Positions 1 through 64,000 of a DNA stretch of 64,000 nucleotides are shown piece by piece. The notes beneath the pieces are model-generated. The model was not told the origin of the DNA and did no database searches. It worked only from the letters and a program-made list of their open reading frames with translations. Numbering within the stretch: the stretch's first letter is position 1; each line of letters starts with the position of its first letter. The stretch covers positions 331,823 through 395,822 of the forward strand of contig KE159591.1 in NCBI GenBank assembly GCA_000403255.2, in the 5' to 3' direction. Position numbers and translations under genes: made by a program. The DNA comes from Lachnospiraceae bacterium 3-1 (GTDB lineage: Bacteria; Bacillota; Clostridia; Lachnospirales; Lachnospiraceae).

Positions 1-184
1 AATACCGAATATTATCATATTTTTCACTGTAATGTTCTAGTATTTTTTGTGTATTATCTTTCGAACCGTCATCCCGGACAAGAATCTCCAAATTCTTCCA
101 GGTCTGCCCAAGAAGGCTCTCCATCTGTTCTTCCAAAAACTGCTCTCCTTGATACGTGGACAACAGAACCTGTACCTTTTCCAT
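1..184 (-). CDS. Family 2 glycosyltransferase, N-terminal fragment cut by window edge
   Basis: Only the first ~61 codons are inside the window; the gene continues past base 1. The start VLLSTYQGEQFLEEQM followed shortly by ILVRDDGS is the typical opening of GT-A fold family 2 glycosyltransferases, where the RDDGS aspartates contact the nucleotide-sugar. It starts 9 bp after the HPr stop codon on the same strand, so it is probably cotranscribed. The acceptor and sugar cannot be inferred from this fragment. Confidence 0.75.
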   Translation of the reverse strand, partial: MEKVQVLLSTYQGEQFLEEQMESLLGQTWKNLEILVRDDGSKDNTQKILEHYSEKYDNIRY

Positions 185-193
185 ACCTTTTTA

Positions 194-457
194 CTATTCT
201 CCCAGGCCGCTCTCTACCGCATTTACAACTGCGGCAAGGGCTTCTTCCTCATCCTCGCCTTCACACACAAACTCTATGGAATCACCAGATTTAATACATG
301 CTCCCAGCACGCTTAACACACTTTTTGCATTGGCTGTTCCGCCTTTAAAATTAAACGTAATCAATGATTTAAATTTCACTGCTTCTTTACATAAAATTCC
401 TGCTGGCCGTAAATGTAAACCGGTAGGATTTTTAATTTTCACTTTCTGACTAACCAT
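194..457 (-). CDS. ptsH: HPr-type phosphocarrier protein
   Basis: An 87-residue protein of normal HPr length. The sequence PTGLHLRPAG places a histidine at position 15, the site phosphorylated by enzyme I in the sugar phosphotransferase system. NAKSVLSVLGA places a serine at position 46, the regulatory site of Gram-positive HPr that is modified by HPr kinase and used with CcpA. Both sites are present, so it is not a Crh-type protein, which lacks His15. It follows glmM by about 55 bp. Lachnospiraceae can carry several HPr paralogues, so whether this is the main PTS HPr is not settled. Confidence 0.85.
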   Translation of the reverse strand: MVSQKVKIKNPTGLHLRPAGILCKEAVKFKSLITFNFKGGTANAKSVLSVLGACIKSGDSIEFVCEGEDEEEALAAVVNAVESGLGE

Positions 458-512
458 TTTCCTTCCTCCAATACAGTTTTCACCATTGGGATGTGTCCCT
501 CCTTATGGTAAA

Positions 513-1862
513 CTACAACATATTCTTCCTAATTAAGTCTGCCAGTTCTTTTGCATCGCGGTTGATCTCCCCTTGATCCTTTCCCTCTATCATAACACGA
601 ACCATTGGTTCTGTTCCTGAGGGACGAATCAGAACTCTTCCTTCCCCTGCAAATTTCTGTTCCAGCTTCTGAACTGCCTGGGCAATCTCAGGATATTCCA
701 TAAAGTGTTCTTTTTTATGGTTCGGCACCTTAGCATTCACGAGAGCCTGTGGTAACACTTCCATAATCTGTGACAACTGGGAAAGGGGTTCTTTTGTTTC
801 AACCATAACCTCCAACAAATGCAATGCACTTAGCAGACCATCTCCAGTGGTATTTTCATCCAAGAAAATAATATGCCCTGACTGCTCTCCACCAATATTA
901 TACCCATTTTCTCTCATATTTTCCAAAACATAGCGATCTCCCACTTTTGTCTGTTCAATATGAATTCCTCGTTCTTTTCCCATCAACGTAAATCCCAGGT
1001 TGCTCATCACAGTTCCTACTATTGTGTTCTTTTTCAGCTTCCCGTGATCCTTCATGTAGTTTCCGATAATCGCCATAATTTGATCACCGTCAACCACTTC
1101 CCCTTTTTCATCCACAGCAAGCAAACGGTCTGCATCTCCATCAAATGCAAGACCCAAATTCGCTTTTTCATACACAACCCTTGCCCGCAACTCATCCATA
1201 TGAGTGGAACCACAATTGGCATTGATATTTGTGCCGTCTGGATTTGTGTGAATTGCCACAAGATTAGCTCCAAGTCCTTTTAAGGTCTCTACTGCTGTGT
1301 AGTGAGAAGCTCCCTCTGCACAGTCAATAACAATTTTCATACTACTCAAATCCACCGGAACCGTCTTTTTCATAAAAAAGACATACTCTTCCCTGGCATC
1401 AAACCGATAACTGATATTTCCAATACCAGATCCAAGAGGCATGGCAACATCTTTCATACCATTTTTAATCAAAGCCTCTATTTCATCCTCCAACTCATCC
1501 GAAAGCTTATACCCTTCCCCATTGAAAAATTTAATTCCATTAAACTCCATAGGATTGTGAGATGCAGAAATCACAACTCCTGCCTCTACTTTATGCTTTC
1601 TAACTAGATATGCGATAGCTGGGGTAGGAACCACCCCCATATACACTGCATTTGCTCCTACGGAACAAATGCCTGCCATCAATGCATTTGCCAGCATACC
1701 ACCCGAAATCCTGGTATCACACCCTACAATAATGGTAGGCTGATATGATTTCTCTTTGGTCAGCACATAAGCTCCTGCCTGCCCTAATTGCATCGCTAAT
1801 TCAATCGTAAGCTCTGTGCCTGCTACGCCTCTTACTCCATCTGTTCCAAACATTCTTGCCAT
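513..1862 (-). CDS. glmM: Phosphoglucosamine mutase GlmM
   Basis: Converts glucosamine-6-phosphate to glucosamine-1-phosphate for UDP-GlcNAc and peptidoglycan synthesis. The start at 1862 is chosen because a strong GGAGGAAATT site lies just upstream and the product then opens with MARMFGTDGVRG, as in the family; a longer reading to 1970 adds an atypical extension. The length is 449 residues, normal for GlmM. Visible motifs are ISASHNP (phosphoserine near residue 101), DGDADR (metal binding), GGEQSGH (sugar binding) and RPSGTEPMVRV (phosphate binding). It is last in the conserved cdaA-cdaR-glmM order, in which GlmM is known to bind and restrain CdaA. Confidence 0.96.
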   Translation of the reverse strand: MARMFGTDGVRGVAGTELTIELAMQLGQAGAYVLTKEKSYQPTIIVGCDTRISGGMLANALMAGICSVGANAVYMGVVPTPAIAYLVRKHKVEAGVVISASHNPMEFNGIKFFNGEGYKLSDELEDEIEALIKNGMKDVAMPLGSGIGNISYRFDAREEYVFFMKKTVPVDLSSMKIVIDCAEGASHYTAVETLKGLGANLVAIHTNPDGTNINANCGSTHMDELRARVVYEKANLGLAFDGDADRLLAVDEKGEVVDGDQIMAIIGNYMKDHGKLKKNTIVGTVMSNLGFTLMGKERGIHIEQTKVGDRYVLENMRENGYNIGGEQSGHIIFLDENTTGDGLLSALHLLEVMVETKEPLSQLSQIMEVLPQALVNAKVPNHKKEHFMEYPEIAQAVQKLEQKFAGEGRVLIRPSGTEPMVRVMIEGKDQGEINRDAKELADLIRKNML

Positions 1863-1923
1863 AATTTCCTCCATTCTGCGGTCAGCTCTCTCATACAATC
1901 TCTTTTTACTGGGGTTTCCATCC

Positions 1924-3291
1924 TCACCGCTCTGTGCTGTCCCCACGATTTTCACCCTGTTCTTCTTCATCTATCGAGGGGGTACCTGGACCATCCTCAT
2001 CGTCTTGGCGCTCATCCTCTTCTGGCTCTGCATTTTTATCTTCAATCGTAATCTGAACATTTACAGTATTGATAACTTCAAATTTATCATTTGGAAGGGT
2101 TACGTTAAGCTGCAGTGTATGAACTCCTGGAGCCAGCTCTGACACATCCAATGCCCCATTGATATCTTCTATCTGCAAAATATCCATATCTTCTTTCAGC
2201 GCTCTAACCGAAATCTTCACAAAGCTTCCACTGTAAGTAAGCTCATAATCACCATTCAAACCAGTAACATTGATACGTTCCACAGGTAAATTGAATTCTT
2301 TCGTTTCCTTTTCTTCAATCAATACTTGTACTGCGATCCGGTTTGCCGTTTCGTCCACCAAAGAAAGTCCCACTTCCGCCACGTATGGATTCAAATCAAT
2401 ACCGACCTCCATATCTTCTCTGGCGCCGTCTATATTGATTACATCCTCAGGGATATTGATTGCATTGATGCTATTAAGTAACGACGCTTCCCCTTTGACC
2501 AAAACAGTTTCAGGCGCATATTCCAGTCCACGGTATTCGTATCCCTCTGCTGGGGTTCCACTCACCTGGCAACGAATCGGTACACTTTTCGTTCCAAGTA
2601 TCTTGGCCTTGATGGTTACAAAGCCTTGATTCATCTCTAGCAAATCAGATGAAATAACCCTTTCATCTTCATCATACAGGGTTGGCATAACATTATCTGT
2701 CACATCGCTGGAAACTCCATCCACATTAATAGTTGCTGATACACGACTGATACGGGAAACGATGGATTCTGGCCCTGAAACAGTCAAAAGATTTGGCACA
2801 ACCTCCACTGCTCCGATGGCGCAGCCCTCTGCTGGAGTTCCCATCACTTCCGGCGTAATTACAAATTTCTTTTCTGATAAGTCCTCAAGGGTTATCTGCA
2901 GATTTACCGTGCGCTGTACAATGGTAATCCACTTTTCATTCTTTTTCGCACTGATTTCAATAGGAACCAGCTTCACATCTCCATCCTGATTTAAATCCAA
3001 CTGGCTCAAATCTGCCGTTACTTTAAAATCATCACTACTCATCTTTTCCACATAGCTTCTGGGTCCCGAAATGGAAAACATTGCGATATCTGTATTCCCG
3101 ACAACACCCGGCACCTTGCCCATTTCTGTAATGACATCTTTATTGAGAATTTCAACGGAAACAGAAAAGGATTTGTTTGCATCCGGATCCGCCATCTTCA
3201 CCACAACCATCCATAGCACAACGGATAAAAGGAGAGAAAGAACCTTTAGACCTGGGTTATTTACCAGATATTTCATCGTTTTTCTGAACAT
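1924..3291 (-). CDS. cdaR: YbbR-domain regulator of diadenylate cyclase, CdaR
   Basis: A 455-residue protein with one N-terminal membrane segment (around residues 14-31, LKVLSLLLSVVLWMVVV) followed by several extracellular YbbR repeats, recognisable from recurring sections such as the two copies of GTPAEG. The C-terminus is a disordered acidic tail rich in E and D. In Firmicutes CdaR binds CdaA and tunes c-di-AMP synthesis. The start is supported by an AGGAGG site 7 bp upstream and overlaps the end of cdaA by 35 bp, suggesting translational coupling. The acidic tail is longer than I would expect and may be lineage specific. Confidence 0.9.
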   Translation of the reverse strand: MFRKTMKYLVNNPGLKVLSLLLSVVLWMVVVKMADPDANKSFSVSVEILNKDVITEMGKVPGVVGNTDIAMFSISGPRSYVEKMSSDDFKVTADLSQLDLNQDGDVKLVPIEISAKKNEKWITIVQRTVNLQITLEDLSEKKFVITPEVMGTPAEGCAIGAVEVVPNLLTVSGPESIVSRISRVSATINVDGVSSDVTDNVMPTLYDEDERVISSDLLEMNQGFVTIKAKILGTKSVPIRCQVSGTPAEGYEYRGLEYAPETVLVKGEASLLNSINAINIPEDVINIDGAREDMEVGIDLNPYVAEVGLSLVDETANRIAVQVLIEEKETKEFNLPVERINVTGLNGDYELTYSGSFVKISVRALKEDMDILQIEDINGALDVSELAPGVHTLQLNVTLPNDKFEVINTVNVQITIEDKNAEPEEDERQDDEDGPGTPSIDEEEQGENRGDSTER

Positions 3292-4162
3292 TCTTCATCC
3301 TCCTTTTCCATATTCGGAACCTTGCCACATCCATAGAGCCTTTTCGGATGAAATTCAATTTTCCTTTCAAATATTCGGCATCCACATTGCGATATAATTC
3401 TCCACCTATAGCAATCGATACATTCCCTGTTTCCTCTGATACCACAATGGTCAATGCATCACAAACCTCACTGATTCCTACCGCTGCACGGTGCCTGGTT
3501 CCAAGCTCTTTACTAAGCCCCATATTATCGGAAAGAGGCAAATAACAGGTGGCCGATACAATCCGATTTCCCCGTATAATAATAGCGCCATCATGCAATG
3601 GCGTATTATGCTCAAATATATTAATCAAAAGCTGACTGGATACTAGTGAATCCAATTCTATGCCTGTTCTCTCATACTCTTTCAGACTTACATCCTGCTC
3701 GATGACAATCAATGCCCCCGTTTTAACCTTCGCCATTTCATAGGTTGCCTTCACAAGCTCGTTGGTTACCCGTTCACTAAACCGTTCCTGATTCTTTTGT
3801 GCGTCAATGGGCAGCAATGAGGTAAGAAAATTCTTCCTTCCAAGCACCTCCAATGCACGACGCAACTCTGGCTGAAATACAATAATAATTGCAATCACAG
3901 CCACATTAATCGTTTTCTTTGCAATCCACAAAATCGTATTCATCTGGAAGATTACAGCAAGCAGCACAAACACAAGCACCACAATAATCCCTTTCAACAG
4001 GTTCCATGCTCTCGTCTGTTTTACCCAAATCAAAATATTGTAAATCAGGAATGAAAGAATAATAATCTCTGCAATATCCGTCTTGGTAATGGTATAACTA
4101 TTGACCCAAGATAGATATTTTGAAGCAAACGAATCCAATATTGCAAATACATTCTGTATCAT
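3257..4162 (-). CDS. cdaA: Membrane diadenylate cyclase CdaA
   Basis: Makes the second messenger c-di-AMP from two ATP. Three N-terminal hydrophobic segments (about residues 31-47, 57-74 and 83-96) anchor the protein. A DisA_N-type cyclase domain follows, with the catalytic DGA motif at 191-193 and RHR at 223-225 (GTRHRAAVG). The length of 301 residues is somewhat above the usual ~275, owing to a C-terminal extension that overlaps cdaR. It is first in the conserved cdaA-cdaR-glmM cluster, and c-di-AMP is likely to control potassium and osmotic balance and wall homeostasis. Confidence 0.95.
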   Translation of the reverse strand: MIQNVFAILDSFASKYLSWVNSYTITKTDIAEIIILSFLIYNILIWVKQTRAWNLLKGIIVVLVFVLLAVIFQMNTILWIAKKTINVAVIAIIIVFQPELRRALEVLGRKNFLTSLLPIDAQKNQERFSERVTNELVKATYEMAKVKTGALIVIEQDVSLKEYERTGIELDSLVSSQLLINIFEHNTPLHDGAIIIRGNRIVSATCYLPLSDNMGLSKELGTRHRAAVGISEVCDALTIVVSEETGNVSIAIGGELYRNVDAEYLKGKLNFIRKGSMDVARFRIWKRRMKNVQKNDEISGK

Positions 4163-4235
4163 TTTTTCATCCCCTTTCTATCCACTATTGCCATTTTTTT
4201 CGTTGTTATGTCTTTTTTACTTTCCATGCTTTCCT

Positions 4236-5234
4236 TTATTCCAACAAATCTTCATCAATATCCAGCTCTTGGTCCAATTTCCGACGTCCTCCCGCTCCCC
4301 GGCTCTTTGGGGTAATTCGTTTGACCCTTTTCTCCTTCCTAGCAACAAACACCTTAGGAACAGCCTTTACAAAATAGTAATATTCATCATCTTCAAATTG
4401 TACCCGCTCCACTCGGGAATAATCCAGATTATAGAAAAAAAATTCTAGAATCAAAGAAATCACCACAGATAACAGTGTTCCCACCAATACCCATACGATT
4501 TTCTCTGTCATATCAAGCAGAATATAACCTACCAGAAAAATCACAAGCTGTACCATATTTCCTACAAACAATGCAATCCTCCAGGCATAATTTATGGACT
4601 GACGGCGAATCAGGTATACCACCATTGCAGTAATAAAAAATGCTGCCAGCATCAGATACATTTCTTTATTCTCTGTAAATATTTTCAAAGCCGCTGTAAA
4701 TTTTGCAAGCTCTTCTGTTTCCTCCGTAGCTGTAAAATTTGCAAGATTCTCCTGGACTCCCCTAATATAAAAATAAGTAACAGCCCCACACAATACAGAA
4801 AAATATGCAGAAGGCTCTTTCAACATTCCTGTTGACACAGGCATTACCTGAGGTACTTGAAAAAAACAGAGCACAGATGTTAAAATTGTACTATATCCAT
4901 TCTTTGGGGCAAATTTCCCATACAAAAACAGCAATAAGAGAAACAGACATAACCCAATGGCACAGGCTTCCAGGGACAGTGCAAACAAATGCAGCAGCAG
5001 CATGGCACATGCCAGTACAACCATTGCATTGACAGGCAGAAATGCACATACCAACGACAACATAAGCACTACTGCCGGATGTCTCAGCCGCTCCATATAC
5101 CCTACCTGCTCATTAATCATGGAAAAAACCAGTATTCCCAATAGGAACTTTATGCCTGCTGTCACATATAATTCATATTTTCCATAAAAAATCCGCAGTT
5201 TTTCCCTTGCTTCCAATAAACCTGTCATTTCCAA
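4236..5234 (-). CDS. Polytopic membrane protein of unknown function
   Basis: A 332-residue protein not recognised as a named family. It has about seven or eight hydrophobic segments, in two groups either side of a hydrophilic stretch near residues 160-190, and a charged C-terminal cytoplasmic tail (basic around 290-318, then acidic). It has no signal peptide or catalytic motif that I can identify. It overlaps the preceding small membrane-protein gene by 10 bp and lies 73 bp before cdaA, so it is probably the second gene of the same transcript. A role in envelope or c-di-AMP-linked physiology is inference from position only. Confidence 0.75.
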   Translation of the reverse strand: MEMTGLLEAREKLRIFYGKYELYVTAGIKFLLGILVFSMINEQVGYMERLRHPAVVLMLSLVCAFLPVNAMVVLACAMLLLHLFALSLEACAIGLCLFLLLLFLYGKFAPKNGYSTILTSVLCFFQVPQVMPVSTGMLKEPSAYFSVLCGAVTYFYIRGVQENLANFTATEETEELAKFTAALKIFTENKEMYLMLAAFFITAMVVYLIRRQSINYAWRIALFVGNMVQLVIFLVGYILLDMTEKIVWVLVGTLLSVVISLILEFFFYNLDYSRVERVQFEDDEYYYFVKAVPKVFVARKEKRVKRITPKSRGAGGRRKLDQELDIDEDLLE

Positions 5235-5623
5235 TCTTCCCTTTCCTGAAGTCTCTCCACTTTTTTCAAGGTAACATAAAATTCCTTCACGCTGGCAGTA
5301 GCCCTTTTATACCGTTTGGTATACACAAAAAAAGCAATCCCCTGATAAATACAAATAAATATCACATATTTTATCCCAATGGACATTGCAAGTTCCAGCA
5401 AATCCTTACCTGCAAGGAATTCTGCCAAATCATCCATTCTATGTATTACCCAGCATAAAAATAAAATACCAAAAGATATGGTGGAAGTAATAAATGTTTT
5501 AATCATTTCATAACTTACATAATCTCTTCGGTAATATTGCTTGATGGGCATATACTCTTTTCCTTCTCCGGCTTCGTAAGAAGCCATTTTCGTCATAAGG
5601 CGGATTCTTTCTTCGCTTAACAT
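5225..5623 (-). CDS. Small two-segment membrane protein of unknown function
   Basis: A 132-residue protein with two hydrophobic helices (about residues 40-60 and 79-101), a charged N-terminus and a basic, possibly coiled C-terminus. It belongs to no family I recognise. Its stop codon overlaps the next membrane-protein gene by 10 bp, so the two are likely coupled and may form one complex. It appears to be the first gene of the transcript leading into cdaA-cdaR-glmM, with an extended -10 promoter about 40 bp upstream. Confidence 0.7.
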   Translation of the reverse strand: MLSEERIRLMTKMASYEAGEGKEYMPIKQYYRRDYVSYEMIKTFITSTISFGILFLCWVIHRMDDLAEFLAGKDLLELAMSIGIKYVIFICIYQGIAFFVYTKRYKRATASVKEFYVTLKKVERLQEREDWK

Positions 5624-5659
5624 AGATTTACTGTCCTTTTTCCGTAATTATTCAGTTTT

Positions 5660-5668
5660 ATTATAGCA
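5660..5668 (-). promoter_or_regulatory. Extended -10 promoter upstream of the cdaA operon
   Basis: On the minus strand the sequence reads TGCTATAAT, an extended -10 element, about 40 bp before the first membrane-protein gene. No good -35 hexamer is visible, which is usual for extended -10 promoters. It lies in the only sizeable gap between the yvyF-like gene and this operon. Confidence 0.5.
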
Positions 5669-5706
5669 CATAATTCCCAACAGTGAAAGACTTTCATAGG
5701 AAAACC

Positions 5707-5750
5707 GACAGGATATGTCCCTGAACCGTACCCCTTCGATACATCCTGTC
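5707..5750 (-). terminator. Hairpin after the comF / yvyF-like genes, possible terminator
   Basis: The arms GACAGGATGT and ACATATCCTGTC pair over ten positions with one bulged base around a 22-nt loop, followed on the minus strand by GGTTTTCC. It sits 3' of the yvyF-like gene and ahead of the next promoter, as expected of a terminator. The U tract is weak and the loop is large, so an RNA structure with another role is possible. Confidence 0.4.
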
Positions 5751-5777
5751 CATGGGCAGCATATTCTGCCGGCAGTT

Positions 5778-6185
5778 TTAATTATCCAAAAATCTCATCT
5801 TGTCTTTCCCGTTTGTATTCTTCTTCGGTGTCAGGGTTGCAGTTGGACGTTTGTATGCACTGGAAAACTCATTCTGGAGACTAGTTCTACATTTGTCACA
5901 GAACCTTCCGGTCAAAACCTTCCCCCCACAGGCTTCACATTCCAGCGTAATCTGGGATTCCTCTGTAAAAGTCAAGCGTTCCTCTCTTACCCATTGCTTA
6001 ATCTGTTTTACTGAAACATCATTTTTCTCCGCAATTACATTCAATGGCGCTTTCGGATTCTCCCTTAGAAATTCTTTTACACTCTGGAACTTATCTTCCA
6101 AATCTGCCATACATGCTGGACACATCTGCTGCCCCTGCAAATAATTAAAAAGTCTTCCACAGCCTCTGCAATTTCTTACTTCCAT
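5778..6185 (-). CDS. YvyF-like flagellar-operon zinc protein
   Basis: About 135 residues from the ATG at 6185, chosen because AGGAGG lies at the correct distance; a longer reading to 6230 would overlap comF. The N-terminus has a paired-cysteine knuckle (CRGCG ... CPAC), the middle resembles a helix-turn-helix (IAEKNDVSVKQIKQWVREERL region) and a second cysteine pair (CEACG ... CDKC) follows. This matches the arrangement of YvyF/TIGR03826 proteins that lie between comF and flgM in Bacillus. It is 11 bp after comF, the same neighbour. Its biochemical role is unknown. Confidence 0.7.
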   Translation of the reverse strand: MEVRNCRGCGRLFNYLQGQQMCPACMADLEDKFQSVKEFLRENPKAPLNVIAEKNDVSVKQIKQWVREERLTFTEESQITLECEACGGKVLTGRFCDKCRTSLQNEFSSAYKRPTATLTPKKNTNGKDKMRFLDN

Positions 6186-6196
6186 ATCTTTTCCTC

Positions 6197-6934
6197 CTAA
6201 TATCCTCTGCCGATACTGACGCTCAGGCAATATATCTTCTCTACTCCTGCCCGTTTCAATTCTTTTGCAGCCTCATTCATCGTGCTCCCGGTCGTATAAA
6301 TATCATCTATCAGTAAGATATGGTCTAATTGTACCTTATTTGTTCTGGTTTTAAAAGCCCTTTTCAAGTTATTTTTTCGTTCTTCATCATTTAATTCTTT
6401 TTGTGCCTTTGTATCCTTGATACGAAGGAGTACATCACAAAAAACAGGAAGGTTCATTTTCTTTCCTATTTTTCTGGCCACCAGCGCCGCCTGATTAAAC
6501 CCCCGCTGCCTCAGGCGCTTTTTGGAAAGAGGTATAGGAACTACTGCTTGAATGTTACACTTGTTGATCCATTCCCCATATTCACGGATTAGCTCTGAAC
6601 TGTAATACTCTGCATATTCCTGACGGTTATGGTATTTAAAACGATACAGGGAATCTCTCACAATTCCTTTATAGACCCACAATGCTTTGCCCTGGGTATA
6701 TTCGAAGGTCTTCCTACCACAATCATAGCAGTATTCCTGCCGCTCATCTTCCAGAGGTTTCCCACATCTGCTGCATGCAGGTTCCCTCACATATTCTAGC
6801 TTATGCTTGCATTCCCCACATATAAGCTCTCCCTTGGCAAACAATGAATGAAATAAAACCTCGTCACAAAAGGGACACCTTGGGGGAAATAGCAGATGCA
6901 AAAAATCTTCTTTTTCTATTTTCAATTTTATCAC
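6197..6934 (-). CDS. comFC: ComF-family phosphoribosyltransferase-like protein
   Basis: A 245-residue protein of normal ComF length. The N-terminus holds zinc-ribbon cysteine pairs (CPFC, CGEC, CSRC, CYDC). The C-terminal half is a PRTase fold ending with the PRPP-binding signature ILLIDDIYTTGSTM. ComFC takes part in DNA uptake and transformation in Bacillus and others, although its enzymatic substrate is not established. It is followed by the yvyF-like gene as in Bacillus. No other competence gene is in the window, so natural competence cannot be claimed. Confidence 0.88.
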   Translation of the reverse strand: MIKLKIEKEDFLHLLFPPRCPFCDEVLFHSLFAKGELICGECKHKLEYVREPACSRCGKPLEDERQEYCYDCGRKTFEYTQGKALWVYKGIVRDSLYRFKYHNRQEYAEYYSSELIREYGEWINKCNIQAVVPIPLSKKRLRQRGFNQAALVARKIGKKMNLPVFCDVLLRIKDTKAQKELNDEERKNNLKRAFKTRTNKVQLDHILLIDDIYTTGSTMNEAAKELKRAGVEKIYCLSVSIGRGY

Positions 6935-7012
6935 TTACGAAATTTCTCTCAGCTTTTTTATCATAACATACTTCTGTTTCTGTTGCTATAAATTTTTTCT
7001 TAAGAATTCATA

Positions 7013-7042
7013 AAAAGAAAAACACCCTAACATTTAGGATGT
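7013..7042 (-). terminator. Rho-independent terminator of the ABC importer genes
   Basis: On the minus strand ACATCCTAA - ATG - TTAGGGTGT forms a nine-position stem including a wobble pair, followed directly by TTTTTC. It begins 25 bp after the stop codon of the ATPase gene. Confidence 0.8.
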
Positions 7043-7066
7043 CCTTCTTTATAATATATTTTTATA

Positions 7067-7861
7067 TTATGACAGCATCATACGGTCATTGGAAAATTCC
7101 CCACCGCTTGCTTCTTCAAATTTCGCCAACAAATCTGATACTTTAAGGCTTTTCTTTTCTTTTCCTGACACATCGTAGATCACCCTTCCTTCATGCATCA
7201 TAATCAGGCGGTTGCCTAGCCGGATCGCATCCTTCATGTTATGGGTAATCATCAATGTTGTCAAATGGTCCTTTTCCACAATCTCTTCTGTCAAATCCAA
7301 AACTTTTTTTGCGGTTTTGGGGTCTAAGGCCGCTGTATGTTCATCCAGCAAAAGAAGCTTAGGCTGCTCTAAGGACGCCATCAAAAGTGTCAATGCCTGC
7401 CTTTGTCCACCAGACAATAATCCCACCTTAGCAGTCATTCTGGTTTCCAGGCCAAGATCCAATGCCTTTAGTTGTTCCTGGTAAGCCTCTCTTTCTTTTC
7501 CAGTAATGCCCCAGCCTAAAAAACGCCTTTTCCCTCTGCGAGCGGCAATGGCAAGGTTTTCTTCAATGTTCATATCTGCTGCTGTACCAGTCATAGGATC
7601 TTGAAATACTCTCCCTAGGTATTTTGCCCGCTTATGCTCTGGAAGTTTTGTTACATCAATATCATCAATCAAAATTTTTCCCTGATCTACTGGGTATACG
7701 CCAGCTATCATATTCAATATGGTAGATTTCCCAGCGCCATTTCCACCGATTACCGTAACAAAATCCCCTTCATTCAATACAAGATCAATACCATTCAATG
7801 CCCTTTTTTCATTGATCGTTCCTGGATTAAATGTCTTGTACACTTTTTCAACCTTAAGCAT
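7067..7861 (-). CDS. ABC importer ATP-binding protein (PF04392-type system)
   Basis: About 264 residues from the ATG at 7861, which has AGGAGG eight bases upstream; the first in-frame ATG is too close to that site. It carries Walker A GGNGAGKST, signature LSGGQRQAL and Walker B LLLLDEHTAALDP, with an H-loop in MITHNM. Histidine instead of proline after the Walker B glutamate (DEHTAALD) is typical of this ABC subfamily. It overlaps the permease gene by 8 bp. The system resembles TrpXYZ-like importers, but the substrate cannot be read from the sequence. Confidence 0.92.
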   Translation of the reverse strand: MLKVEKVYKTFNPGTINEKRALNGIDLVLNEGDFVTVIGGNGAGKSTILNMIAGVYPVDQGKILIDDIDVTKLPEHKRAKYLGRVFQDPMTGTAADMNIEENLAIAARRGKRRFLGWGITGKEREAYQEQLKALDLGLETRMTAKVGLLSGGQRQALTLLMASLEQPKLLLLDEHTAALDPKTAKKVLDLTEEIVEKDHLTTLMITHNMKDAIRLGNRLIMMHEGRVIYDVSGKEKKSLKVSDLLAKFEEASGGEFSNDRMMLS

Positions 7862-8756
7862 CTGCATTTCCTCCTTTTCTGCTTGTCTGAGCAAAATACC
7901 TGCTCTTCAAATGAGGAATTGCAAGGAACAATGCCACAATCAAAGCGGAAAACAGTTTCAGATCATTGGTGGATAATCCAAGCTGCAGCACAATGGCAAT
8001 TACAATATAATAAAGAATTGCTCCTATAACTGCTGCTAACATACGCAGTGCAAAATTATGGAAAATTTTCCCGAATACCACCTCTCCAATAATTACAGCT
8101 GCCAAACCAATGACAATGGCTCCTCTTCCCATATTTACATCAGCGCTCCCCTGATATTGAGCATATAATGCCCCGGAAGCGGCTGCCAAACCGTTGGAAA
8201 TTACCAGTCCCAGCACCTTCTGATGGTTGGTATTGATTCCCTGGGCTCTGGCCATGTTGGGGTTACATCCCGTAGCCCGAACTGCCGCACCAAGCTCTGT
8301 GCCAAAAAACCAGTATAAAATCAATGTGATAACCAGACAGAAAACACCTGCTGTAATGCATGCTTCTTGTATGTACCGCAGACTTACCAGCAATTGATAC
8401 TGGTCCACACTAACTGCCTGGTTGGATTTTCCAAGGATATGCATATTTACCGAATACAATCCCAACTGTGTCAAAATACCAGAAAGAATCGGCGGTATGC
8501 CAAATACCGTGTGAAACAAGCCAGTTGCTAACCCCGCTAGCATTCCTGACAGAACTGCCATAAGCAAAGCCAAATAAGGGTTCATTCCTCCTACGATGCA
8601 CACAACCGCCACTGCCCCACCAGTAGCAAGGCTTCCATCCACCGTTAAGTCTGCATAATCTAATACTTTGTATGTGATATATACGCCAATTGCCAAAATT
8701 CCCCAGATAAGCCCCTGGGCTACCGAACCGGGAAGTGCATTGATTAATGCCGCCAT
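7854..8756 (-). CDS. ABC importer permease, branched-chain-amino-acid-permease fold
   Basis: About 300 residues from the ATG at 8756, which has GGAG nine bases upstream; the longer reading would need a TTG start inside the preceding gene. It contains eight or more hydrophobic segments of the BPD_transp_2 type, and the motif ELGAAVRATGCNPNMARAQGIN is close to the conserved EAA-like cytoplasmic loop of that family. The start codon is 1 bp past the stop of the binding-protein gene and the end overlaps the ATPase gene, so all three are coupled. It forms the channel for the importer. Confidence 0.9.
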   Translation of the reverse strand: MAALINALPGSVAQGLIWGILAIGVYITYKVLDYADLTVDGSLATGGAVAVVCIVGGMNPYLALLMAVLSGMLAGLATGLFHTVFGIPPILSGILTQLGLYSVNMHILGKSNQAVSVDQYQLLVSLRYIQEACITAGVFCLVITLILYWFFGTELGAAVRATGCNPNMARAQGINTNHQKVLGLVISNGLAAASGALYAQYQGSADVNMGRGAIVIGLAAVIIGEVVFGKIFHNFALRMLAAVIGAILYYIVIAIVLQLGLSTNDLKLFSALIVALFLAIPHLKSRYFAQTSRKGGNADA

Positions 8757-8757
8757 T

Positions 8758-9834
8758 TTATTCTTCTCCAATCACTTTCATATCAGAAGGCATTTCCATA
8801 CCAAGAGCCTCTGCGATCTCTGCATTGTATTTTTCTACCACTTCATCTGCATACTGAATCGGCATTTCTGCAGGTTTTTTCCCATCTACTAGAATCTCGT
8901 ATGCCATAAGCCCTGCATTGTAACCAATATTATAGTAAGAAATACTTAAGGTTGCAAGGCCGCCGCCTGCGCACATATTTTCTTCTCCACAGATAATTGG
9001 GATTCCTGCTGGACTGGCAACGTTTTTGACTCCTTCCATGTTGTTTGCAATTGTATTATCCGTAGGAATATAAATAACATCGCATTCTCCCACTGCCTTG
9101 GTAATTACCTGCTGGATATCATTGGAATCAGCTACCGTATATCTGTCATGAGAAATTCCCTTGGCATCCAATGCCTCCTCTGCCTTCTCCGCCTGGAATA
9201 CGGAGTTTGCTTCTGCAGAACAATACATAATTCCTACTTTATCTGCATCTGGAATAAGCTTTACCAAAAGCTCAATCTGCTGGTCAATAGGCGCCAAATC
9301 AGAAGTTCCTGTTACATTTCTTCCTGGAGCCTCATTGCTCTCCACCACACCAGCTTCTACAAAATCGGTAACAGAGGTTCCCACAATGGGAATATCTGCA
9401 GTAGCAGCCGCACATGCCTGAAGAGCTGTCGTAGCATTTGCCATAATCAAATCTACATCGTCATTGACAAACTTTGTTGCGATAGATGCACAATTGGGCT
9501 GTTCCCCCTGAGCATTCTGATAATCAAATACAACATTGTCTTTTCCAAGCTTTTCTTCCAATGCCGCTTTAAACCCTTCGGTAGCAGCGTCCAATGCCTG
9601 ATGTTCCAATTGCTGGCAAATACCAATATTATAAATCTTGTCTCCGCTATTTTCTGCTTCTTGTGAGGAGTTGTCCTCTTTCTCCTCTTCCTTGGTATCA
9701 TCCTTTGATTCTGTCTGGGTTTGGCTCTCTTCTTTCTTGTCATTGTCAGAATTCCCACCTACGGTACCGCAGCCTGACAATACAACAGTTGCCATCGCCA
9801 TAGATAATACAAGCGCCATTATTTTTCTTTTCAT
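8758..9834 (-). CDS. ABC importer substrate-binding lipoprotein (PF04392 family)
   Basis: A 358-residue protein with a lipoprotein signal peptide and lipobox LSGC near residues 19-22, then an acidic low-complexity linker (about residues 30-65) and a periplasmic-binding fold beginning YNIGICQQLEHQALD. The fold and the absence of a type 1 sugar-binding signature fit the ABC_sub_bind (PF04392) family; characterised relatives bind tryptophan or tyrosine, but the ligand here is unknown. It is first of a three-gene operon. A short perfect hairpin, CGCG-TAAA-CGCG, lies just upstream at about 9860-9872; no T-box is visible. Confidence 0.9.
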   Translation of the reverse strand: MKRKIMALVLSMAMATVVLSGCGTVGGNSDNDKKEESQTQTESKDDTKEEEKEDNSSQEAENSGDKIYNIGICQQLEHQALDAATEGFKAALEEKLGKDNVVFDYQNAQGEQPNCASIATKFVNDDVDLIMANATTALQACAAATADIPIVGTSVTDFVEAGVVESNEAPGRNVTGTSDLAPIDQQIELLVKLIPDADKVGIMYCSAEANSVFQAEKAEEALDAKGISHDRYTVADSNDIQQVITKAVGECDVIYIPTDNTIANNMEGVKNVASPAGIPIICGEENMCAGGGLATLSISYYNIGYNAGLMAYEILVDGKKPAEMPIQYADEVVEKYNAEIAEALGMEMPSDMKVIGEE

Positions 9835-9896
9835 GAGTCTTTCCTCCCTATACTTTAGCGCGTAAACGCGTTGATTCTCTATAGTATATCACCGAA

Positions 9897-9929
9897 TAAA
9901 AAAAAAGGCAAGAGCCTTTTGCCCTTGCC
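9897..9929 (-). terminator. Rho-independent terminator after recD2
   Basis: Minus-strand stem GGCAAGGGC - AAAAG - GCTCTTGCC followed by nine T residues, starting 6 bp after the recD2 stop codon. It ends the mbl - flagellar - recD2 transcript before the ABC importer operon. Confidence 0.88.
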
Positions 9930-9935
9930 AATTAC

Positions 9936-12134
9936 TTATTCTTTTAATCGGTCTTTCAAGCCTGTGTATCGTTTCTGTTCACTGACATTTCCAATCATTG
10001 ACTGAAAAGTTACATCATTTCCCACCAACGTGACACATTTTTTTGCCCGTGTGACTGCGGTATACAAAAGATTCCGGTTCATAAGCATCTTCGGCCCTGT
10101 CAAAAGCGGAATCACCACAGCAGGATATTCACTTCCCTGGGATTTATGAATCGTAATGGCGTAAGCCAGCTCTAACTCATCTAACTGTTTAAAGGAATAC
10201 TCTACCGTCCTGCCCTCGTCAAATTCCACTGTCACAATCTCCTGATAAGCGCTAATGCCTCGGATGATGCCAGTGTCACCATTAAAGATACCCATCCCCT
10301 TATCAATGGCCAGCCCATATTTGCTGCGTATCTCCCATTCCAACTGATAATTGTTCTTAATCTGCATGACTTTATCCCCTTCCCGGAAGATAATGTCTCC
10401 ATGCTCTTTTTCCTCTTTGCCTTTCTCTGGTGGATTCAAATACTGCTGTAAAATCCCATTCAGCCGTTCTACTCCTAAAAGCCCTTTACGCATAGGGGTT
10501 AAAACCTGAATATCAAAAGGCTCTGCATCTACAAACTTAGGCAGCTTCTGCTGAATCAACTGAATCACCACACTAATAATCACATTAGCTTCAAACCGCT
10601 TTAAAAAAAAGAAATCCATGCTCTTATTATCCAGGGATACCTCTTCCCCACGATTAATTTTATGGGCGTTGACAATAATATCACTCTGAGCTGCCTGCCG
10701 GAAAATCTTATTCAAACGCACCACATGAAACCGCTCAGATTCTATCATATCTTTTAATACACTTCCAGCTCCCACACTAGGAAGCTGGTTCACATCTCCA
10801 ACCAGTATCAGCCGGGTTCCTGGCGCAACAGCCTTCAACAATGCATACATCAGGGAAATATCCACCATAGACATCTCATCAATAATAATTACGTCTGTTT
10901 CCAAAGGATTCTGTTCATTCCGTTCAAATCCTGCGTTCCCTTCTACACCGCCGTTTAACTCCAGCATCCGGTGAATCGTGCGTGCCTCAAACCCTGTGGT
11001 TTCACTCATTCGCTTTGCTGCCCGTCCCGTGGGGGCTCCCAGAAAAATATCCATTCCCTCCAATTCAAAATAGCGAATAATCGTGTTAATGGTAGTTGTC
11101 TTCCCAGTCCCTGGTCCACCAGTAATAACCATCAGGCCATTTGTGACTGCTTCCTTTACTGCCTCTGCCTGAAGCTCGTCCAACACCATGCCTGTATCCT
11201 GTTCGATTCGCTTCACCCGCTTTTGAATTTCAATTTCTGCTACATCATAAGAAATGTCCAGTTCCCGCAGCATAGCTGCTGTATTCAACTCCATATAATA
11301 ATAAGCGGACCCATAAATATATTGGCATTGTTCTGCTTCTTTTATCACCAGCTTCTTATCTATGGCAAGGTCCATATAATGTTTTTCAATATGCTCTGGC
11401 TCCACGCCCAACAGCTCACTTGTCTTTTGGGTCAGCAATTCGGCTGGCAAGCAGGTATGACCCTCCAGGGATGCTTGTACCAAAGTATACAAAATCCCGC
11501 TTCGAATGCGAAAATCAGAATCGGTGTGGATTCCAATTCTGGATGCAATCTCATCCGCAATTCGAAAACCCACACCTTGTATATCATCTGCCAGGCGATA
11601 TGGATTTTCTTTCAAAACTCCATACAGCTCCTGACCATACGCTTTATAAATTTTTGCTGCCAATGTCTGAGAAATACCATATTGCTGTAAAAAAATCATT
11701 GCCTGGCGCAGCTCTCTCTTTCCCTCCGCCTGCTCTGCAATCTCCATTGCTTTTCGCTGGCTGATTCCCTTGATCTCCACCAAACGTTCTGGTTCTTCTT
11801 CTATAATACGAATGGTATCTTCCTGAAATCTTCTAACAATCCGGGCTGCAAGGGCCGCCCCGATTCCCTTAATTGCCCCGGAAGCAAGATACCTTTCCAC
11901 AGAGATAACATCTTCTAAGGGCTTCACTTGAAAAGAAACCATCTTAAATTGTTTTCCATAGGAAGGATGAGTGGTATACTCTCCCTGTAACTCCAAGGTT
12001 TCCCCTTCACTGACTCCATGGAATATTCCCACACAGGTAACCTCTTCCTCCCCACTGACTAGGTTCAAAACTGTATAACCATTTTCCGTATTCTGAAAAA
12101 CAATATGCTCTACATACCCTGTCACTGTCTCCAC
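9936..12134 (-). CDS. recD2: RecD2-type 5'-3' DNA helicase
   Basis: A 732-residue superfamily 1B helicase of the RecD2/YrrC length. The N-terminal 200 residues hold the OB/helix-hairpin-helix region (IKGIGAALAARIV), then the helicase core with Walker A GGPGTGKT at 339-346, Walker B IIDEMSMVD and the motif QFP-like VNQLPSVGAGSVLKDM. The C-terminus has the motif VI region ITIHKSQGSEYPAVVIP and YTAVTRAKK. RecD2 acts in replication-fork and mismatch-related repair without RecBC. It starts 4 bp after the rod-binding gene, so it is in the flagellar/mbl transcript, an unusual partner. Confidence 0.95.
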   Translation of the reverse strand: METVTGYVEHIVFQNTENGYTVLNLVSGEEEVTCVGIFHGVSEGETLELQGEYTTHPSYGKQFKMVSFQVKPLEDVISVERYLASGAIKGIGAALAARIVRRFQEDTIRIIEEEPERLVEIKGISQRKAMEIAEQAEGKRELRQAMIFLQQYGISQTLAAKIYKAYGQELYGVLKENPYRLADDIQGVGFRIADEIASRIGIHTDSDFRIRSGILYTLVQASLEGHTCLPAELLTQKTSELLGVEPEHIEKHYMDLAIDKKLVIKEAEQCQYIYGSAYYYMELNTAAMLRELDISYDVAEIEIQKRVKRIEQDTGMVLDELQAEAVKEAVTNGLMVITGGPGTGKTTTINTIIRYFELEGMDIFLGAPTGRAAKRMSETTGFEARTIHRMLELNGGVEGNAGFERNEQNPLETDVIIIDEMSMVDISLMYALLKAVAPGTRLILVGDVNQLPSVGAGSVLKDMIESERFHVVRLNKIFRQAAQSDIIVNAHKINRGEEVSLDNKSMDFFFLKRFEANVIISVVIQLIQQKLPKFVDAEPFDIQVLTPMRKGLLGVERLNGILQQYLNPPEKGKEEKEHGDIIFREGDKVMQIKNNYQLEWEIRSKYGLAIDKGMGIFNGDTGIIRGISAYQEIVTVEFDEGRTVEYSFKQLDELELAYAITIHKSQGSEYPAVVIPLLTGPKMLMNRNLLYTAVTRAKKCVTLVGNDVTFQSMIGNVSEQKRYTGLKDRLKE

Positions 12135-12138
12135 AATT

Positions 12139-12495
12139 CTACTCCATATTATAATTGTGCTTCATCTGCTCGTAAAGTATCTGGGCAATCCCAAGCCCTC
12201 CCCCTTCAGTTGCCTGTTCCGCAAAACTCTGGGTCATCTGCTCTTTATAATAATCCTGAAGCTGTCTGGTAGACGCCGAAACATTATCCTCTGACTCAGG
12301 AACCATTTTCTGCATTGCCTTAAACATTTGCTCTACAAAATAAGCTTCGAAATCCTTGCATACATCCATCAATTCATCTTTTGTCGCTGTGGACAAATCA
12401 GACTTCAATGTCTCTTCCAGTTTGCTCGTGGAATTGGATGCTGTATCTGTACTATAATTACTGTAAGAATTAATTGTATTTAAATCAAGACTCAT
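12139..12495 (-). CDS. Flagellar rod-binding protein, FlgJ N-terminal type
   Basis: About 118 residues from the ATG at 12495, which has an AAGGAT site upstream; a longer reading adds an unlikely N-terminus. The core CKDFEAYFVEQMFKAMQKMV and the C-terminal region FAEQATEGGGLGIAQILYEQM match the rod-binding domain (PF10135) of FlgJ. There is no muramidase domain, as in many Gram-positives. It lies directly after two rod genes, so it probably helps rod assembly through the wall. Confidence 0.85.
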   Translation of the reverse strand: MSLDLNTINSYSNYSTDTASNSTSKLEETLKSDLSTATKDELMDVCKDFEAYFVEQMFKAMQKMVPESEDNVSASTRQLQDYYKEQMTQSFAEQATEGGGLGIAQILYEQMKHNYNME

Positions 12496-12579
12496 AGGTA
12501 TCCTTCTTTCCAAAATTGCAAATTTACGGTTACTGAACATAAGCAAATCAACATGCTACACCTTTTTGGGCGTACAACA

Positions 12580-13395
12580 TTATCTCTTCAGCTGATTTGC
12601 CTGGCCTAACATATCGTCTGCTGCTTGAATTGCCTTGGAGTTCATTTCATATGCTCTCTGAGCTACAATTAAATTTACCATCTCATCTGCCACCTGGACA
12701 TTGGAACCTTCTACATATTTCTGACGCACTTCGCTTCGTACAATGTTAGCTGTATTTGCTTCATTCAGCGCTTCACCAGATGCATCTGTCACTGCCAAAA
12801 GGCTGTTGGATAATTTCTCCAGGCCGGCTGGATTGCTAAATTGGAATAACCCAATATTTCCTACATTTACAAAGTTCCCAGCGCCATCCAGATAACCGAA
12901 TGCTCCTTCTGTGGATACCTGCACCTTGCTGCTGCTTACATCCCCTGGCATAGTAATGGGATTGCCATCTGTTCCCAGTACGGGATAGCCATCTGCTGTC
13001 ACCAGCGTAAGGTTTCCATCATTCCCCACGCTCAATTTAAAATCTCCATTCCTGGTATAATATGTATTACCATCGGCGCCCCTTACCGAGAAGAAACCAT
13101 CTCCGGCAATTGCCATAGCTGTAAAACTTTCACTGGCAAGCATAGCGCCCTGGGTGAAATTAGAGGTAATCGCCGCAACTCTCGTTCCCAATCCTACCTG
13201 TGCAGGAATCGGCTTCTCTTCCCCATTGGCGGTGGTTGTTCTGGTCTGTAATGTTTGGTATAATAATGTTTTAAATTCTGTCTTCTCAGTCTTGTACCCA
13301 GTAGTGTTTACATTAGACAGATTATGTGCAATCGTATCTACTGCTGTCTGTTGGGAAATCATGCCGGACGCTGCCGACCACAATGATCTCATCAT
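12580..13395 (-). CDS. Flagellar distal rod protein, FlgG/FlhP type
   Basis: A 271-residue rod/hook-family protein. The N-terminus MRSLWSAASGMISQQTAVDTIAHNLSNVNTTG matches the conserved flagellar rod/hook N-terminal heptad region (ANNLANVNT-like), and the C-terminus (VQVADEMVNLIVAQRAYEMNSKAIQAADDML) matches the C-terminal coiled region. The order mbl - FlhO-like - FlhP-like is the same as in Bacillus subtilis. The SD site is weak (AGGGG about 11 bases upstream). It forms part of the extracellular rod with the upstream paralogue. Confidence 0.9.
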   Translation of the reverse strand: MMRSLWSAASGMISQQTAVDTIAHNLSNVNTTGYKTEKTEFKTLLYQTLQTRTTTANGEEKPIPAQVGLGTRVAAITSNFTQGAMLASESFTAMAIAGDGFFSVRGADGNTYYTRNGDFKLSVGNDGNLTLVTADGYPVLGTDGNPITMPGDVSSSKVQVSTEGAFGYLDGAGNFVNVGNIGLFQFSNPAGLEKLSNSLLAVTDASGEALNEANTANIVRSEVRQKYVEGSNVQVADEMVNLIVAQRAYEMNSKAIQAADDMLGQANQLKR

Positions 13396-13413
13396 AGCTT
13401 ATGTCGCCCCTTT

Positions 13414-14214
13414 CTATACCTTGCCAATATTATTTACAGCTTTTTCAAGTGTCTCATCAATAGACTGTATAATCTTCTGATTCGTCTCATACGCTCTGGA
13501 AATAGTAATCATCTCCACCATCTCAGATATTACATTGACATTGGACATTTCCAATGTCCCTTGTATCACTTGGGCATCAGAGGCTTGCACCTGTCCACCC
13601 TCTGTTAATTCATACATATTTTCGCCGTATTTCTCCAAAAAATTATAATCTGCAAAATCTACAACCCCAATTTGTCCCACCAACGCTCCATTCTGGTACA
13701 AATTGCCATCCTCTTCTACTTTCAGTTCCACATTCGGATCAATTCTTATGTATCCGGCCTGCCCTGGATTACCTGCCTGGGCTGCGGCCTGGTTCAGCAC
13801 AAAGTCTCCATCCTTGGTCATCAGGTAACCTTCCCTGCTGACAGTAAAAGCGCCATCCCTGGTATATTTTACGGAAGTCTCTCCTGCTTTGTTGGTAAAG
13901 GAAATGGCATAAAATCCATCTCCATTAATCGCCATATCATAAATGTTATCTGTTACCCGGAAACTTCCCTGGCCAAAATCTGTATAACATTCTCCGATTT
14001 TAACCCCCAGACTTACATCTCCTAACCCCCGGGGAAGGCTCATCGCTGAGGTGTCCTTAATCTTAATTGCCAGAGTCTCATCGAAGGATTGTGAGGTTGA
14101 TCCTTCTTTTTTGAATCCATTTGTTGCAGAATTCGCCAGGTTATTGGTAAGCACATCTAACCTGTTCTGCTGGTTTATCATACCTGTATACGCAGTATAT
14201 AACCCTTTTACCAT
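13414..14214 (-). CDS. Flagellar rod protein, FlgF/FlhO type
   Basis: A 266-residue paralogue of the downstream gene with the same N-terminal motif (GLYTAYTGMINQQNRLDVLTNNLANS) and C-terminal helix (SEMVEMITISRAYETNQKIIQSIDETL). Middle insertions differ, as expected for a proximal rod subunit. It lies 42 bp after mbl and 18 bp before the FlgG-type gene. The pair suggests that the organism is, or recently was, flagellated, although the other flagellar genes are outside the window. Confidence 0.9.
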   Translation of the reverse strand: MVKGLYTAYTGMINQQNRLDVLTNNLANSATNGFKKEGSTSQSFDETLAIKIKDTSAMSLPRGLGDVSLGVKIGECYTDFGQGSFRVTDNIYDMAINGDGFYAISFTNKAGETSVKYTRDGAFTVSREGYLMTKDGDFVLNQAAAQAGNPGQAGYIRIDPNVELKVEEDGNLYQNGALVGQIGVVDFADYNFLEKYGENMYELTEGGQVQASDAQVIQGTLEMSNVNVISEMVEMITISRAYETNQKIIQSIDETLEKAVNNIGKV

Positions 14215-14255
14215 AATTCCTGCTCCTTTGTTAAAACAATAATGCCTATGGGTGT

Positions 14256-15254
14256 TTAGTCATCCATTTTTCCTGACTTCCCAGACAAAAACTCTACATA
14301 TTTTCCGGTTCCGATTGCTACGCAAGTCATCGGTTCCTCTGCTGTCATGGTATTGATCCCTGTCCTGTCCTCAATCAGTTCTTCCAGCCCTCGAAGCAAT
14401 GCGCCGCCGCCAGTTAAAATAATTCCCCGGTCAGCCACATCTGCTGCCAGTTCTGGCGGAGTCTTTTCTAATACACTGTGTACCGCTTCCACAATCTGAA
14501 GGGTGGATTCCCTCAAAGCCTCTTCGGTCTCTTCTGATGATACAGACACTGTTTTTGGAAGACCTGTTACAAGGTTACGTCCCCGCACATCCATGGTATC
14601 ATTCTGGGCCAATGGGAAGCAGGTGCCAATTTTTATCTTAATATCCTCAGCAGTTCTCTCACCTATTAACAGATTATGCTTCTTCCTCATATAACGTACA
14701 ATGGCTTCGTCAAAATCATCCCCTGCAATTTTAATGGAAGTACTCACCACAGTCCCTCCCAGGGAAATTACAGCAATATCCGCTGTACCGCCACCAATGT
14801 CCACAATCATATTGCCGCATGGCTTGGAAATGTCCACGCCTGCCCCAATAGCAGCCGCTATAGGCTCCTCAATAATAGAAACCTCCCTTGCTCCTGCCTG
14901 ATAGGTAGCATCCTCTACCGCTTTCTTTTCCACTTCTGTAACACCGCTGGGTACACATACACTGATTCTTGGCTTACGGAAACTTTTTTTACCCATAGCT
15001 TTTTGAATAAAGTATCTTAACATTTTTTCGGTCACTGTGTAGTCAGAAATAACCCCTTGACGCAAAGGTCTTACTGCAACAATATTTCCTGGCGTCCTAC
15101 CCAGCATTAATCGGGCCTCTTCTCCGATTGCTTTTATTTTATTCGTATCTCTGTCAAATGCAACCACTGAAGGCTCCTTTAACACAACACCTTTTCCTTT
15201 TATATATACAAGGATACTTGCTGTTCCTAAGTCAATTCCAATATCTGTTGACAT
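14256..15254 (-). CDS. mbl: MreB-like cell-shape protein Mbl
   Basis: A 332-residue actin homologue from the ATG at 15254, which has an AGGGGAA site upstream. Phosphate-1 loop DIGIDLGTASILVYIKG, phosphate-2 motif IVDIGGGTADIAVISLGG and adenosine motif ILTGGGALLRGL are intact. It directs cell-wall synthesis around the cylinder. It is followed by two flagellar rod genes, exactly as for mbl of Bacillus, which is why Mbl is preferred over MreB. It has its own strong promoter about 130 bp upstream. Confidence 0.93.
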   Translation of the reverse strand: MSTDIGIDLGTASILVYIKGKGVVLKEPSVVAFDRDTNKIKAIGEEARLMLGRTPGNIVAVRPLRQGVISDYTVTEKMLRYFIQKAMGKKSFRKPRISVCVPSGVTEVEKKAVEDATYQAGAREVSIIEEPIAAAIGAGVDISKPCGNMIVDIGGGTADIAVISLGGTVVSTSIKIAGDDFDEAIVRYMRKKHNLLIGERTAEDIKIKIGTCFPLAQNDTMDVRGRNLVTGLPKTVSVSSEETEEALRESTLQIVEAVHSVLEKTPPELAADVADRGIILTGGGALLRGLEELIEDRTGINTMTAEEPMTCVAIGTGKYVEFLSGKSGKMDD

Positions 15255-15386
15255 CACTTGTTCCCCTTTCGTCTCTCTATCCTGATTCAAAAATACCTAC
15301 GGCATTCCTGCTGTCTGTAAACATGGGATTTCTTTCCCACTTGATATCATTAAACATAATAACTCTATTTTTCCATATACATTTAC

Positions 15387-15414
15387 ATTATATACAATCA
15401 GAAAGAATTTTCAA
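15387..15414 (-). promoter_or_regulatory. Vegetative promoter of mbl
   Basis: Minus-strand TTGAAA (15414-15409), 16-bp spacer, TATAAT (15392-15387). It fits a housekeeping sigma promoter and gives a leader of about 125 nt before the mbl start. The surrounding 15400-15560 is very A/T rich with no other clear feature. Confidence 0.75.
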
Positions 15415-15553
15415 AGTCTTTTTTTGTAAAATATAAAAAAACGTCTATTATTAACCTTTTCCATAAAATTTCTTATTAAAGTTTATGGATTTTTTATAAT
15501 TTTCCTAAACTTTTCCTGGTTTTTTCACATATCTTTCACATTCTTAGGCTATA

Positions 15554-15745
15554 CTAGTATTCGTACTAGCTAACAAGCTAATATAATTTTTCATAACTCA
15601 TGCTTCCTGGATTCTTTGAATCCAGGAAGTACTCCCCGAAAGTTACGGCTGTCCAATTGGACAGCCTTTTTATCGCGCTGCAACGGGTATAAAATCTGCC
15701 GCAAAAAGACCCGACGCAATGGGAGCCCCAGCGGACTTGTCCGCT
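15554..15745. repeat. Cluster of four short perfect palindromes between mbl and uvrA
   Basis: Four stem-loops occur within 192 bp: CTAGTA-TTCG-TACTAG (15554-15569), CTTCCTGGATTC-TTT-GAATCCAGGAAG (15603-15629, 12-bp stem), GGCTGTCCAATTGGACAGCC (15647-15666) followed by TTTTT, and AGCGGAC-TT-GTCCGCT (15730-15745). The third has the form of a terminator for plus-strand transcription, though no plus-strand gene precedes it. On the minus strand this is the 3' region of uvrA. A 60-codon reading frame across it looks incidental. It could be a repeated palindromic element or a small plus-strand RNA. Confidence 0.55.
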
Positions 15746-15769
15746 TTGTTCTTCTATCGAAAGTCCTTG

Positions 15770-18616
15770 TCACGCAAAAGCATTGGAAAGATATTTTTTG
15801 ATATATTTTCCGGTGTAGGATTCCGCTACCTCTGCTACTTCTTCCGGTGTTCCTTTTGCAATCACCATTCCGCCTCCATCTCCACCTTCCGGGCCCATGT
15901 CAATAATATAATCTGCCGTCTTGATCACATCCAAATTATGCTCAATCACTACCACTGTATTGCCGCCCTCAGCCAGACGCTGCAAAATTTCTGTAAGCTT
16001 ATGCACATCGGCAAAATGAAGTCCTGTGGTGGGCTCATCCAAAATATAAATCGTTTTTCCTGTACTGCGCCTGCTCAACTCCGTGGCCAGCTTAATTCGT
16101 TGAGCTTCTCCGCCAGATAGGGTTGTGGAGGGCTGTCCTAATTTGAGATAAGAAAGCCCCACATCATATAATGTTTCAATTTTACGCCGGATAGAGGGTA
16201 CATTTTCAAAAAAGGTCAGGGCTTCTTCCACTGTCATATCCAATACGTCATAAATACTTTTCCCTTTATATTTTACTTCCAATGTTTCCCGATTGTAACG
16301 TTTCCCCCCGCATACTTCGCAAGGCACGTAAACATCTGGCAGAAAATGCATCTCTATTTTCAGGATACCATCACCAGCGCATGCCTCGCAGCGTCCACCT
16401 TTCACATTAAAGCTGAATCTTCCCTTGGCATACCCTTTGGCTTTGGCGTCTGGCGTGGCTGCAAACAAATCTCGAATCTGATCAAAAACTCCAGTATATG
16501 TTGCAGGATTGGACCTGGGTGTTCTTCCAATAGGAGATTGATCAATATCAATTACCTTGTCCAACTGCTCCATCCCTTCGATGGATTTGTGTTTACCTGG
16601 AATCACTCTTGCCCGATTCAAATCTCTTGCCAGACGTTTGTAAAGGATCTCATTGGTCAGGGAAGATTTTCCAGAACCAGACACCCCTGTAACGCAAGTC
16701 ATAACCCCCAAAGGAATTTCCACATTAATATTTTGCAGATTGTTCTCCTTTGCCCCCTTGATTTTTAAGAAACCTGTGGGCTTTCTTCTTGTTTCTGGAA
16801 CGGGAATCTTGATTCTGCCGCTTAAATAAGCTCCAGTAATAGAATTTTTATTCTTCATTATATCTTTAGCGGTTCCCTGGGCAACCAGTTGTCCTCCATG
16901 TTCTCCGGCTCCCGGCCCAATATCTACGATATGATCTGCTGCAAACATGGTATCTTCATCATGCTCCACCACAATCAGCGTATTTCCTAAATCTTTTAGA
17001 TTCCTCAATGTATGCAGCAGTTTATCATTGTCCCGCTGATGCAGCCCAATGCTTGGCTCATCCAGAATATACGCTACCCCCACCAGACCAGAACCAATCT
17101 GTGTAGCCAAGCGGATACGTTGCGCTTCTCCGCCGGAAAGGGTACCAGTGGCCCTAGACAAAGTCAGATAGTCCAATCCCACATCCATCAGAAATCCAAC
17201 TCTTGCCCGGATCTCTTTTAGTACCTGGGCGCCAATCAGCTTCTGCTGTTCACTCAGCTCCATTTCCTTCAAAAATGCCTGTAATTTCCATATGGACATA
17301 GAAGTAACCTCATGAATATTTTTGCCAGAAATCGTCACTGCCAAAGCTTCCCTCTTTAACCTCTGGCCTCCGCAGGCTTTGCAGGGAGTAACCCGCATAA
17401 ACTGCTCATATTCCTGCTTCATGGTATCAGAGCCTGTTTCCCGGTATCTTCGTTCCACATTCCTTACCAGCCCTTCAAAAGTCACATCATAAGTTCCTTC
17501 CCCACGCTGGCCTTTATAATGAACTTTTATTTTTTTCCCTCCCGTCCCATTAATGATAAGATTCTGAACCTTTTTGGACAGTTTTTCATAGGGCGTATCC
17601 AAGTCAAACTTATACTCCTCTGCTAATGCCGTCAGTATGGCGTTGGTAAAGCTTCCTTTGTCTGTACTGGACTGCCATCCCATCACCTGAATGGCTCCTT
17701 CTGCAAGACTTAAAGATGGATCAGGAATCATTAAGTCTATATCGAACTCCATCTTATATCCCAAACCGAAGCAGTCTGGACAGGCTCCAAAAGGATTATT
17801 AAAGGAAAAACTACGAGGCTCAATTTCTTCAATGCTGACTCCACAGTCTGGGCAGGAAAAGCTCTGAGAAAAATTCACAGGTTCTCCTCCAATCACATCT
17901 ACCGTCATCAAGCCTTCGGCAAGCTCCAGTACATTTTCCACAGAATCCGTTAAGCGTTTCTCTATTCCTGGTTTTACCACCAGACGATCCACCACAATTT
18001 CAATATTGTGCTTGATATTTTTATCCATGGGAATTTCTTCTGTCAAATCATAAATATTCCCATCTACCTGTACTCGCACATAACCGCTGCGCTTTGCCTG
18101 CTCAAATAATTTCTGATGGGTCCCCTTGCGTCCTCGTACCACTGGAGCCAGCAATTGGATTTTCGTTCCCTCTTCCATAGATAAAATTTGATCCACCATC
18201 TGATCCACGGACTGCTTTTTAATTTCTTTTCCACAGACGGGGCAATGGGGAATTCCAATTCTTGCGTACAACAAACGGAAATAATCATAAATTTCCGTTA
18301 CCGTCCCTACCGTAGATCTGGGATTACGGTTCGTAGATTTTTGATCAATGGAAATCGCCGGAGAAAGCCCCTCAATCCGCTCTACATCTGGTTTCTCCAT
18401 CTGACCTAAAAATTGTCTTGCATAGGAGGACAACGATTCCATATATCTTCGCTGTCCCTCTGCATATATGGTATCAAAGGCCAAAGAAGATTTCCCAGAA
18501 CCACTCAATCCAGTCAGAACAATAAATTCGTTTCTGGGAATATCCACATCCAGATTTTTCAGATTATGCTCATTTGCTCCCCTGATTTTAATATACTGCT
18601 TTTCTGCTTTTGCCAT
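15770..18616 (-). CDS. uvrA: Excinuclease ABC subunit A
   Basis: A 948-residue UvrA of normal length. Two ABC modules are visible: Walker [15 protein letters not shown] near the N-terminus and [10 protein letters not shown] in the second half, each with an [12 protein letters not shown]-type signature. Zinc modules are shown by [16 protein letters not shown]...CPDC and CEACAGDG...CEVC. It recognises bulky DNA lesions with UvrB. It lies 63 bp after uvrB, and the two are probably one SOS-controlled transcript. Confidence 0.98.
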
Positions 18617-18679
18617 ATTTGGTAAACTCCTTTTTCTATGTGGATTAGGGTGTAAAAAGCGCCTTTTGATACCCTAATC

Positions 18680-20671
18680 CTATGTGTCATCTGCTGCTGA
18701 CAAATTCTTTTTTAATTCTATCATCTTATCACGCAGCTCTGCTGCTGCTTCGAAATTCAGTTCTGCCGCTGCTGACTGCATCTTTTTCTGAATTTCCCCA
18801 ATCAGTTTTTCCAATTCCTTCTTGCTCATAGATTCTGGATCTTTCTGGAATTGGTACTCTTCTTTTGCCACCTTCTTGGATATACTGATTAATTCTCGAA
18901 CAGACTTTCGAATCGTAGCCGGAGTGATGCCATGTTCCTTGTTATAAGCCTCCTGTATCCCTCTTCTTCGGTTTGTCTCATCTATGGCTACCCGCATGGA
19001 ATCGGTAATGCTGTCCGCATACATAATCACATGCCCTTCGGAATTCCGGGCTGCACGTCCTATGGTCTGAATCAAAGAAGTTTCAGAACGCAAAAATCCC
19101 TCTTTATCTGCATCCAAAATAGCTACCAATGTAATCTCCGGGATATCCAATCCTTCCCGTAAGAGGTTGATACCTACCAGTACGTCAAATACATCCAGCC
19201 GCAAATCTCTGATAATCTCTGCACGTTCTAAAGTATCAATATCAGAATGGAGATATTTCACACGAATTCCTACCTCTCGCATGTAATCGGTCAGGTCCTC
19301 CGCCATTCTCTTTGTTAATGTGGTAATCAATACTTTATTTTTTTTGGCAATCTCGCGATTGACTTCACCAATCAAATCATCAATCTGTCCTTCCACTGGC
19401 CGTACATCCACTTCGGGATCCAATAATCCGGTAGGACGGATAATCTGTTCTGTCCGTAACAGCTCATGTTCCTTCTCATAGACATTGGGCGTGGCTGACA
19501 CGAACAGCATCTGATCTATCTTACTTTCAAATTCTTCAAAATTCAAGGGCCTGTTATCTTTTGCCGAAGGCAGGCGGAAGCCATAATCCACCAATGTGGT
19601 CTTCCGGGACTGATCTCCTGCATACATCCCTCGCACCTGTGGAATTGTGATATGAGACTCATCCACAATAATCAAAAATTCCTCTGGGAAATAATCCATC
19701 AATGTGTTGGGAGGGACACCCTCCTGTGCTCCTGCCAAATGTCTGGAATAATTCTCAATGCCACTGCAAAAGCCCGTTTCCCTGAGCATTTCAATATCAA
19801 AATTCGTGCGTTCCGCAATTCTCTGGGCTTCTAACAATTTATCTTCTCCCTTAAAATAACGTACCCGCTCTTCCAGTTCTTTTTCAATATCAACGATTGC
19901 CCGATTGATCTGCTCCTGGGGCACCACATAGTGAGAGGCAGGGAAAATACTAATATGCTCCAGGCGGCTCTTCACCTCCCCTGTCACTACATCAATTTCC
20001 GTAATACGGTCAATCTCATCCCCAAAAAACTCTACCCGAATGGCGGTTTCTCCACTGTAAGCTGGGAAAATCTCCAACACATCTCCCCTCACCCTGAAAG
20101 TTCCTCGATGAAAATCCATATCATTACGGGTATATTGGGTATCAATTAATTTCCGAATAACCTCATCCCTGTCCTTACTCATACCCGGACGCAAAGACAC
20201 CATCATCTTCTCAAAATTTTCCGGCTCGCCCAGACCATAGATACAGGACACGCTGGATATGATAATTACATCCTTGCGTTCAATCAAAGATGCAGTTGCG
20301 GAAAGTCTGAGCTTGTCTATCTCCTCATTCACAGAAGAATCTTTGGCGATATAGGTGTCGGAGGATGGAACGTATGCTTCAGGCTGGTAATAGTCGTAGT
20401 AGGAGACAAAGTATTCCACTGCATTCTCAGGGAACATCTCCTTGAATTCTCCGTAAAGCTGCGCCGCAAGCGTTTTATTATGTGCTATAACGAGAGTGGG
20501 CTTCTGCAATTCCTGAATGACATTCGCCATCGTAAATGTCTTGCCGGAACCCGTAACCCCTAGTAAAGTCTGGAATTGATTGCCCTCCTTGAAGCCTTTG
20601 ACCAGCTCTGCGATGGCCTGGGGCTGGTCGCCTGTGGGCTTGTAGGGGGCTTGTAATTTAAACTCTGGCAT
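18680..20671 (-). CDS. uvrB: Excinuclease ABC subunit B
   Basis: A 663-residue UvrB. Walker A GVTGSGKT lies at residues 38-45, the damage-probing beta-hairpin [12 protein letters not shown] near 91-102, helicase motif QTIGRAARN towards the C-terminus, and a UvrC-binding UVR motif ([20 protein letters not shown] region) at the end. The start at 20671 follows TTGGAGG by eight bases. It is transcribed towards uvrA. The first 262 bp of this region (20401-20662) recur at 27203-27464, so this gene's 5' end has been duplicated or exchanged together with its upstream island. Confidence 0.98.
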
Positions 20672-20674
20672 ATG

Positions 20675-20818
20675 AAAACCTCCAATTTGTGACCGAAAAA
20701 AGTTTGCTTATTCGCCCGAAATTCGTGTAATTTGATTTTCGATTCGTGTAATTTTGGCTTGCAAAGCTGGCGAATAAGCGTTAAAATAGCAATTACACGA
20801 ATGCAGGTCACAAAACCG
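20675..20818 (-). promoter_or_regulatory. Structured 5' leader of uvrB with competing inverted repeats
   Basis: In the minus-strand leader, ATTCGTGTAATT occurs once, followed by two copies of its complement AATTACACGAAT, either of which can pair with it. GCTTATTCGCC is likewise answered by GGCGAATAAGC, and TGACC by GGTCA close to the ribosome-binding site. The pairings cannot all form together. The 23-nt piece TGACCTGCATTCGTGTAAT recurs with one change near 27063-27083. It may be a cis-acting RNA switch or simply a short multicopy repeat. Confidence 0.5.
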
Positions 20819-20890
20819 TATTTTTAAAACGTAACAACACTGAATAACACCAGCCAGTACAGATAGTATTATCCAGTCATTTGGTTTTTC

Positions 20891-20896
20891 ATTATA
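20891..20896 (-). promoter_or_regulatory. -10 element of the uvrBA promoter
   Basis: The minus strand has TATAAT within GTGTTATAATG, about 220 bp before the uvrB start. At 17-bp spacing the -35 position reads TGTACT, a weak match, which is compatible with a regulated promoter. The SOS-like box lies just upstream. Confidence 0.5.
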
Positions 20897-20909
20897 ACAC
20901 ATAAGTCAA

Positions 20910-20951
20910 AAAAAGTACAGACCAAAATCGAACTTTTGTTCTGTACTTTTT
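20910..20951. terminator. Bidirectional hairpin upstream of uvrB, conserved in both copies
   Basis: Arms AAAAAGTACAGA and TCTGTACTTTTT form a 12-bp stem around an 18-nt loop, with A/T tracts giving U-rich tails in both directions. The same arms occur at 27636-27676 next to the second uvrB 5' copy, but there the loop differs in sequence and length. It probably terminates the gene once lying upstream of uvrB. The SOS-like box lies partly in the loop. Confidence 0.65.
20930..20941 (-). promoter_or_regulatory. LexA (SOS) box of uvrBA
   Basis: The sequence GAACTTTTGTTC is an exact match to the Gram-positive SOS core GAAC-N4-GTTC. It lies 33 bp upstream of the -10 element, close to the -35 position, where LexA binding would block RNA polymerase. 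uvrB is a standard SOS gene in Firmicutes. In the second copy the same position reads AAACATTTGTTC, with one half-site damaged. Confidence 0.75.
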
Positions 20952-21024
20952 TATATCTTTTTATGTCATTCAGTTATGCCAGTATCTTAGTTTCATGCAA
21001 GAAATTCACTGATTTGTTCTATAT

Positions 21025-22495
21025 AACACCACTTTACAAGTTTTTTGTAAAAAAGAATAACGTACAGGATACTTTGTTGTATAATGAACTTGCTAAAACA
21101 CATTACAAAGGAAAGTGATCCCATACGTCAAATTTATTATACAATAAAAAGAACCTGATTGGTAGACTTTATCAATATTTTCATAATTATTTTGAAACCT
21201 GTCCTCTGCCTACAGCAGAATCTTTATTCCTGCTGGTTTTATCCATGCTGGCAATGGAATCTGCCCATTCCATCCGTTTTTTGTACAGGCATTTTTTATC
21301 TGGCATTGCAGAAAAATCGCTGAATGCATTCCATTATGCCTGTTCTTATGCCAAAGTGGATTATTCCAGATTCATGAATGTTACGGCCTCCATGGCGTTG
21401 AAACTGATTCCTAGGATGTTGGAATCACAGCCAGTTTTTTTGTGTATTGATGATACCATGGTTCCAAAGTTTGGCAAAAAGTTTGAAAATGCGTCAAAAC
21501 TATTTGACCATGCTGCACATAATGGCTCCAACTATTTGAATGGGCATTGCTTTGTAAGCCTGATGCTTTGTATCCCTGTCTGGAATGACCGCAAAGTGGT
21601 TTACCAGGCTGTGCCCTTAGGGTGCCGCATGTGGAAGAAAAAGAAGTCCAAACTGGAACTAGCCGCATCCATGGTCCGACAGGTTATGCCTGAATTTTGC
21701 ACAAAGAAAAATGTGGTTATCCTATGTGACAGCTGGTATGCCAAGAAAGACCTTGTCTGCGTTGTAAATGACTATTCCAACCTGGATATTATCTGTAATG
21801 CCAGATGTGATTCTGTTATTTATGACCTCGCACCAAAACCTACCGGAAAAAGGGGAAGGCCTGCAAAACATGGCCGTCGTCTTTCTGTCTGGGATGATTT
21901 TGTCCTTTCCGATGAAAAAATCGGAGAGTATTACACGGGCGTCCGCCGTGTCCTCACAAATATCTTCGGTGCAAGGGAAGTCTTGGCATACGTAACGTCA
22001 GCTGGAAAAGACAGCGGTTCCAGGCGCCTGTTCTTTAGCACTGTCTTCCCGGAGCAGCTGCATGTGTTCTGCGCATGGCAGGAAAAAGCACCGCTGAACC
22101 AGACCGGGAGCGGCTGGATGCAGTATATCCCACTATTTCTTTATGCATTCAGGTGGAATATTGAAGTGGGCTACTATGAACAGAAGACATTCTGGTCATT
22201 ATGCAGTTATATGGTACGCAGCTGTAAGGGGATTGAAATGCTGGTAAATATGATCAACATAGCATACTGTGCAATGAAACTATTGCCATACCAGGATGAG
22301 GCATTTGCAGAATACCGTACAAAAAGCGTACAGGAATTTCGTTTTGCCCTTAGTGGGCAGATTAGGAAGCAGGTATTTTATGCCACTTTCGTGGATAATA
22401 TCGAAAACAGCATAAAATCAAATGCCGTTATGAATGCCTTAAAACAACTAATCGTGCAACAGGGATTCCATTTATAAAACTTGTAAAGTGGTGTT
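21025..22495 (+). mobile_element. IS4-superfamily insertion sequence
   Basis: A 1,471-bp element bounded by 20-bp terminal inverted repeats AACACCACTTTACAAGTTTT (21025-21044 and, inverted, 22476-22495). It carries one transposase gene. A target-site duplication is not clear by eye. It is inserted in the sequence that originally lay upstream of uvrB, just beyond the hairpin at 20910-20951, and truncates a reading-frame remnant ending LHETKILA there. Confidence 0.9.
21084..22477 (+). pseudogene. IS4-superfamily transposase with a -1 frameshift at an A5 run
   Basis: The main frame (410 codons from an internal ATG at 21245) has DDE-type signatures: CIDDTMVPKFG, ILCDSWYAKKD and the IS4 YREK motif in YAFRWNIEVGYYEQK. 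Upstream, the same frame is open without a start codon (NLIGRLYQYFHNYFETCPL). An ATG at 21084 in the neighbouring frame encodes MNLLKHITKESDPIRQIYY and meets it at AATAAAAAGAAC (21146-21151). A -1 shift there joins both parts. This may be a lost A, making the gene defective, or translational slippage. The rest of the gene looks intact. Confidence 0.75.
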
Positions 22496-24405
22496 TAATA
22501 AAGAAAAACATAAACTATATTCATATAATGTTAATTTGTTCATTACTTGAATACAAATCAAAAAAATATTACATATCACCCTGTCTCCCAAAAACAAAAA
22601 CATGGCATATAGAAATCAAACCTGATTAAATAGTTTATCAAACAATATTTTATTCCTCTTCTGTGAATCTTGTATCAATTTATTATAAGGTATAATTTCT
22701 AAATATGCTTTATAAGAATCTATATATTTGTAATACCCCATATTATCGGGAGTTGGTTTCAAATCCTCTAATTTAGCAAGTTTTTTTATACTCAAATCGA
22801 CATCACATAAAATATAACAGAAAAAACGAATATTTTCTGTGCCACTTAAAAATTCGCCATCTTTGGTTTTTACTTTTCCTTCAACAATATCATCCATATA
22901 TTCCTTTACTTGCCTAACTGGATTTTCTGCATCAGTGTAATGCTCTCTGCCTGGTCGTTTAAATTCAATTATTGTTATATTTCTATATGGCTGATCCTGT
23001 TCATCAGTAAAAGCAAAAGGAGAATCAAAAATTACTATATCTGGTTCTTTTCCGCTATCATTATCAATTTCGCTCATACTTTTTAATTTCATGTCAGATG
23101 CCAAATAATGATGATACGCTAGCTTTTCATCTATAATCCATAAGTTATGTTGCAAATAATCTATATCATCCGATGTTTTTGTCATTGGAAATATCAGTTG
23201 ATGAATATTTTTTTCATAAGTATATTTTTGCTGCTCCTGATCTTTATACTTTATATTCTGAGCCAAAATATCTAAAATTGCTTTCCTATGCATTACATAC
23301 TCAGCCAAATTGCTCTTTCCCATATCAGATACTTTTTCTGCATAGGTATTGCGCTTTTGTATATAACTCTGATAATCTCTAACCCCCTCTTTTAACTCTT
23401 GCTCAAGTTCTTTTCCTTCTCGTTTTAATTCCAATTTGAATTTCTGTTCCTGTTTGAATAGTTCCATTTCAAGTTTTTCTTCATCTGTTATCCACGGTAT
23501 TTCATCTAATAATTCTGGTCTATTCTTTAACAATAGTCTATACTTAGGATTTTTGTTATAAACATAATCTTTAACTATTTCAGCTTTCTTTTTATTGCTT
23601 TCAGTAATATCCTTCTTTAAATAATCCAAAACCATAGATTCCATACATTCAACTATTTCATTACTTCCTATCGATTCCACTAAATTAGGCTGTTCTGGCA
23701 ATTCAATTTTTGTCCGTTCTCTATTTACATGATTATCCAACAATTCTGACATTACATATCCACTATAAGTAAATTCACCTTTATCATCTTCCAACTTTGT
23801 ATTCACATTGCCAAATATTTTCGACAAAGAAATAGGTTGAACCACCCAATGATTTGCACATAAATTCACCGTATGTTTTTCTTTAGTTTTCATGTAATTT
23901 TTAGAATGGACAATTTTAAATGGAATTCCTTTAATGTCCACATCCACAATCTTCGTATTATCTCCTATGTTTTCTCTATATAGTTCATCAACATCTACTG
24001 TGTCGAACTCATCATGCACAATTATTTTAGGTGCTTTCCCTAGTACATAATAGGTAAAACAATGATTTAATATATTTCTAGCAATTGTATCTATCTTTTT
24101 AGGACAATTCCCTTTATACTGTCCTCGTAATCCCATAAGCCGTATTTGTGTAACTCTTGGAACATCAGCATCCACTTCCGCCATACTCATGTCATGCACT
24201 GCATTATTTGTATCAAACAAAAATTTTCTGCGCTTTTTCTTATCCATTTCGTCAAAAACACTTTCTACACTAACTTCGCAAAATGCTTTTAACCACATCA
24301 TCCTTCCCACGCCTTTACAACCCTTTTGAATTTTAAACTCACTGGCGTATGTATCAAAAGAATTATAGTTATCATCATTAAATCCTATCCCATTATCAAT
24401 AATAA

Positions 24406-25709
24406 GGAATTGTGCAAAAATAAATTTACATTTTCATCCATTGACAATTACCTTCTGGGTTTGATTACATAGTTCCAGTTTCCCAAAATCTCACAGGGAA
24501 ACAATTGTATTTTTGTAAATTCTTCATCTGTGACCTTACGTTTCAGTTCGTATTTGTTTGTATCGACCTGACATTTTACTTTCAGGCCTTTGGCAGTAGT
24601 AGTTCCTGATATCAGATTCACGACAGTTTCTATATCAACCAGCGGCTGACCCTGCCAGTTTTTCGTTATATAGCAGAAAAGCCGGTGCTCTATCTTATTC
24701 CACTTTGATGTGCCAGGCGGAAAATGTGATACATGGATCTCAAGGCCGGTATAATCTGCAAGCTGCTGCAGCTCATATTTCCAAAGATGCAGACGGCTGC
24801 CATTGCTTCCCCCATTGTCACAGTTGATGTAGATCCTGTCTGCTTCCGGAAAAGTCCGGCTCCCTATACATGTCCACCAGCGGAGTATGCTTTCCGCAGC
24901 AAATTCTGCAGTATCATGGTCAGTGCCAAGGTTGACAAATCCTGTGTTGTCATTCAATACGTATACGCCGTAGGGGGCAACCTTGCCGAGTTCCGGGATT
25001 GGGAAGTCATGGTCCAGAACCTTACGTGGATCCTTTGTTTTTCTGTATTCCTCTCCGTTGTTCTTGAAATTGCCGATATTCTCCTTTTTCTTTGCATCGA
25101 CAGAAATCACTGGCAGCCCCTTTTCAAGAAAATCGGCAGCTTTGCTGTTTATGAATTCAAACTGCTCATTCCTGTCAGGATGGGGTTCGCCAACCTGGAG
25201 CATTTTCTGGTTTGCCTGTTTGCTGTACCCCAGTTTTTCCAGAATGCTGCTGACAGAGCGGAAGCTGATGTCTATATGAAATTTTTCGGCAAGGATATCC
25301 TGGATCTTCCGCAGGCTGAGGGTCGTATAAGACAGTACTTTTTGGGGGTCTCCATAGGTACTGCCGTCCACAATTTCCTGTATATGCCTTTCGATATCTG
25401 GGATGTTGTCCTGGAGTTTTTTCCGGCCAGCCCCCTGGAGCCGCATTTTTTCCTTCCGCTCAATCGGCTCGCCGCTGTCAATCTCTTTAAGCCCCTGCCT
25501 TATGGTGTAAGGGGCAACACCGCTTAGCCTGCTCACGGTGGAGATTCCGCCCCTTCCGTATGTTTTTGCTTCCGCAGCAAGAAATATGCGCCGCTGCCTC
25601 TCATCAAGTAATGGCAGCATAATACGAATTCGTTCTTCCATGGTCATACCTCCGTATGGCCATTATACCATATATTGCCAAAACAGTAAATTTATTTTTG
25701 CACAGTTCC
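24406..25709 (-). mobile_element. ISAzo13-type insertion sequence
   Basis: A 1,304-bp element with 24-bp terminal inverted repeats beginning GGAAYTGTGCAAAAATAAAT, differing at one position between the ends. It is flanked by TAA on both sides (24403-24405 and 25710-25712), a 3-bp target duplication. It contains one transposase gene reading on the minus strand and disrupts the GHKL/nuclease gene. The near-perfect ends and intact transposase suggest recent insertion. Confidence 0.92.
24448..25641 (-). CDS. ISAzo13-family transposase
   Basis: About 397 residues from the ATG at 25641; an ATG six bases earlier abuts the GGAGGT site and is less likely. The N-terminal half has helix-turn-helix regions (STVSRLSGVAPYTIRQGL). 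The catalytic domain resembles DDE_Tnp_ISAZ013: VISVDAKKKENIGNFKN, NCDNGGSNGSR and SKWNKIEHRLF supply the D, D and E. The C-terminal NWQGQPL and the region after it are also typical. It appears full length with no stops or shifts. Base composition (GC rich, CTG-rich) is unlike that of the gene it interrupts. Confidence 0.9.
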   Translation of the reverse strand: MEERIRIMLPLLDERQRRIFLAAEAKTYGRGGISTVSRLSGVAPYTIRQGLKEIDSGEPIERKEKMRLQGAGRKKLQDNIPDIERHIQEIVDGSTYGDPQKVLSYTTLSLRKIQDILAEKFHIDISFRSVSSILEKLGYSKQANQKMLQVGEPHPDRNEQFEFINSKAADFLEKGLPVISVDAKKKENIGNFKNNGEEYRKTKDPRKVLDHDFPIPELGKVAPYGVYVLNDNTGFVNLGTDHDTAEFAAESILRWWTCIGSRTFPEADRIYINCDNGGSNGSRLHLWKYELQQLADYTGLEIHVSHFPPGTSKWNKIEHRLFCYITKNWQGQPLVDIETVVNLISGTTTAKGLKVKCQVDTNKYELKRKVTDEEFTKIQLFPCEILGNWNYVIKPRR

Positions 25710-25980
25710 TAACAATGTTCTCCACATCCGTTTCCCATTGTTCAAAAAGATTCATTTGCTTCTCACGTTCAATTATAATTTCTATTTTCCCATTTGTAAT
25801 ATGTGCATCCTCTATACTTTGAATAGAATTTATAACAGCCTCATATAAAGGTAGTAAAGGTGTAGTTTTTGGTAATGTATGTAAACTTACTAAACCTTTA
25901 AAATTCATTTTCATGAGCTATCCTTCCTATCTCAATATGATTAAAAAATCAAATATTTATCAAGTTATTAACCAGAATCT

Positions 25981-26985
25981 TTAGCAATCCCCTTTAAGAT
26001 ATTTTTCTATTTCCCGATCAAACTCCGAAATATACTCTTTATCCTGTTTTACTCGAAATATCTCATATTCCTTCTCTGCTTTTTTCATAGCGGTTTCATG
26101 TGATATTTTCCCTTTTCCATCCAACACTTCCCGCCGATTATTTATTAAAAACTGATTTGTCTGCTCCACCCAATCTTGCATACTCATTAAAATCTCATCT
26201 TCTGCCATCAGTTCAGCATAATCAATAAACATAGTTACCAGTCTATTTAAACGGGACAATTCCTTTTCATTTAAATAATTTTTGGCAATACCTATATCCC
26301 GCTTTAGCACTTTTCCATCTGGTGCATCTTTCCATGTTGTCAACCCCATAGCTGGCTTTTCTGAGTCTGCACGCTCATATATTAATTCAGCCGCTGTCTT
26401 TCCAGTAACTGCAAAATGAAGTTTATTCTGAACAAAGGCATAAAAATTCTTTGTAATTTCGCTGTTTTTATCATAATCATAGCTACATTGTTCAAATATA
26501 TCCGTGATTTTCTGATAGGCTCTACGCTCACTTGCCCTAATTTCCCGGATGCGTTCTAATAATTCATCAAAATAATCTTTTCCAAAGGGTTTGCCATTTT
26601 TTAACATATCATCATTTAACACAAACCCCTTAATAATATACTCTTTTAATGTTTTCGTTGCCCACTGTCGAAACCTGGTGGCCTTTTTTGAATTTACACG
26701 ATATCCTACAGCAATAATCGCATCTAAATTAAAGCATTTTACTTTTCGGCTAACATTTCTTCCGCCTTCATTTTGAACTACCGAGAAAAACTCGGCAGTT
26801 GCCTCTGCGTCCAACTCTTCTTCTTTATAAATATTTTTCAAATGCAATGAAATATTATCTGCTGTGCAATCAAATAATTCTGCCATTGCTCTTTGCGTCA
26901 TCCAAAATGTCTCTTCTTTAAAAATGACATTCACATAAACATTTGTATCCTCTAACTGATATAATATAATCTCATGCTCCTGCAT
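25981..26985 (-). CDS. rhuM: RhuM-family protein
   Basis: About 334 residues from the ATG at 26985, which follows AGGTGGG; a longer reading to 27045 is unsupported. N-terminal features (EETFWMTQRAMAELFDCTADNISLHLKNI and EFFSVVQNEGGRNVSRKVKCFNLDAIIAVGYRVNS) are diagnostic of the virulence RhuM family, including a DNA-binding-like helix-turn-helix. The C-terminal part contains the conserved region NFYAFVQNKLHFAVTGKTAAELI. RhuM proteins are common on pathogenicity islands and near restriction or defence genes, but their activity is not established. It lies 66 bp before the GHKL/nuclease gene, same strand, and is probably cotranscribed. Confidence 0.9.
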   Translation of the reverse strand: MQEHEIILYQLEDTNVYVNVIFKEETFWMTQRAMAELFDCTADNISLHLKNIYKEEELDAEATAEFFSVVQNEGGRNVSRKVKCFNLDAIIAVGYRVNSKKATRFRQWATKTLKEYIIKGFVLNDDMLKNGKPFGKDYFDELLERIREIRASERRAYQKITDIFEQCSYDYDKNSEITKNFYAFVQNKLHFAVTGKTAAELIYERADSEKPAMGLTTWKDAPDGKVLKRDIGIAKNYLNEKELSRLNRLVTMFIDYAELMAEDEILMSMQDWVEQTNQFLINNRREVLDGKGKISHETAMKKAEKEYEIFRVKQDKEYISEFDREIEKYLKGDC

Positions 26986-27202
26986 AGATACCCACCTCTT
27001 CAAATTATAACATATTCTTCCATAAAAATAATCGCTCTTATACATATAGTGTTATATAGTCCATTACACGAATCCAGGTCACAAACTCCACCCATCCGCC
27101 TAGTGTTATTTCGTCCATAATTCCCCCATTTCATCCACAAAATACGGTACAATCAACACCAAACAGCACGAAATAATGCGGTTTTCACCCTGTCCCAAAA
27201 TT
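26986..27202. other. Spacer with short direct repeats between rhuM and the uvrB fragment
   Basis: Contains two copies of a TAGTGTTAT..GTCCAT motif (near 27047-27066 and 27101-27118), the 23-nt piece shared with the uvrB leader (27063-27083) and, at 27186-27200, CACCCTGTCCCAAAA. A near copy, CACCCTGTCTCCCAAAA, lies at 22577-22593 on the other side of the GHKL/rhuM pair. No gene is seen. Confidence 0.5.
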
Positions 27203-27548
27203 AGGAGACAAAATACTCCACTGCGTTCTCAGGGAACATCTCCTTGAATTCTCCGTATAACTGCGCCGCAAGCGTCTTGTTGTGGGCGATGACCAGCGTC
27301 GGCTTCTGCAATTCCTGAATGACATTCGCCATCGTAAATGTCTTGCCGGAACCCGTAACCCCTAGTAAAGTCTGGAATTGATTGCCCTCCTTGAAGCCTT
27401 TGACCAGCTCGGCGATGGCCTGGGGCTGGTCGCCTGTGGGCTTGTAGGGGGCTTGTAATTTAAAAACATGCCCGTCTTTGGGGCTGCTTTTATGAGCAAG
27501 TAGCTGACTGTTGTCAGCGGATTGGGAATTTCCTCTCTTATCTGGCAT
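27203..27548 (-). pseudogene. Duplicated 5' fragment of uvrB
   Basis: Positions 27203-27464 match 20401-20662 of the full uvrB and encode the same residues up to VEYFVS, ending in a stop exactly where uvrB continues with [10 protein letters not shown]. The Walker A GVTGSGKT is present but all later domains are missing, so it cannot work. Its N-terminus carries about 25 extra in-frame codons ([20 protein letters not shown]...) between MP and FKLQ. In the half nearest the truncation the copies differ by roughly 15 mainly synonymous changes; in the other 162 bp by one. Confidence 0.92.
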
Positions 27549-27635
27549 ATAAAAAATAGCACAAGGCATCACGGTATGTAATAAAAGTCACAAATTCTTA
27601 AAATTTGTGTTTTTATAGTATATCACTATATATAA

Positions 27636-27676
27636 AAAAAGTACAGACAAAACTAAACATTTGTTCTGTACTTTTT
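27636..27676. terminator. Second copy of the uvrB-upstream hairpin
   Basis: Arms AAAAAGTACAGA and TCTGTACTTTTT are identical to those at 20910-20951, while the 17-nt loop (CAAAACTAAACATTTGT) has diverged. It includes the damaged SOS half-site AAAC. U-rich tails exist in both directions. Confidence 0.6.
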
Positions 27677-27688
27677 ATCTTTCTTTTA

Positions 27689-27835
27689 TTATGCCAGAAT
27701 TTCTTCCAGACAATCCATATAATTATCTTCTGAAAAGTCTGCGCTTTAGTATCACATCATTTATAAATAGCTCAAGCTCACTTAAGCAATCCTCTATAAT
27801 TTCAGATGTATCGCCATATACATCTATGGTTTCTT
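27689..27835 (-). pseudogene. Remnant of a small gene formerly upstream of uvrB
   Basis: The minus strand reads DVYGDTSEIIEDCLSELELF and on to VILKRR, then after a shift SEDNYMDCLEEILA and stop, directly before the hairpin. The other uvrB copy has a cognate end LHETKILA-stop in the same place. No family is recognised and no start or intact frame is present. Confidence 0.35.
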
Positions 27836-27858
27836 GCCTAACCGTCTCTGTTTACATT

Positions 27859-28171
27859 TCAAGGTTTCAATGAAACAAGCCTTTGTCCGTTTTCCAGAAT
27901 GCCGATGGCTTTTTTAATGTTTCCGAAGCATCCTGTATACCCCATAATTCCTTTTTAAGCCTGGCTATTCCCTTTTCCCCATCGTTTACATAATTGCCGG
28001 GTCCCCTTACAGGCACTTCACCGTTATATTCCCTGACAGTTTTGCCCCATGTACCCAGGGTGGTTTTACTGAAAGCAAGGTTTTTGGCACATTTTTTAAC
28101 CCTAGTTTCTTATGTTCCATATAATATTTCACTGCATCCTCTTTAAATTATTTATCGTATTGTTTACTCAT
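27859..28171 (-). pseudogene. IS3-family OrfA transposase relic
   Basis: From the ATG at 28171 the reading is MSKQYDK-stop-FKEDAVKYYMEHKKLGLK, then a frameshift and CAKNLAFSKTTLGTWGKTVREYNGEVPVRG, ending AIGILENGQRLVSLKP. This is the helix-turn-helix OrfA of IS3-type elements. A premature TAA replaces a codon after residue 7 and at least one indel is present. No OrfB is found nearby, so only this relic remains. Confidence 0.75.
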
Positions 28172-28352
28172 GAAAAATCCCTATCCTTTCTATACCCTAT
28201 TGTAATTTATTTTATAAAATTTTCCACTTTTAACTTGTACTATTTATATTCTAACACCAATAAACTGCAGGCAAAAATCTTGGTTTCACACGCCCCCTCT
28301 TTTACTTTACAGGACTTTCCAGATGCTTATCAGCCGGGCATATTCCAGGCAG

Positions 28353-29096
28353 CTATTGTTCATTTCCTGTGTATAAATAGTTGATATATTTTACAGCATT
28401 GCCGGTTCGGGGAGAATTGCCGACCACGCCAAGATATATGTCATCGTGAAACCCTGCCTGCTTCAATAACCCCTTTTGTGAAACAATAAGGCCCATTGGG
28501 TATTCTTTTGTTACCGCCTGATAAGGCAGGGAGCTGTCTGCGAGTAAATCTTCGGAATTGTCTTCCAAAATGGATGTGTTGGTAACGAGGTATGGTTTTA
28601 GTGCGTCAAAGGTATCTGGAGATAAATCCCGAAGTAAATGCTCCAGATTGCACAGGTATCCGTTTTGCGAGAATGCGTCAAAGGACTCCTTGTCCATCAA
28701 AACTACATCGAGCTGTTCGCTGTCGATAGCAGCAAGGATTTTTATGCGGGAGGCATAAGTGTATTCATGATGCGGATTGTTTGGGTCACTAGTCAGGTAT
28801 AGCCCGGTGTATAACTGCACCTTTTTTTGGGAAATATTTTCATCCATAAACTCCAGAAAATCTTCGCTTAGCTGAAGATTTAACGGTTCGCTGGAAGATA
28901 TATTAATAAGACCGACATAGAGCACAGGATCTTTCCTGGTAAAGCGCCCATAAGCGGTATAGCCGATGATATATAGGAAAATGAAACAGACTATCATTGG
29001 GAATTTGTAATAATCCCAGATGTACTGTAGCTTCTGTTTTCCGTGGAGCCGCTTCCATTGTTCCTTTTTTGCGGTTATAGTTTCATTGGGTTTCAT
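28353..29096 (-). CDS. Membrane-anchored extracellular protein of a sugar locus
   Basis: About 247 residues from the ATG at 29096. It has one hydrophobic segment near residues 31-48 (YKFPMIVCFIFLYIIGYTAYG) after a basic, cytoplasmic N-terminus, then an extracellular domain of about 190 residues. The domain has remote features of a solute-binding fold (ILAAIDSEQLDVVLMDKESFDAF resembles the hinge region), but no family name is certain. It follows the DUF624 gene by 51 bp and is probably cotranscribed with lacI. It may assist transporter assembly or sensing; that is inference. Confidence 0.7.
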   Translation of the reverse strand: MKPNETITAKKEQWKRLHGKQKLQYIWDYYKFPMIVCFIFLYIIGYTAYGRFTRKDPVLYVGLINISSSEPLNLQLSEDFLEFMDENISQKKVQLYTGLYLTSDPNNPHHEYTYASRIKILAAIDSEQLDVVLMDKESFDAFSQNGYLCNLEHLLRDLSPDTFDALKPYLVTNTSILEDNSEDLLADSSLPYQAVTKEYPMGLIVSQKGLLKQAGFHDDIYLGVVGNSPRTGNAVKYINYLYTGNEQ

Positions 29097-29147
29097 AAGC
29101 AAATTTCCGTGGGCTTAAAAAGTTCCCAGCATCCTTTCGTTTGGAAG

Positions 29148-29795
29148 TTACTGCGGTTCAGAAGCAGATTCTTGGTTAGATTCTGTTTTTTCCTGACAAA
29201 GCAGCAGGATATTGGACAGCAGGCATGAGCAGAGCAATGCGCACAGGCCTTCCCCAAAAATGATAGCCGGGGTAAAAAAGCGAACTACAACCAGCAGCAT
29301 TGCAAAATAAATGGCAGCCATTGATATGGTGCAGAACAAAAACCGGATGCCCATAAACAGCGCATTTTTAAACATTGCGCTAATTGTATTTTCAAATCTT
29401 GCCATAAGAGGGAAAATATACATGAGGACAATGGCATAGGCAGCCGCGGCAATAATAAGGAACGCAGTACAAAGGGTCCAGAAAGCATTTTCGTACCGCA
29501 TGTGGTATACGACATACCCGTCCACGCCAAGGATAATTCCCATACATAGAAGAATCATCCAGACGATGGTGCTCTGCTTTAGGTTTACCCGGAAAGAATG
29601 GAAGAAAGCTTTCGTGATGTTGCCTTCATCATTCTTGGCTATCTTCAATGTGACATAAAAAAGCGCGGTGGTTGACGCCCCGATTGTTACAATGGGGATG
29701 CAGCAAATAAACCATAGGATATTCAGATAAACACTGTAAACGACTTTGTTGATAAGCTGCATAAGCGGTCCGTCCAGATTGAATAAATTTCTCAT
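29148..29795 (-). CDS. DUF624 (YesL-like) membrane protein
   Basis: A 215-residue protein with five or six hydrophobic segments. The N-terminal FNLDGPLMQLINKVVYSVYLNILWFICCIPIVTIGASTTALFYVTLKI is typical of DUF624/YesL, including the conserved GASTTALFY motif. Members sit beside carbohydrate ABC importers and glycoside hydrolases; their biochemical role is unknown. It lies between lacI and a membrane-anchored protein, all on the minus strand, divergent from the importer operon. Confidence 0.88.
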   Translation of the reverse strand: MRNLFNLDGPLMQLINKVVYSVYLNILWFICCIPIVTIGASTTALFYVTLKIAKNDEGNITKAFFHSFRVNLKQSTIVWMILLCMGIILGVDGYVVYHMRYENAFWTLCTAFLIIAAAAYAIVLMYIFPLMARFENTISAMFKNALFMGIRFLFCTISMAAIYFAMLLVVVRFFTPAIIFGEGLCALLCSCLLSNILLLCQEKTESNQESASEPQ

Positions 29796-29880
29796 AGTGG
29801 TTCCTCCTTGTTTGTGTAAGCTGCCTCCCCTGGGCGCCTATGTGGTATATGGCAGGTACGGCATGGTTTACTGCTTCTGA

Positions 29881-30951
29881 TTAATTTTCTGTAGATTCCC
29901 TGTAAATCAGGTTAGTTTCCGTGTGCACGGTACAATAATTCAAAGAAGGCTCATTGATACGGGACATCAGCAGGTTTATGGCATAGTATCCCATGATTTG
30001 GCTATGTATATGGATAGAAGTAAGCGCAGGCGTAACAATTTTTGCATCCGGCGAATCATCAAATCCGCACAAATAGACATCCTGCGGAACGGAATACCCC
30101 AGTTTCTTCAGTACCTGCATAGCATCAATCGCCACAAAGTCATTGGCGCACAGGAATACGTCTGGCATATGCTTTAATTTTTGCAGACATTCTGTCAGAT
30201 AATCCTGATAAGCTGCGGAGTCCGGGTCACGGCCTTCCGGCGGATTCCCTGTGATGCAGTACGCATCGGGGCAGGGGAGCCCTGACAGGTACAAGGCCTG
30301 CCGATAAGCAGTAGAGCGTTCAAAAAAGGACTGGCAATGCAGATGTTTGCCGATGAATCCGATATTTGTCTTTCCGCGCCGTATCATTTCCTGAATGAAC
30401 AGATAGATGTTGGACTGATTATCCATGAGTAGGATATCTGCTTCTAAAGGCTCTTTGAAACAAGGCGCTGGAGCGTCTATCAGTAAAACGGGGAGACCCA
30501 GATTGCAAATCATTTTGTCGTAGTTATAATCAAACATCTCAATGCAGATAATACCGGCGGTCCGCTCTATGGAAAAGGACGCAGGAAGCGTCAGGGAATT
30601 GATTTCTTCCGAAAGAATCCGATGCATGGTAAGCGTGTATCCCAGCCCTGAAAGCTCTTTCTGGAATTTATCCAGCATAACTGTTGCAAAATGGGAATTT
30701 CCCAGTAAATTCGTGATAAATAAGGCAATCTCGGCATTTTCTTTCGGCGCTGAAAGGGTAAGTACCGGCATGCCTGAATCCACTACTTTTACATATGAAA
30801 ATTGCTTATACCCCATCTCTGCTGCTTTCTTCAATACTTTTTCCCGGGTTGCATCTGCCAGTATTCCGGTATTGTTGATGGCCTTGGAAACAGTATTGCG
30901 GGAAATGCCCAGTTCTTCTGCGATATCCTGAATAGTAACTCGTGTCTTCAT
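29881..30951 (-). CDS. LacI-family transcription regulator of the fructoside locus
   Basis: A 356-residue regulator. The helix-turn-helix at residues 6-26 (TIQDIAEELGISRNTVSKAIN) and hinge are typical, followed by a periplasmic-binding-like ligand domain (DVFLCANDFVAIDAMQVLKKLG; YLCGFDDSPDAKIVTPALTSIHI). It is divergent from the ABC importer and GH32 genes and most probably represses them until a fructoside or its product binds. It has a good promoter of its own at 31051-31079. The ligand is inferred from the neighbouring GH32 enzyme. Confidence 0.93.
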   Translation of the reverse strand: MKTRVTIQDIAEELGISRNTVSKAINNTGILADATREKVLKKAAEMGYKQFSYVKVVDSGMPVLTLSAPKENAEIALFITNLLGNSHFATVMLDKFQKELSGLGYTLTMHRILSEEINSLTLPASFSIERTAGIICIEMFDYNYDKMICNLGLPVLLIDAPAPCFKEPLEADILLMDNQSNIYLFIQEMIRRGKTNIGFIGKHLHCQSFFERSTAYRQALYLSGLPCPDAYCITGNPPEGRDPDSAAYQDYLTECLQKLKHMPDVFLCANDFVAIDAMQVLKKLGYSVPQDVYLCGFDDSPDAKIVTPALTSIHIHSQIMGYYAINLLMSRINEPSLNYCTVHTETNLIYRESTEN

Positions 30952-31050
30952 ATATGCCTCCTTTATGCCTCCTTGTCGTTAATTCTATAATAAAAGTAAC
31001 GTACCTAAATGCTGTTATGGTTTATTTTACATTCTGTGATTCTAATTACT

Positions 31051-31079
31051 ATTATAATGTGCAAATGATTATGTGTCAA
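31051..31079 (-). promoter_or_regulatory. Vegetative promoter of lacI-type regulator
   Basis: Minus-strand TTGACA (31079-31074), 17-bp spacer, TATAAT (31056-31051): consensus hexamers at ideal spacing, about 100 bp before the start. It faces away from the plus-strand promoter at 31205. Confidence 0.85.
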
Positions 31080-31204
31080 ATGTAAAAATTAAAAAAATGA
31101 AATAATTTATGGGTTAAGTTTTGCTTAAGGGCATTTTTCCAAGGCGTTTTGTACAGAAAAGTAAAAAAACCCAAAAAATAATTGGGCAAATGAACCATCA
31201 AGTG

Positions 31205-31233
31205 TTGACTAAATGTAAAATTAATGGTATAAA
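31205..31233 (+). promoter_or_regulatory. Promoter of the sugar importer / GH32 operon
   Basis: TTGACT (31205-31210), 17-bp spacer, TATAAA (31228-31233). It gives a leader of about 120 nt to the first permease. The surrounding A/T-rich sequence contains repeated TTTACAAATG / AATGTAAAA-like pieces that could be operator half-sites, but no clean LacI palindrome was identified. Confidence 0.75.
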
Positions 31234-31358
31234 TGTAATATACAAATCTCAACACAAAATTTTACAAATGCACAAATTTTAGCGTATGGAAGGGGGATAG
31301 TAAGGAATAGGAGTAGGCAAATGCAAAAATGGAGGGATTTGGAAGAAAGGAGGAAATT

Positions 31359-32309
31359 ATGAGAACAACTACAAAAACTGTTTCAAATGGAAAACAGGGC
31401 AACACAGGCGCCGGATTGCATAACACGCTGTTATACATCAAGCAGCACTGGCAGCTTTATCTGATTTTCTTAATGCCGGCATTATTGCTGACACTGATTT
31501 TTAAGTATGCGCCTATGAGCGGTATCCTGATCGCATTTCAGGATTATAATCCCTTTAAAGGGGTCTTTGGCAGCGAGTGGGTAGGGCTAAAGCATTTCAC
31601 AAGGTTTTTGTCTTCGCCTGATTTTATGGGTTATTTGGCAAATACATTAAAGCTGAGTGTATACAGCCTGTTGTGGGGATTCCCAGTTCCGATTATTTTG
31701 GCTCTTTTGCTGAACAGGATCCAGAGCACGGGTATTAAGAAAAAAATACAGCTGATACTTTATCTGCCGAACTTTGTATCGGTCATCGTACTTTGTGGTA
31801 TCGTGCGTATCTTCCTCTCTGTGACCGGCCCGGTAAACCTTTTGTTGGGAAGTGACATCAACTTTATGACAATGCCGGAGGCATTCCGCTCTATCTATAT
31901 TATCAGCGGTATCTGGCAAGGGGCAGGGTGGGCTTCTATTATGTACACCACTTCTTTATCCAATGCCAGCCAAGAGCTGAGGGAAGCCGCAGTCATGGAC
32001 GGAGCAAATATCCTGCAGCAAATCCGGGTAGTAGAGTGGCCTGCAATCAAGGATATGGTAGTGCTCCAGTTTATCCTGCAGGCAGGCAATATCATGAGTA
32101 TCGGATTTGAGAAGGCATATGCGCTACAGACAGACCTGAACCTTCCGTCTTCTGAAATCATTGCTACCTATGTATACCGAAAGGGCTTGATTGATGGGGA
32201 TTACAGCTTTTCAACGGCGGTGGGCCTTTTCAATACGGTGATTAACGTGATTCTCCTGCTTGTTGTGAATAAGATTGTAGCAAAGATGAATGACGGACAG
32301 GGATTATAA
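31359..32309 (+). CDS. Sugar ABC importer permease, LplB type
   Basis: About 316 residues from the ATG at 31359, which has AGGAGG five bases upstream; an earlier ATG at 31329 is less suitable. Six membrane segments are visible and the EAA-loop motif ASQELREAAVMDGANILQQIRVVEWP is conserved. Together with the next gene it forms the membrane channel of a CUT1-type oligosaccharide importer. The context with a GH32 enzyme suggests fructo-oligosaccharides or a related fructoside. No ATPase is in this operon; a shared MsmK-like ATPase elsewhere is likely. Confidence 0.93.
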   Translation: MRTTTKTVSNGKQGNTGAGLHNTLLYIKQHWQLYLIFLMPALLLTLIFKYAPMSGILIAFQDYNPFKGVFGSEWVGLKHFTRFLSSPDFMGYLANTLKLSVYSLLWGFPVPIILALLLNRIQSTGIKKKIQLILYLPNFVSVIVLCGIVRIFLSVTGPVNLLLGSDINFMTMPEAFRSIYIISGIWQGAGWASIMYTTSLSNASQELREAAVMDGANILQQIRVVEWPAIKDMVVLQFILQAGNIMSIGFEKAYALQTDLNLPSSEIIATYVYRKGLIDGDYSFSTAVGLFNTVINVILLLVVNKIVAKMNDGQGL

Positions 32310-32324
32310 GGAGGTGCATACGGG

Positions 32325-33224
32325 ATGAAGAAGAAAAGCGTATTTTCAAGATATTCAACGCAGGATAAGCTCCTGCTGATAATTGGGTATGTGCTGCTTG
32401 GGTTATTTGTAATTGCAATTGTCGTACCGCTAATCTACATTGTCGTGGCGTCCTTCATGGATCCTATTACGCTGCAGAACAAAGGGATTACATTTGATTT
32501 TAACAAATGGACGACGACAGCTTATGAACGTGTTATGACAAATGCCCAGATTTGGATTGGATTTAAAAATGCGATTATCTATTCTATATTGTTTACCGTC
32601 GTGTCCGTAGCAGTTACCTTGCTGGCGGCTTATCCGTTGTCTAGGGCAGATTTTAAGGGAAAAGGATTTTTCAATATTATCTTCATGATTACGATGTTCT
32701 TTGGCGGCGGCCTGATTCCTACATATTTGGTCGTAAGTAACTTGGGGCTTGTGGATAGTATGTGGGCGGTAATACTTCCCGGGGCGTTCAGTGTCTGGAA
32801 TATGACGATTGCAAGGACGTATTACAGGGGAATTCCCCAGGAGCTTCGTGAGGCGGCAGATGTAGACGGCGCAAGCGAGCTGACATTCTTTTTTAAGATT
32901 CTGCTTCCGGTATGTACGCCTGTGATTGCAGTGCTTACCTTATGGCAGTTCGTTGGCATGTGGAACAGCTACTTTGACGCAATGATTTACTTGAATGATT
33001 CTGCAAGGCAGCCGCTGCAGCTTGTGCTCCGTTCTATCCTGATTCAGAACCAGCCGGAATCCGGCATGATTGCAGATATGCAGAGTACGGCGGCACGTGC
33101 GCAGTTAGCAGAACTCCTGAAATATGCAACCATTATTATCTCCAGTTTACCGCTTCTGATTATGTATCCGTTCTTCCAAAAATATTTTGACAGCGGTATC
33201 ATGGCTGGCGCCGTAAAAGGCTAA
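32325..33224 (+). CDS. Sugar ABC importer permease, YtcP type
   Basis: A 299-residue permease with six hydrophobic segments and the EAA-loop GIPQELREAADVDGASELTFFFKILLP. The start is preceded by AAGGAGG and lies 15 bp after the first permease. The C-terminus (YPFFQKYFDSGIMAGAVKG) is the hallmark ending of YtcP/CUT1 second permeases, ending in the GAVKG motif. It pairs with the upstream permease and the binding protein that follows by 26 bp. Confidence 0.94.
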   Translation: MKKKSVFSRYSTQDKLLLIIGYVLLGLFVIAIVVPLIYIVVASFMDPITLQNKGITFDFNKWTTTAYERVMTNAQIWIGFKNAIIYSILFTVVSVAVTLLAAYPLSRADFKGKGFFNIIFMITMFFGGGLIPTYLVVSNLGLVDSMWAVILPGAFSVWNMTIARTYYRGIPQELREAADVDGASELTFFFKILLPVCTPVIAVLTLWQFVGMWNSYFDAMIYLNDSARQPLQLVLRSILIQNQPESGMIADMQSTAARAQLAELLKYATIIISSLPLLIMYPFFQKYFDSGIMAGAVKG

Positions 33225-33250
33225 GCAGGAACGTAAGAAGGAGGCACAGT

Positions 33251-34927
33251 ATGAGATTTAGATATGGAAAGCGAATCATAGCGGCGGCATTAGTGGCCTG
33301 TATGGCAGGTTCCCTTGCCGGCTGCGGTGGAAAGAAGGAAATCAATGACGGCACATTCCGTCCGGTAGACGAGGCGGAGCTTCAGTTCCCGCTGAAGGAG
33401 AAAAAAACGCTGACTGGCATGATTAGTTATCCTGCCAATACAGAGTCTGACCCGAATAACAGGACAATCTTTAAGCGGCTTGAGGAACAGACAAATGTTG
33501 AGATTGACTGGACGGCTATTCAGGCGGACCAATGGGCGGATAAGATCTCCCTGAACATGTCTGACCCGAATAAATTGACGGATTTTATTTTTACTGCTGG
33601 ATTTACAGACAGTAATCTGCTAAGATATGGTGAGTACGGCGCAATCATCCCGCTGGAGGAGTATATTGACGCCTATATGCCGAACTTGAAAGCTATTTTT
33701 GACAAATATCCAGAATACCGGGTTATGAGTACGGATGTAAATGGGCATATTTGGTCGCTGCCCTGGATTGAACAGCTTGGTTCTGGAAAAAAGGCAATCC
33801 AGACGATTGATAACATGAGCTTTATCAACAAGAAGTGGCTGGATTTCCTGAATCTGGAAATACCGGAAACGGTTGATGAATTTGAAGAAGTTCTGATTCA
33901 GTTCCGGGACCATGCATCTGAGCTTCAGGAAGAGTTTGGGATTGACGGGAGCATTATCCCAATGTCCTGTATTGTAAACGACGGCGGCCAAGATCCTGCA
34001 ATCCTGATAAATGGCTTTGGGGAAGGGTATGGCGATGCAGATAAGGGCAGGCATATTGCAGTTACTGACGACCAGAAGGTAATCTGCAGCGCAACGCAGG
34101 AAGGGTATAAGGCAGGAATTGAGTGGCTGAATAAGCTGTACGAGGAGAAGCTGATTGACCCGGAAGCATTTACGCAGGAGTGGTCTACCTATGTATCCAA
34201 GGGGAAATCCGGACGTTACGGGGTCTGCTTTAGCTGGGATGTAGGGAATATTGACAACTTAAAAGACTGGGTTCCCCTTCCAGTACTGACGGCAGATACA
34301 AGGAACCTGACCCCGCAGAACGGTTCTTATACCAGCGGATATGACCGCGGGCGCTGCGTCGTTACTTCAGTCGCTGAGAACCCGGCGCTGGTATGCGCAT
34401 GGCTTGACCAGATGTACGCGCCGATGCAGTCCCCTCAGAATAACTGGGGAACCTATGGGGAAGATGATGATTTTGATATCTTTGAGATGGGCAAGAATGA
34501 CAAGGGTGAGGATATGCTAAAGCATGCGCCTTTGGGAGATGCTTCCCCAGTAGAAGTAAGGGAGGCAGAAGCGGTAGGCGGCCCCCTTGCTGTGCTGGAT
34601 GAATATTATGGCGTATATGTAACTTGCCCAGATGATGCGCAGTACCGCCTTGACTGGATAGAAGAATACTATACGCCGGATATGCACACCGAAAATGTAT
34701 ATCCCAATATTTTCATGAGCCGTGATGATACGGAGAAGCTTTCGAACCTGCAGGCAGATATTTCAAAAGCCATCAATGCGAAGAAAGCAGACTGGATTAT
34801 GAATGGGTTTACAGATGCAGATTGGGAAGATTATCTGGAGGATCTAGAGGCATATGGCTTAAGTGAATATCTGGAACTGTTCCAAGTCTATCTGGATAAG
34901 TACAACGCAGAAACGGCGGAAAATTAA
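33251..34927 (+). CDS. Sugar-binding lipoprotein, LplA type
   Basis: A 558-residue extracellular solute-binding protein; the size is normal for the large LplA/YtcQ group. A signal peptide ends in lipobox LAGC at about residues 22-25 (MAGSLAGCGGKK). Typical sequences include TFRPVDEAELQFPL and a long C-terminal domain with YGLSEYLELFQVYLDKY. It captures the sugar outside the cell and delivers it to the two permeases. A strong stem-loop just after the gene may stabilise or partly end the transcript, raising expression of this part. Confidence 0.93.
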   Translation: MRFRYGKRIIAAALVACMAGSLAGCGGKKEINDGTFRPVDEAELQFPLKEKKTLTGMISYPANTESDPNNRTIFKRLEEQTNVEIDWTAIQADQWADKISLNMSDPNKLTDFIFTAGFTDSNLLRYGEYGAIIPLEEYIDAYMPNLKAIFDKYPEYRVMSTDVNGHIWSLPWIEQLGSGKKAIQTIDNMSFINKKWLDFLNLEIPETVDEFEEVLIQFRDHASELQEEFGIDGSIIPMSCIVNDGGQDPAILINGFGEGYGDADKGRHIAVTDDQKVICSATQEGYKAGIEWLNKLYEEKLIDPEAFTQEWSTYVSKGKSGRYGVCFSWDVGNIDNLKDWVPLPVLTADTRNLTPQNGSYTSGYDRGRCVVTSVAENPALVCAWLDQMYAPMQSPQNNWGTYGEDDDFDIFEMGKNDKGEDMLKHAPLGDASPVEVREAEAVGGPLAVLDEYYGVYVTCPDDAQYRLDWIEEYYTPDMHTENVYPNIFMSRDDTEKLSNLQADISKAINAKKADWIMNGFTDADWEDYLEDLEAYGLSEYLELFQVYLDKYNAETAEN

Positions 34928-34944
34928 ACGGTTCAGTAACATGC

Positions 34945-34982
34945 CAGGCCGTATTTTCAGTAATATGGATGAAAATACGGCC
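34945..34982 (+). terminator. Strong hairpin between the binding protein and GH32 genes
   Basis: AGGCCGTATTTTCA - GTAATATGGA - TGAAAATACGGCCT, a perfect 14-bp stem, followed by GTGTATATTTATTTT. The tail is A/U rich without a clean U run. It likely acts as a partial terminator or mRNA-stabilising structure that makes the importer genes more abundant than the enzyme gene. Confidence 0.65.
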
Positions 34983-35017
34983 TGTGTATATTTATTTTGG
35001 AAAGGAAGATATGAATT

Positions 35018-36508
35018 ATGACAAGTCAGACATTACGTGAAGCGCGAAAATACGAAGAGGCTTTCGGAAAATTAATAAAAGAAGATGAACGTCCGGATTT
35101 CCATCTATCTCCACGTACAGGTTGGATGAATGACCCAAATGGGTTTTCCTATTATAAAGGGCAGTACCATATGTTTTATCAGTATTATCCCTACGAATCC
35201 AAATGGGGGCCGATGCATTGGGGCCATGCGGTGAGCGATGATTTGCTGCACTGGGAATACCGCCCGGCGGCATTGGCGCCAGACGAGGCTTATGACAGGG
35301 ACGGATGCTTTTCCGGGAGCGCCGTAGAACTTCCGGATGGAAGGCATCTGCTGATGTATACAGGCGTGGTGAAGGAGCATCTGGGAAATGACGATTATCA
35401 GGAAGTGCAGACACAGTGCGTTGCGGTAGGCGATGGGACAGATTATGAAAAATATGGGCAGAACCCTGTGCTGGATGAAAAAGATTTGCCAGAAGGCGCA
35501 AGCAGAGTTGACTTCCGCGACCCGAAAATGTGGAAAAAATCAGACGGAACTTATGCCTGTGTGGTAGGGAACCGTCCTGCGGATGGAAGCGGGCAGATCC
35601 TTTTGTATACCAGCGCAGATGGCTTTCACTGGGAGTTCCAGAGTGTCTTAGCGTCCAACAACAACCGGTTCGGGAAGATGTGGGAATGTCCAGATATCTT
35701 TGAATTGGATGGAACATGGGCGCTGCTTACCAGCCCGCAGGATATGCTCCCGGAAGGGTTTGAATACCATAATGGAAATGGGACGCTCTGCCTGCTGGGC
35801 GATTTTGATGAAGAAGCGGGCGCCTTTCATGAAACACATAATCAGTCCATTGACTATGGCATTGATTTTTACGCGCCTCAGACCGTGCTGACGCCGGATG
35901 GGCGGAGGGTCATGATTGGATGGATGCAGAACTGGGATTCCTGCAGTATCCGTTCACCGGAAGCGCCGTGGCTTGGGCAGATGAGCCTGCCAAGGGAATT
36001 GTCCATCAAGGACGGAAGGCTCTATCAGAAGCCAATCCGGGAATTGGATAAGATGCGGCGCAATAAAGTGGCTTATATGGGCGTGGAAGTTTCAGGCATT
36101 GTTAAGCTTGACGGAATCAAAGGGAGAAGAGTTGATATGGAGCTTACGCTCCGGCCCGGCGATACGCAAAACCTATACCATAAGTTTGCTGTCCGGTTTG
36201 CCCAGAATGACAAATATTATACTGCTTTGAGTTTCCGTCCCAAGGAGTCTATCCTGAAGGTAGACAGGAAGTTTTCCGGTTCCAGAAGGGCAATCATCCA
36301 CCAGCGCCGCAGCCTGGTAAATTCTGTGGATGGGGAACTGAAGCTGAGGATGATCTTAGACCGCTATAGCGTGGAAATTTTTGTAAATGACGGTGAACAG
36401 GTGATGACAGCGACTATGTACACGGAGCAGGAGGCAGAGGGCATTTCGTTTTTTGCAGATGGGATTGTGAATATTGATGTAGTAAAATACGATTTGGCAA
36501 TAGATTAG
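35018..36508 (+). CDS. Glycoside hydrolase family 32 beta-fructosidase
   Basis: A 496-residue enzyme that hydrolyses fructosyl bonds in sucrose, sucrose-6-phosphate or fructo-oligosaccharides. The nucleophile lies in WMNDPNG (D39), the transition-state stabiliser in FRDPK (D168) and the acid/base in WECPDIF (E223). A C-terminal beta-sandwich module follows. No signal peptide is present, so it acts in the cytoplasm. Because the substrate is brought in by an ABC importer rather than a PTS, unphosphorylated fructosides are more likely than sucrose-6-phosphate. Confidence 0.95.
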   Translation: MTSQTLREARKYEEAFGKLIKEDERPDFHLSPRTGWMNDPNGFSYYKGQYHMFYQYYPYESKWGPMHWGHAVSDDLLHWEYRPAALAPDEAYDRDGCFSGSAVELPDGRHLLMYTGVVKEHLGNDDYQEVQTQCVAVGDGTDYEKYGQNPVLDEKDLPEGASRVDFRDPKMWKKSDGTYACVVGNRPADGSGQILLYTSADGFHWEFQSVLASNNNRFGKMWECPDIFELDGTWALLTSPQDMLPEGFEYHNGNGTLCLLGDFDEEAGAFHETHNQSIDYGIDFYAPQTVLTPDGRRVMIGWMQNWDSCSIRSPEAPWLGQMSLPRELSIKDGRLYQKPIRELDKMRRNKVAYMGVEVSGIVKLDGIKGRRVDMELTLRPGDTQNLYHKFAVRFAQNDKYYTALSFRPKESILKVDRKFSGSRRAIIHQRRSLVNSVDGELKLRMILDRYSVEIFVNDGEQVMTATMYTEQEAEGISFFADGIVNIDVVKYDLAID

Positions 36509-36522
36509 CAGGATGTGTTTTT

Positions 36523-37314
36523 ATGAAAGCTTTCTTATTTGTTACAAAAATACGGATACAGTCGGCTCTGGCTTACCGGTTCAATGTTATCTCCACCATA
36601 CTAATCCAGTGTTTGCTCATGTTTGCTATGGCATGTTTTTGGAATGCTGCTTATGGCGGGACGGAATCTGTGTCGGGAGTCAGGGAGCAGGACATGCTCA
36701 CCTATACCATGATATCCGTCATTATGGGGAACCTGCTGACCATGGGCGTGGAAGGGCGGATTGAGAGCAGCGTTAAGTCTGGCAGCGTGGCGCTTGATAT
36801 GTTAAAGCCTGTGAATATCTATGGCATCTATCTGGCAGAGGATTTGGGTGATATGGCTGTCGCGCTTTTTCAGATTGCAGTTCCGCTGCTTATGATTGGC
36901 ACTGCGATGTTTGGATTCCCGGCGCCGGCATCTGCTGGCTGCTTTTTATTCTTTCTCGTAAGCTTTTCTATCGGTTATTTGATTAACTGGATATTAGCTG
37001 CGCTCTTAGGGATGTGCGCCTTCAAGGTAATCAGCATGGGGCCTGTAAGGAATGTGAAGGGGTTTATTATGAAGCTGCTCTCTGGCAGCGTCATCCCTCT
37101 TTGGTTCTTTCCGGAAAGATTCCGGACGGTTCTGGAGTTTTTGCCTTTTGTAAATATCTACCAGCTTCCTCTTGGGATTTACATTGGACAGTATACATTG
37201 GAGGAGATGGTACGTCGCACAGCTCTTCAAATGTTCTGGTGTGCGGCACTGTGGCTGATATTTCAATCTGTGCAAAAAAAAGCTGCTGCGGCTGTCTTGA
37301 TACAAGGAGGTTGA
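36523..37314 (+). CDS. ABC-2 type transporter permease (DUF990-like), first subunit
   Basis: A 263-residue membrane protein with six hydrophobic segments, of the ABC2_membrane_6 / DUF990-like type (KIRIQSALAYRFNVI at the start; GVEGRIESSVKSGSVALDMLKPVN in the first loop). It begins 14 bp after GH32 and 3 bp before the second permease, so it may be read from the same transcript, although an export function does not fit sugar uptake. Substrate unknown. The GC-rich codon use matches the preceding sugar operon. Confidence 0.85.
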   Translation: MKAFLFVTKIRIQSALAYRFNVISTILIQCLLMFAMACFWNAAYGGTESVSGVREQDMLTYTMISVIMGNLLTMGVEGRIESSVKSGSVALDMLKPVNIYGIYLAEDLGDMAVALFQIAVPLLMIGTAMFGFPAPASAGCFLFFLVSFSIGYLINWILAALLGMCAFKVISMGPVRNVKGFIMKLLSGSVIPLWFFPERFRTVLEFLPFVNIYQLPLGIYIGQYTLEEMVRRTALQMFWCAALWLIFQSVQKKAAAAVLIQGG

Positions 37315-37317
37315 TTT

Positions 37318-38130
37318 ATGATAAAAATAATCAAATATCATGTTTCGGTGGCGGCTGCGCTGATAAGGGAATCCATCCTGTCGCGGATGGAATATCCATT
37401 TATGCTGATCGGGCACGTACTTGCCAACTGTATCCAATGGGTGGTAGGATTTGCGACTATCAAGTTCGTGGTGGATTCCTTCGGAAGCATAGGAGGATGG
37501 GGATATGAGAGCTTGGCATTTCTGTATGGAATGTCCGTCTTAAGCCACGGGCTTGCAGTGGTACTCTTCATCCAGACATGGTACATGGCGCACTGCGTAG
37601 TTGAGGGGGAATATGACATGTTTTTATTGCGGCCTATGGGAGTGCTTTTCCAGTTTTTGTTTGAGGATTTTAACTTAATCGGCATTACCGACATGATTCC
37701 CGGGCTGATGGTATTCTTTTATGGCTGTTCGAAGGTACATATGACGGTAAGCTTCACGAATGTCTGTATGATTCTGTTTACCCTGATTGGGGGAACGCTG
37801 ATTCGGGGCGCAGTCTGGATATTTTGCGGTTCGTTGTCTTTCTGGACGAAGAGTACGGCGAATTTTACCGACATGGTCGGGGCTCTCTTTGAGCGGGTGT
37901 CTATGTACCCTCTTACAATATATCCGAAATGGGCGCAAATATTGTTTACCTTCTTCCTGCCTTTGGCATGGATTACCTTTTATCCCGTAAAGGGAATTTT
38001 GGGAATGGAGGGAAGCGTCATCCCGGCGCCTATGGCAGCTATCAGCCTGGCAGTGGGCGTGGTTATGTTTGCGCTAAGCTGCGGCCTATTCCGCATTGGG
38101 ATGTACAGATATGAAAGTGCAGGAAGCTAA
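37318..38130 (+). CDS. ABC-2 type transporter permease, second subunit
   Basis: A 270-residue membrane protein with six hydrophobic segments, related to the previous permease (RESILSRMEYPFMLIGHVLANC; GEYDMFLLRPMGVLFQFLFEDFNLIG). An AAGGAGG site precedes it within the end of the previous gene. The part encoded by 37559-37825 is repeated at 39221-39485 after the ATPase gene. The two permeases probably form a heterodimer with the ATPase at 38241. Confidence 0.87.
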   Translation: MIKIIKYHVSVAAALIRESILSRMEYPFMLIGHVLANCIQWVVGFATIKFVVDSFGSIGGWGYESLAFLYGMSVLSHGLAVVLFIQTWYMAHCVVEGEYDMFLLRPMGVLFQFLFEDFNLIGITDMIPGLMVFFYGCSKVHMTVSFTNVCMILFTLIGGTLIRGAVWIFCGSLSFWTKSTANFTDMVGALFERVSMYPLTIYPKWAQILFTFFLPLAWITFYPVKGILGMEGSVIPAPMAAISLAVGVVMFALSCGLFRIGMYRYESAGS

Positions 38131-38240
38131 TGCTGCCATAATCACTCTGGGATAAACCATGGTTGCCGATGCCACATTGCTTTGCTCCAGGCGGCATAAG
38201 ATGGCGCTATAATATTTTGTAGAAAACAGGAGGATATTCC

Positions 38241-39266
38241 ATGGACATTATCAAAGTCAGCCATTTAGTGAAAGAATATAAAAAAATAAAAAAAGAGATG
38301 GGGCTGAAAGGGGCGGTGAAAAATCTTTTCGTACAGGATGCGGAATATGTCAGGGCAGTGGATGATATCTCCTTTGAGATTGAAAAAGGGGATATTGTAG
38401 CCTATATCGGCCCCAATGGCGCTGGAAAGAGCACCACGGTGAAAATGCTCTCCGGCATTATGCGGCCTACCAGTGGTGAGATACTGATTAATGGTATTTC
38501 GCCGCAGAAGGAACGCAAGCGGGTGGTAAAGAATCTTGGCGTTGTATTTGGGCAGCGCAGCCAACTGAATTGGAATCTGCGCTTAGGTGAAACGTTTGAA
38601 CTGCTGAAGCGTATTTATCAAATTGATGGTGCGCTCTATGAAAAGAACATAAAGATGTTAGATGAAATTTTCCAGTTCCGTGATTTCATAGATACCCCGG
38701 TGCGCCAGCTTTCCTTAGGGCAGCGGATGCGGGGCGATTTGGCTGCTGCTATGCTCCATTCCCCTGAAATTCTCTTTCTTGACGAGCCCACCATAGGCCT
38801 TGACGTGGAAGCAAAATATTCCGTCCGGAAATTTATTAAGGAAATCAATGCACGCAGTAAGACGACAATCATTCTTACAACTCATGATTTGGGTGATGTC
38901 CAAGAACTTTGCAGGCGGCTTATCATTATCAATGATGGAAAGATTATAGAGGACGGCTCGCTGGATGAGCTGGTGGACAGGATTGCCCCATACCGGCAAC
39001 TAGTGATTGATTTTTACCATCCCATTACTGTTGCGCATCCAAAGGCAGAGTTGGTTTCTGTGGAGGAAGCCAGGGCCGTCTATAAATTTAGGAAGGACGA
39101 AATCACGGCTGCCCAGTTGATTGAGGATATTTCCCATACTGCGCCTATCAAAGAAGTGGGGCTTCGGGAGGCGAAGATTGATGACATTATAAGGACGGCC
39201 TACCGGGGCAGCGCTCAAGATGGTACTCTTCATACAGACATGGTACATGGCGCACTGCGTAATTGA
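38241..39266 (+). CDS. ABC-2 type transporter ATP-binding protein with an altered C-terminus
   Basis: A 341-residue ATPase with Walker A GPNGAGKST, signature LSLGQRMRGDLAAAML, Walker B ILFLDEPTIGLD and H-loop ILTTHDLGD. It follows the second permease by 110 bp with an AGGAGG site. The natural family ending around IDDIIRTAYRGS is followed by about 17 residues (DGTLHTDMVHGALRN at the very end) that are encoded by the start of a duplicated permease fragment read in another frame. The core is intact, so it may still work with its foreign tail. Confidence 0.9.
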   Translation: MDIIKVSHLVKEYKKIKKEMGLKGAVKNLFVQDAEYVRAVDDISFEIEKGDIVAYIGPNGAGKSTTVKMLSGIMRPTSGEILINGISPQKERKRVVKNLGVVFGQRSQLNWNLRLGETFELLKRIYQIDGALYEKNIKMLDEIFQFRDFIDTPVRQLSLGQRMRGDLAAAMLHSPEILFLDEPTIGLDVEAKYSVRKFIKEINARSKTTIILTTHDLGDVQELCRRLIIINDGKIIEDGSLDELVDRIAPYRQLVIDFYHPITVAHPKAELVSVEEARAVYKFRKDEITAAQLIEDISHTAPIKEVGLREAKIDDIIRTAYRGSAQDGTLHTDMVHGALRN

Positions 39267-39485
39267 GGGTAATATGACATATTTTTATTGCGGCCTATGG
39301 GAGTGCTTTTCCAGTTTTTGTTTGAGGATTTTAACTTAATCGGCATTACCGACATAATTCCCGGGCTGATGGTATTCTTTTATGGCTGTTCAAAGGTACA
39401 TATAACGGTAAGCTTCACGAATGTCTGTATGATTCTGTTTACCTTGATTGGGGGAACGCTGATTGGAGATGCAATCTGGATATTT
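39221..39485 (+). repeat. Partial duplication of the second ABC-2 permease gene
   Basis: About 265 bp, matching 37559-37825 with roughly 15 substitutions and one single-base deletion. The copy begins inside the 3' end of the ATPase gene and ends abruptly at 39485. An 82-codon frame within it (39288-39536) encodes an internal permease piece with no start context, so it is a relic. The copies are in direct orientation about 1.66 kb apart. Confidence 0.92.
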
Positions 39486-39561
39486 CGTTTTCCGGTAAAT
39501 ACAGGTATCCTGACAAGTTCAGTCTATTGGCTATAGCTGTTACGTTATAGCCTTCAGGGAG

Positions 39562-39681
39562 CTATTCTGCCAGTGTCAGATGATTAAGTCCATCAAGGTC
39601 TGAAACTTTGGTGAAATGTATATTCCATAAGGCTAATTTAATTTCCGAAGTAAGGCTAAGTTTTTCAATATATTGCTCCAT
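39562..39681 (-). CDS. Possible 39-residue peptide or gene fragment
   Basis: The minus strand has a good site, AAGGGAGCAGGAC, before ATG at 39681 and the reading MEQYIEKLSLTSEIKLALWN, ending ...LTLAE-stop. The frame after the stop (LPEGYNVTAIA) could be continued coding, so it may be a truncated gene. No family is recognised. It lies between the permease duplication and the group II intron relic. Confidence 0.3.
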   Translation of the reverse strand: MEQYIEKLSLTSEIKLALWNIHFTKVSDLDGLNHLTLAE

Positions 39682-39785
39682 GTCCTGCTCCCTTCGTATT
39701 TATTAAATTACATTTGTTACAGTATAGCGCTTTTTCCTTACAGCATAAAGAAATGCAGCTAGAATAATTTGAAATAACACATAAG

Positions 39786-40641
39786 ATCGGATAGGAGAGA
39801 TTTTAACCTCCCCTCCACACCACGTAGCGTACCGTTCGGTACTACGCAGTTCGATAGTCTACCCGGACTTTCAGATAGTGGGCTGACATAGATGGACATC
39901 CAAGTCTGTCCACTTCATGCAGTCGTCGGCGTATCGTACGAATTTATGCCCTTTCCGTTCCAGTTCCCTGTCCACCACTGTTGGTACTCCTAATTTCCTG
40001 AATTTCCCTTTCTCCTCCTTGGGTGTCTCTACCCTGCGGACTGGGTTCGGTTTGTATTTTCCGCCCCGTATCTGCTCGACCAGTTCGGTTTGGTGTTCTT
40101 TCAGGTAAGGCAGAAGTTCATCCACCTGCATCCCATCTATTCCTCCAGCCCCTTTATTCGCCTTTACTTTCTTATAAGCGGTATTCAGATTGTCGCTCTA
40201 AGGATTGTGTCGAGCAAGCTGTCCGCCCAAAAATCCGTGTTGGCGCCATTGTCCCCGGTCATCCATTCATGGGCGTACACTCCTGTTCCCCTTCCCTGTT
40301 CCGCAGGTACCTCTCGCTGGTAGTCTTCTATATGAAGTTGTCTGTACTTAATTCCATGTTTGGTTTCCATCTGGGATTCGCACCTCCTATTGTTCCCCCT
40401 TCCCCCATGTCTTATGCCACAGGGTATTGTAATATAGTTTCTTCTGACTTCTCACGATAAACCTTTTTCAACCGTGACCGTGAATGTTTTATCACCTCTC
40501 CACGTCCGTGAGACCTCCTCGGGTACTCACACGTTCTTTCACACTTATACCTGCCCCCGTCTACGGCTGGCGTTCCGTGCAGTTATTGGACTTTAGTTTG
40601 TTAAGCAACCTCATTCACGCTTCACAGTCTATCTGGACAAC
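39786..40641 (-). mobile_element. Degenerate group II intron
   Basis: On the minus strand the 5' end resembles group II introns (GTTGTCCAGATAGACTGT at 40641, comparable to the usual GTGCGCCCAGATAGGGTGT). The 3' end has a domain V-like hairpin (GCGTAGTACCGAACGGTACGC, 39809-39829 region) and ends CTATCCGAT at 39786. Only 856 bp remain against about 2 kb for a complete element, because most of the encoded reverse transcriptase is deleted. It cannot be mobile by itself. The gene it entered is not identifiable. Confidence 0.7.
39871..40370 (-). pseudogene. Group II intron reverse transcriptase/maturase remnant
   Basis: The N-terminal part reads METKHGIKYRQLHIEDYQ...TDFWADSLLDTIL, then after a frameshift NLNTAYKKVKANKGAGGIDG, MQVDELLPYLKEHQTEL and KYKPNPVRRVETPKEEKGKF. 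Then VPTVVDR is joined directly to ELERKGHKFVRYADD: the segment of over 100 residues that normally lies between them in LtrA-type enzymes is missing. The polymerase YADD motif survives but no maturase or endonuclease domain follows. Confidence 0.8.
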
Positions 40642-40722
40642 TTTTACAGGCCAGTGCTTTGCCTCCGACTTCCTTCAAATTATAATAATTTATATTATAG
40701 CATTTTCCATCAGATGCAAAAA

Positions 40723-42309
40723 TCACAAATTAGCAAATGTTATTGTTTCTTTTTCTAATTCGGCAGCAACCTTATGATTTACGTCCATACGGTTCGTGAT
40801 TTCTGCCATATCTGTTACCAAATGCTGTGTACTTCCTGCAACGCCGGAAATACCCAAAGCCCCGCTATTAATTGCTTTTGTAATCATTTCTATAGATGCC
40901 ACAATTTCTGCCATGGAGGACTTTAGACGGTCGGTATTGTCATTAAATGCAGCCATAGACCGGCGAATAAAGGCGGCATCGTTTTGGTATTGCTGTCCAC
41001 ACTCAACAAAAGAAAGAAATTCTTTTAAAATAGATTCCTCAATATAATTCACAAGATTTTGGGAACTTTCAGAGAGATTGTATACAGCACGGGTTACAGT
41101 AGTATTAACTTCTTGAATACGATTTGCAGTTTCACTACTGGAGGCTGCAAGCTGACGAATCTCTTCTGCAACTACGGCAAAGCCTTTTCCTGCTTCTCCA
41201 GCTCTCGCCGCTTCAACAGAAGCATTTAAGGCAATCAAGTTCGTTTGCGAAGAGATTGCTAAGATATCATGGGTAAGGCTGTTTACCTGATCCACGCTGC
41301 GGCTTCCTCCAATGGCTTCATTTAGGACATCTAAAATTTCTTTTATTTTGGTATTGGTATTATTCAGGCTTTCTTGGGCGGATTGCCCCATTTCCTCAGC
41401 CCGAGTGTTCATTTCGTTGCAATAGGCAGTGATTGTTCCGCATTCTTCAGCCATATTTTCTGCATCCTGCCGTACATCCTTGGCATTTTGATTGATATGG
41501 GAAGCATTGCTTGCCACTTCCTGAATTGTTGCCGACAGTTCTTGGGCAAGAGCAGATAAATCCATTGCGCTTTCACTGGAAGTATGTGTCCGTGACAAAA
41601 CCTCTTCCACCACGCTGCTGATACGCCCAGAACATCCTCGCAGGGTTTCCAAAATATTTTTAATCGGTTTGACGACGGATCTTAGGATAAGGGAAATTGT
41701 AATGAATACAAGTACAATACAGGCAAGGGTAGACACACTATTTGTAATCATAGAGCTAAGATAAACAGAAGAAAGCTGTTCTCTTGCCTGAGTTGTCCGA
41801 CTGCTGATGGAACTGTCCAAAACAGCGATACTGTTTTCAACTGCGGTGTTGAAGGTTGCCACGTCCCCATTGGCACAGGCATAAGCATCCTGTGTTTTTC
41901 CAGATGCACTAGCGCATACAAGAAAAACAAGTGAATGCTTTAATGAATCATAGTCAGAAAGCAAAGCATCATAAGTTTCTCTGTCATCATCGGTAATATA
42001 GATTTCATATTTTGCCAACATATCGTCCAAAATTTTTTCTTCTTCTTTTATATCGTTGACAAGGGTAATCATTGTACCATAATCTGTCGCTACAATATGG
42101 GATAACGCCAATTTATGTATATTCATAACGGACTGGTGGAGCTTTGCCAACTGGGTTCTTCCTTCCATATAATTATCCGCAATATTGGCGGCATTGTCAT
42201 TGACGTTTTTAATATTAGAAACTGCAAGGAGATTTGATATAAGCGCTACAATTCCAAGCAGGGCAATGGGCAATATTAAGCGATATTTGATGTTCCATTT
42301 TTTCTTCAT
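40723..42309 (-). CDS. Methyl-accepting chemotaxis protein
   Basis: About 528 residues from the ATG at 42309, behind GGAGG; the longer reading starts at a TTG. TM1 is at about residues 7-27, an extracellular four-helix-type sensor at 30-190, TM2 at about 192-212, then HAMP ([10 protein letters not shown]) and a signalling domain with the hairpin [22 protein letters not shown]. It transmits ligand state to CheA/CheW. It lies 37 bp after a sugar-binding-protein gene, suggesting that the receptor senses sugars through that protein, which is inference. It fits with the flagellar genes elsewhere in the window. Confidence 0.93.
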
Positions 42310-42345
42310 AATCCCTATATCCTCCAAACAAAATAGATGTATTCT

Positions 42346-43634
42346 CTATGGTGCAGTAATCCCTTCCACCATGGTATCAAGCTGTTCCTGCAATTCTTTT
42401 CCTCCAGGATTTCCTGCAGCCATGTTCGTGGCAAATAATGATACCGGATCCCAAAAGCCTCCGCCGATACGCTGTAGACAAGAGAATTCCGACTGTTCAA
42501 TCAAAGCGGTAATGGCAGGGGAATCCTCCACGCTTATGGATGCTGCCGCGTTTTTGTTTGCAGGCCCCTGACCACGCATTTCAAAACGAAGCTGCTGATT
42601 TTTTTCATTGGAAATCCATTCTGCCAATCGGGATGCCCATTCATGCTGTTTCGAATAAGCATTAACTCCGATTAACTTATAGCCAGAAAAAGAAGCCATT
42701 TGAATTTGCTGGTTTGCGCAGGTATAGGTAGGAAGCTTGGCAGCGCCATAATTTTCCCCCAGAGCATCTTTCATTGCAACTGCATTCCATACACCACTGA
42801 CCCCAGCAATGACAGAGCCATCCTGAATTCCTGTAAGAAAACCAGACTCTTCTGTGCTTAAAAAGCCGGGCTGCTGGCAATAGAAAGCATGGCGTTAGCA
42901 ACATCTACCCCTTTGATCTCTCCGTCTGTTCCGTTCCAAGTACAATAATTGGTAATTCCATCATCGTTTAGCCCGACTTCCAAGCCAGTATTGCCAAAGA
43001 AAGCGTATACATACCACCCAGAAGACCAGTCCATGGTAACTTTCTTTTGATTTTCTGCTGCAATCTGCAGGATACGGTCAAAGGTTTTTATATCCTCCTG
43101 ATTGAAATACTGCTTATTATAATAAAGGAAATACCCGTTGTCTGCTGTTAAAGGATACGCATACAAAACATCTGCAACGGAAGCAGCTTCTATGGCGCCA
43201 GGCAAATTTTCTGATTTGAGTTGGTCCGCATTTTCTATCGGATCTAAAGCCCCTGCTGCTACAAGGGCATTTAACTGATCATCGGCGAAGGCAAAGACGT
43301 CGGCTCCAACCTCCAAATCTGCCATTAAAGCATCCTTGCAGCCAGCTTCGCTTTGGGCGGCAAATGTAATATTGAAATTTGCCTGTCCTTTGTATTCTTC
43401 CTGAAAGCCTTCGATAATTTGCTGTAACAGCGCCTCGTCTTCCTCGGCGCCCCAAACAACCAGCTCCACATCCTTGTCCTCTTCTGATGCTTTTGCCTCA
43501 TCTTCGTTTTTATTACCCCTTTGCGATGCAGTGTCGGTGTGTTCCATCTTGTCTTTTTCTTTTGCTCCAGCACACCCAAACAACACGGCAGCCATAACAA
43601 TCGTTACCAAAAACATGCCTATTCTTTTGCTCAT
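42346..43634 (-). pseudogene. MalE-type sugar-binding lipoprotein broken by a frameshift
   Basis: A lipoprotein signal with lipobox FGCAG (MAAVLFGCAGAKEK) starts from ATG 43634. The binding-protein fold runs to ...ANAMLSIASSPAF-stop at 42858. The next frame continues GFLSTEESGFLTGIQDGSVIAG, then ...GVWNAVAMKDALGENYG to 42346. Restoring one base in the GCCCGGCTTTTTAAGC run (about 42858-42872) joins both into a normal ~430-residue protein. It may be a real inactivation, a phase-variable homopolymer or a sequence error. There are no permease genes beside it; it lies between the GH13 enzyme and the chemoreceptor. Confidence 0.85.
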
Positions 43635-43842
43635 AATGTTTAAACCTCGCATTCTGTTATTTTTTATTAGCATTATTATAAGCGAAATGTTCATAAGACA
43701 ATATTAGAATTTATTTCTGATGATATTATATCGGCTTACCAATTTTTATTCAATATTTTTCCAGTTTTTTTGTTTGAATTTTGTAACAATTCAGAACCAA
43801 ATTGTCTCTCTATCAAAATGATCGATTTTCAAACATAATTTT

Positions 43843-43880
43843 AGCCAGAACGGAACTCTTTATGGGTTCTCATTCTGGCT
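43843..43880 (-). terminator. Hairpin after the GH13 gene
   Basis: Minus-strand AGCCAGAA ... TTCTGGCT with a further inner GAGAAC/GTTCC pairing, 6 bp after the GH13 stop codon. The following sequence is AAAATTATG without a U run, so it may be an attenuator or processing structure rather than a true terminator. Confidence 0.4.
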
Positions 43881-43886
43881 TTCTCT

Positions 43887-45992
43887 TTAAAACTTCCCAA
43901 TATTCCTTAAAATCACTGCACAGTTGGGCGGCAAAGTAATCTTAATACGTCCATTATGCACTTCATAAATCTCCGGTTCCAGAGAATAAGACTCTGGCGT
44001 GGTAAACATAATCCGCTCCATTCTGGTTTCGCGATCCATGCCTGCCGGCCACACTCTCCATTCCATCCCTCGCTCCACATAATCATTATTAATAATAATA
44101 ACAAATTGTTGTAAGTGATTAAAGCGTCCATAACACATCACCTGATAATCCCCACCCAAAAATTTCAGGGAACCAGTACGCAATGCCTCATACCGCCTGT
44201 GAATCCGTATAATATCCCGATGGAAGCTCAATAATTCCTGATCTTCTTTTCCCCAGGGAAATGTCCGGCGGTTATCTGGATCGGTAAATCCTACAACACC
44301 TACCTCATCTCCATAATAAATCGTAGGCGCTCCTGGCCATGTCATCTGCACTACCACAGCCTCTTTCATAACACCCTTATTGACATCCTCCCCAGCCGCT
44401 GCATTCCCCAATTGTTCCACCCGGCCCACCTTGTGGTTGGTACGGGTCAAAAATCTGGAATGATCATGGTTAGACAGCTCATTCATTGCACATTGCAAGG
44501 AAGGGGTTAAAAAACGCGTCATATAATACTTCATTGCGCCTTCAAAATTCTGGAAATTTCCCAGCATATCCTGTCTGTAACCGTCGCTGTGCTTTTCCAT
44601 TCCTGTTAAAAACCAGGTCAGCGGTTCCATAAATGCATCGTAATTCATTACTGTATCCCACTGGTCTCCATGCAGCCACTCCACAGGATCTCCGTAATGT
44701 TCTGCCAGCACAATCGCATCAGGATTAGCTTCTTTCACCGCTTGTCGAAAATCTCGCCAAAATTGATGGTTAAATTCCACAGAATGTCCCAAATCAGCCG
44801 CTACATCCAGACGCCAGCCATCTGCATTGTAAGGAGGTGATACCCATTTTCTGCCAATATCCAGAATATAGTCATAAAGTTCTTTTGATCCTTCATAATT
44901 CAGCTTGGGCAGTGTATCATGTCCCCACCATCCGTCATATGACTTATTATAGGGCCAGCAATTTTGATCATGAAACTCAAAAAAACTACGATAAGGGCTG
45001 TCAGCCGATATATAGGCTCCAGTGGCATATCCCACTTCTTTTTCATAAATCAGCTCTCGGTCTAACCATTTGTTAAAGGAACCGCAATGATTAAATACAC
45101 CGTCCAAAATCACCCGCATTCCACGCCTATGTGCTTCTTCCACCAGTCGGGCGAACAATTCATTGCTTGCCTCCAGGTTTGTCATATCTGAAACGCGCTT
45201 AATGTATCTGGTAGCCTTTGTATTATCTGTTTCCCCTTCCTTCAGTTCCTCTCCGCCATCTTCTATAATTACCCCATAATGAGGATCAATATAGTCATAA
45301 TCTTGTATATCGTATTTGTGATTGGAGGGAGATACAAACAAAGGATTAAAATATAATACCTCAACCCCAAGGTCTTGCAAATAATCCATCTTCTTTAAGA
45401 CACCTGCCAAATCCCCGCCATAAAATTCCCCTACGCCGAAATTTGCAGGACACTGCTCCCAATTATCTACATGCTGGCTATAAACCTTAATGTAATAATA
45501 CTCATTGTTTTTCACATCATTCGATGGATCTCCATTGTAAAACCGATCCACCAATATCTGGTACATAACTGCCCCTTTCGCCCAGTCCGGTGTAGAAAAT
45601 CCTGGCACAATGGCAAAGGAATACTCTGGCCGCACCTGAGGCGTAACCCCCATACGGTCATAATAGCAATGCAGCATGCCGCTTGCAATCTCAAAGTAAT
45701 AACGATATTCTGCTGTTTTCAATTGCACCTTCACCCGATAAAAATCAAACGGTCCCCGGGTCTTATGTTTCTCCATAGGAATTTTCCCTTGTCCGTTACA
45801 CAACCATACAATATCTACATTGTTCTTGGCTGTGCGGAACGTAAGAGTAACCTCTTCATTCTCACCAGGCTCTGGCGGATTCCTATAATCCTTTGTCCCA
45901 TCCGAAAATAGTGCATGCTTGTGCAGCAAAGGACGCATCTGCATCATATACTGCTGTCTCTGGTTTAATTCATAAATAGAATATTTGCTCAT
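43887..45992 (-). CDS. Glycoside hydrolase family 13 alpha-glucan enzyme (neopullulanase/cyclomaltodextrinase-like)
   Basis: A 701-residue enzyme with an N-terminal beta domain (about 1-125; CBM34-like) followed by the GH13 barrel. Conserved regions are DGVFNH (297-302), DGWRLDVA with nucleophile D396, LAEHYG with acid/base E431 and LSNHDHSRF with D510. No signal peptide, so it acts inside the cell on maltodextrins, probably splitting alpha-1,4 and some alpha-1,6 bonds. It has its own promoter and is upstream of a maltose-type binding protein and chemoreceptor. Confidence 0.92.
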   Translation of the reverse strand: MSKYSIYELNQRQQYMMQMRPLLHKHALFSDGTKDYRNPPEPGENEEVTLTFRTAKNNVDIVWLCNGQGKIPMEKHKTRGPFDFYRVKVQLKTAEYRYYFEIASGMLHCYYDRMGVTPQVRPEYSFAIVPGFSTPDWAKGAVMYQILVDRFYNGDPSNDVKNNEYYYIKVYSQHVDNWEQCPANFGVGEFYGGDLAGVLKKMDYLQDLGVEVLYFNPLFVSPSNHKYDIQDYDYIDPHYGVIIEDGGEELKEGETDNTKATRYIKRVSDMTNLEASNELFARLVEEAHRRGMRVILDGVFNHCGSFNKWLDRELIYEKEVGYATGAYISADSPYRSFFEFHDQNCWPYNKSYDGWWGHDTLPKLNYEGSKELYDYILDIGRKWVSPPYNADGWRLDVAADLGHSVEFNHQFWRDFRQAVKEANPDAIVLAEHYGDPVEWLHGDQWDTVMNYDAFMEPLTWFLTGMEKHSDGYRQDMLGNFQNFEGAMKYYMTRFLTPSLQCAMNELSNHDHSRFLTRTNHKVGRVEQLGNAAAGEDVNKGVMKEAVVVQMTWPGAPTIYYGDEVGVVGFTDPDNRRTFPWGKEDQELLSFHRDIIRIHRRYEALRTGSLKFLGGDYQVMCYGRFNHLQQFVIIINNDYVERGMEWRVWPAGMDRETRMERIMFTTPESYSLEPEIYEVHNGRIKITLPPNCAVILRNIGKF

Positions 45993-46049
45993 TCCTTATA
46001 ACCTCTTTATCAGCTTAATCCGTCGATTGAAAACTAATACTTTATTCCT

Positions 46050-46078
46050 ATTTTATCCTATACATTCTCAGAAAGCAA
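46050..46078 (-). promoter_or_regulatory. Promoter of the GH13 gene
   Basis: Minus-strand TTGCTT (46078-46073), 17-bp spacer, TAAAAT (46055-46050), about 55 bp before the start. It lies just after the ftsH terminator. The rest of 46119-46311 shows no other feature. Confidence 0.6.
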
Positions 46079-46088
46079 CCATATAATG

Positions 46089-46118
46089 TAAAAAGGCAGC
46101 TTGGAAAGCTGCCTTTTT
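46089..46118 (-). terminator. Rho-independent terminator of the ftsH transcript
   Basis: Minus-strand GGCAGCTT-TCC-AAGCTGCC stem with TTTTT following. It lies about 195 bp after the ftsH stop codon and before the GH13 promoter. The flanking AAAAA on the other side gives it bidirectional potential. Confidence 0.88.
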
Positions 46119-46311
46119 AGGAGAAGGTATTTTTACTATGGGGTATAGCAAAAACTATATAATGTATTGGGGGGTTTTTACGTTAATTATAATACCATAG
46201 ATTTCCCAATAAGTGTGCACAAACTTCAAAAAAAAATGCAGCCTTTTTCTATACGATTTATACAGTACCTTTTTCCTGTTTCCTGGAAACTCAATAGTGA
46301 TTTTGCACAAT

Positions 46312-48153
46312 TTATCCCTCAAATAGCGCTTCAAACTCGTCTCGGCTAATTTTCTCCTTCTCTAGCAATAAATCTGCGCATTTATGAAGAATCTTTTCAT
46401 GATCCATCAGAATGGTTTTGGATTTTTGATAACACTCATCAATAATACGCTTAATTTCCTGATCAATAATTCCCGCAATGTTCTCTCCATAGGCTCTGGT
46501 ATGGGCTAAATCCCTTCCAATGAATACTTCGTCGTCCTCATTATCATAATTGATAAGCCCCACATGCTCTGACATGCCGTATTTAGTTACCATAGCTTTG
46601 GCAACACTGGTGGCCTGCTTAATATCCTGGGAAGCTCCTGTGGTAATATCATCAAAAATCAATTCCTCTGCCACTCTGCCGCCCAAATCTACAATGATTT
46701 CCTGCAGCATCCGTCCCTTGGTATTAAACATTTCCTCCCGCTCTGGCAAAGGCATCGTGTAGCCTGCCGCACCTACACCGGTAGGTATAATGGACACGGA
46801 ATAAACTGGTCCTACGTCAGGAAGCACATGGAAAAGAATGGCGTGCCCAGCCTCATGGTAAGCGGTAATCCGTTTTTCTTTTTCTGTAATAATCCGGCTC
46901 CTCTTTTCAGAACCAATTCCCACCTTCACAAAAGATTTACGGATATCACCCTGGATAATATAAGCTCTGTCTTCCTTGGCTGCATAGATTGCTGCTTCAT
47001 TTAACAGATTTTCCAGATCTGCTCCAGTAAACCCAGCCGTTGTCTGGGCAATTTGTTTTAAATCCACATCATCCCCCAAGGGTTTATTCTGGGCATGGAC
47101 TTTTAAAATTTCTTCCCGGCCTCCAATATCTGGTCTTCCCACATGCACCTTCCGGTCAAACCGGCCCGGCCGCATAATCGCTGGGTCTAAGATATCCACA
47201 CGGTTAGTAGCTGCCATCACAATAATGCCTTCATTGACGCCGAATCCATCCATCTCTACCAAAAGCTGATTCAAGGTCTGCTCCCTCTCATCATGACCGC
47301 CGCCCATTCCAGTACCACGCCGTCTTGCCACTGCATCAATCTCATCAATAAATACAATACATGGTGCATTTTTCTTGGCTTCCTCAAACAAATCTCTCAC
47401 ACGGGAAGCGCCCACGCCTACAAACATTTCCACAAAATCAGAACCAGAAATACTAAAGAAGGGTACGCCTGCTTCCCCTGCTACTGCTTTGGCAAGAAGG
47501 GTTTTTCCCGTTCCAGGAGGTCCTACTAAAAGTACGCCCTTCGGAATCCTTGCTCCCAACTTCGTATACTTTCTAGGCGCCCGTAGAAAATCCACCAGCT
47601 CTTCCAATTCTTCTTTTTCTTCTTTTAAACCTGCAACACTTCCAAAATTTACTTTTTTATTCTCATCGGTGGTCATTTTCGCCCGGCTCTTTCCAAAATT
47701 CATCATTTTGTTTCCACCGCCGGATGCTGCTGACGCATGATTTGTCATCATAATATAGAACACAAACAGCACAGCAAACAAAATCAATGTAGGTAAAATG
47801 GAAATCAGCCAGTTTTCTTCCGGCATCTCACGCACCACATAATCTCCAAAATCATAAGATTGCATGGTTTCCTGCAAGGTATTGATATCGGATACATACA
47901 ATTCTTTGACACCATTTTTCCCTGCATCCCCTTTCAGGGTCACGTCTGCCTGGCCGCTTGGAACCTCCCGGTTCTGGGAAATTACCACTGATACCACATT
48001 CTCACTTTTCAAATCCTGTTCAAACTGCGCATACGTATATAATGAATTCTGTCCAAATCTGGAAGAATTGTCCCGCAGTATCCAGAGCAGTGCCAGGGCT
48101 GCAATCACAACAAGATATAGCCCAAATGCTCGGTTGCGTTTCTGTGCATTCAT
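46312..48153 (-). CDS. ftsH: ATP-dependent membrane zinc protease FtsH
   Basis: A 613-residue membrane protease. Two transmembrane segments (about 10-25 and 112-135) flank an extracellular domain, then an AAA domain with Walker [14 protein letters not shown], Walker [11 protein letters not shown], the SRH region and the zinc site HEAGH. It degrades membrane and regulatory proteins. It is last in the hup-to-ftsH cluster, 40 bp after hpt, the same order as tilS-hpt-ftsH in Bacillus. Confidence 0.97.
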
Positions 48154-48193
48154 ACTTTTTTTATGCCTCCTCTCTCATTGTCCGCAAATCTTT

Positions 48194-48721
48194 TTAACTA
48201 TCTAATTCTACGATTCCCACATAAGGAAGATTCCGATAATGCTGCATATAATCAAGACCGTAACCTACCACGAATTGATCCGGTATCTCAAATCCGGTGT
48301 AATCCACATGTACATCTGTCACCCGGCGGTCCGGTTTATCCAATAATGTACATAAGCGCAGGCTTTTCGGTTTCCTGCTTTTCAAATTCTCCAATAAATA
48401 GCTTAATGTCCGGCCAGAATCCACAATATCCTCTACCACCAGAACATTTTTTCCTTCTATTGCCTCATCCAAATCCTTGATTACCTTCACGACGCCACTA
48501 GATTTGGTGTCGTCTCCATAACTGGATACAGACATAAAATCAAGGGAGACTGGCACTGTCAGCCTCTTTGCAAGTTGACAGGTGAAAAACACGCCGCCCT
48601 TAAGCACACTGACCAAATGAACTTCCTCCCCTTTATAATATTCACTAATTTCTTTTCCCATTTCACAAATTCTTTTCTCTACCTCTTCTTCTGAAATTAA
48701 TACACGAATTTTTTCACTCAT
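48194..48721 (-). CDS. hpt: Hypoxanthine phosphoribosyltransferase
   Basis: About 175 residues from the ATG at 48721, which has GGAGGAAGGATTC upstream; a longer reading is unsupported. The PRPP-binding signature is VLVVEDIVDSGRTL. It salvages hypoxanthine and guanine to IMP and GMP. Its start overlaps the end of tilS by 8 bp, so the two are translationally coupled, as in many Firmicutes. In Bacillus Hpt also modulates ftsH expression with TilS. Confidence 0.95.
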   Translation of the reverse strand: MSEKIRVLISEEEVEKRICEMGKEISEYYKGEEVHLVSVLKGGVFFTCQLAKRLTVPVSLDFMSVSSYGDDTKSSGVVKVIKDLDEAIEGKNVLVVEDIVDSGRTLSYLLENLKSRKPKSLRLCTLLDKPDRRVTDVHVDYTGFEIPDQFVVGYGLDYMQHYRNLPYVGIVELDS

Positions 48722-50186
48722 GAATCCTTCCTCCATAAACTTGTATCTCAAGAATCCTTCTGGTATCTTCTGTAACCTTCACATCTTCGCTGATTCGATG
48801 GCCAAGGACCCACAGAATATGGGTCTCATCCGCAAGCAGCAGTGTCTGGTCCCTCTCCTGCCTTGGCACTTTCTCATCTATAAAATAACTTTTTAACTTC
48901 TTGCGTTTCCCACCCGGGCCAATCACCAGAAAATCCCCTTCTTGGCGTGCCCGCAATTGCATGGTGCCCTTTATTCTATCATAATCTAACCATTTCGTAT
49001 ACATTTTTTTGGGAATTTCTTCATTTTGAAAGGGATTTTCTAATAATCTAGTACGAATTTCATATTCATAAGAAGGAATCTTCAAGGTTCCTTCAATGGG
49101 CAATTCAAAGACCTCTCTCTCCCAGCTCTTTTTTCCTCCTTTTTCAATTGTTCCATTCCATTTCCCCTGAACAAGAGATGTACCAGTTCTTTCACCTCTG
49201 TCAAAATCTTTGGGAGCCTTAAGTTTTCTCAGCAGAACTCCTTCGTAAATCCTTTCTGCACTTATCCCATAAGGCAGATCCAACCGCTTCCCAGGCTGCT
49301 TTTCAAACAATTCCCGTAGTTTCTCTACATGGAGCCCTGAGATATTCCGGTTATTTTGGGCCACCTCCTCCAACGCCTGGTGAAGCAATGACGTCTGAAG
49401 CAATGGCCTTTCCTCCAAAATATCTCTCAAAACAACAAGTCCCTGCTCCTGATAGCAAAAATATTGTTCCGCAGCCTTTCTGGACAGCTCTTCCACCAGC
49501 TCTGCTGTCTGTGCAACCAAGGCTGCTGCCTGATTCATATGCAGAACCGCCTGACTGTTTACTTCTTTTAAGGCTGGAAACACCTGATGGCGCATTTTAT
49601 TTCTGGCATAATCCATTGTTTCATTGGTCTTATCCTGGCAAAATTCCTGATTCATATTTTTCAAATAGGATTCAATTTCTTTTCTCTCTACACACAGCAA
49701 GGGACGAATAATTCTATCCCGCACTGGCAGGATTCCACTCATGCCCTTAAGACCAGTTCCCCGCACCAGATGAAACAGCATGGTTTCTGCGCAATCGTTT
49801 TGGTTATGAGCTACTGCAATTTTGTCTGCACCAAATTCTTCTGCCGCCTGTGTAAAAAAACCATAGCGAAGCGCCCTTGCCCCTTCTTCCACCGTCATTT
49901 TATGCTCTCTGGCATATTCTTGTGCACGGCAATGGAAAATCCTGCATGGCACTTGATGCTCTTTACAAAAATTTTCTACAAAACAGGCGTCTGTTATGCT
50001 GTCTGCACCACGGATTCCATGCTCCACATGAACAGCGCACAGCCGGATTTTCCCCGCCTGCCGCAGTTGCAGCAATAAAAGCAGCAGACATAAAGAATCC
50101 GCCCCGCCAGATACTGCCGCAAGAATACAATCTCCCTGCTTTACCATATGATATTTTTCCATAAAATCTTCAATTTTCTTTTGCAT
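48714..50186 (-). CDS. tilS: tRNA(Ile)-lysidine synthetase TilS
   Basis: A 490-residue enzyme that converts C34 of the tRNA-Ile CAU anticodon to lysidine, an essential change for AUA decoding. The ATP-pyrophosphatase loop AVSGGADS lies at residues 24-31 and HVEHGIRGADS and HNQNDCAETMLFHLVRGTG follow. The C-terminal TilS substrate-binding domain is present (ARQEGDFLVIGPGGKRKKLKSYFIDEKVP). It follows spoIIE by 21 bp. Confidence 0.95.
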   Translation of the reverse strand: MQKKIEDFMEKYHMVKQGDCILAAVSGGADSLCLLLLLLQLRQAGKIRLCAVHVEHGIRGADSITDACFVENFCKEHQVPCRIFHCRAQEYAREHKMTVEEGARALRYGFFTQAAEEFGADKIAVAHNQNDCAETMLFHLVRGTGLKGMSGILPVRDRIIRPLLCVERKEIESYLKNMNQEFCQDKTNETMDYARNKMRHQVFPALKEVNSQAVLHMNQAAALVAQTAELVEELSRKAAEQYFCYQEQGLVVLRDILEERPLLQTSLLHQALEEVAQNNRNISGLHVEKLRELFEKQPGKRLDLPYGISAERIYEGVLLRKLKAPKDFDRGERTGTSLVQGKWNGTIEKGGKKSWEREVFELPIEGTLKIPSYEYEIRTRLLENPFQNEEIPKKMYTKWLDYDRIKGTMQLRARQEGDFLVIGPGGKRKKLKSYFIDEKVPRQERDQTLLLADETHILWVLGHRISEDVKVTEDTRRILEIQVYGGRIHE

Positions 50187-50207
50187 TTATCTCTCCAAAT
50201 TCTGAGG

Positions 50208-52073
50208 CTATTTCTCCCAAATTCCTGCCGTCAACACCGTCATATCGTCCGGTACTTTTCCTGCGGTAAATAGTAAAATCCGCTCTAAGATCTGTTTTGC
50301 CATTTGTCCTGGATTATTTGTGTCAATGGTTTCTAAAATTTCCTCCATGGTCTCTTCTGGTGAAGGTACATGCAAATCATCCAGCACTCCATCGGTAACC
50401 TGAATGATAAAATCTCCATCCTGAAGCTGTCTTTTGGTCTTGTCAATTTCCAACTGATGAAACATCCCTGCCGGAAGACTGCCAGAAGAAATACATTCTA
50501 CTTCAGCGCCACGCTTTAAAAATGTGGCTGCTGCACCAATTTTATAAAATTCACACATTCCCGTATACAAATCCATCGCTGCCATATCCACAGTGGAGAA
50601 AATTCCTTCCTCCCCTTGAATGACCATGGCTGAATTCATCATACGAATCGCCGTTTCTTTTCGAAACCCAGCTTCCAGAAACTTCTCTATTAACTCTATC
50701 ACCATTTCACTTTCCTTACAAGCAGAGATTCCCGAGCCCATCCCATCAGACAAAGCCATAACACATTCTCCCCCATCCAGTTCCAGAAAAGAAAAACTAT
50801 CCCCGGACACCTGGGCTCCGTCCTTTGTCAGCCTTGCAACTCCCTGCAACACGTGAAACAGCGTATCCTCCTCAAAAGTCAAAAAGGTTTCTTCCTTTCC
50901 CACCATAGAACGGACATACTTCCCTGGAACCATATCCCGCCGCAAGCCTTGGCTTGCCTCCTTTGCCAATTCCTTTACCGACACACAATTTCCCCATTTG
51001 GAAGCCGCCGACATTTGCAGTGACAGCTTTCCATTCCGTCTCTCATAAAGATGCATTTCTCTTATCACCACACCACATTCCTTCATTCTGTACTTTACAG
51101 AAGCCAAAAGCTTACTCTCCCGGGCGCTGACATCCTTGTACTCACGGGCACAATCCTCCATAATATATGCCATGGCATCCAATTGCTCCGCAATAATTCC
51201 GCGGTTTTCCAATAATCGGTTATACCAGGCCAGATTCAATTTTGCCTTTTCAAAGACTCCAACTGCTGTCTCCACGATGCTGTCAGAATAGGGACAATAG
51301 CCGGAAAGCTGCTCATGCACCTCTTCCTCTGCTCTGCCCCGTTTCTCGATAGAATGGAGCAAACGGTAAAAAAGATCGTACATGGGACTGGTTTCCTCCT
51401 GCCAGCATAAGGCGCACTGTTCACAAGACATACAAACCTTTCCTGCAATTTCCTGCTGCATTTTCCCCATTTCCTCTGGTTCAAAATTACTTTTGAAATT
51501 TTCCATCTGGGAAAAAATCTGGGAAAGTCCATTAAAAGATTTTGCATAGGTCTGTAATTTTTCTCCGTGCTCCGGCATGGCCAGACCTACACTCTCCGCT
51601 TTTTCGGCCCCTTGAAATCTTCCCTCCAAAAATCTATGGAGAATCGGCGCCAGTATCACAACCACCCCAAAGACCAGCGCTGCTTCTAAGATTCCCATCC
51701 AAACCACAGCACGATTCCGCACCTGCAGCAATTCCCCTGCTATCGTAAGCAGACATACGCCAATACCAGCTGCTCCTGCTCCTGTGTAGGTGCGGCATCC
51801 TTTATTGGCCCATTCCACCAGTTTGATGGATACTGCAGTTACTAAAAGTACCATTGTATACTTTGCCATTGCCTGTACCGGAACAAAAAGCGCCATACCA
51901 AAAATGCTGAAAACAAGAAGCAGCGTCCGATTCACCTCTTCCATATAGCAGGCTGCAAAAAATCCTGGTATCAATGGATAACATCCTGCAAATGCTCCCC
52001 TTGACACGGCCATTGCCGCTCCATATAATGCAACTTCTTTCCATTTTGTCCAATTCATTTTTTTTCCATTCAT
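50208..52073 (-). CDS. spoIIE: Stage II sporulation phosphatase SpoIIE (short form)
   Basis: A 621-residue protein. The N-terminus has several membrane segments (about residues 18-160), fewer than the ten of Bacillus SpoIIE, then a regulatory region with cysteine pairs (CMSCEQCALCWQEE) and a C-terminal PP2C-type phosphatase with VMALSDGMGSG, STVDMAAMDL and IQVTDGVLDD. It dephosphorylates SpoIIAA to turn on sigma F in the forespore. The start follows AGGAGG. It has its own promoter at 52133-52165. Bacillus SpoIIE is about 827 residues; short forms occur in Clostridia. Confidence 0.92.
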   Translation of the reverse strand: MNGKKMNWTKWKEVALYGAAMAVSRGAFAGCYPLIPGFFAACYMEEVNRTLLLVFSIFGMALFVPVQAMAKYTMVLLVTAVSIKLVEWANKGCRTYTGAGAAGIGVCLLTIAGELLQVRNRAVVWMGILEAALVFGVVVILAPILHRFLEGRFQGAEKAESVGLAMPEHGEKLQTYAKSFNGLSQIFSQMENFKSNFEPEEMGKMQQEIAGKVCMSCEQCALCWQEETSPMYDLFYRLLHSIEKRGRAEEEVHEQLSGYCPYSDSIVETAVGVFEKAKLNLAWYNRLLENRGIIAEQLDAMAYIMEDCAREYKDVSARESKLLASVKYRMKECGVVIREMHLYERRNGKLSLQMSAASKWGNCVSVKELAKEASQGLRRDMVPGKYVRSMVGKEETFLTFEEDTLFHVLQGVARLTKDGAQVSGDSFSFLELDGGECVMALSDGMGSGISACKESEMVIELIEKFLEAGFRKETAIRMMNSAMVIQGEEGIFSTVDMAAMDLYTGMCEFYKIGAAATFLKRGAEVECISSGSLPAGMFHQLEIDKTKRQLQDGDFIIQVTDGVLDDLHVPSPEETMEEILETIDTNNPGQMAKQILERILLFTAGKVPDDMTVLTAGIWEK

Positions 52074-52132
52074 TTTTCATCCTCCTTTTCTTCCTGGCTG
52101 TCCGCTATCTCCATATCGAACGTGCAGGAGTT

Positions 52133-52165
52133 ATTATAAAAAGGAGTGAATGAAATGTTTGTCAA
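52133..52165 (-). promoter_or_regulatory. spoIIE promoter with 21-bp spacing, Spo0A-type
   Basis: Minus-strand TTGACA (52165-52160), a 21-bp spacer, TATAAT (52138-52133), about 60 bp upstream of the start. The abnormal spacing is a known property of Spo0A-activated sigma-A promoters of spoIIE and spoIIG in Bacillus. TTTGACAAA overlaps the -35 and resembles an inverted 0A box (TTCGACA) with one mismatch. Confidence 0.6.
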
Positions 52166-52195
52166 ACCAGAGACAGGTTTTCAAAAACTTTTAGA

Positions 52196-52238
52196 CAAAA
52201 AGCCCCTTAGAACCACTTCTTATGGCGATTCTAAGGGG
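52196..52238 (-). terminator. Terminator between divIC and spoIIE
   Basis: Minus-strand CCCCTTAGAA ... TTCTAAGGGG stem with GCTTTTTG following. It begins 20 bp after the divIC-like stop codon and separates that transcript from spoIIE, which then needs its own promoter. Confidence 0.8.
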
Positions 52239-52257
52239 TTTAAGTTTTTTAAGAAAT

Positions 52258-52620
52258 TCAAGGGGCTGATTTCTTTTCTTTAAAGATAATTTCATTGGGA
52301 TATACAAGACCCAGCTTGGTCTTGGCTACCTGCTCAATGTATTCTTTGGTGGTTATGTATTTTTCATATTCTTTCAGTTCTTCCTGGCGGGTCTGCTCCG
52401 ATTCCAATTGTGCCTGCAATTCCTCTTCCTGTTCCTGATAAGAACGGTTCCTGCCATACACCGAAATAATCTGAACAGACAACACGCCGACAAACATTAG
52501 TACAATCAAGGTAATGCACACCATGCTGGACTTATTCTGTTTCTTTCTCCTCCGCATCCGGGTTCTCTCTGCACTTGACTTCCGTGCTCTTTCACGTTTT
52601 CCCATTCCATTGCCTTTCAT
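52258..52620 (-). CDS. divIC: Septum-formation initiator protein, FtsB/DivIC type
   Basis: A 120-residue single-pass protein: basic cytoplasmic N-terminus, one transmembrane helix at about 35-53, then a coiled coil (RNRSYQEQEEELQAQLESEQTRQEELKEY) and the family C-terminus YIEQVAKTKLGLVYPNEIIF. It acts at the division septum with FtsL/DivIB. The position between yabQ and spoIIE is as in Bacillus. The start at the second ATG (52605) is also possible. Confidence 0.92.
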   Translation of the reverse strand: MKGNGMGKRERARKSSAERTRMRRRKKQNKSSMVCITLIVLMFVGVLSVQIISVYGRNRSYQEQEEELQAQLESEQTRQEELKEYEKYITTKEYIEQVAKTKLGLVYPNEIIFKEKKSAP

Positions 52621-52643
52621 ACTTTGTTGTAATTGGAACTTTC

Positions 52644-53117
52644 TTATAATTTACATATCCCCATTCTAACTGCTTTCCATATTTTTTTCAATTGTTTTTT
52701 GAAAAACCGTAAGACTTTTTTCAGCATCTTTTTCAGACGTCCCATCGGTTTCTTTAACAAACGGGCTGTCCAAACCAAAGGTCTGCTGGTCAGAAATAGT
52801 ATCTTTTCCAGGAAAAATACGCTTCCCTTCACCACCCATGCACTGAGCGCCAAATTGTAGATTAACATTCCAAGGCATACCCCGCCTATGGCAAATCCCC
52901 GGATATATCCGCTGTTTTCCCGGTACAGCATAGCAAACAAAGCCACTGCGCTTAACGCCCAAAACAGTAAATCTTCTACCCCTGTTACCCAGGATTTATG
53001 GGAAATTAATCTTCGCATAATCCGAAGCAGGTCATATACAAACAGCAATATCATTCCCGTCAGAAATGAGGCCAGAAGTACATCCGCTTCTTTTAAAATC
53101 TCATTGCTTATCTGCAT
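52644..53117 (-). CDS. yabQ: Spore cortex protein YabQ
   Basis: A 157-residue membrane protein with four or five hydrophobic segments in the first 100 residues and a very basic C-terminus (KKPMGRLKKMLKKVLRF). The N-terminal LLASFLTGMILLFVYDLLRIMR matches the YabQ family, needed for spore cortex formation in Bacillus. Its ATG shares a base with the stop of yabP (TAATG), so the two are translationally coupled. Confidence 0.9.
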   Translation of the reverse strand: MQISNEILKEADVLLASFLTGMILLFVYDLLRIMRRLISHKSWVTGVEDLLFWALSAVALFAMLYRENSGYIRGFAIGGVCLGMLIYNLALSAWVVKGSVFFLEKILFLTSRPLVWTARLLKKPMGRLKKMLKKVLRFFKKQLKKIWKAVRMGICKL

Positions 53118-53401
53118 TACTTAAACAATCTTCCCAAAAAAGATTCCCCCTGCTTCGAAGAGGATTTTACATCAGAATAGGTAAAACTGTCGATTTTTCC
53201 TTCGATGTCTATCTCTCCTTTTTCTAATGTCAGGCGGTTTACGTGAAGATCATTTCCTTTTATCATCAGCATACCCATCTCTGTCTCCAACAGAATTTCT
53301 CCCACATCAAAGGAAAGCACATCGATCACACCATTCAACACCCCGTTTTTCCGGTTGGATATTACAATCTTATGGCTGCCTCCCGCCGCTCTTTCTTCCA
53401 T
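53117..53401 (-). CDS. yabP: Sporulation protein YabP
   Basis: About 94 residues from the ATG at 53401, which follows GGAGG by the right distance; the longer reading is unsupported. KIVISNRKNGVLNGVIDVLSF and the following EILLETEMGMLMIKGNDLHVNRLTLEKGEIDIEGKI are the YabP signature, also shared with YqfC. It is required for spore formation with YabQ. Likely expressed by sporulation sigma E, though no sigma E promoter was identified by eye. Confidence 0.93.
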   Translation of the reverse strand: MEERAAGGSHKIVISNRKNGVLNGVIDVLSFDVGEILLETEMGMLMIKGNDLHVNRLTLEKGEIDIEGKIDSFTYSDVKSSSKQGESFLGRLFK

Positions 53402-53480
53402 ACAAAAACCTCCTTCCATATTCCCAGACTTATGGATGTCCTCTTTAAATATATGAAGGAGGTATTGTTTTATGCCCAAT

Positions 53481-53720
53481 TCACAAATATTTGAATAATT
53501 CTTTTGCTTCTTCTTTTTTGCTGGTATCCTGCACTGCTAAAACTTCTACCTTGACATTTTTAGTCCCAAACCCGATTTCAATCACATCTCCGGTTTTCAC
53601 ATCCAAAGAAGCCTTCGCCACTTTTCCATTCACAGATACCCGGCCTGCATCACAAGCCTCATTTGCCACAGTTCTCCGCTTAATCAAACGGGAAACCTTT
53701 AGGTATTTATCAAGCCTCAT
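53481..53720 (-). CDS. rqcP: S4-domain RNA-binding protein RqcP
   Basis: A 79-residue S4-domain protein (MRLDKYLKVSRLIKRRTVANEACDAGRVSVNG), the Hsp15/YabO type. In Bacillus RqcP works with RqcH in ribosome quality control, helping the addition of C-terminal alanine tails to stalled chains. It lies 79 bp before yabP, as yabO does in Bacillus, and after the hup terminator. Confidence 0.92.
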   Translation of the reverse strand: MRLDKYLKVSRLIKRRTVANEACDAGRVSVNGKVAKASLDVKTGDVIEIGFGTKNVKVEVLAVQDTSKKEEAKELFKYL

Positions 53721-53734
53721 TTTTCCTTCCCTTT

Positions 53735-53769
53735 CAAAAAGAGGACTCTCATGTAATAGAGAGTCCTCT
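53735..53769 (-). terminator. Terminator after hup
   Basis: Minus-strand AGAGGACTCTC - TATTACAT - GAGAGTCCTCT, an 11-bp stem followed by TTTTTG. It ends the hup transcript; read-through would carry into rqcP. Confidence 0.88.
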
Positions 53770-53787
53770 GAAATGTCACAAACCTGA

Positions 53788-54063
53788 TTATGCGTTAATC
53801 ATATCCTTTAAAGCCTTGCCTGCCTTAAACTTCGGCGCCTTGGAAGCCGGAATCTTCATCTCTTTTCCACTCTGAGGATTTCTTCCAGTTCTAGCTGCCC
53901 GCTCGGAAACTTCAAAAGTACCAAAACCAACTAACTGAATCTTCTCTCCCTTTTTCAATTCTTCTGCAACTACATCGGTAAACGCTTTCAATGCCTTTTC
54001 TGCATCTTTTTTTGATAATTCTGCCTTCTCAGACATTGCTGTGATTAATTCTGCTTTGTTCAT
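53788..54063 (-). CDS. hup: HU-type DNA-binding protein
   Basis: A 91-residue protein from the ATG at 54063 with AGGAGG upstream. GFGTFEVSERAARTGRNPQSGKEMKIPASKAPKFKAGKALK is the standard HU DNA-binding arm and C-terminus. It compacts the chromosome as a dimer. It is first in this cluster and strongly promoted from 54318-54346, with a long leader of about 250 nt. Confidence 0.97.
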   Translation of the reverse strand: MNKAELITAMSEKAELSKKDAEKALKAFTDVVAEELKKGEKIQLVGFGTFEVSERAARTGRNPQSGKEMKIPASKAPKFKAGKALKDMINA

Positions 54064-54317
54064 GACAAAATTCCTCCTCTGGATTCTCTTTAAAATTATT
54101 GTGGTGTTATACCTATGAGTGAAATGATTCACCAGCATATTTCATTCCTACAAGAATAACGAATGATTTGGCAAACAAATTCACTCTTTCGTATATTTCT
54201 ATCAAAGTAACCCAACCAATAAAATCAAACATTTATTCTATGTTCAAACTCACGCTCTGGGCAAATCCTGCCTGCTGTGGGAATAAAATTACTCTTCTAG
54301 ATTACCTACACTACATA

Positions 54318-54346
54318 TTTATACTTGTTTTTATATGGTTTGTCAA
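54318..54346 (-). promoter_or_regulatory. Strong promoter of hup
   Basis: Minus-strand TTGACA (54346-54341), 17-bp spacer, TATAAA (54323-54318). The leader from here to 54063 is about 250 nt; within it I see no known riboswitch fold, but it is long for a housekeeping gene. Confidence 0.8.
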
Positions 54347-54424
54347 GAAAATTTCCACATTTCTAAAGATTTCAGATACTTTACCGTTACGTTCCACGTG
54401 AGAACCACACAATCAGCAGCTATT

Positions 54425-56158
54425 TTAGAGCATTTTATCAATCATCGCCAGCACTTCTTTGCCTAATTTCTCAGATTTCTCATCTGCATCTGCCAATGAA
54501 GTTCCTTTGACACCATAGTAAAATTTCACCTTTGGCTCAGTTCCAGAAGGTCTCACACATACCCATGCATCGTCTGTCAGGTCGTAATACAACACATTGG
54601 AAGAAGGAAGTCCCGTAGGAACTATCTTGCCGCTTGCCATATCCTGAATGGTGTCTTTCTTATAATCTCTTGCGGAAACCACGGAATATCCACCGATCTC
54701 CTTCGGCGTATTCTCACGCAAAGTATTCATGATTTCCTGGATTTTTTCCAATCCCTCAATTCCTTTTAAGGTAATTGCCTTTACATCATCCTTATAGTAG
54801 CCATATCTCTCATACATAGCAATCATGGCATCCCATAAGCTCATATTCTTCGTTTTGTAATAAGCAGCCGCCTCACATAAGGTCATAGAAGCTACTACTG
54901 CATCCTTATCCCTTGCATAGGTTCCAGTCAAACAACCGTAGCTTTCCTCCATACCGAACAGATAAGTACCTTTCCCGGTATTTTCAAATTCCAAAATCTT
55001 CTGGCCAATGAACTTAAATCCAGTTAAGACTTCTATCAATGCAATACCATAATATTTTGCAATTGCATCTGCCATATTGGTGGAAACAATGGATTTCACA
55101 AACGCGCCATCTGCTGGAAGTCCTTCTTTTTCCTTTCTCTGGCTGATCACATAGTCTCCAATCAAGCAGCCAGACATATTTCCGGTCAGGCTGTGGTATT
55201 CTCCTGTCTTAGAATCCTTTACATATACCCCAAGACGGTCTGCATCTGGGTCAGTAGCAAGAATCAAATCTGCATCTACTTCCTTGCCCAGCTTCAATCC
55301 CAACTGGAATGCTTCCTCAGATTCCGGATTGGGATAGCTTACTGTTGGGAATTCTCCATCTGGCAGCTCCTGCTCTGGTACCACATACACATGTTCAAAA
55401 CCTAATTCCTTCAATACCCTGCGTACTGGAATATTACCTGTTCCATGCAGTGGAGAGTACACAATTTTCATATCCTTTGCCACAGCATCAATGCAATCCT
55501 GATGCAGAACCAGGCTCTCTAACTCTTGGATGTAAGAATCATCAATATCCTTGCCGATGGTTACATAAAGACCTGCGTCCTTTGCTTCAGACTTGTCCAT
55601 GGTTTTCACAGTCGCATAATCGGTTACTTTCTTTACCTCATCCATGATTCCCTTATCATGAGGCGGTGTAATCTGTGCGCCATCTTCCCAATATACCTTA
55701 TATCCATTGTATTCTGGCGGATTGTGGCTTGCCGTAATATTAATTCCTGCAATGCATCCTAACTTGCGCACAGCATAAGACAATTCCGGGGTAGGTCTTA
55801 AGGACTCAAATACATATGCCTTGATTCCATTTGCAGCCAGACAAAGCGCTGCTTCATCCGCAAATTCCGGTGACATCCTTCGGGAATCGTAAGCAATTGC
55901 CACGCCCTTTGCCTGTCCATTTACTGCTGCAATATAATTTGCAAGCCCCTGAGTTGCTTTACGTACCGTATAGATATTCATACGGTTTGTTCCAGCTCCA
56001 ATGACACCGCGGAGTCCTGCTGTACCAAATTCCAGATCCATGTAGAAACGTTCTTCTATCTCTTTCTCATCCTCTGCAATTCCTTTTAATTCTGCTTTGG
56101 TAGCCTCGTCAAAATACGGGTTTTCCAACCACTCCTGATACATTGTTTTGTAATCCAT
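54425..56158 (-). CDS. pgcA: Phosphoglucomutase / phosphomannomutase
   Basis: A 577-residue alpha-D-phosphohexomutase. The catalytic serine loop is TASHNPPEYNGYKVYW, the metal loop DPDADRLGV, the sugar loop GMEESYGCL and the phosphate site RPSGTEPKVKFYYG. It interconverts glucose-1- and glucose-6-phosphate, feeding UDP-glucose and glycogen. This is the Bacillus PgcA size class (about 575), distinct from the 449-residue GlmM in the window. Confidence 0.95.
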   Translation of the reverse strand: MDYKTMYQEWLENPYFDEATKAELKGIAEDEKEIEERFYMDLEFGTAGLRGVIGAGTNRMNIYTVRKATQGLANYIAAVNGQAKGVAIAYDSRRMSPEFADEAALCLAANGIKAYVFESLRPTPELSYAVRKLGCIAGINITASHNPPEYNGYKVYWEDGAQITPPHDKGIMDEVKKVTDYATVKTMDKSEAKDAGLYVTIGKDIDDSYIQELESLVLHQDCIDAVAKDMKIVYSPLHGTGNIPVRRVLKELGFEHVYVVPEQELPDGEFPTVSYPNPESEEAFQLGLKLGKEVDADLILATDPDADRLGVYVKDSKTGEYHSLTGNMSGCLIGDYVISQRKEKEGLPADGAFVKSIVSTNMADAIAKYYGIALIEVLTGFKFIGQKILEFENTGKGTYLFGMEESYGCLTGTYARDKDAVVASMTLCEAAAYYKTKNMSLWDAMIAMYERYGYYKDDVKAITLKGIEGLEKIQEIMNTLRENTPKEIGGYSVVSARDYKKDTIQDMASGKIVPTGLPSSNVLYYDLTDDAWVCVRPSGTEPKVKFYYGVKGTSLADADEKSEKLGKEVLAMIDKML

Positions 56159-56296
56159 ATTGTTCCTCCTAGTTTTGCTTCTTTTACATTCCGTACTTTC
56201 GGCATGAAATCATGCGGTAAAACTCATGATACCTCTATCATACTTCATGAAACAATTTTTCTCAACTGTTTTTTCCAGTATTTGTAATACAAATGT

Positions 56297-56795
56297 AACA
56301 GTTCAGCCCTTTCAGTTCTGAAATAGAGCTTTGTTCCAAGGATTTTCATACTGACAGTATAAAAATATGGATGGGTATTTCCATATTTGAGACAAATTTT
56401 CCTGCTTTCCCTTCCAAGAAAGGAAACATTCGGTGGATTTCGTGTATTTCCTGCTTTCAGGGATGGAAGAAATGTATTCCCTCCAATTTCACTGTGAGAG
56501 GTTTTCTGCCGCTGGCAAGGAAAACATACGAAGGACTTCCGAATGTCAGAAAAACAGCCCCGCCCCTTAATATCCTCCCATCGGCTGGAAAACCGAGTTT
56601 GAATTGGAGGGAATTAATAGCATCCTTTCATCCCTGGAACCGGAAATACTAGAAATCCAGCCGCGTTTCCTTGTGGAAGTGAAAGCAGGAAAATTTGTAA
56701 AAAACAATAGAAGCTCCCATCCATATTTTTATTCTTACATCGAAGAATCCTTTCAATAAAGCAATGTAGAAAGCTGAAAAGGGCTGAACTGTTAC
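56297..56795. repeat. 0.5-kb fold-back (long inverted-repeat) element
   Basis: The ends GTAACAGTTCAGCCCTTT (56297) and its complement (to 56795) are near-perfect, and the two halves pair imperfectly along about 230 bp: matching blocks include AAAAATATGGATGGG, ACAAATTTTCCTGCTTTC, GGATTTC..GTATTTCC, and TTCCCTCCAATT near the centre. Thus nearly the whole 499 bp could form one long hairpin. No convincing gene is inside; a 93-codon plus-strand frame has no site or family. It may be a MITE-like element, an inverted duplication or a structured RNA. Confidence 0.75.
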
Positions 56796-56804
56796 TGTGT
56801 TTCC

Positions 56805-58106
56805 TTAGTTTTGGGCTGCATTGCCGCTGGTAACATCCTTGTTATTATTGTTGGAGTTATTATTGTTATTGGAGCTATTATTGTTATTATTATTCGAGTT
56901 ATTATTATTTGAGTTATTATTGTTATTGTTGGAGTTATTATTGTTGTTGGAGTTATTGTTATTGGAACTATTATTGTTCTTGTTCGTATTGTTGTTTGTA
57001 TTATTATTCTTGTTCGTATTGTTGTTTGTATTATTATTCTTGTTTGTATTATTTGTATTTGCAGTGGATATTGTTTCCTCTGACGTTTTATCTGTCAATT
57101 TGATGGTCAACTCTGCTGTTTTGGAATTTACAATGAGTATCCTGCTCCACTCTTCATACCCGTCTGCTTTTGCAGTCAGGCGGTGGGTTCCATAACGCAC
57201 CTCTACCACTTTACTAATATCAATCTGCTTTCCGTCCAGATATACGGTTCCGCCTTCCGGCTCCATCTTAAACCGAATCTGACAGGATTTCGGCCCTTCT
57301 CCCTTCAATTCATCCAAATCGATGACTGTCTCACAATTTGCTTCCACTGTAATTTCCCGGCTTCCGCCATATCCGTCATTAGCCACTGCAAACAAATAAG
57401 TTCCTTCTGCCACCTCAATCCGCATCTGTGGCACCACCTTCATGGACAACAGATTGCCAATGGTAACATAACCGCCCTGAAAAGTCTCCGTGTTCTTTAG
57501 CACTACTGTTCCATGACCTGCCTGCACCTGAATCGTATAAATCTGTTTGTCTATTCCCCGCAGACAGATAGTATCCTGTTCACTGATTTCTGACAGGGAA
57601 ATTTTGCTGCCTCCATAGAATGCCGAAATCTTATCATCAAAATAGTAATTGCTGCCGCCTACAGTTATCATCTGCTTTTCCGTATCCAAAGTGAAATTAT
57701 GGACATCTCCATAGGAAAATACCTGCTCAGAAATTTGAACATTGGTCAATGTCTCCCCCCTCCGTTCAATAGACACAAGCTCCCCAATGGAAACCTGGCT
57801 GGCTGTGAGGTTATCCCCATATTTTCCTTTGAAATAAGTTGCTCCGGTATAATTGAAGGGTTTTTCCCTAGTGGATTCCCAGTCCTGCAATGTAACTGTG
57901 CTGCGTTCTGTGTCAATTGCCGTCACCACATAAAGCTTCCCCTCTTCCTTTAGCAGCTCCACCTCTTCGATAATTTCGTTTCCATTTCCTGCATAAGCTT
58001 CACTTCCATCTGTTATTTTACCCTTTTTCTCTCCGCAGCCAGACAGCAGACAAACAGATGACAGCGCCAGCACGAGAAACATAAGATACCGTTTTTTCTT
58101 TTGCAT
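56805..58106 (-). CDS. PEGA-domain lipoprotein with a long Asn-rich tail
   Basis: A 433-residue secreted lipoprotein: lipobox LSGC at about residues 21-24, three beta-rich regions (about 45-250), a PEGA domain near 272-320 (PEGGTVYLDGKQIDIS...GTHRLTAKADGYEEW) and a tail of about 75 residues made almost wholly of N with T, K and S. The tail is encoded by AAT/AAC repeats that are prone to length change. PEGA domains are found on cell-surface proteins. No enzymatic motif. It ends directly beside the fold-back element. Confidence 0.85.
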   Translation of the reverse strand: MQKKKRYLMFLVLALSSVCLLSGCGEKKGKITDGSEAYAGNGNEIIEEVELLKEEGKLYVVTAIDTERSTVTLQDWESTREKPFNYTGATYFKGKYGDNLTASQVSIGELVSIERRGETLTNVQISEQVFSYGDVHNFTLDTEKQMITVGGSNYYFDDKISAFYGGSKISLSEISEQDTICLRGIDKQIYTIQVQAGHGTVVLKNTETFQGGYVTIGNLLSMKVVPQMRIEVAEGTYLFAVANDGYGGSREITVEANCETVIDLDELKGEGPKSCQIRFKMEPEGGTVYLDGKQIDISKVVEVRYGTHRLTAKADGYEEWSRILIVNSKTAELTIKLTDKTSEETISTANTNNTNKNNNTNNNTNKNNNTNNNTNKNNNSSNNNNSNNNNNSNNNNNNSNNNNSNNNNNNSSNNNNNSNNNNKDVTSGNAAQN

Positions 58107-58146
58107 TTTTTCCTCCTTATAAAATTGAAACGTATTCGTTGTGAGT

Positions 58147-59145
58147 CTAATGACCGCTTCCGATCAAATGCAGAAAGCTCTCCCTTGCTTCATTTTGAGA
58201 AATGAATTTCTCCAATTTTTCCAAATTCCTTCCGCACACCCACGCCTTGCTAGCATTAAAGTAATGATTTGCAATTTTCCAAAACTTCTCAGGATAAGCC
58301 AGGCGGATGTAAAGCTGCCGCATTTCCTGTTCACTTAACGGACGGACATTGTGATAGGCGCTTAACATATCCATCCCAAGTCCCATATTCCAGTTATGCT
58401 TTTCTAAAATCTTACGCATAAAATTCCCAAGGTCCGACACCTGAATATCATAAGAGGCTTTTTCAAAGTTCAATACAGCGATTCCATGCCTGGAGAACAG
58501 CACATTGTGCTGGTTATAATCCCCATGACAAATACCATAAATCCCATTTTTTGTGTTTTCACAGGAAGCTTCCTCCAGTTCCTTCTTTTGCAATTCCACC
58601 ACTGCAAGAGCCTCCCCATAAAACATCTCAAAGCTTTTTAAAAATCCCATTTCAAAGTCATTTTTTTTCTTTCTAGAAAAAATAAAATTACGCACTTTTT
58701 TTAATTCTCTGGTATGCCGCTCATTTTCTTCCAACAGCTTCTGATTGCCTACCTGAAGGTAATCTGGTATCTCCAGTGGAATTTCCCTTAAGATATTATG
58801 TATATCGGCTAACTGCCCGATTGCCTTTAAAATATCATCCCGGCTCTTTGTATCGCATTCCCTGCCATCATACCAATCCCGTACCATATAAATTCCACCA
58901 TCTACATCCTTGGCAATGGTTTTGTCTTCCTTTGTCTTCACGATACAGTCTACCCGTTCTTGTCCATGTTTCTTCAAAAACTGCAGCAAGCCAAACAAAA
59001 AATCTGCCCTTCCCTCCGAGCCTTTATATTCTTTCAAAATTTTCAATCCTTTATCTGTATCACAAATCAAAGCGCCTCTCCCTTTGGTTGTCTGTTTCAC
59101 TTCAAAAGGATACTGTTCTAAAATCAGATTTTCTCGATTATACAC
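58147..59145 (-). CDS. CotS-family spore coat kinase-like protein
   Basis: A 332-residue protein with the aminoglycoside-phosphotransferase fold. The catalytic loop ICHGDYNQHNVLF has H-G-D and the metal-binding N, while the later acidic residue is at VLNFEKASYDIQVSDLGNFMRK, where the usual D is replaced by N-F-E. The family (CotS/YutH) contributes to the spore coat. It lies 40 bp before the PEGA lipoprotein gene. Whether it phosphorylates anything is uncertain. Confidence 0.85.
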   Translation of the reverse strand: MYNRENLILEQYPFEVKQTTKGRGALICDTDKGLKILKEYKGSEGRADFLFGLLQFLKKHGQERVDCIVKTKEDKTIAKDVDGGIYMVRDWYDGRECDTKSRDDILKAIGQLADIHNILREIPLEIPDYLQVGNQKLLEENERHTRELKKVRNFIFSRKKKNDFEMGFLKSFEMFYGEALAVVELQKKELEEASCENTKNGIYGICHGDYNQHNVLFSRHGIAVLNFEKASYDIQVSDLGNFMRKILEKHNWNMGLGMDMLSAYHNVRPLSEQEMRQLYIRLAYPEKFWKIANHYFNASKAWVCGRNLEKLEKFISQNEARESFLHLIGSGH

Positions 59146-59215
59146 ATAAACCCCTCCACCATGATATTCACAAGAACTTCCTGTGTCTTTCTATCATATG
59201 TGAGGGGATTACATT

Positions 59216-60553
59216 CTATTCGGATTTTCTTTCGATTTTTAATAATTTTAGCAAGTCTTCCCTGGTATTATCCTCTGGGAAATCCAACACATGACCTAAC
59301 AACCGTTGCAATGTCTCTCCCAACTCTTTGCCAGGCTTCATACCCAGTTGCATTAAATCCCTGCCATCGACCGCAAGGTCTTTTAATGTCAGGCATTGCT
59401 TTTTTTCTATGATTTCCTGGTAAATCCGTTCATATTCCGCAAGATACTCCAATTTTTCTTCTCGGTGATATAGGCTTTTCGCCATAGTGTCTGCGCGTTC
59501 TACTTCAAAAAGAGCGGGATACTGCTCCTTTCCCACACGATGAATGGCACGCCGAATGCTCTTTTCCTCCAGAGTCGGCCTATGGTCGTGCCACCTTATA
59601 AAAGCTGCCACTTTTCCCACCGTATCATTATCAAATTTTAATCTCCGCAATATGTCTTTTGCCATCTGAGATCCCTTTTGGGGATGTTTATAAAAATGGT
59701 CAATTCCCTGGCCATCTCTACTCCAGCAGGCAGGCTTTGCCACATCATGTAATAGCATCGTAAGACGTAGAACTTTATCATTTCTGATATTCTTAAGCGC
59801 CGCTATGGTATGCTCTCCCACATTGTAACAATGATGGGGATTGTTCTGGGGTGTTGCCATCATTTCATCGAATTCAGGAAAAAACACCCGGGTCATACCT
59901 GTCTCATATAAAGTATACATTTCCTCCGGATGATCAGAAACCAGTAATTTTACCAATTCTGTCTGTATTCGCTCTGCACTGATTCTAGAAAGGTTTTCTG
60001 CAAGAACAGGAATCGCTTCCTTCGTACTGTCCTCGATAGAAAATCCAAGCTGAGCTGCAAACCGTACCGCCCGCATCATCCGCAATGCGTCCTCCCCAAA
60101 ACGGTCGAAAGGATTCCCTACGCAGCGAATCCTTCCTTTTTTCAAATCACCAATACCGTCAAATGCATCCACCAGACCATCCTGCTCATTGTATGCCATG
60201 GCATTGATGGTAAAATCTCTACGCTTTAAATCCTCCAACAGATCAGAAGTAAAAACCACTTCCTTGGGATGTCTCTGATCTTCATATTCTCCATCAATCC
60301 GATAGGTGGTTACTTCAAACCCTTCCCGATTTAGGAGCACAGTAACTGTCCCATGCTTGATTCCTGTATCAATGGTTATCGGGAACAGCTCTTTCACTTG
60401 GCCAGGAGACGCAGAGGTTGTGATATCCCAGTCCTCTGGTATGCGTCCTAACACAGAATCCCTGACACAGCCCCCTACTGCATATGCCTCATATCCGGCT
60501 TCTGTAAGGGTATCTATGATGCTTTTTACTTTTTCAGGTAATTGTATGATCAT
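59216..60553 (-). CDS. cca: CCA-adding tRNA nucleotidyltransferase
   Basis: A 445-residue enzyme. The head has AVGGCVRDSVLGRIPEDWDITT with GG at 27-28 and catalytic D41/D43; RRDFTINAMAYN follows, and RFGEDALRMMRAVRFAAQLGF is the neck. An HD-type domain is present (LHDVAKPACWSRDG...DHFYKHPQKG). It adds or repairs the 3' CCA of tRNA. The HD domain points to the bacterial type II class with extra phosphatase activity possible. It starts 9 bp after the YqeY stop. Confidence 0.94.
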   Translation of the reverse strand: MIIQLPEKVKSIIDTLTEAGYEAYAVGGCVRDSVLGRIPEDWDITTSASPGQVKELFPITIDTGIKHGTVTVLLNREGFEVTTYRIDGEYEDQRHPKEVVFTSDLLEDLKRRDFTINAMAYNEQDGLVDAFDGIGDLKKGRIRCVGNPFDRFGEDALRMMRAVRFAAQLGFSIEDSTKEAIPVLAENLSRISAERIQTELVKLLVSDHPEEMYTLYETGMTRVFFPEFDEMMATPQNNPHHCYNVGEHTIAALKNIRNDKVLRLTMLLHDVAKPACWSRDGQGIDHFYKHPQKGSQMAKDILRRLKFDNDTVGKVAAFIRWHDHRPTLEEKSIRRAIHRVGKEQYPALFEVERADTMAKSLYHREEKLEYLAEYERIYQEIIEKKQCLTLKDLAVDGRDLMQLGMKPGKELGETLQRLLGHVLDFPEDNTREDLLKLLKIERKSE

Positions 60554-60562
60554 GTTTTACTC

Positions 60563-61000
60563 CTATTGACACAGCTCGGCCACTACCTGATTAATCACTT
60601 TCCCATCTGCTTTTCCTTTTAATTCCGCCATAACAGCCTTCATAATCTGTCCCTTATTCTTTGTTGCAACGATATCGGCAAACTTCTCTGTAATATAAGC
60701 CTGTACCTCTTCTTGTGACATCAAAGCTGGGGCATACTCCTGAATCACATCATATCGCAGCTGATATTCTTCCAAAAGGTCTGTCCGCTCCGTGGGGCAG
60801 GTATCCAACTGTTCCTTCGCGGTCTTGAGTTCCTTTAAAATCACCCGGTCTACCAACGCTTCTGGAATATTATCTCGACATCCTTCATCAATCGCTACTT
60901 TTTTTACTGCAGAAACTAATGCGGAAATGGCATCCTTTCTGCCCTTGTTCTTGGCTTTCATTGCTGCAACCATATCATTTTGTAAGGTCTTTATCTCCAT
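60563..61000 (-). CDS. yqeY: YqeY / GatB-like domain protein
   Basis: About 145 residues from the ATG at 61000, which follows GGAGG by nine bases; an earlier TTG start is unlikely. The sequence (LQNDMVAAMKAKNKGRKDAISALVSAVKKVAID; CPTERTDLLEEYQLRYDVIQEYAPALMSQEEVQAYI; TKNKGQIMKAVMAELKGKADGKVINQVVAELC) is the YqeY family, which shares the GatB C-terminal tRNA-binding fold. Its cellular role is not clearly established. Located between an NlpC/P60 hydrolase and cca. Confidence 0.93.
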   Translation of the reverse strand: MEIKTLQNDMVAAMKAKNKGRKDAISALVSAVKKVAIDEGCRDNIPEALVDRVILKELKTAKEQLDTCPTERTDLLEEYQLRYDVIQEYAPALMSQEEVQAYITEKFADIVATKNKGQIMKAVMAELKGKADGKVINQVVAELCQ

Positions 61001-61019
61001 AATCAAAATCCTCCTGTTT

Positions 61020-62285
61020 CTATAACACCCGCCGAACCGTTATAATCGGCCGGTAGGTCGCGTTGTCATAGGCTACAATTCCATAAGCAGTCCCTTTTGC
61101 ATGTACAATCTGCCCATTTCCCATGTAAATAGCCACATGGCCAGCATAACAAATCAAATCCCCTGCCTTGGCATTGGCATAACTTACCTCCTGTCCCACA
61201 GAACGTTGCGAATAGGAGTAGCTTGGAATACTAATTCCAAAATGCGCATATACGTAGCTTGTAAATCCACTGCAGTCAGCCCCCGTATTGGGGTCTTTTC
61301 CACCCCATACATAGGGGTTGCCCACAAAATTCATTGCATAATCTACCACTGCGCTTCCACTAACCCCTGTACTGTAGCTTGGATTCTTATTTCCTCCTCC
61401 GCTGGAGCTTCCATTGTCAGAAGAACCACCACTGCTGCTTCCTCCACTGCTGCTGTTGGAATTAGAATTGGAATTGCTATTGGCTCTGACTGCAGCCGCT
61501 GCCGCTGCCACTGCTGCTGCCTCCCGTTCCCGTTCTTCTTGTTCCCGGCGTTCCCTCTCAATACGTTCATTTTCCTGTGCAATAATGGTATTCTGAGCAT
61601 TGATCGTATCTTGATATTTGGATGCCAGCGCCTGGGCTTCCTTCAATTTGCTCTGGAAATTTCCCACTTCATCTTTTTTCTGGGCAATCATGGTCTCATA
61701 ATTTCCCCTGGCCACTTCATATTCCTCATGTTTGGCCTCTAAAACCTGTATCTCTTCTTCCTGCTGCTTTTCCAAAGCCGCTACTTGAGCCTTGGTATTT
61801 TGATAATCCGTCAAAAGGTTCCTGTCATATTCATAAACCTCATTGACATATTCCACCCGATTCAACAAATCCGCTATGCTTCCAGATTCCAAAAGGGTGG
61901 TGAGCATTGTGGTATCGCCTTTTTCGTACATAAAGCGAATCCGTATCTTCATGGCCTCGTACTGGTTCTTCTCATCTTCCTTGGCCTGCTCCAAATCAGC
62001 TTTTGTCTGTTCTAAATCGTCTTGCTTTACTGCCAGTTCTTCTTCCAGGGTAGACAGCTCTATCATAACGTTGACCAGCTCTGCATCCAATGCATTGATT
62101 TCGCCCCGTAATTGCTCCTGCTGTTCTTGGATTCTATTTATCTCTCCCTGTTTTGTCTTTAAGCTTTCTTCTGCTTCTTTTTTCTTCTGCTCTGCATCAG
62201 ATTTCTTATCCGCCATGGCTACAGTAAATTGCGACATTCCCATGACTACCACCAGTAATGCTGCTATCAGTTTCTTTGATCTCAT
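61020..62285 (-). CDS. Secreted NlpC/P60 peptidoglycan endopeptidase with coiled coil (CwlO/PcsB-like)
   Basis: A 421-residue protein: signal peptide (residues 1-26, cut near AMA), a long coiled coil at about 28-255 and an alanine-rich then S/G/N linker at 255-305. The NlpC/P60 domain follows with catalytic C338 (GADCSGF), H383 (AGHVAIY) and H395. It cuts peptidoglycan stem peptides. CwlO and PcsB relatives are controlled by FtsEX through the coiled coil, so division or elongation is its probable site of action. No FtsEX is in the window. Confidence 0.92.
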   Translation of the reverse strand: MRSKKLIAALLVVVMGMSQFTVAMADKKSDAEQKKKEAEESLKTKQGEINRIQEQQEQLRGEINALDAELVNVMIELSTLEEELAVKQDDLEQTKADLEQAKEDEKNQYEAMKIRIRFMYEKGDTTMLTTLLESGSIADLLNRVEYVNEVYEYDRNLLTDYQNTKAQVAALEKQQEEEIQVLEAKHEEYEVARGNYETMIAQKKDEVGNFQSKLKEAQALASKYQDTINAQNTIIAQENERIERERREQEEREREAAAVAAAAAAVRANSNSNSNSNSSSGGSSSGGSSDNGSSSGGGNKNPSYSTGVSGSAVVDYAMNFVGNPYVWGGKDPNTGADCSGFTSYVYAHFGISIPSYSYSQRSVGQEVSYANAKAGDLICYAGHVAIYMGNGQIVHAKGTAYGIVAYDNATYRPIITVRRVL

Positions 62286-62487
62286 GCATATCTCCTCTCT
62301 GGATTGGTTTTCTTTTTTGATGACAATATTTTCATCGTCTTGATTTTTGGTACAAGGTGATTATAACATCATCTTCACGTGATAGCAACTGGAGAATATT
62401 TGTACGATGACTTTGCTTGATTGATATTTCTTATTCTTTCTACATGTTATATCTCTATTCTATGTCAGGAATAAGAGAATTTCAAGC

Positions 62488-62521
62488 AAAACAGCCATTT
62501 TCACCAATCGAAAATGGCTGT
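62488..62521 (-). terminator. Rho-independent terminator of the SipL-like gene
   Basis: Minus-strand ACAGCCATTTTC - GATTGGT - GAAAATGGCTGT, a 12-bp stem followed by TTTGC. It starts 6 bp after the SipL-like stop codon. Confidence 0.8.
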
Positions 62522-62526
62522 AAATT

Positions 62527-64000
62527 CTAACCCACTGTTTTGATAATCAGTATCTTATCTCCACCTTTGATTTGTTCTGAAGAAAGCTGATTCGTTTTTA
62601 CAATTTCTGAAATCGTGGTATAATTTTCCTTGGCAATATTCCAAAGTTTATCGCCTTCCTTGGCAATGTAACCGATAATACCTGGACTTTCCTGCAATTC
62701 TTCTAGATTGAAGGGCTCCTGTTCCACCTCTGTAATTTTTTCTATCTTCTGCTGTTCAAAAACAATGCAGTTTAAATTCAAAACAGCCTTTACCTCCACC
62801 TGACTGCTATCTGTCATCACAGTAGTCAACTGGTCAATCCCAGCTTGCAGATGATACCGACAGGACTCATTAATCCCTGGCGCTTCAATTAAATAGTGGA
62901 AAGGCAGAATGCCCTTCATGGAGGCTACTGGCATCCGGTCATCGGCTGTCACATACAGAATATCCACCTGTAAAATCCCTTCTACCTGAATGCCGCCTTC
63001 TACAATTTCTGTCTGTTCCACCAAAGCATTTCCTTCACTGGCGCAGATTTGCAAAATCGGTTCCTGATTTTGATCCAAACTCATTTTCTCTACAATTTTG
63101 CATTTAGAACCATTGCGAAGAAGCAGTTTTTCAAAAATCGCTTCCTGATACACTGGGGTCAGCTTCTCATTTACCGCATACAAATCCGCCACAATCCGAT
63201 CTTGTTCCTCGGTAAACGCCTGTATTTCCAAGTCCAGAACCAATTCCAGGTGAAGCATCCGTTCTTCCCCATCATAGTCTGGTTTCGCTTCTAGCTCTAT
63301 TCCTGCAATATCATAAGAGACATCACAGACCATGTCATCCTTACAGCCATTGCAATCCACTGCCCCTGCAAAGGGCAAAGCTGTTTCCATCCATTGCAGA
63401 TGCTCATCTTCCTCTTCACTTTCATACAGTACAAAAGCAAGCGCCTCTCCTTTTATGGAAAGCTGGCCGTCCATCAGACGGGTTTCCACACTTCGAAGCT
63501 GTACGCTTTTCCACAAAATCTGTCGGATATTCGGCTTATTGGATGGCAGAAGAATTTCCTCCTTAAACCGCCAAGTATCCTTTTTCGCCAGGAAAAGCTC
63601 CATTGCAGACAGGGTATTTTCCAACACCTGTATGCCGCCTTCCCGCTCTGCGCCTGTTAAAATATCCTCATCATAAATTTCATCAATGACTGCTTTTAAT
63701 ACTACCAACGCCTTTACACTGAGTTTTCTGGAATTAATAATCCCAATGGATAAATCTTCCACTTCCCACTTCATCTTTGCCGTATCATATTCGTTGGCTC
63801 CATCAATGGCAAGGCTTTCCTGAAATGGAATTTCCCCGCTCATACTACTGATTTTTCCTTCTTCCTGGTCACTACGGTACAACAGAGAAAATTTCAGCAC
63901 ACCCTTTAACCATACATGGTCCTGGGTAATTGTTGTTTCATCCAGCCGAATTTCCCCTTTATCCAGAATAATCCGTATCAGATCTGGTTTCGTGTCTGGC
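62527..64000 (-). CDS. sipL: SipL-like spore protein with DUF3794 and LysM domains, 5' end outside window
   Basis: An open reading frame continues to the window edge (residues before the internal GTG at 63900 read DLIRIILDKGEIRLDETTIT), so the N-terminus is missing. At least 490 residues are visible: two or three SPOCS/DUF3794 repeats (for example ERMLHLELVLDLEIQAFTEEQDRIVADLYAV and VLVVEQTE-type sections), and a C-terminal LysM (IGYIAKEGDKLWNIAKENYTTISEIVKTN). In Clostridioides difficile, SipL anchors SpoIVA on the forespore for coat assembly. The same role is inferred here. Confidence 0.85.
   Translation of the reverse strand, partial: PDTKPDLIRIILDKGEIRLDETTITQDHVWLKGVLKFSLLYRSDQEEGKISSMSGEIPFQESLAIDGANEYDTAKMKWEVEDLSIGIINSRKLSVKALVVLKAVIDEIYDEDILTGAEREGGIQVLENTLSAMELFLAKKDTWRFKEEILLPSNKPNIRQILWKSVQLRSVETRLMDGQLSIKGEALAFVLYESEEEDEHLQWMETALPFAGAVDCNGCKDDMVCDVSYDIAGIELEAKPDYDGEERMLHLELVLDLEIQAFTEEQDRIVADLYAVNEKLTPVYQEAIFEKLLLRNGSKCKIVEKMSLDQNQEPILQICASEGNALVEQTEIVEGGIQVEGILQVDILYVTADDRMPVASMKGILPFHYLIEAPGINESCRYHLQAGIDQLTTVMTDSSQVEVKAVLNLNCIVFEQQKIEKITEVEQEPFNLEELQESPGIIGYIAKEGDKLWNIAKENYTTISEIVKTNQLSSEQIKGGDKILIIKTVG

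Follow-up and report, generated by a model that had tools for sequence, protein, structure and literature searches.

An IS-interrupted gene of probable GHKL-Shedu type within a decayed uvrB-associated integrative element of Lachnospiraceae bacterium 3-1

We analyzed a 64-kb stretch of DNA (the window; positions 331823-395822 of its contig) from the 5.08 Mb, 27-contig genome of Lachnospiraceae bacterium 3-1. The window contains a gene split by an insertion sequence (IS). With high confidence (probability about 0.87) we assign this gene to the GHKL-Shedu (paraMORC3, or Shedu type I-D) family of anti-phage nucleases that act as single proteins, and read it as disrupted cargo of an integrative element that has decayed at uvrB. 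The gene is an otherwise typical member of this group, that is, a known kind in a new place.

Insertion of an IS into the nuclease gene

The GHKL-Shedu gene occupies positions 22616-25914 of the minus strand, and the IS divides it into two pieces, 25914-25713 and 24402-22616. The features of the interrupted locus are:

22616..24402, minus strand: C-terminal piece of the GHKL-Shedu gene, residues ~69-663
24403..24405 and 25710-25712, no strand: left and right copies of the target duplication TAA, giving the exact IS boundaries
24406..25709, minus strand: ISAzo13-family insertion sequence of 1,304 bp with terminal inverted repeats; transposase at 24448-25647
25713..25914, minus strand: N-terminal piece of the GHKL-Shedu gene, residues 1 to ~68, including the N-box residues E25/N29

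The transposase belongs to the ISAzo13 family (NCBIfam NF033519, 4.8e-166), and the IS combines the features of that family, namely a DDE transposase, terminal inverted repeats (30 nt, 90% complementary) and a short target duplication. The genome holds six full-length copies of the IS, the window copy counted, and each is flanked by a 3-bp TAA/TTA duplication. An earlier note on this DNA had proposed a precise insertion of 24406-25709 plus one TAA into a 663-codon gene, and both its coordinates and its codon count are correct (3,299 - 1,307 = 1,992, or 663 codons and a stop). The reading frame was checked on the two pieces separately and on an intact natural relative (locus L053, positions 1497-3488), which encodes 663 aa and shares 96% identity with the C-terminal part of the window gene, in place of a rebuilt version of the interrupted gene. 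The N-terminal piece aligns with residues 1-70 of the L053 protein, while the C-terminal piece starts 1-2 codons ahead of D71NGIGF and continues to the gene end. The IS therefore separates the two GHKL ATP-site motifs, E25/N29 and D71NGIGF, and sits just before the latter, as the note had stated. The longest ORF of the C-terminal piece with an ATG, GTG or TTG start spans 22616-24310 (564 aa). The window copy is probably a null allele.

The same note had seen the insertion as the outcome that a costly gene would lead one to expect. Selection for the insertion on these grounds would gain from the state of other near copies, several of which are also broken. The copy in locus L057 has lost codons 22-201 and is out of frame; the copy in L055 has a frameshift near codon 141, with its match stopping at residue 545; and those of genomes G322 and G323 (loci L044 and L049) carry a deletion, probably a single event, that extends from codon ~37 into an integrase gene. 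L053 is the intact near copy. However, the G322/G323 deletion also takes most of the remaining element, so that the GHKL-Shedu gene was not singled out; five further full copies of the IS occupy the same 3-bp type of target; several of the broken near copies lie in elements that have lost much else as well; and neutral loss accounts for the broken copies equally well. We regard selection against a costly gene as rather unlikely. The broken copies fit a general decay of these elements, with a cost of the gene being possible.

Domain architecture and family assignment

The C-terminal piece contains the DNGIGF and KGVGR motifs, a predicted S5-like transducer, a predicted helical stalk and a predicted PD-(D/E)XK nuclease domain (E465, D523, E548, K550, Q566), the folds being taken from single-chain structure models. 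The residues D523, E548 and K550, which the earlier note had assigned to the nuclease center, are invariant in 68/68 sequences. Its proposal of a fusion between a GHKL ATPase and a PD-(D/E)XK nuclease is borne out by these residues, by the GHKL motifs, and by fold and profile comparisons. Since Hsp90-type rows filled the Foldseek and VIA lists for the whole model, the C-terminal part was folded separately. Profile comparison of the nuclease domain with Shedu by hhalign gave E 1.3e-7 (probability 94), and VIA placed Shedu and SduA among the top rows for the C-terminal model, with BspD6I equal to Shedu in Z. Foldseek alone was weak, with no match to the C-terminal part below E 0.001 and McrC as the best row (6.9e-3).

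The note had regarded this layout as undescribed, but it is already that of paraMORC3 and of the GHKL-Shedu protein VcSduA. Iyer, Abhiman and Aravind (2008; PMC2292703) defined paraMORC3 as GHKL, S5 and a C-terminal domain with E-D-ExK motifs. Likewise, the window family has an N-terminal GHKL domain with intact ATP-site motifs, an S5 transducer that follows it (VIA alignments to MORC and Hsp90 reach residue ~330-344), and a C-terminal domain of restriction-endonuclease fold with E-D-ExK motifs. It also shares with paraMORC3 a sporadic, mobile distribution; in the same paper paraMORC3 was described as prevalent in Proteobacteria and Bacteroidetes, whereas the near relatives found here are from Lachnospiraceae.

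VcSduA of Vibrio cholerae is reported (PMC12137116) as a GHKL and DUF4263 protein that restricts phage, loses its activity upon the substitutions E27A and K557A, and acts as an independent system assigned to Shedu type I-D. According to that description it resembles the window family in having an N-terminal GHKL ATPase, a middle domain and a C-terminal PD-(D/E)xK Shedu nuclease, and the key residues, compared by motif position, are similarly placed (E27/K557 in VcSduA, E25/K550 in L053). Unlike VcSduA, the window copy is IS-interrupted and lies in a Firmicute integrative element. Among seven extra homologues, four have E27 with K556 or K558, one has E35/K542, and two were unplaced by the motif search; the exact E27 and K557 pair occurs in none of the homologues examined. 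The assignment to GHKL-Shedu was made because of the architecture, the motif positions and the Shedu comparison, with VcSduA being compared by its published description.

The canonical Shedu SduA proteins (B. cereus 8ti8/8ti9, E. coli 8ps4) and the window family have a common nuclease fold and E / D / E-x-K / Q pattern. To our knowledge, the GHKL+S5 module is absent from canonical SduA proteins, and in the window family this module would form the sensor half. For an intact relative, we consider it most likely that the GHKL+S5 module at the N-terminus (residues ~1-310) binds ATP, dimerizes and clamps DNA; the helical stalk (~315-452) would relay the ATP-bound state to the PD-(D/E)XK domain (E465, D523, E548, K550), which would cut invading DNA. 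We infer ATP gating, a DNA target and an anti-phage function for the GHKL-Shedu gene.

Single-sequence searches of Pfam, PADLOC and NCBIfam with the pieces and with whole homologues gave no usable family match. The Pfam model SduA_C (DUF4263) had no hmmscan match in the window piece, four homologues or the L053 protein, and PF14082 had none in the window's own genome. PADLOC returned one SduA row (E 0.027), for a single homologue and for residues 397-444, ahead of the nuclease domain. Against solved structures, phmmer found no match and a profile search found Mlh1 alone, weakly (E 0.007). Because these models fail to call the family, surveys that use Pfam, PADLOC 2.0.0 (2023) or NCBIfam would miss it.

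Relatives and their genomic neighborhoods

A scan of a species-level set of bacterial and archaeal genomes for a conserved peptide gave 439 stretches, 431 of which encode relatives, and the relatives therefore exceed chance; the best 80 of the 431 were retained. Near relatives occur in records titled Lachnospiraceae, and the gene is present in 5/299 sampled genomes of the source's own taxonomic family, the source genome counted. At E 1e-5, matches were found in 56 of 72,556 plasmid records (47 of the 56 covering >=80% of the query) and in one of 50,697 records of a phage collection. A scan of viral contigs did not find a relative. In the sole phage record (ON245412.1; L022:2485-4509) the homologue adjoins an integrase and is labelled N-acetylmuramoyl-L-alanine amidase, which looks like a mis-annotation.

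To assess whether homologues lie in defense islands, as the earlier note had suggested checking, we used eight of the 56 plasmid records, hand-picked for diversity, of which seven are annotated. Restriction, CBASS-type (SAVED, ThiF, Mov34), Shedu, SIR2, AbiE or Abi genes were found within 8 kb of the homologue on all seven annotated plasmids, whereas among control stretches from six of these plasmids one contained a defense gene by our reading (cas, at the edge; Fisher p = 0.015). The labels are product names in a small sample, and counting patatin-like phospholipase as defense raises the controls to 2/6. Defense-type neighbors, as the note had expected, are also present in the window (RhuM) and at L053 and L057 (RhuM and an OLD-type gene).

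The product could instead be an accessory of a restriction-modification system, acting as a DNA looping or translocation partner as proposed for MORC/paraMORC in 2008, rather than as stand-alone defense. Two Vibrionaceae homologues have type I restriction genes upstream, a Rhodococcus homologue has them nearby, and Iyer et al. 2008 (PMC2292703) linked the wider group to restriction-modification. In L053 and L057, however, the gene adjoins RhuM and the OLD-type gene, a methylase was found in 0/6 of the L053 proteins scanned, the GHKL-Shedu protein carries its own nuclease domain, and VcSduA was reported as independent (PMC12137116). We thus consider an accessory role improbable and the single-protein nuclease the better reading.

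The element inserted in uvrB

The window element is a decayed integrative element inserted at uvrB codon ~93, with the following features around the GHKL-Shedu gene:

18680..20671, minus strand: full-length uvrB; its 5' part (20400-20671) and promoter region are apparently element-supplied
20909..20952, no strand: palindrome with an SOS-box-like GAAC-N4-GTTC, upstream of uvrB
21245..22477, plus strand: IS701-family transposase inside the island, between uvrB and the GHKL-Shedu gene
25981..27045, minus strand: RhuM-family gene (Pfam Virulence_RhuM 1.5e-110; PADLOC candidate PDC-S05 7.4e-147), the first gene inside the left end
27187..27215, minus strand: left junction (attL-like), where uvrB reading ...TATTTTGTCTCCTA ends at 27202 and the element's left end starts
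27202..27464, minus strand: displaced 5' fragment of uvrB, 263 bases, 94% identical to 20400-20662
27695..27830, minus strand: tyrosine-integrase gene remnant, upstream of the displaced uvrB fragment

The integrase remnant suggests a trace of an older element, and hence at least two successive insertions at the site. The GAAC-N4-GTTC motif resembles the SOS-box consensus. A diverged form of the palindrome (27608-27689) lies upstream of the uvrB fragment, and the palindrome also occurs at uvrB or elsewhere in related genomes.

At L053 the order is uvrB fragment, RhuM, GHKL-Shedu gene, OLD-type gene, conjugation-gene pieces, tyrosine integrase and uvrB; the L053 integrase had no match on the IS701-transposase side of the window island. 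Displaced uvrB fragments of several genomes have a common end base after TATTTTGT(G/C)TCCTA, followed by a shared left end. This joint pattern occurs in 3/29 genus genomes and 5/299 family genomes (the source genome being in both sets), and read backwards it had no match in the same genomes. The uvrB fragment adjoins all seven distinct places with the pattern. At L041, L043 and the second fragment of L057, other sequence follows at or just past the junction, so that there may be more than one type of element. One contig of G303 holds both the full uvrB and the displaced fragment, separated by ~65 kb; the 10 ORFs scanned in this interval include one for a TraG-type coupling protein and one for a P-loop_TraG/AAA_10 protein.

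The proximity to uvrB and uvrA might hint at a MutL-like DNA-repair enzyme, as might the GHKL+S5 architecture and the weak Mlh1 profile match. A repair role drawn from the adjacency was rejected on finding the insertion junction in uvrB: uvrB adjoins the GHKL-Shedu gene because the element inserts there. Other homologues lie on plasmids among defense genes and the nuclease domain is Shedu-like, which leaves a repair enzyme highly improbable beside an anti-phage nuclease.

To assess the origin of the uvrB 5' part, we compared 13 full uvrB copies, from loci already at hand, with the window uvrB. In nine, identity is 85.9-95.8% over the 263 bases that precede the junction but only 70.5-81.9% over the following 1,500. 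The other four (G301, G309, G312, G320) show similar values for both parts (75.3-81.7% vs 78.8-81.0%), and the 5' part is therefore not merely better conserved. Of the nine copies with high 5' identity, six have an integrase gene, or what is left of one, upstream of uvrB. On these sequence comparisons, the 5' part seems to travel with the element. Beyond the window locus (18680-27830), mosaic-type loci were seen at L053, L037-L038, L149 and L152.

The cargo near the left end varies. RhuM, the GHKL-Shedu gene and OLD occur together at L053, without OLD in the window, and with a broken GHKL gene and partial OLD at L057. Near the left end in G303, two unassigned ORFs are followed by genes for a DNA methylase and for a GHKL protein of 817 aa (L038:12760-16487; HATPase_c_3 6.2e-21), whose restriction-enzyme matches are weak and confined to the GHKL part. 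G152 has PDC-M62A/B (with weaker PtuA/PtuB matches) and a YhcG-type nuclease; G283 has a toxin that Pfam identifies as RnlA-like, including an RNase H part, and for which PADLOC had no match; and in G157 and G304 the sole cargo gene is a frameshifted or partial RhuM. At L152:16999-18504, a protein of 501 aa that combines RnlA-toxin domains with an RNase H part borders an element's left end. Whole or partial RhuM persists near the left end or uvrB, even at loci where almost all other cargo has been lost (25981-27045; L053:453-1457; L044; L049; L151; L155).

Taken together, these data make it likely, at a level below that of the gene assignment, that a family of tyrosine-recombinase elements, which includes at least one member of ~65 kb that bears conjugation genes, targets an exact point in uvrB (codon ~93) and brings its own uvrB promoter (with the SOS-like box) and first ~93 codons, leaving the host with a mosaic uvrB under the element promoter. 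The left-end region would hold interchangeable defense cargo, such as RhuM with GHKL-Shedu and OLD, a methylase with another GHKL protein, the PDC-M62 pair with a YhcG-type nuclease, or the RnlA-like toxin. Rebuilding of a target gene's 5' end by an inserted element is already known from SXT in prfC, so the principle has a precedent, but uvrB as target and the extent of the replacement would be novel. We found no report of uvrB as an insertion site of integrative elements in the open-access literature searched.

The GHKL-Shedu family itself was already known, and its genes are here placed in gut-type Firmicutes; the element targeting uvrB is the more surprising finding. If the proposed insertion mode is true, mobile elements that deliver anti-phage genes would at the same time take control of a core DNA-repair gene's promoter and N-terminus, and DNA-damage repair would be tied to element carriage.
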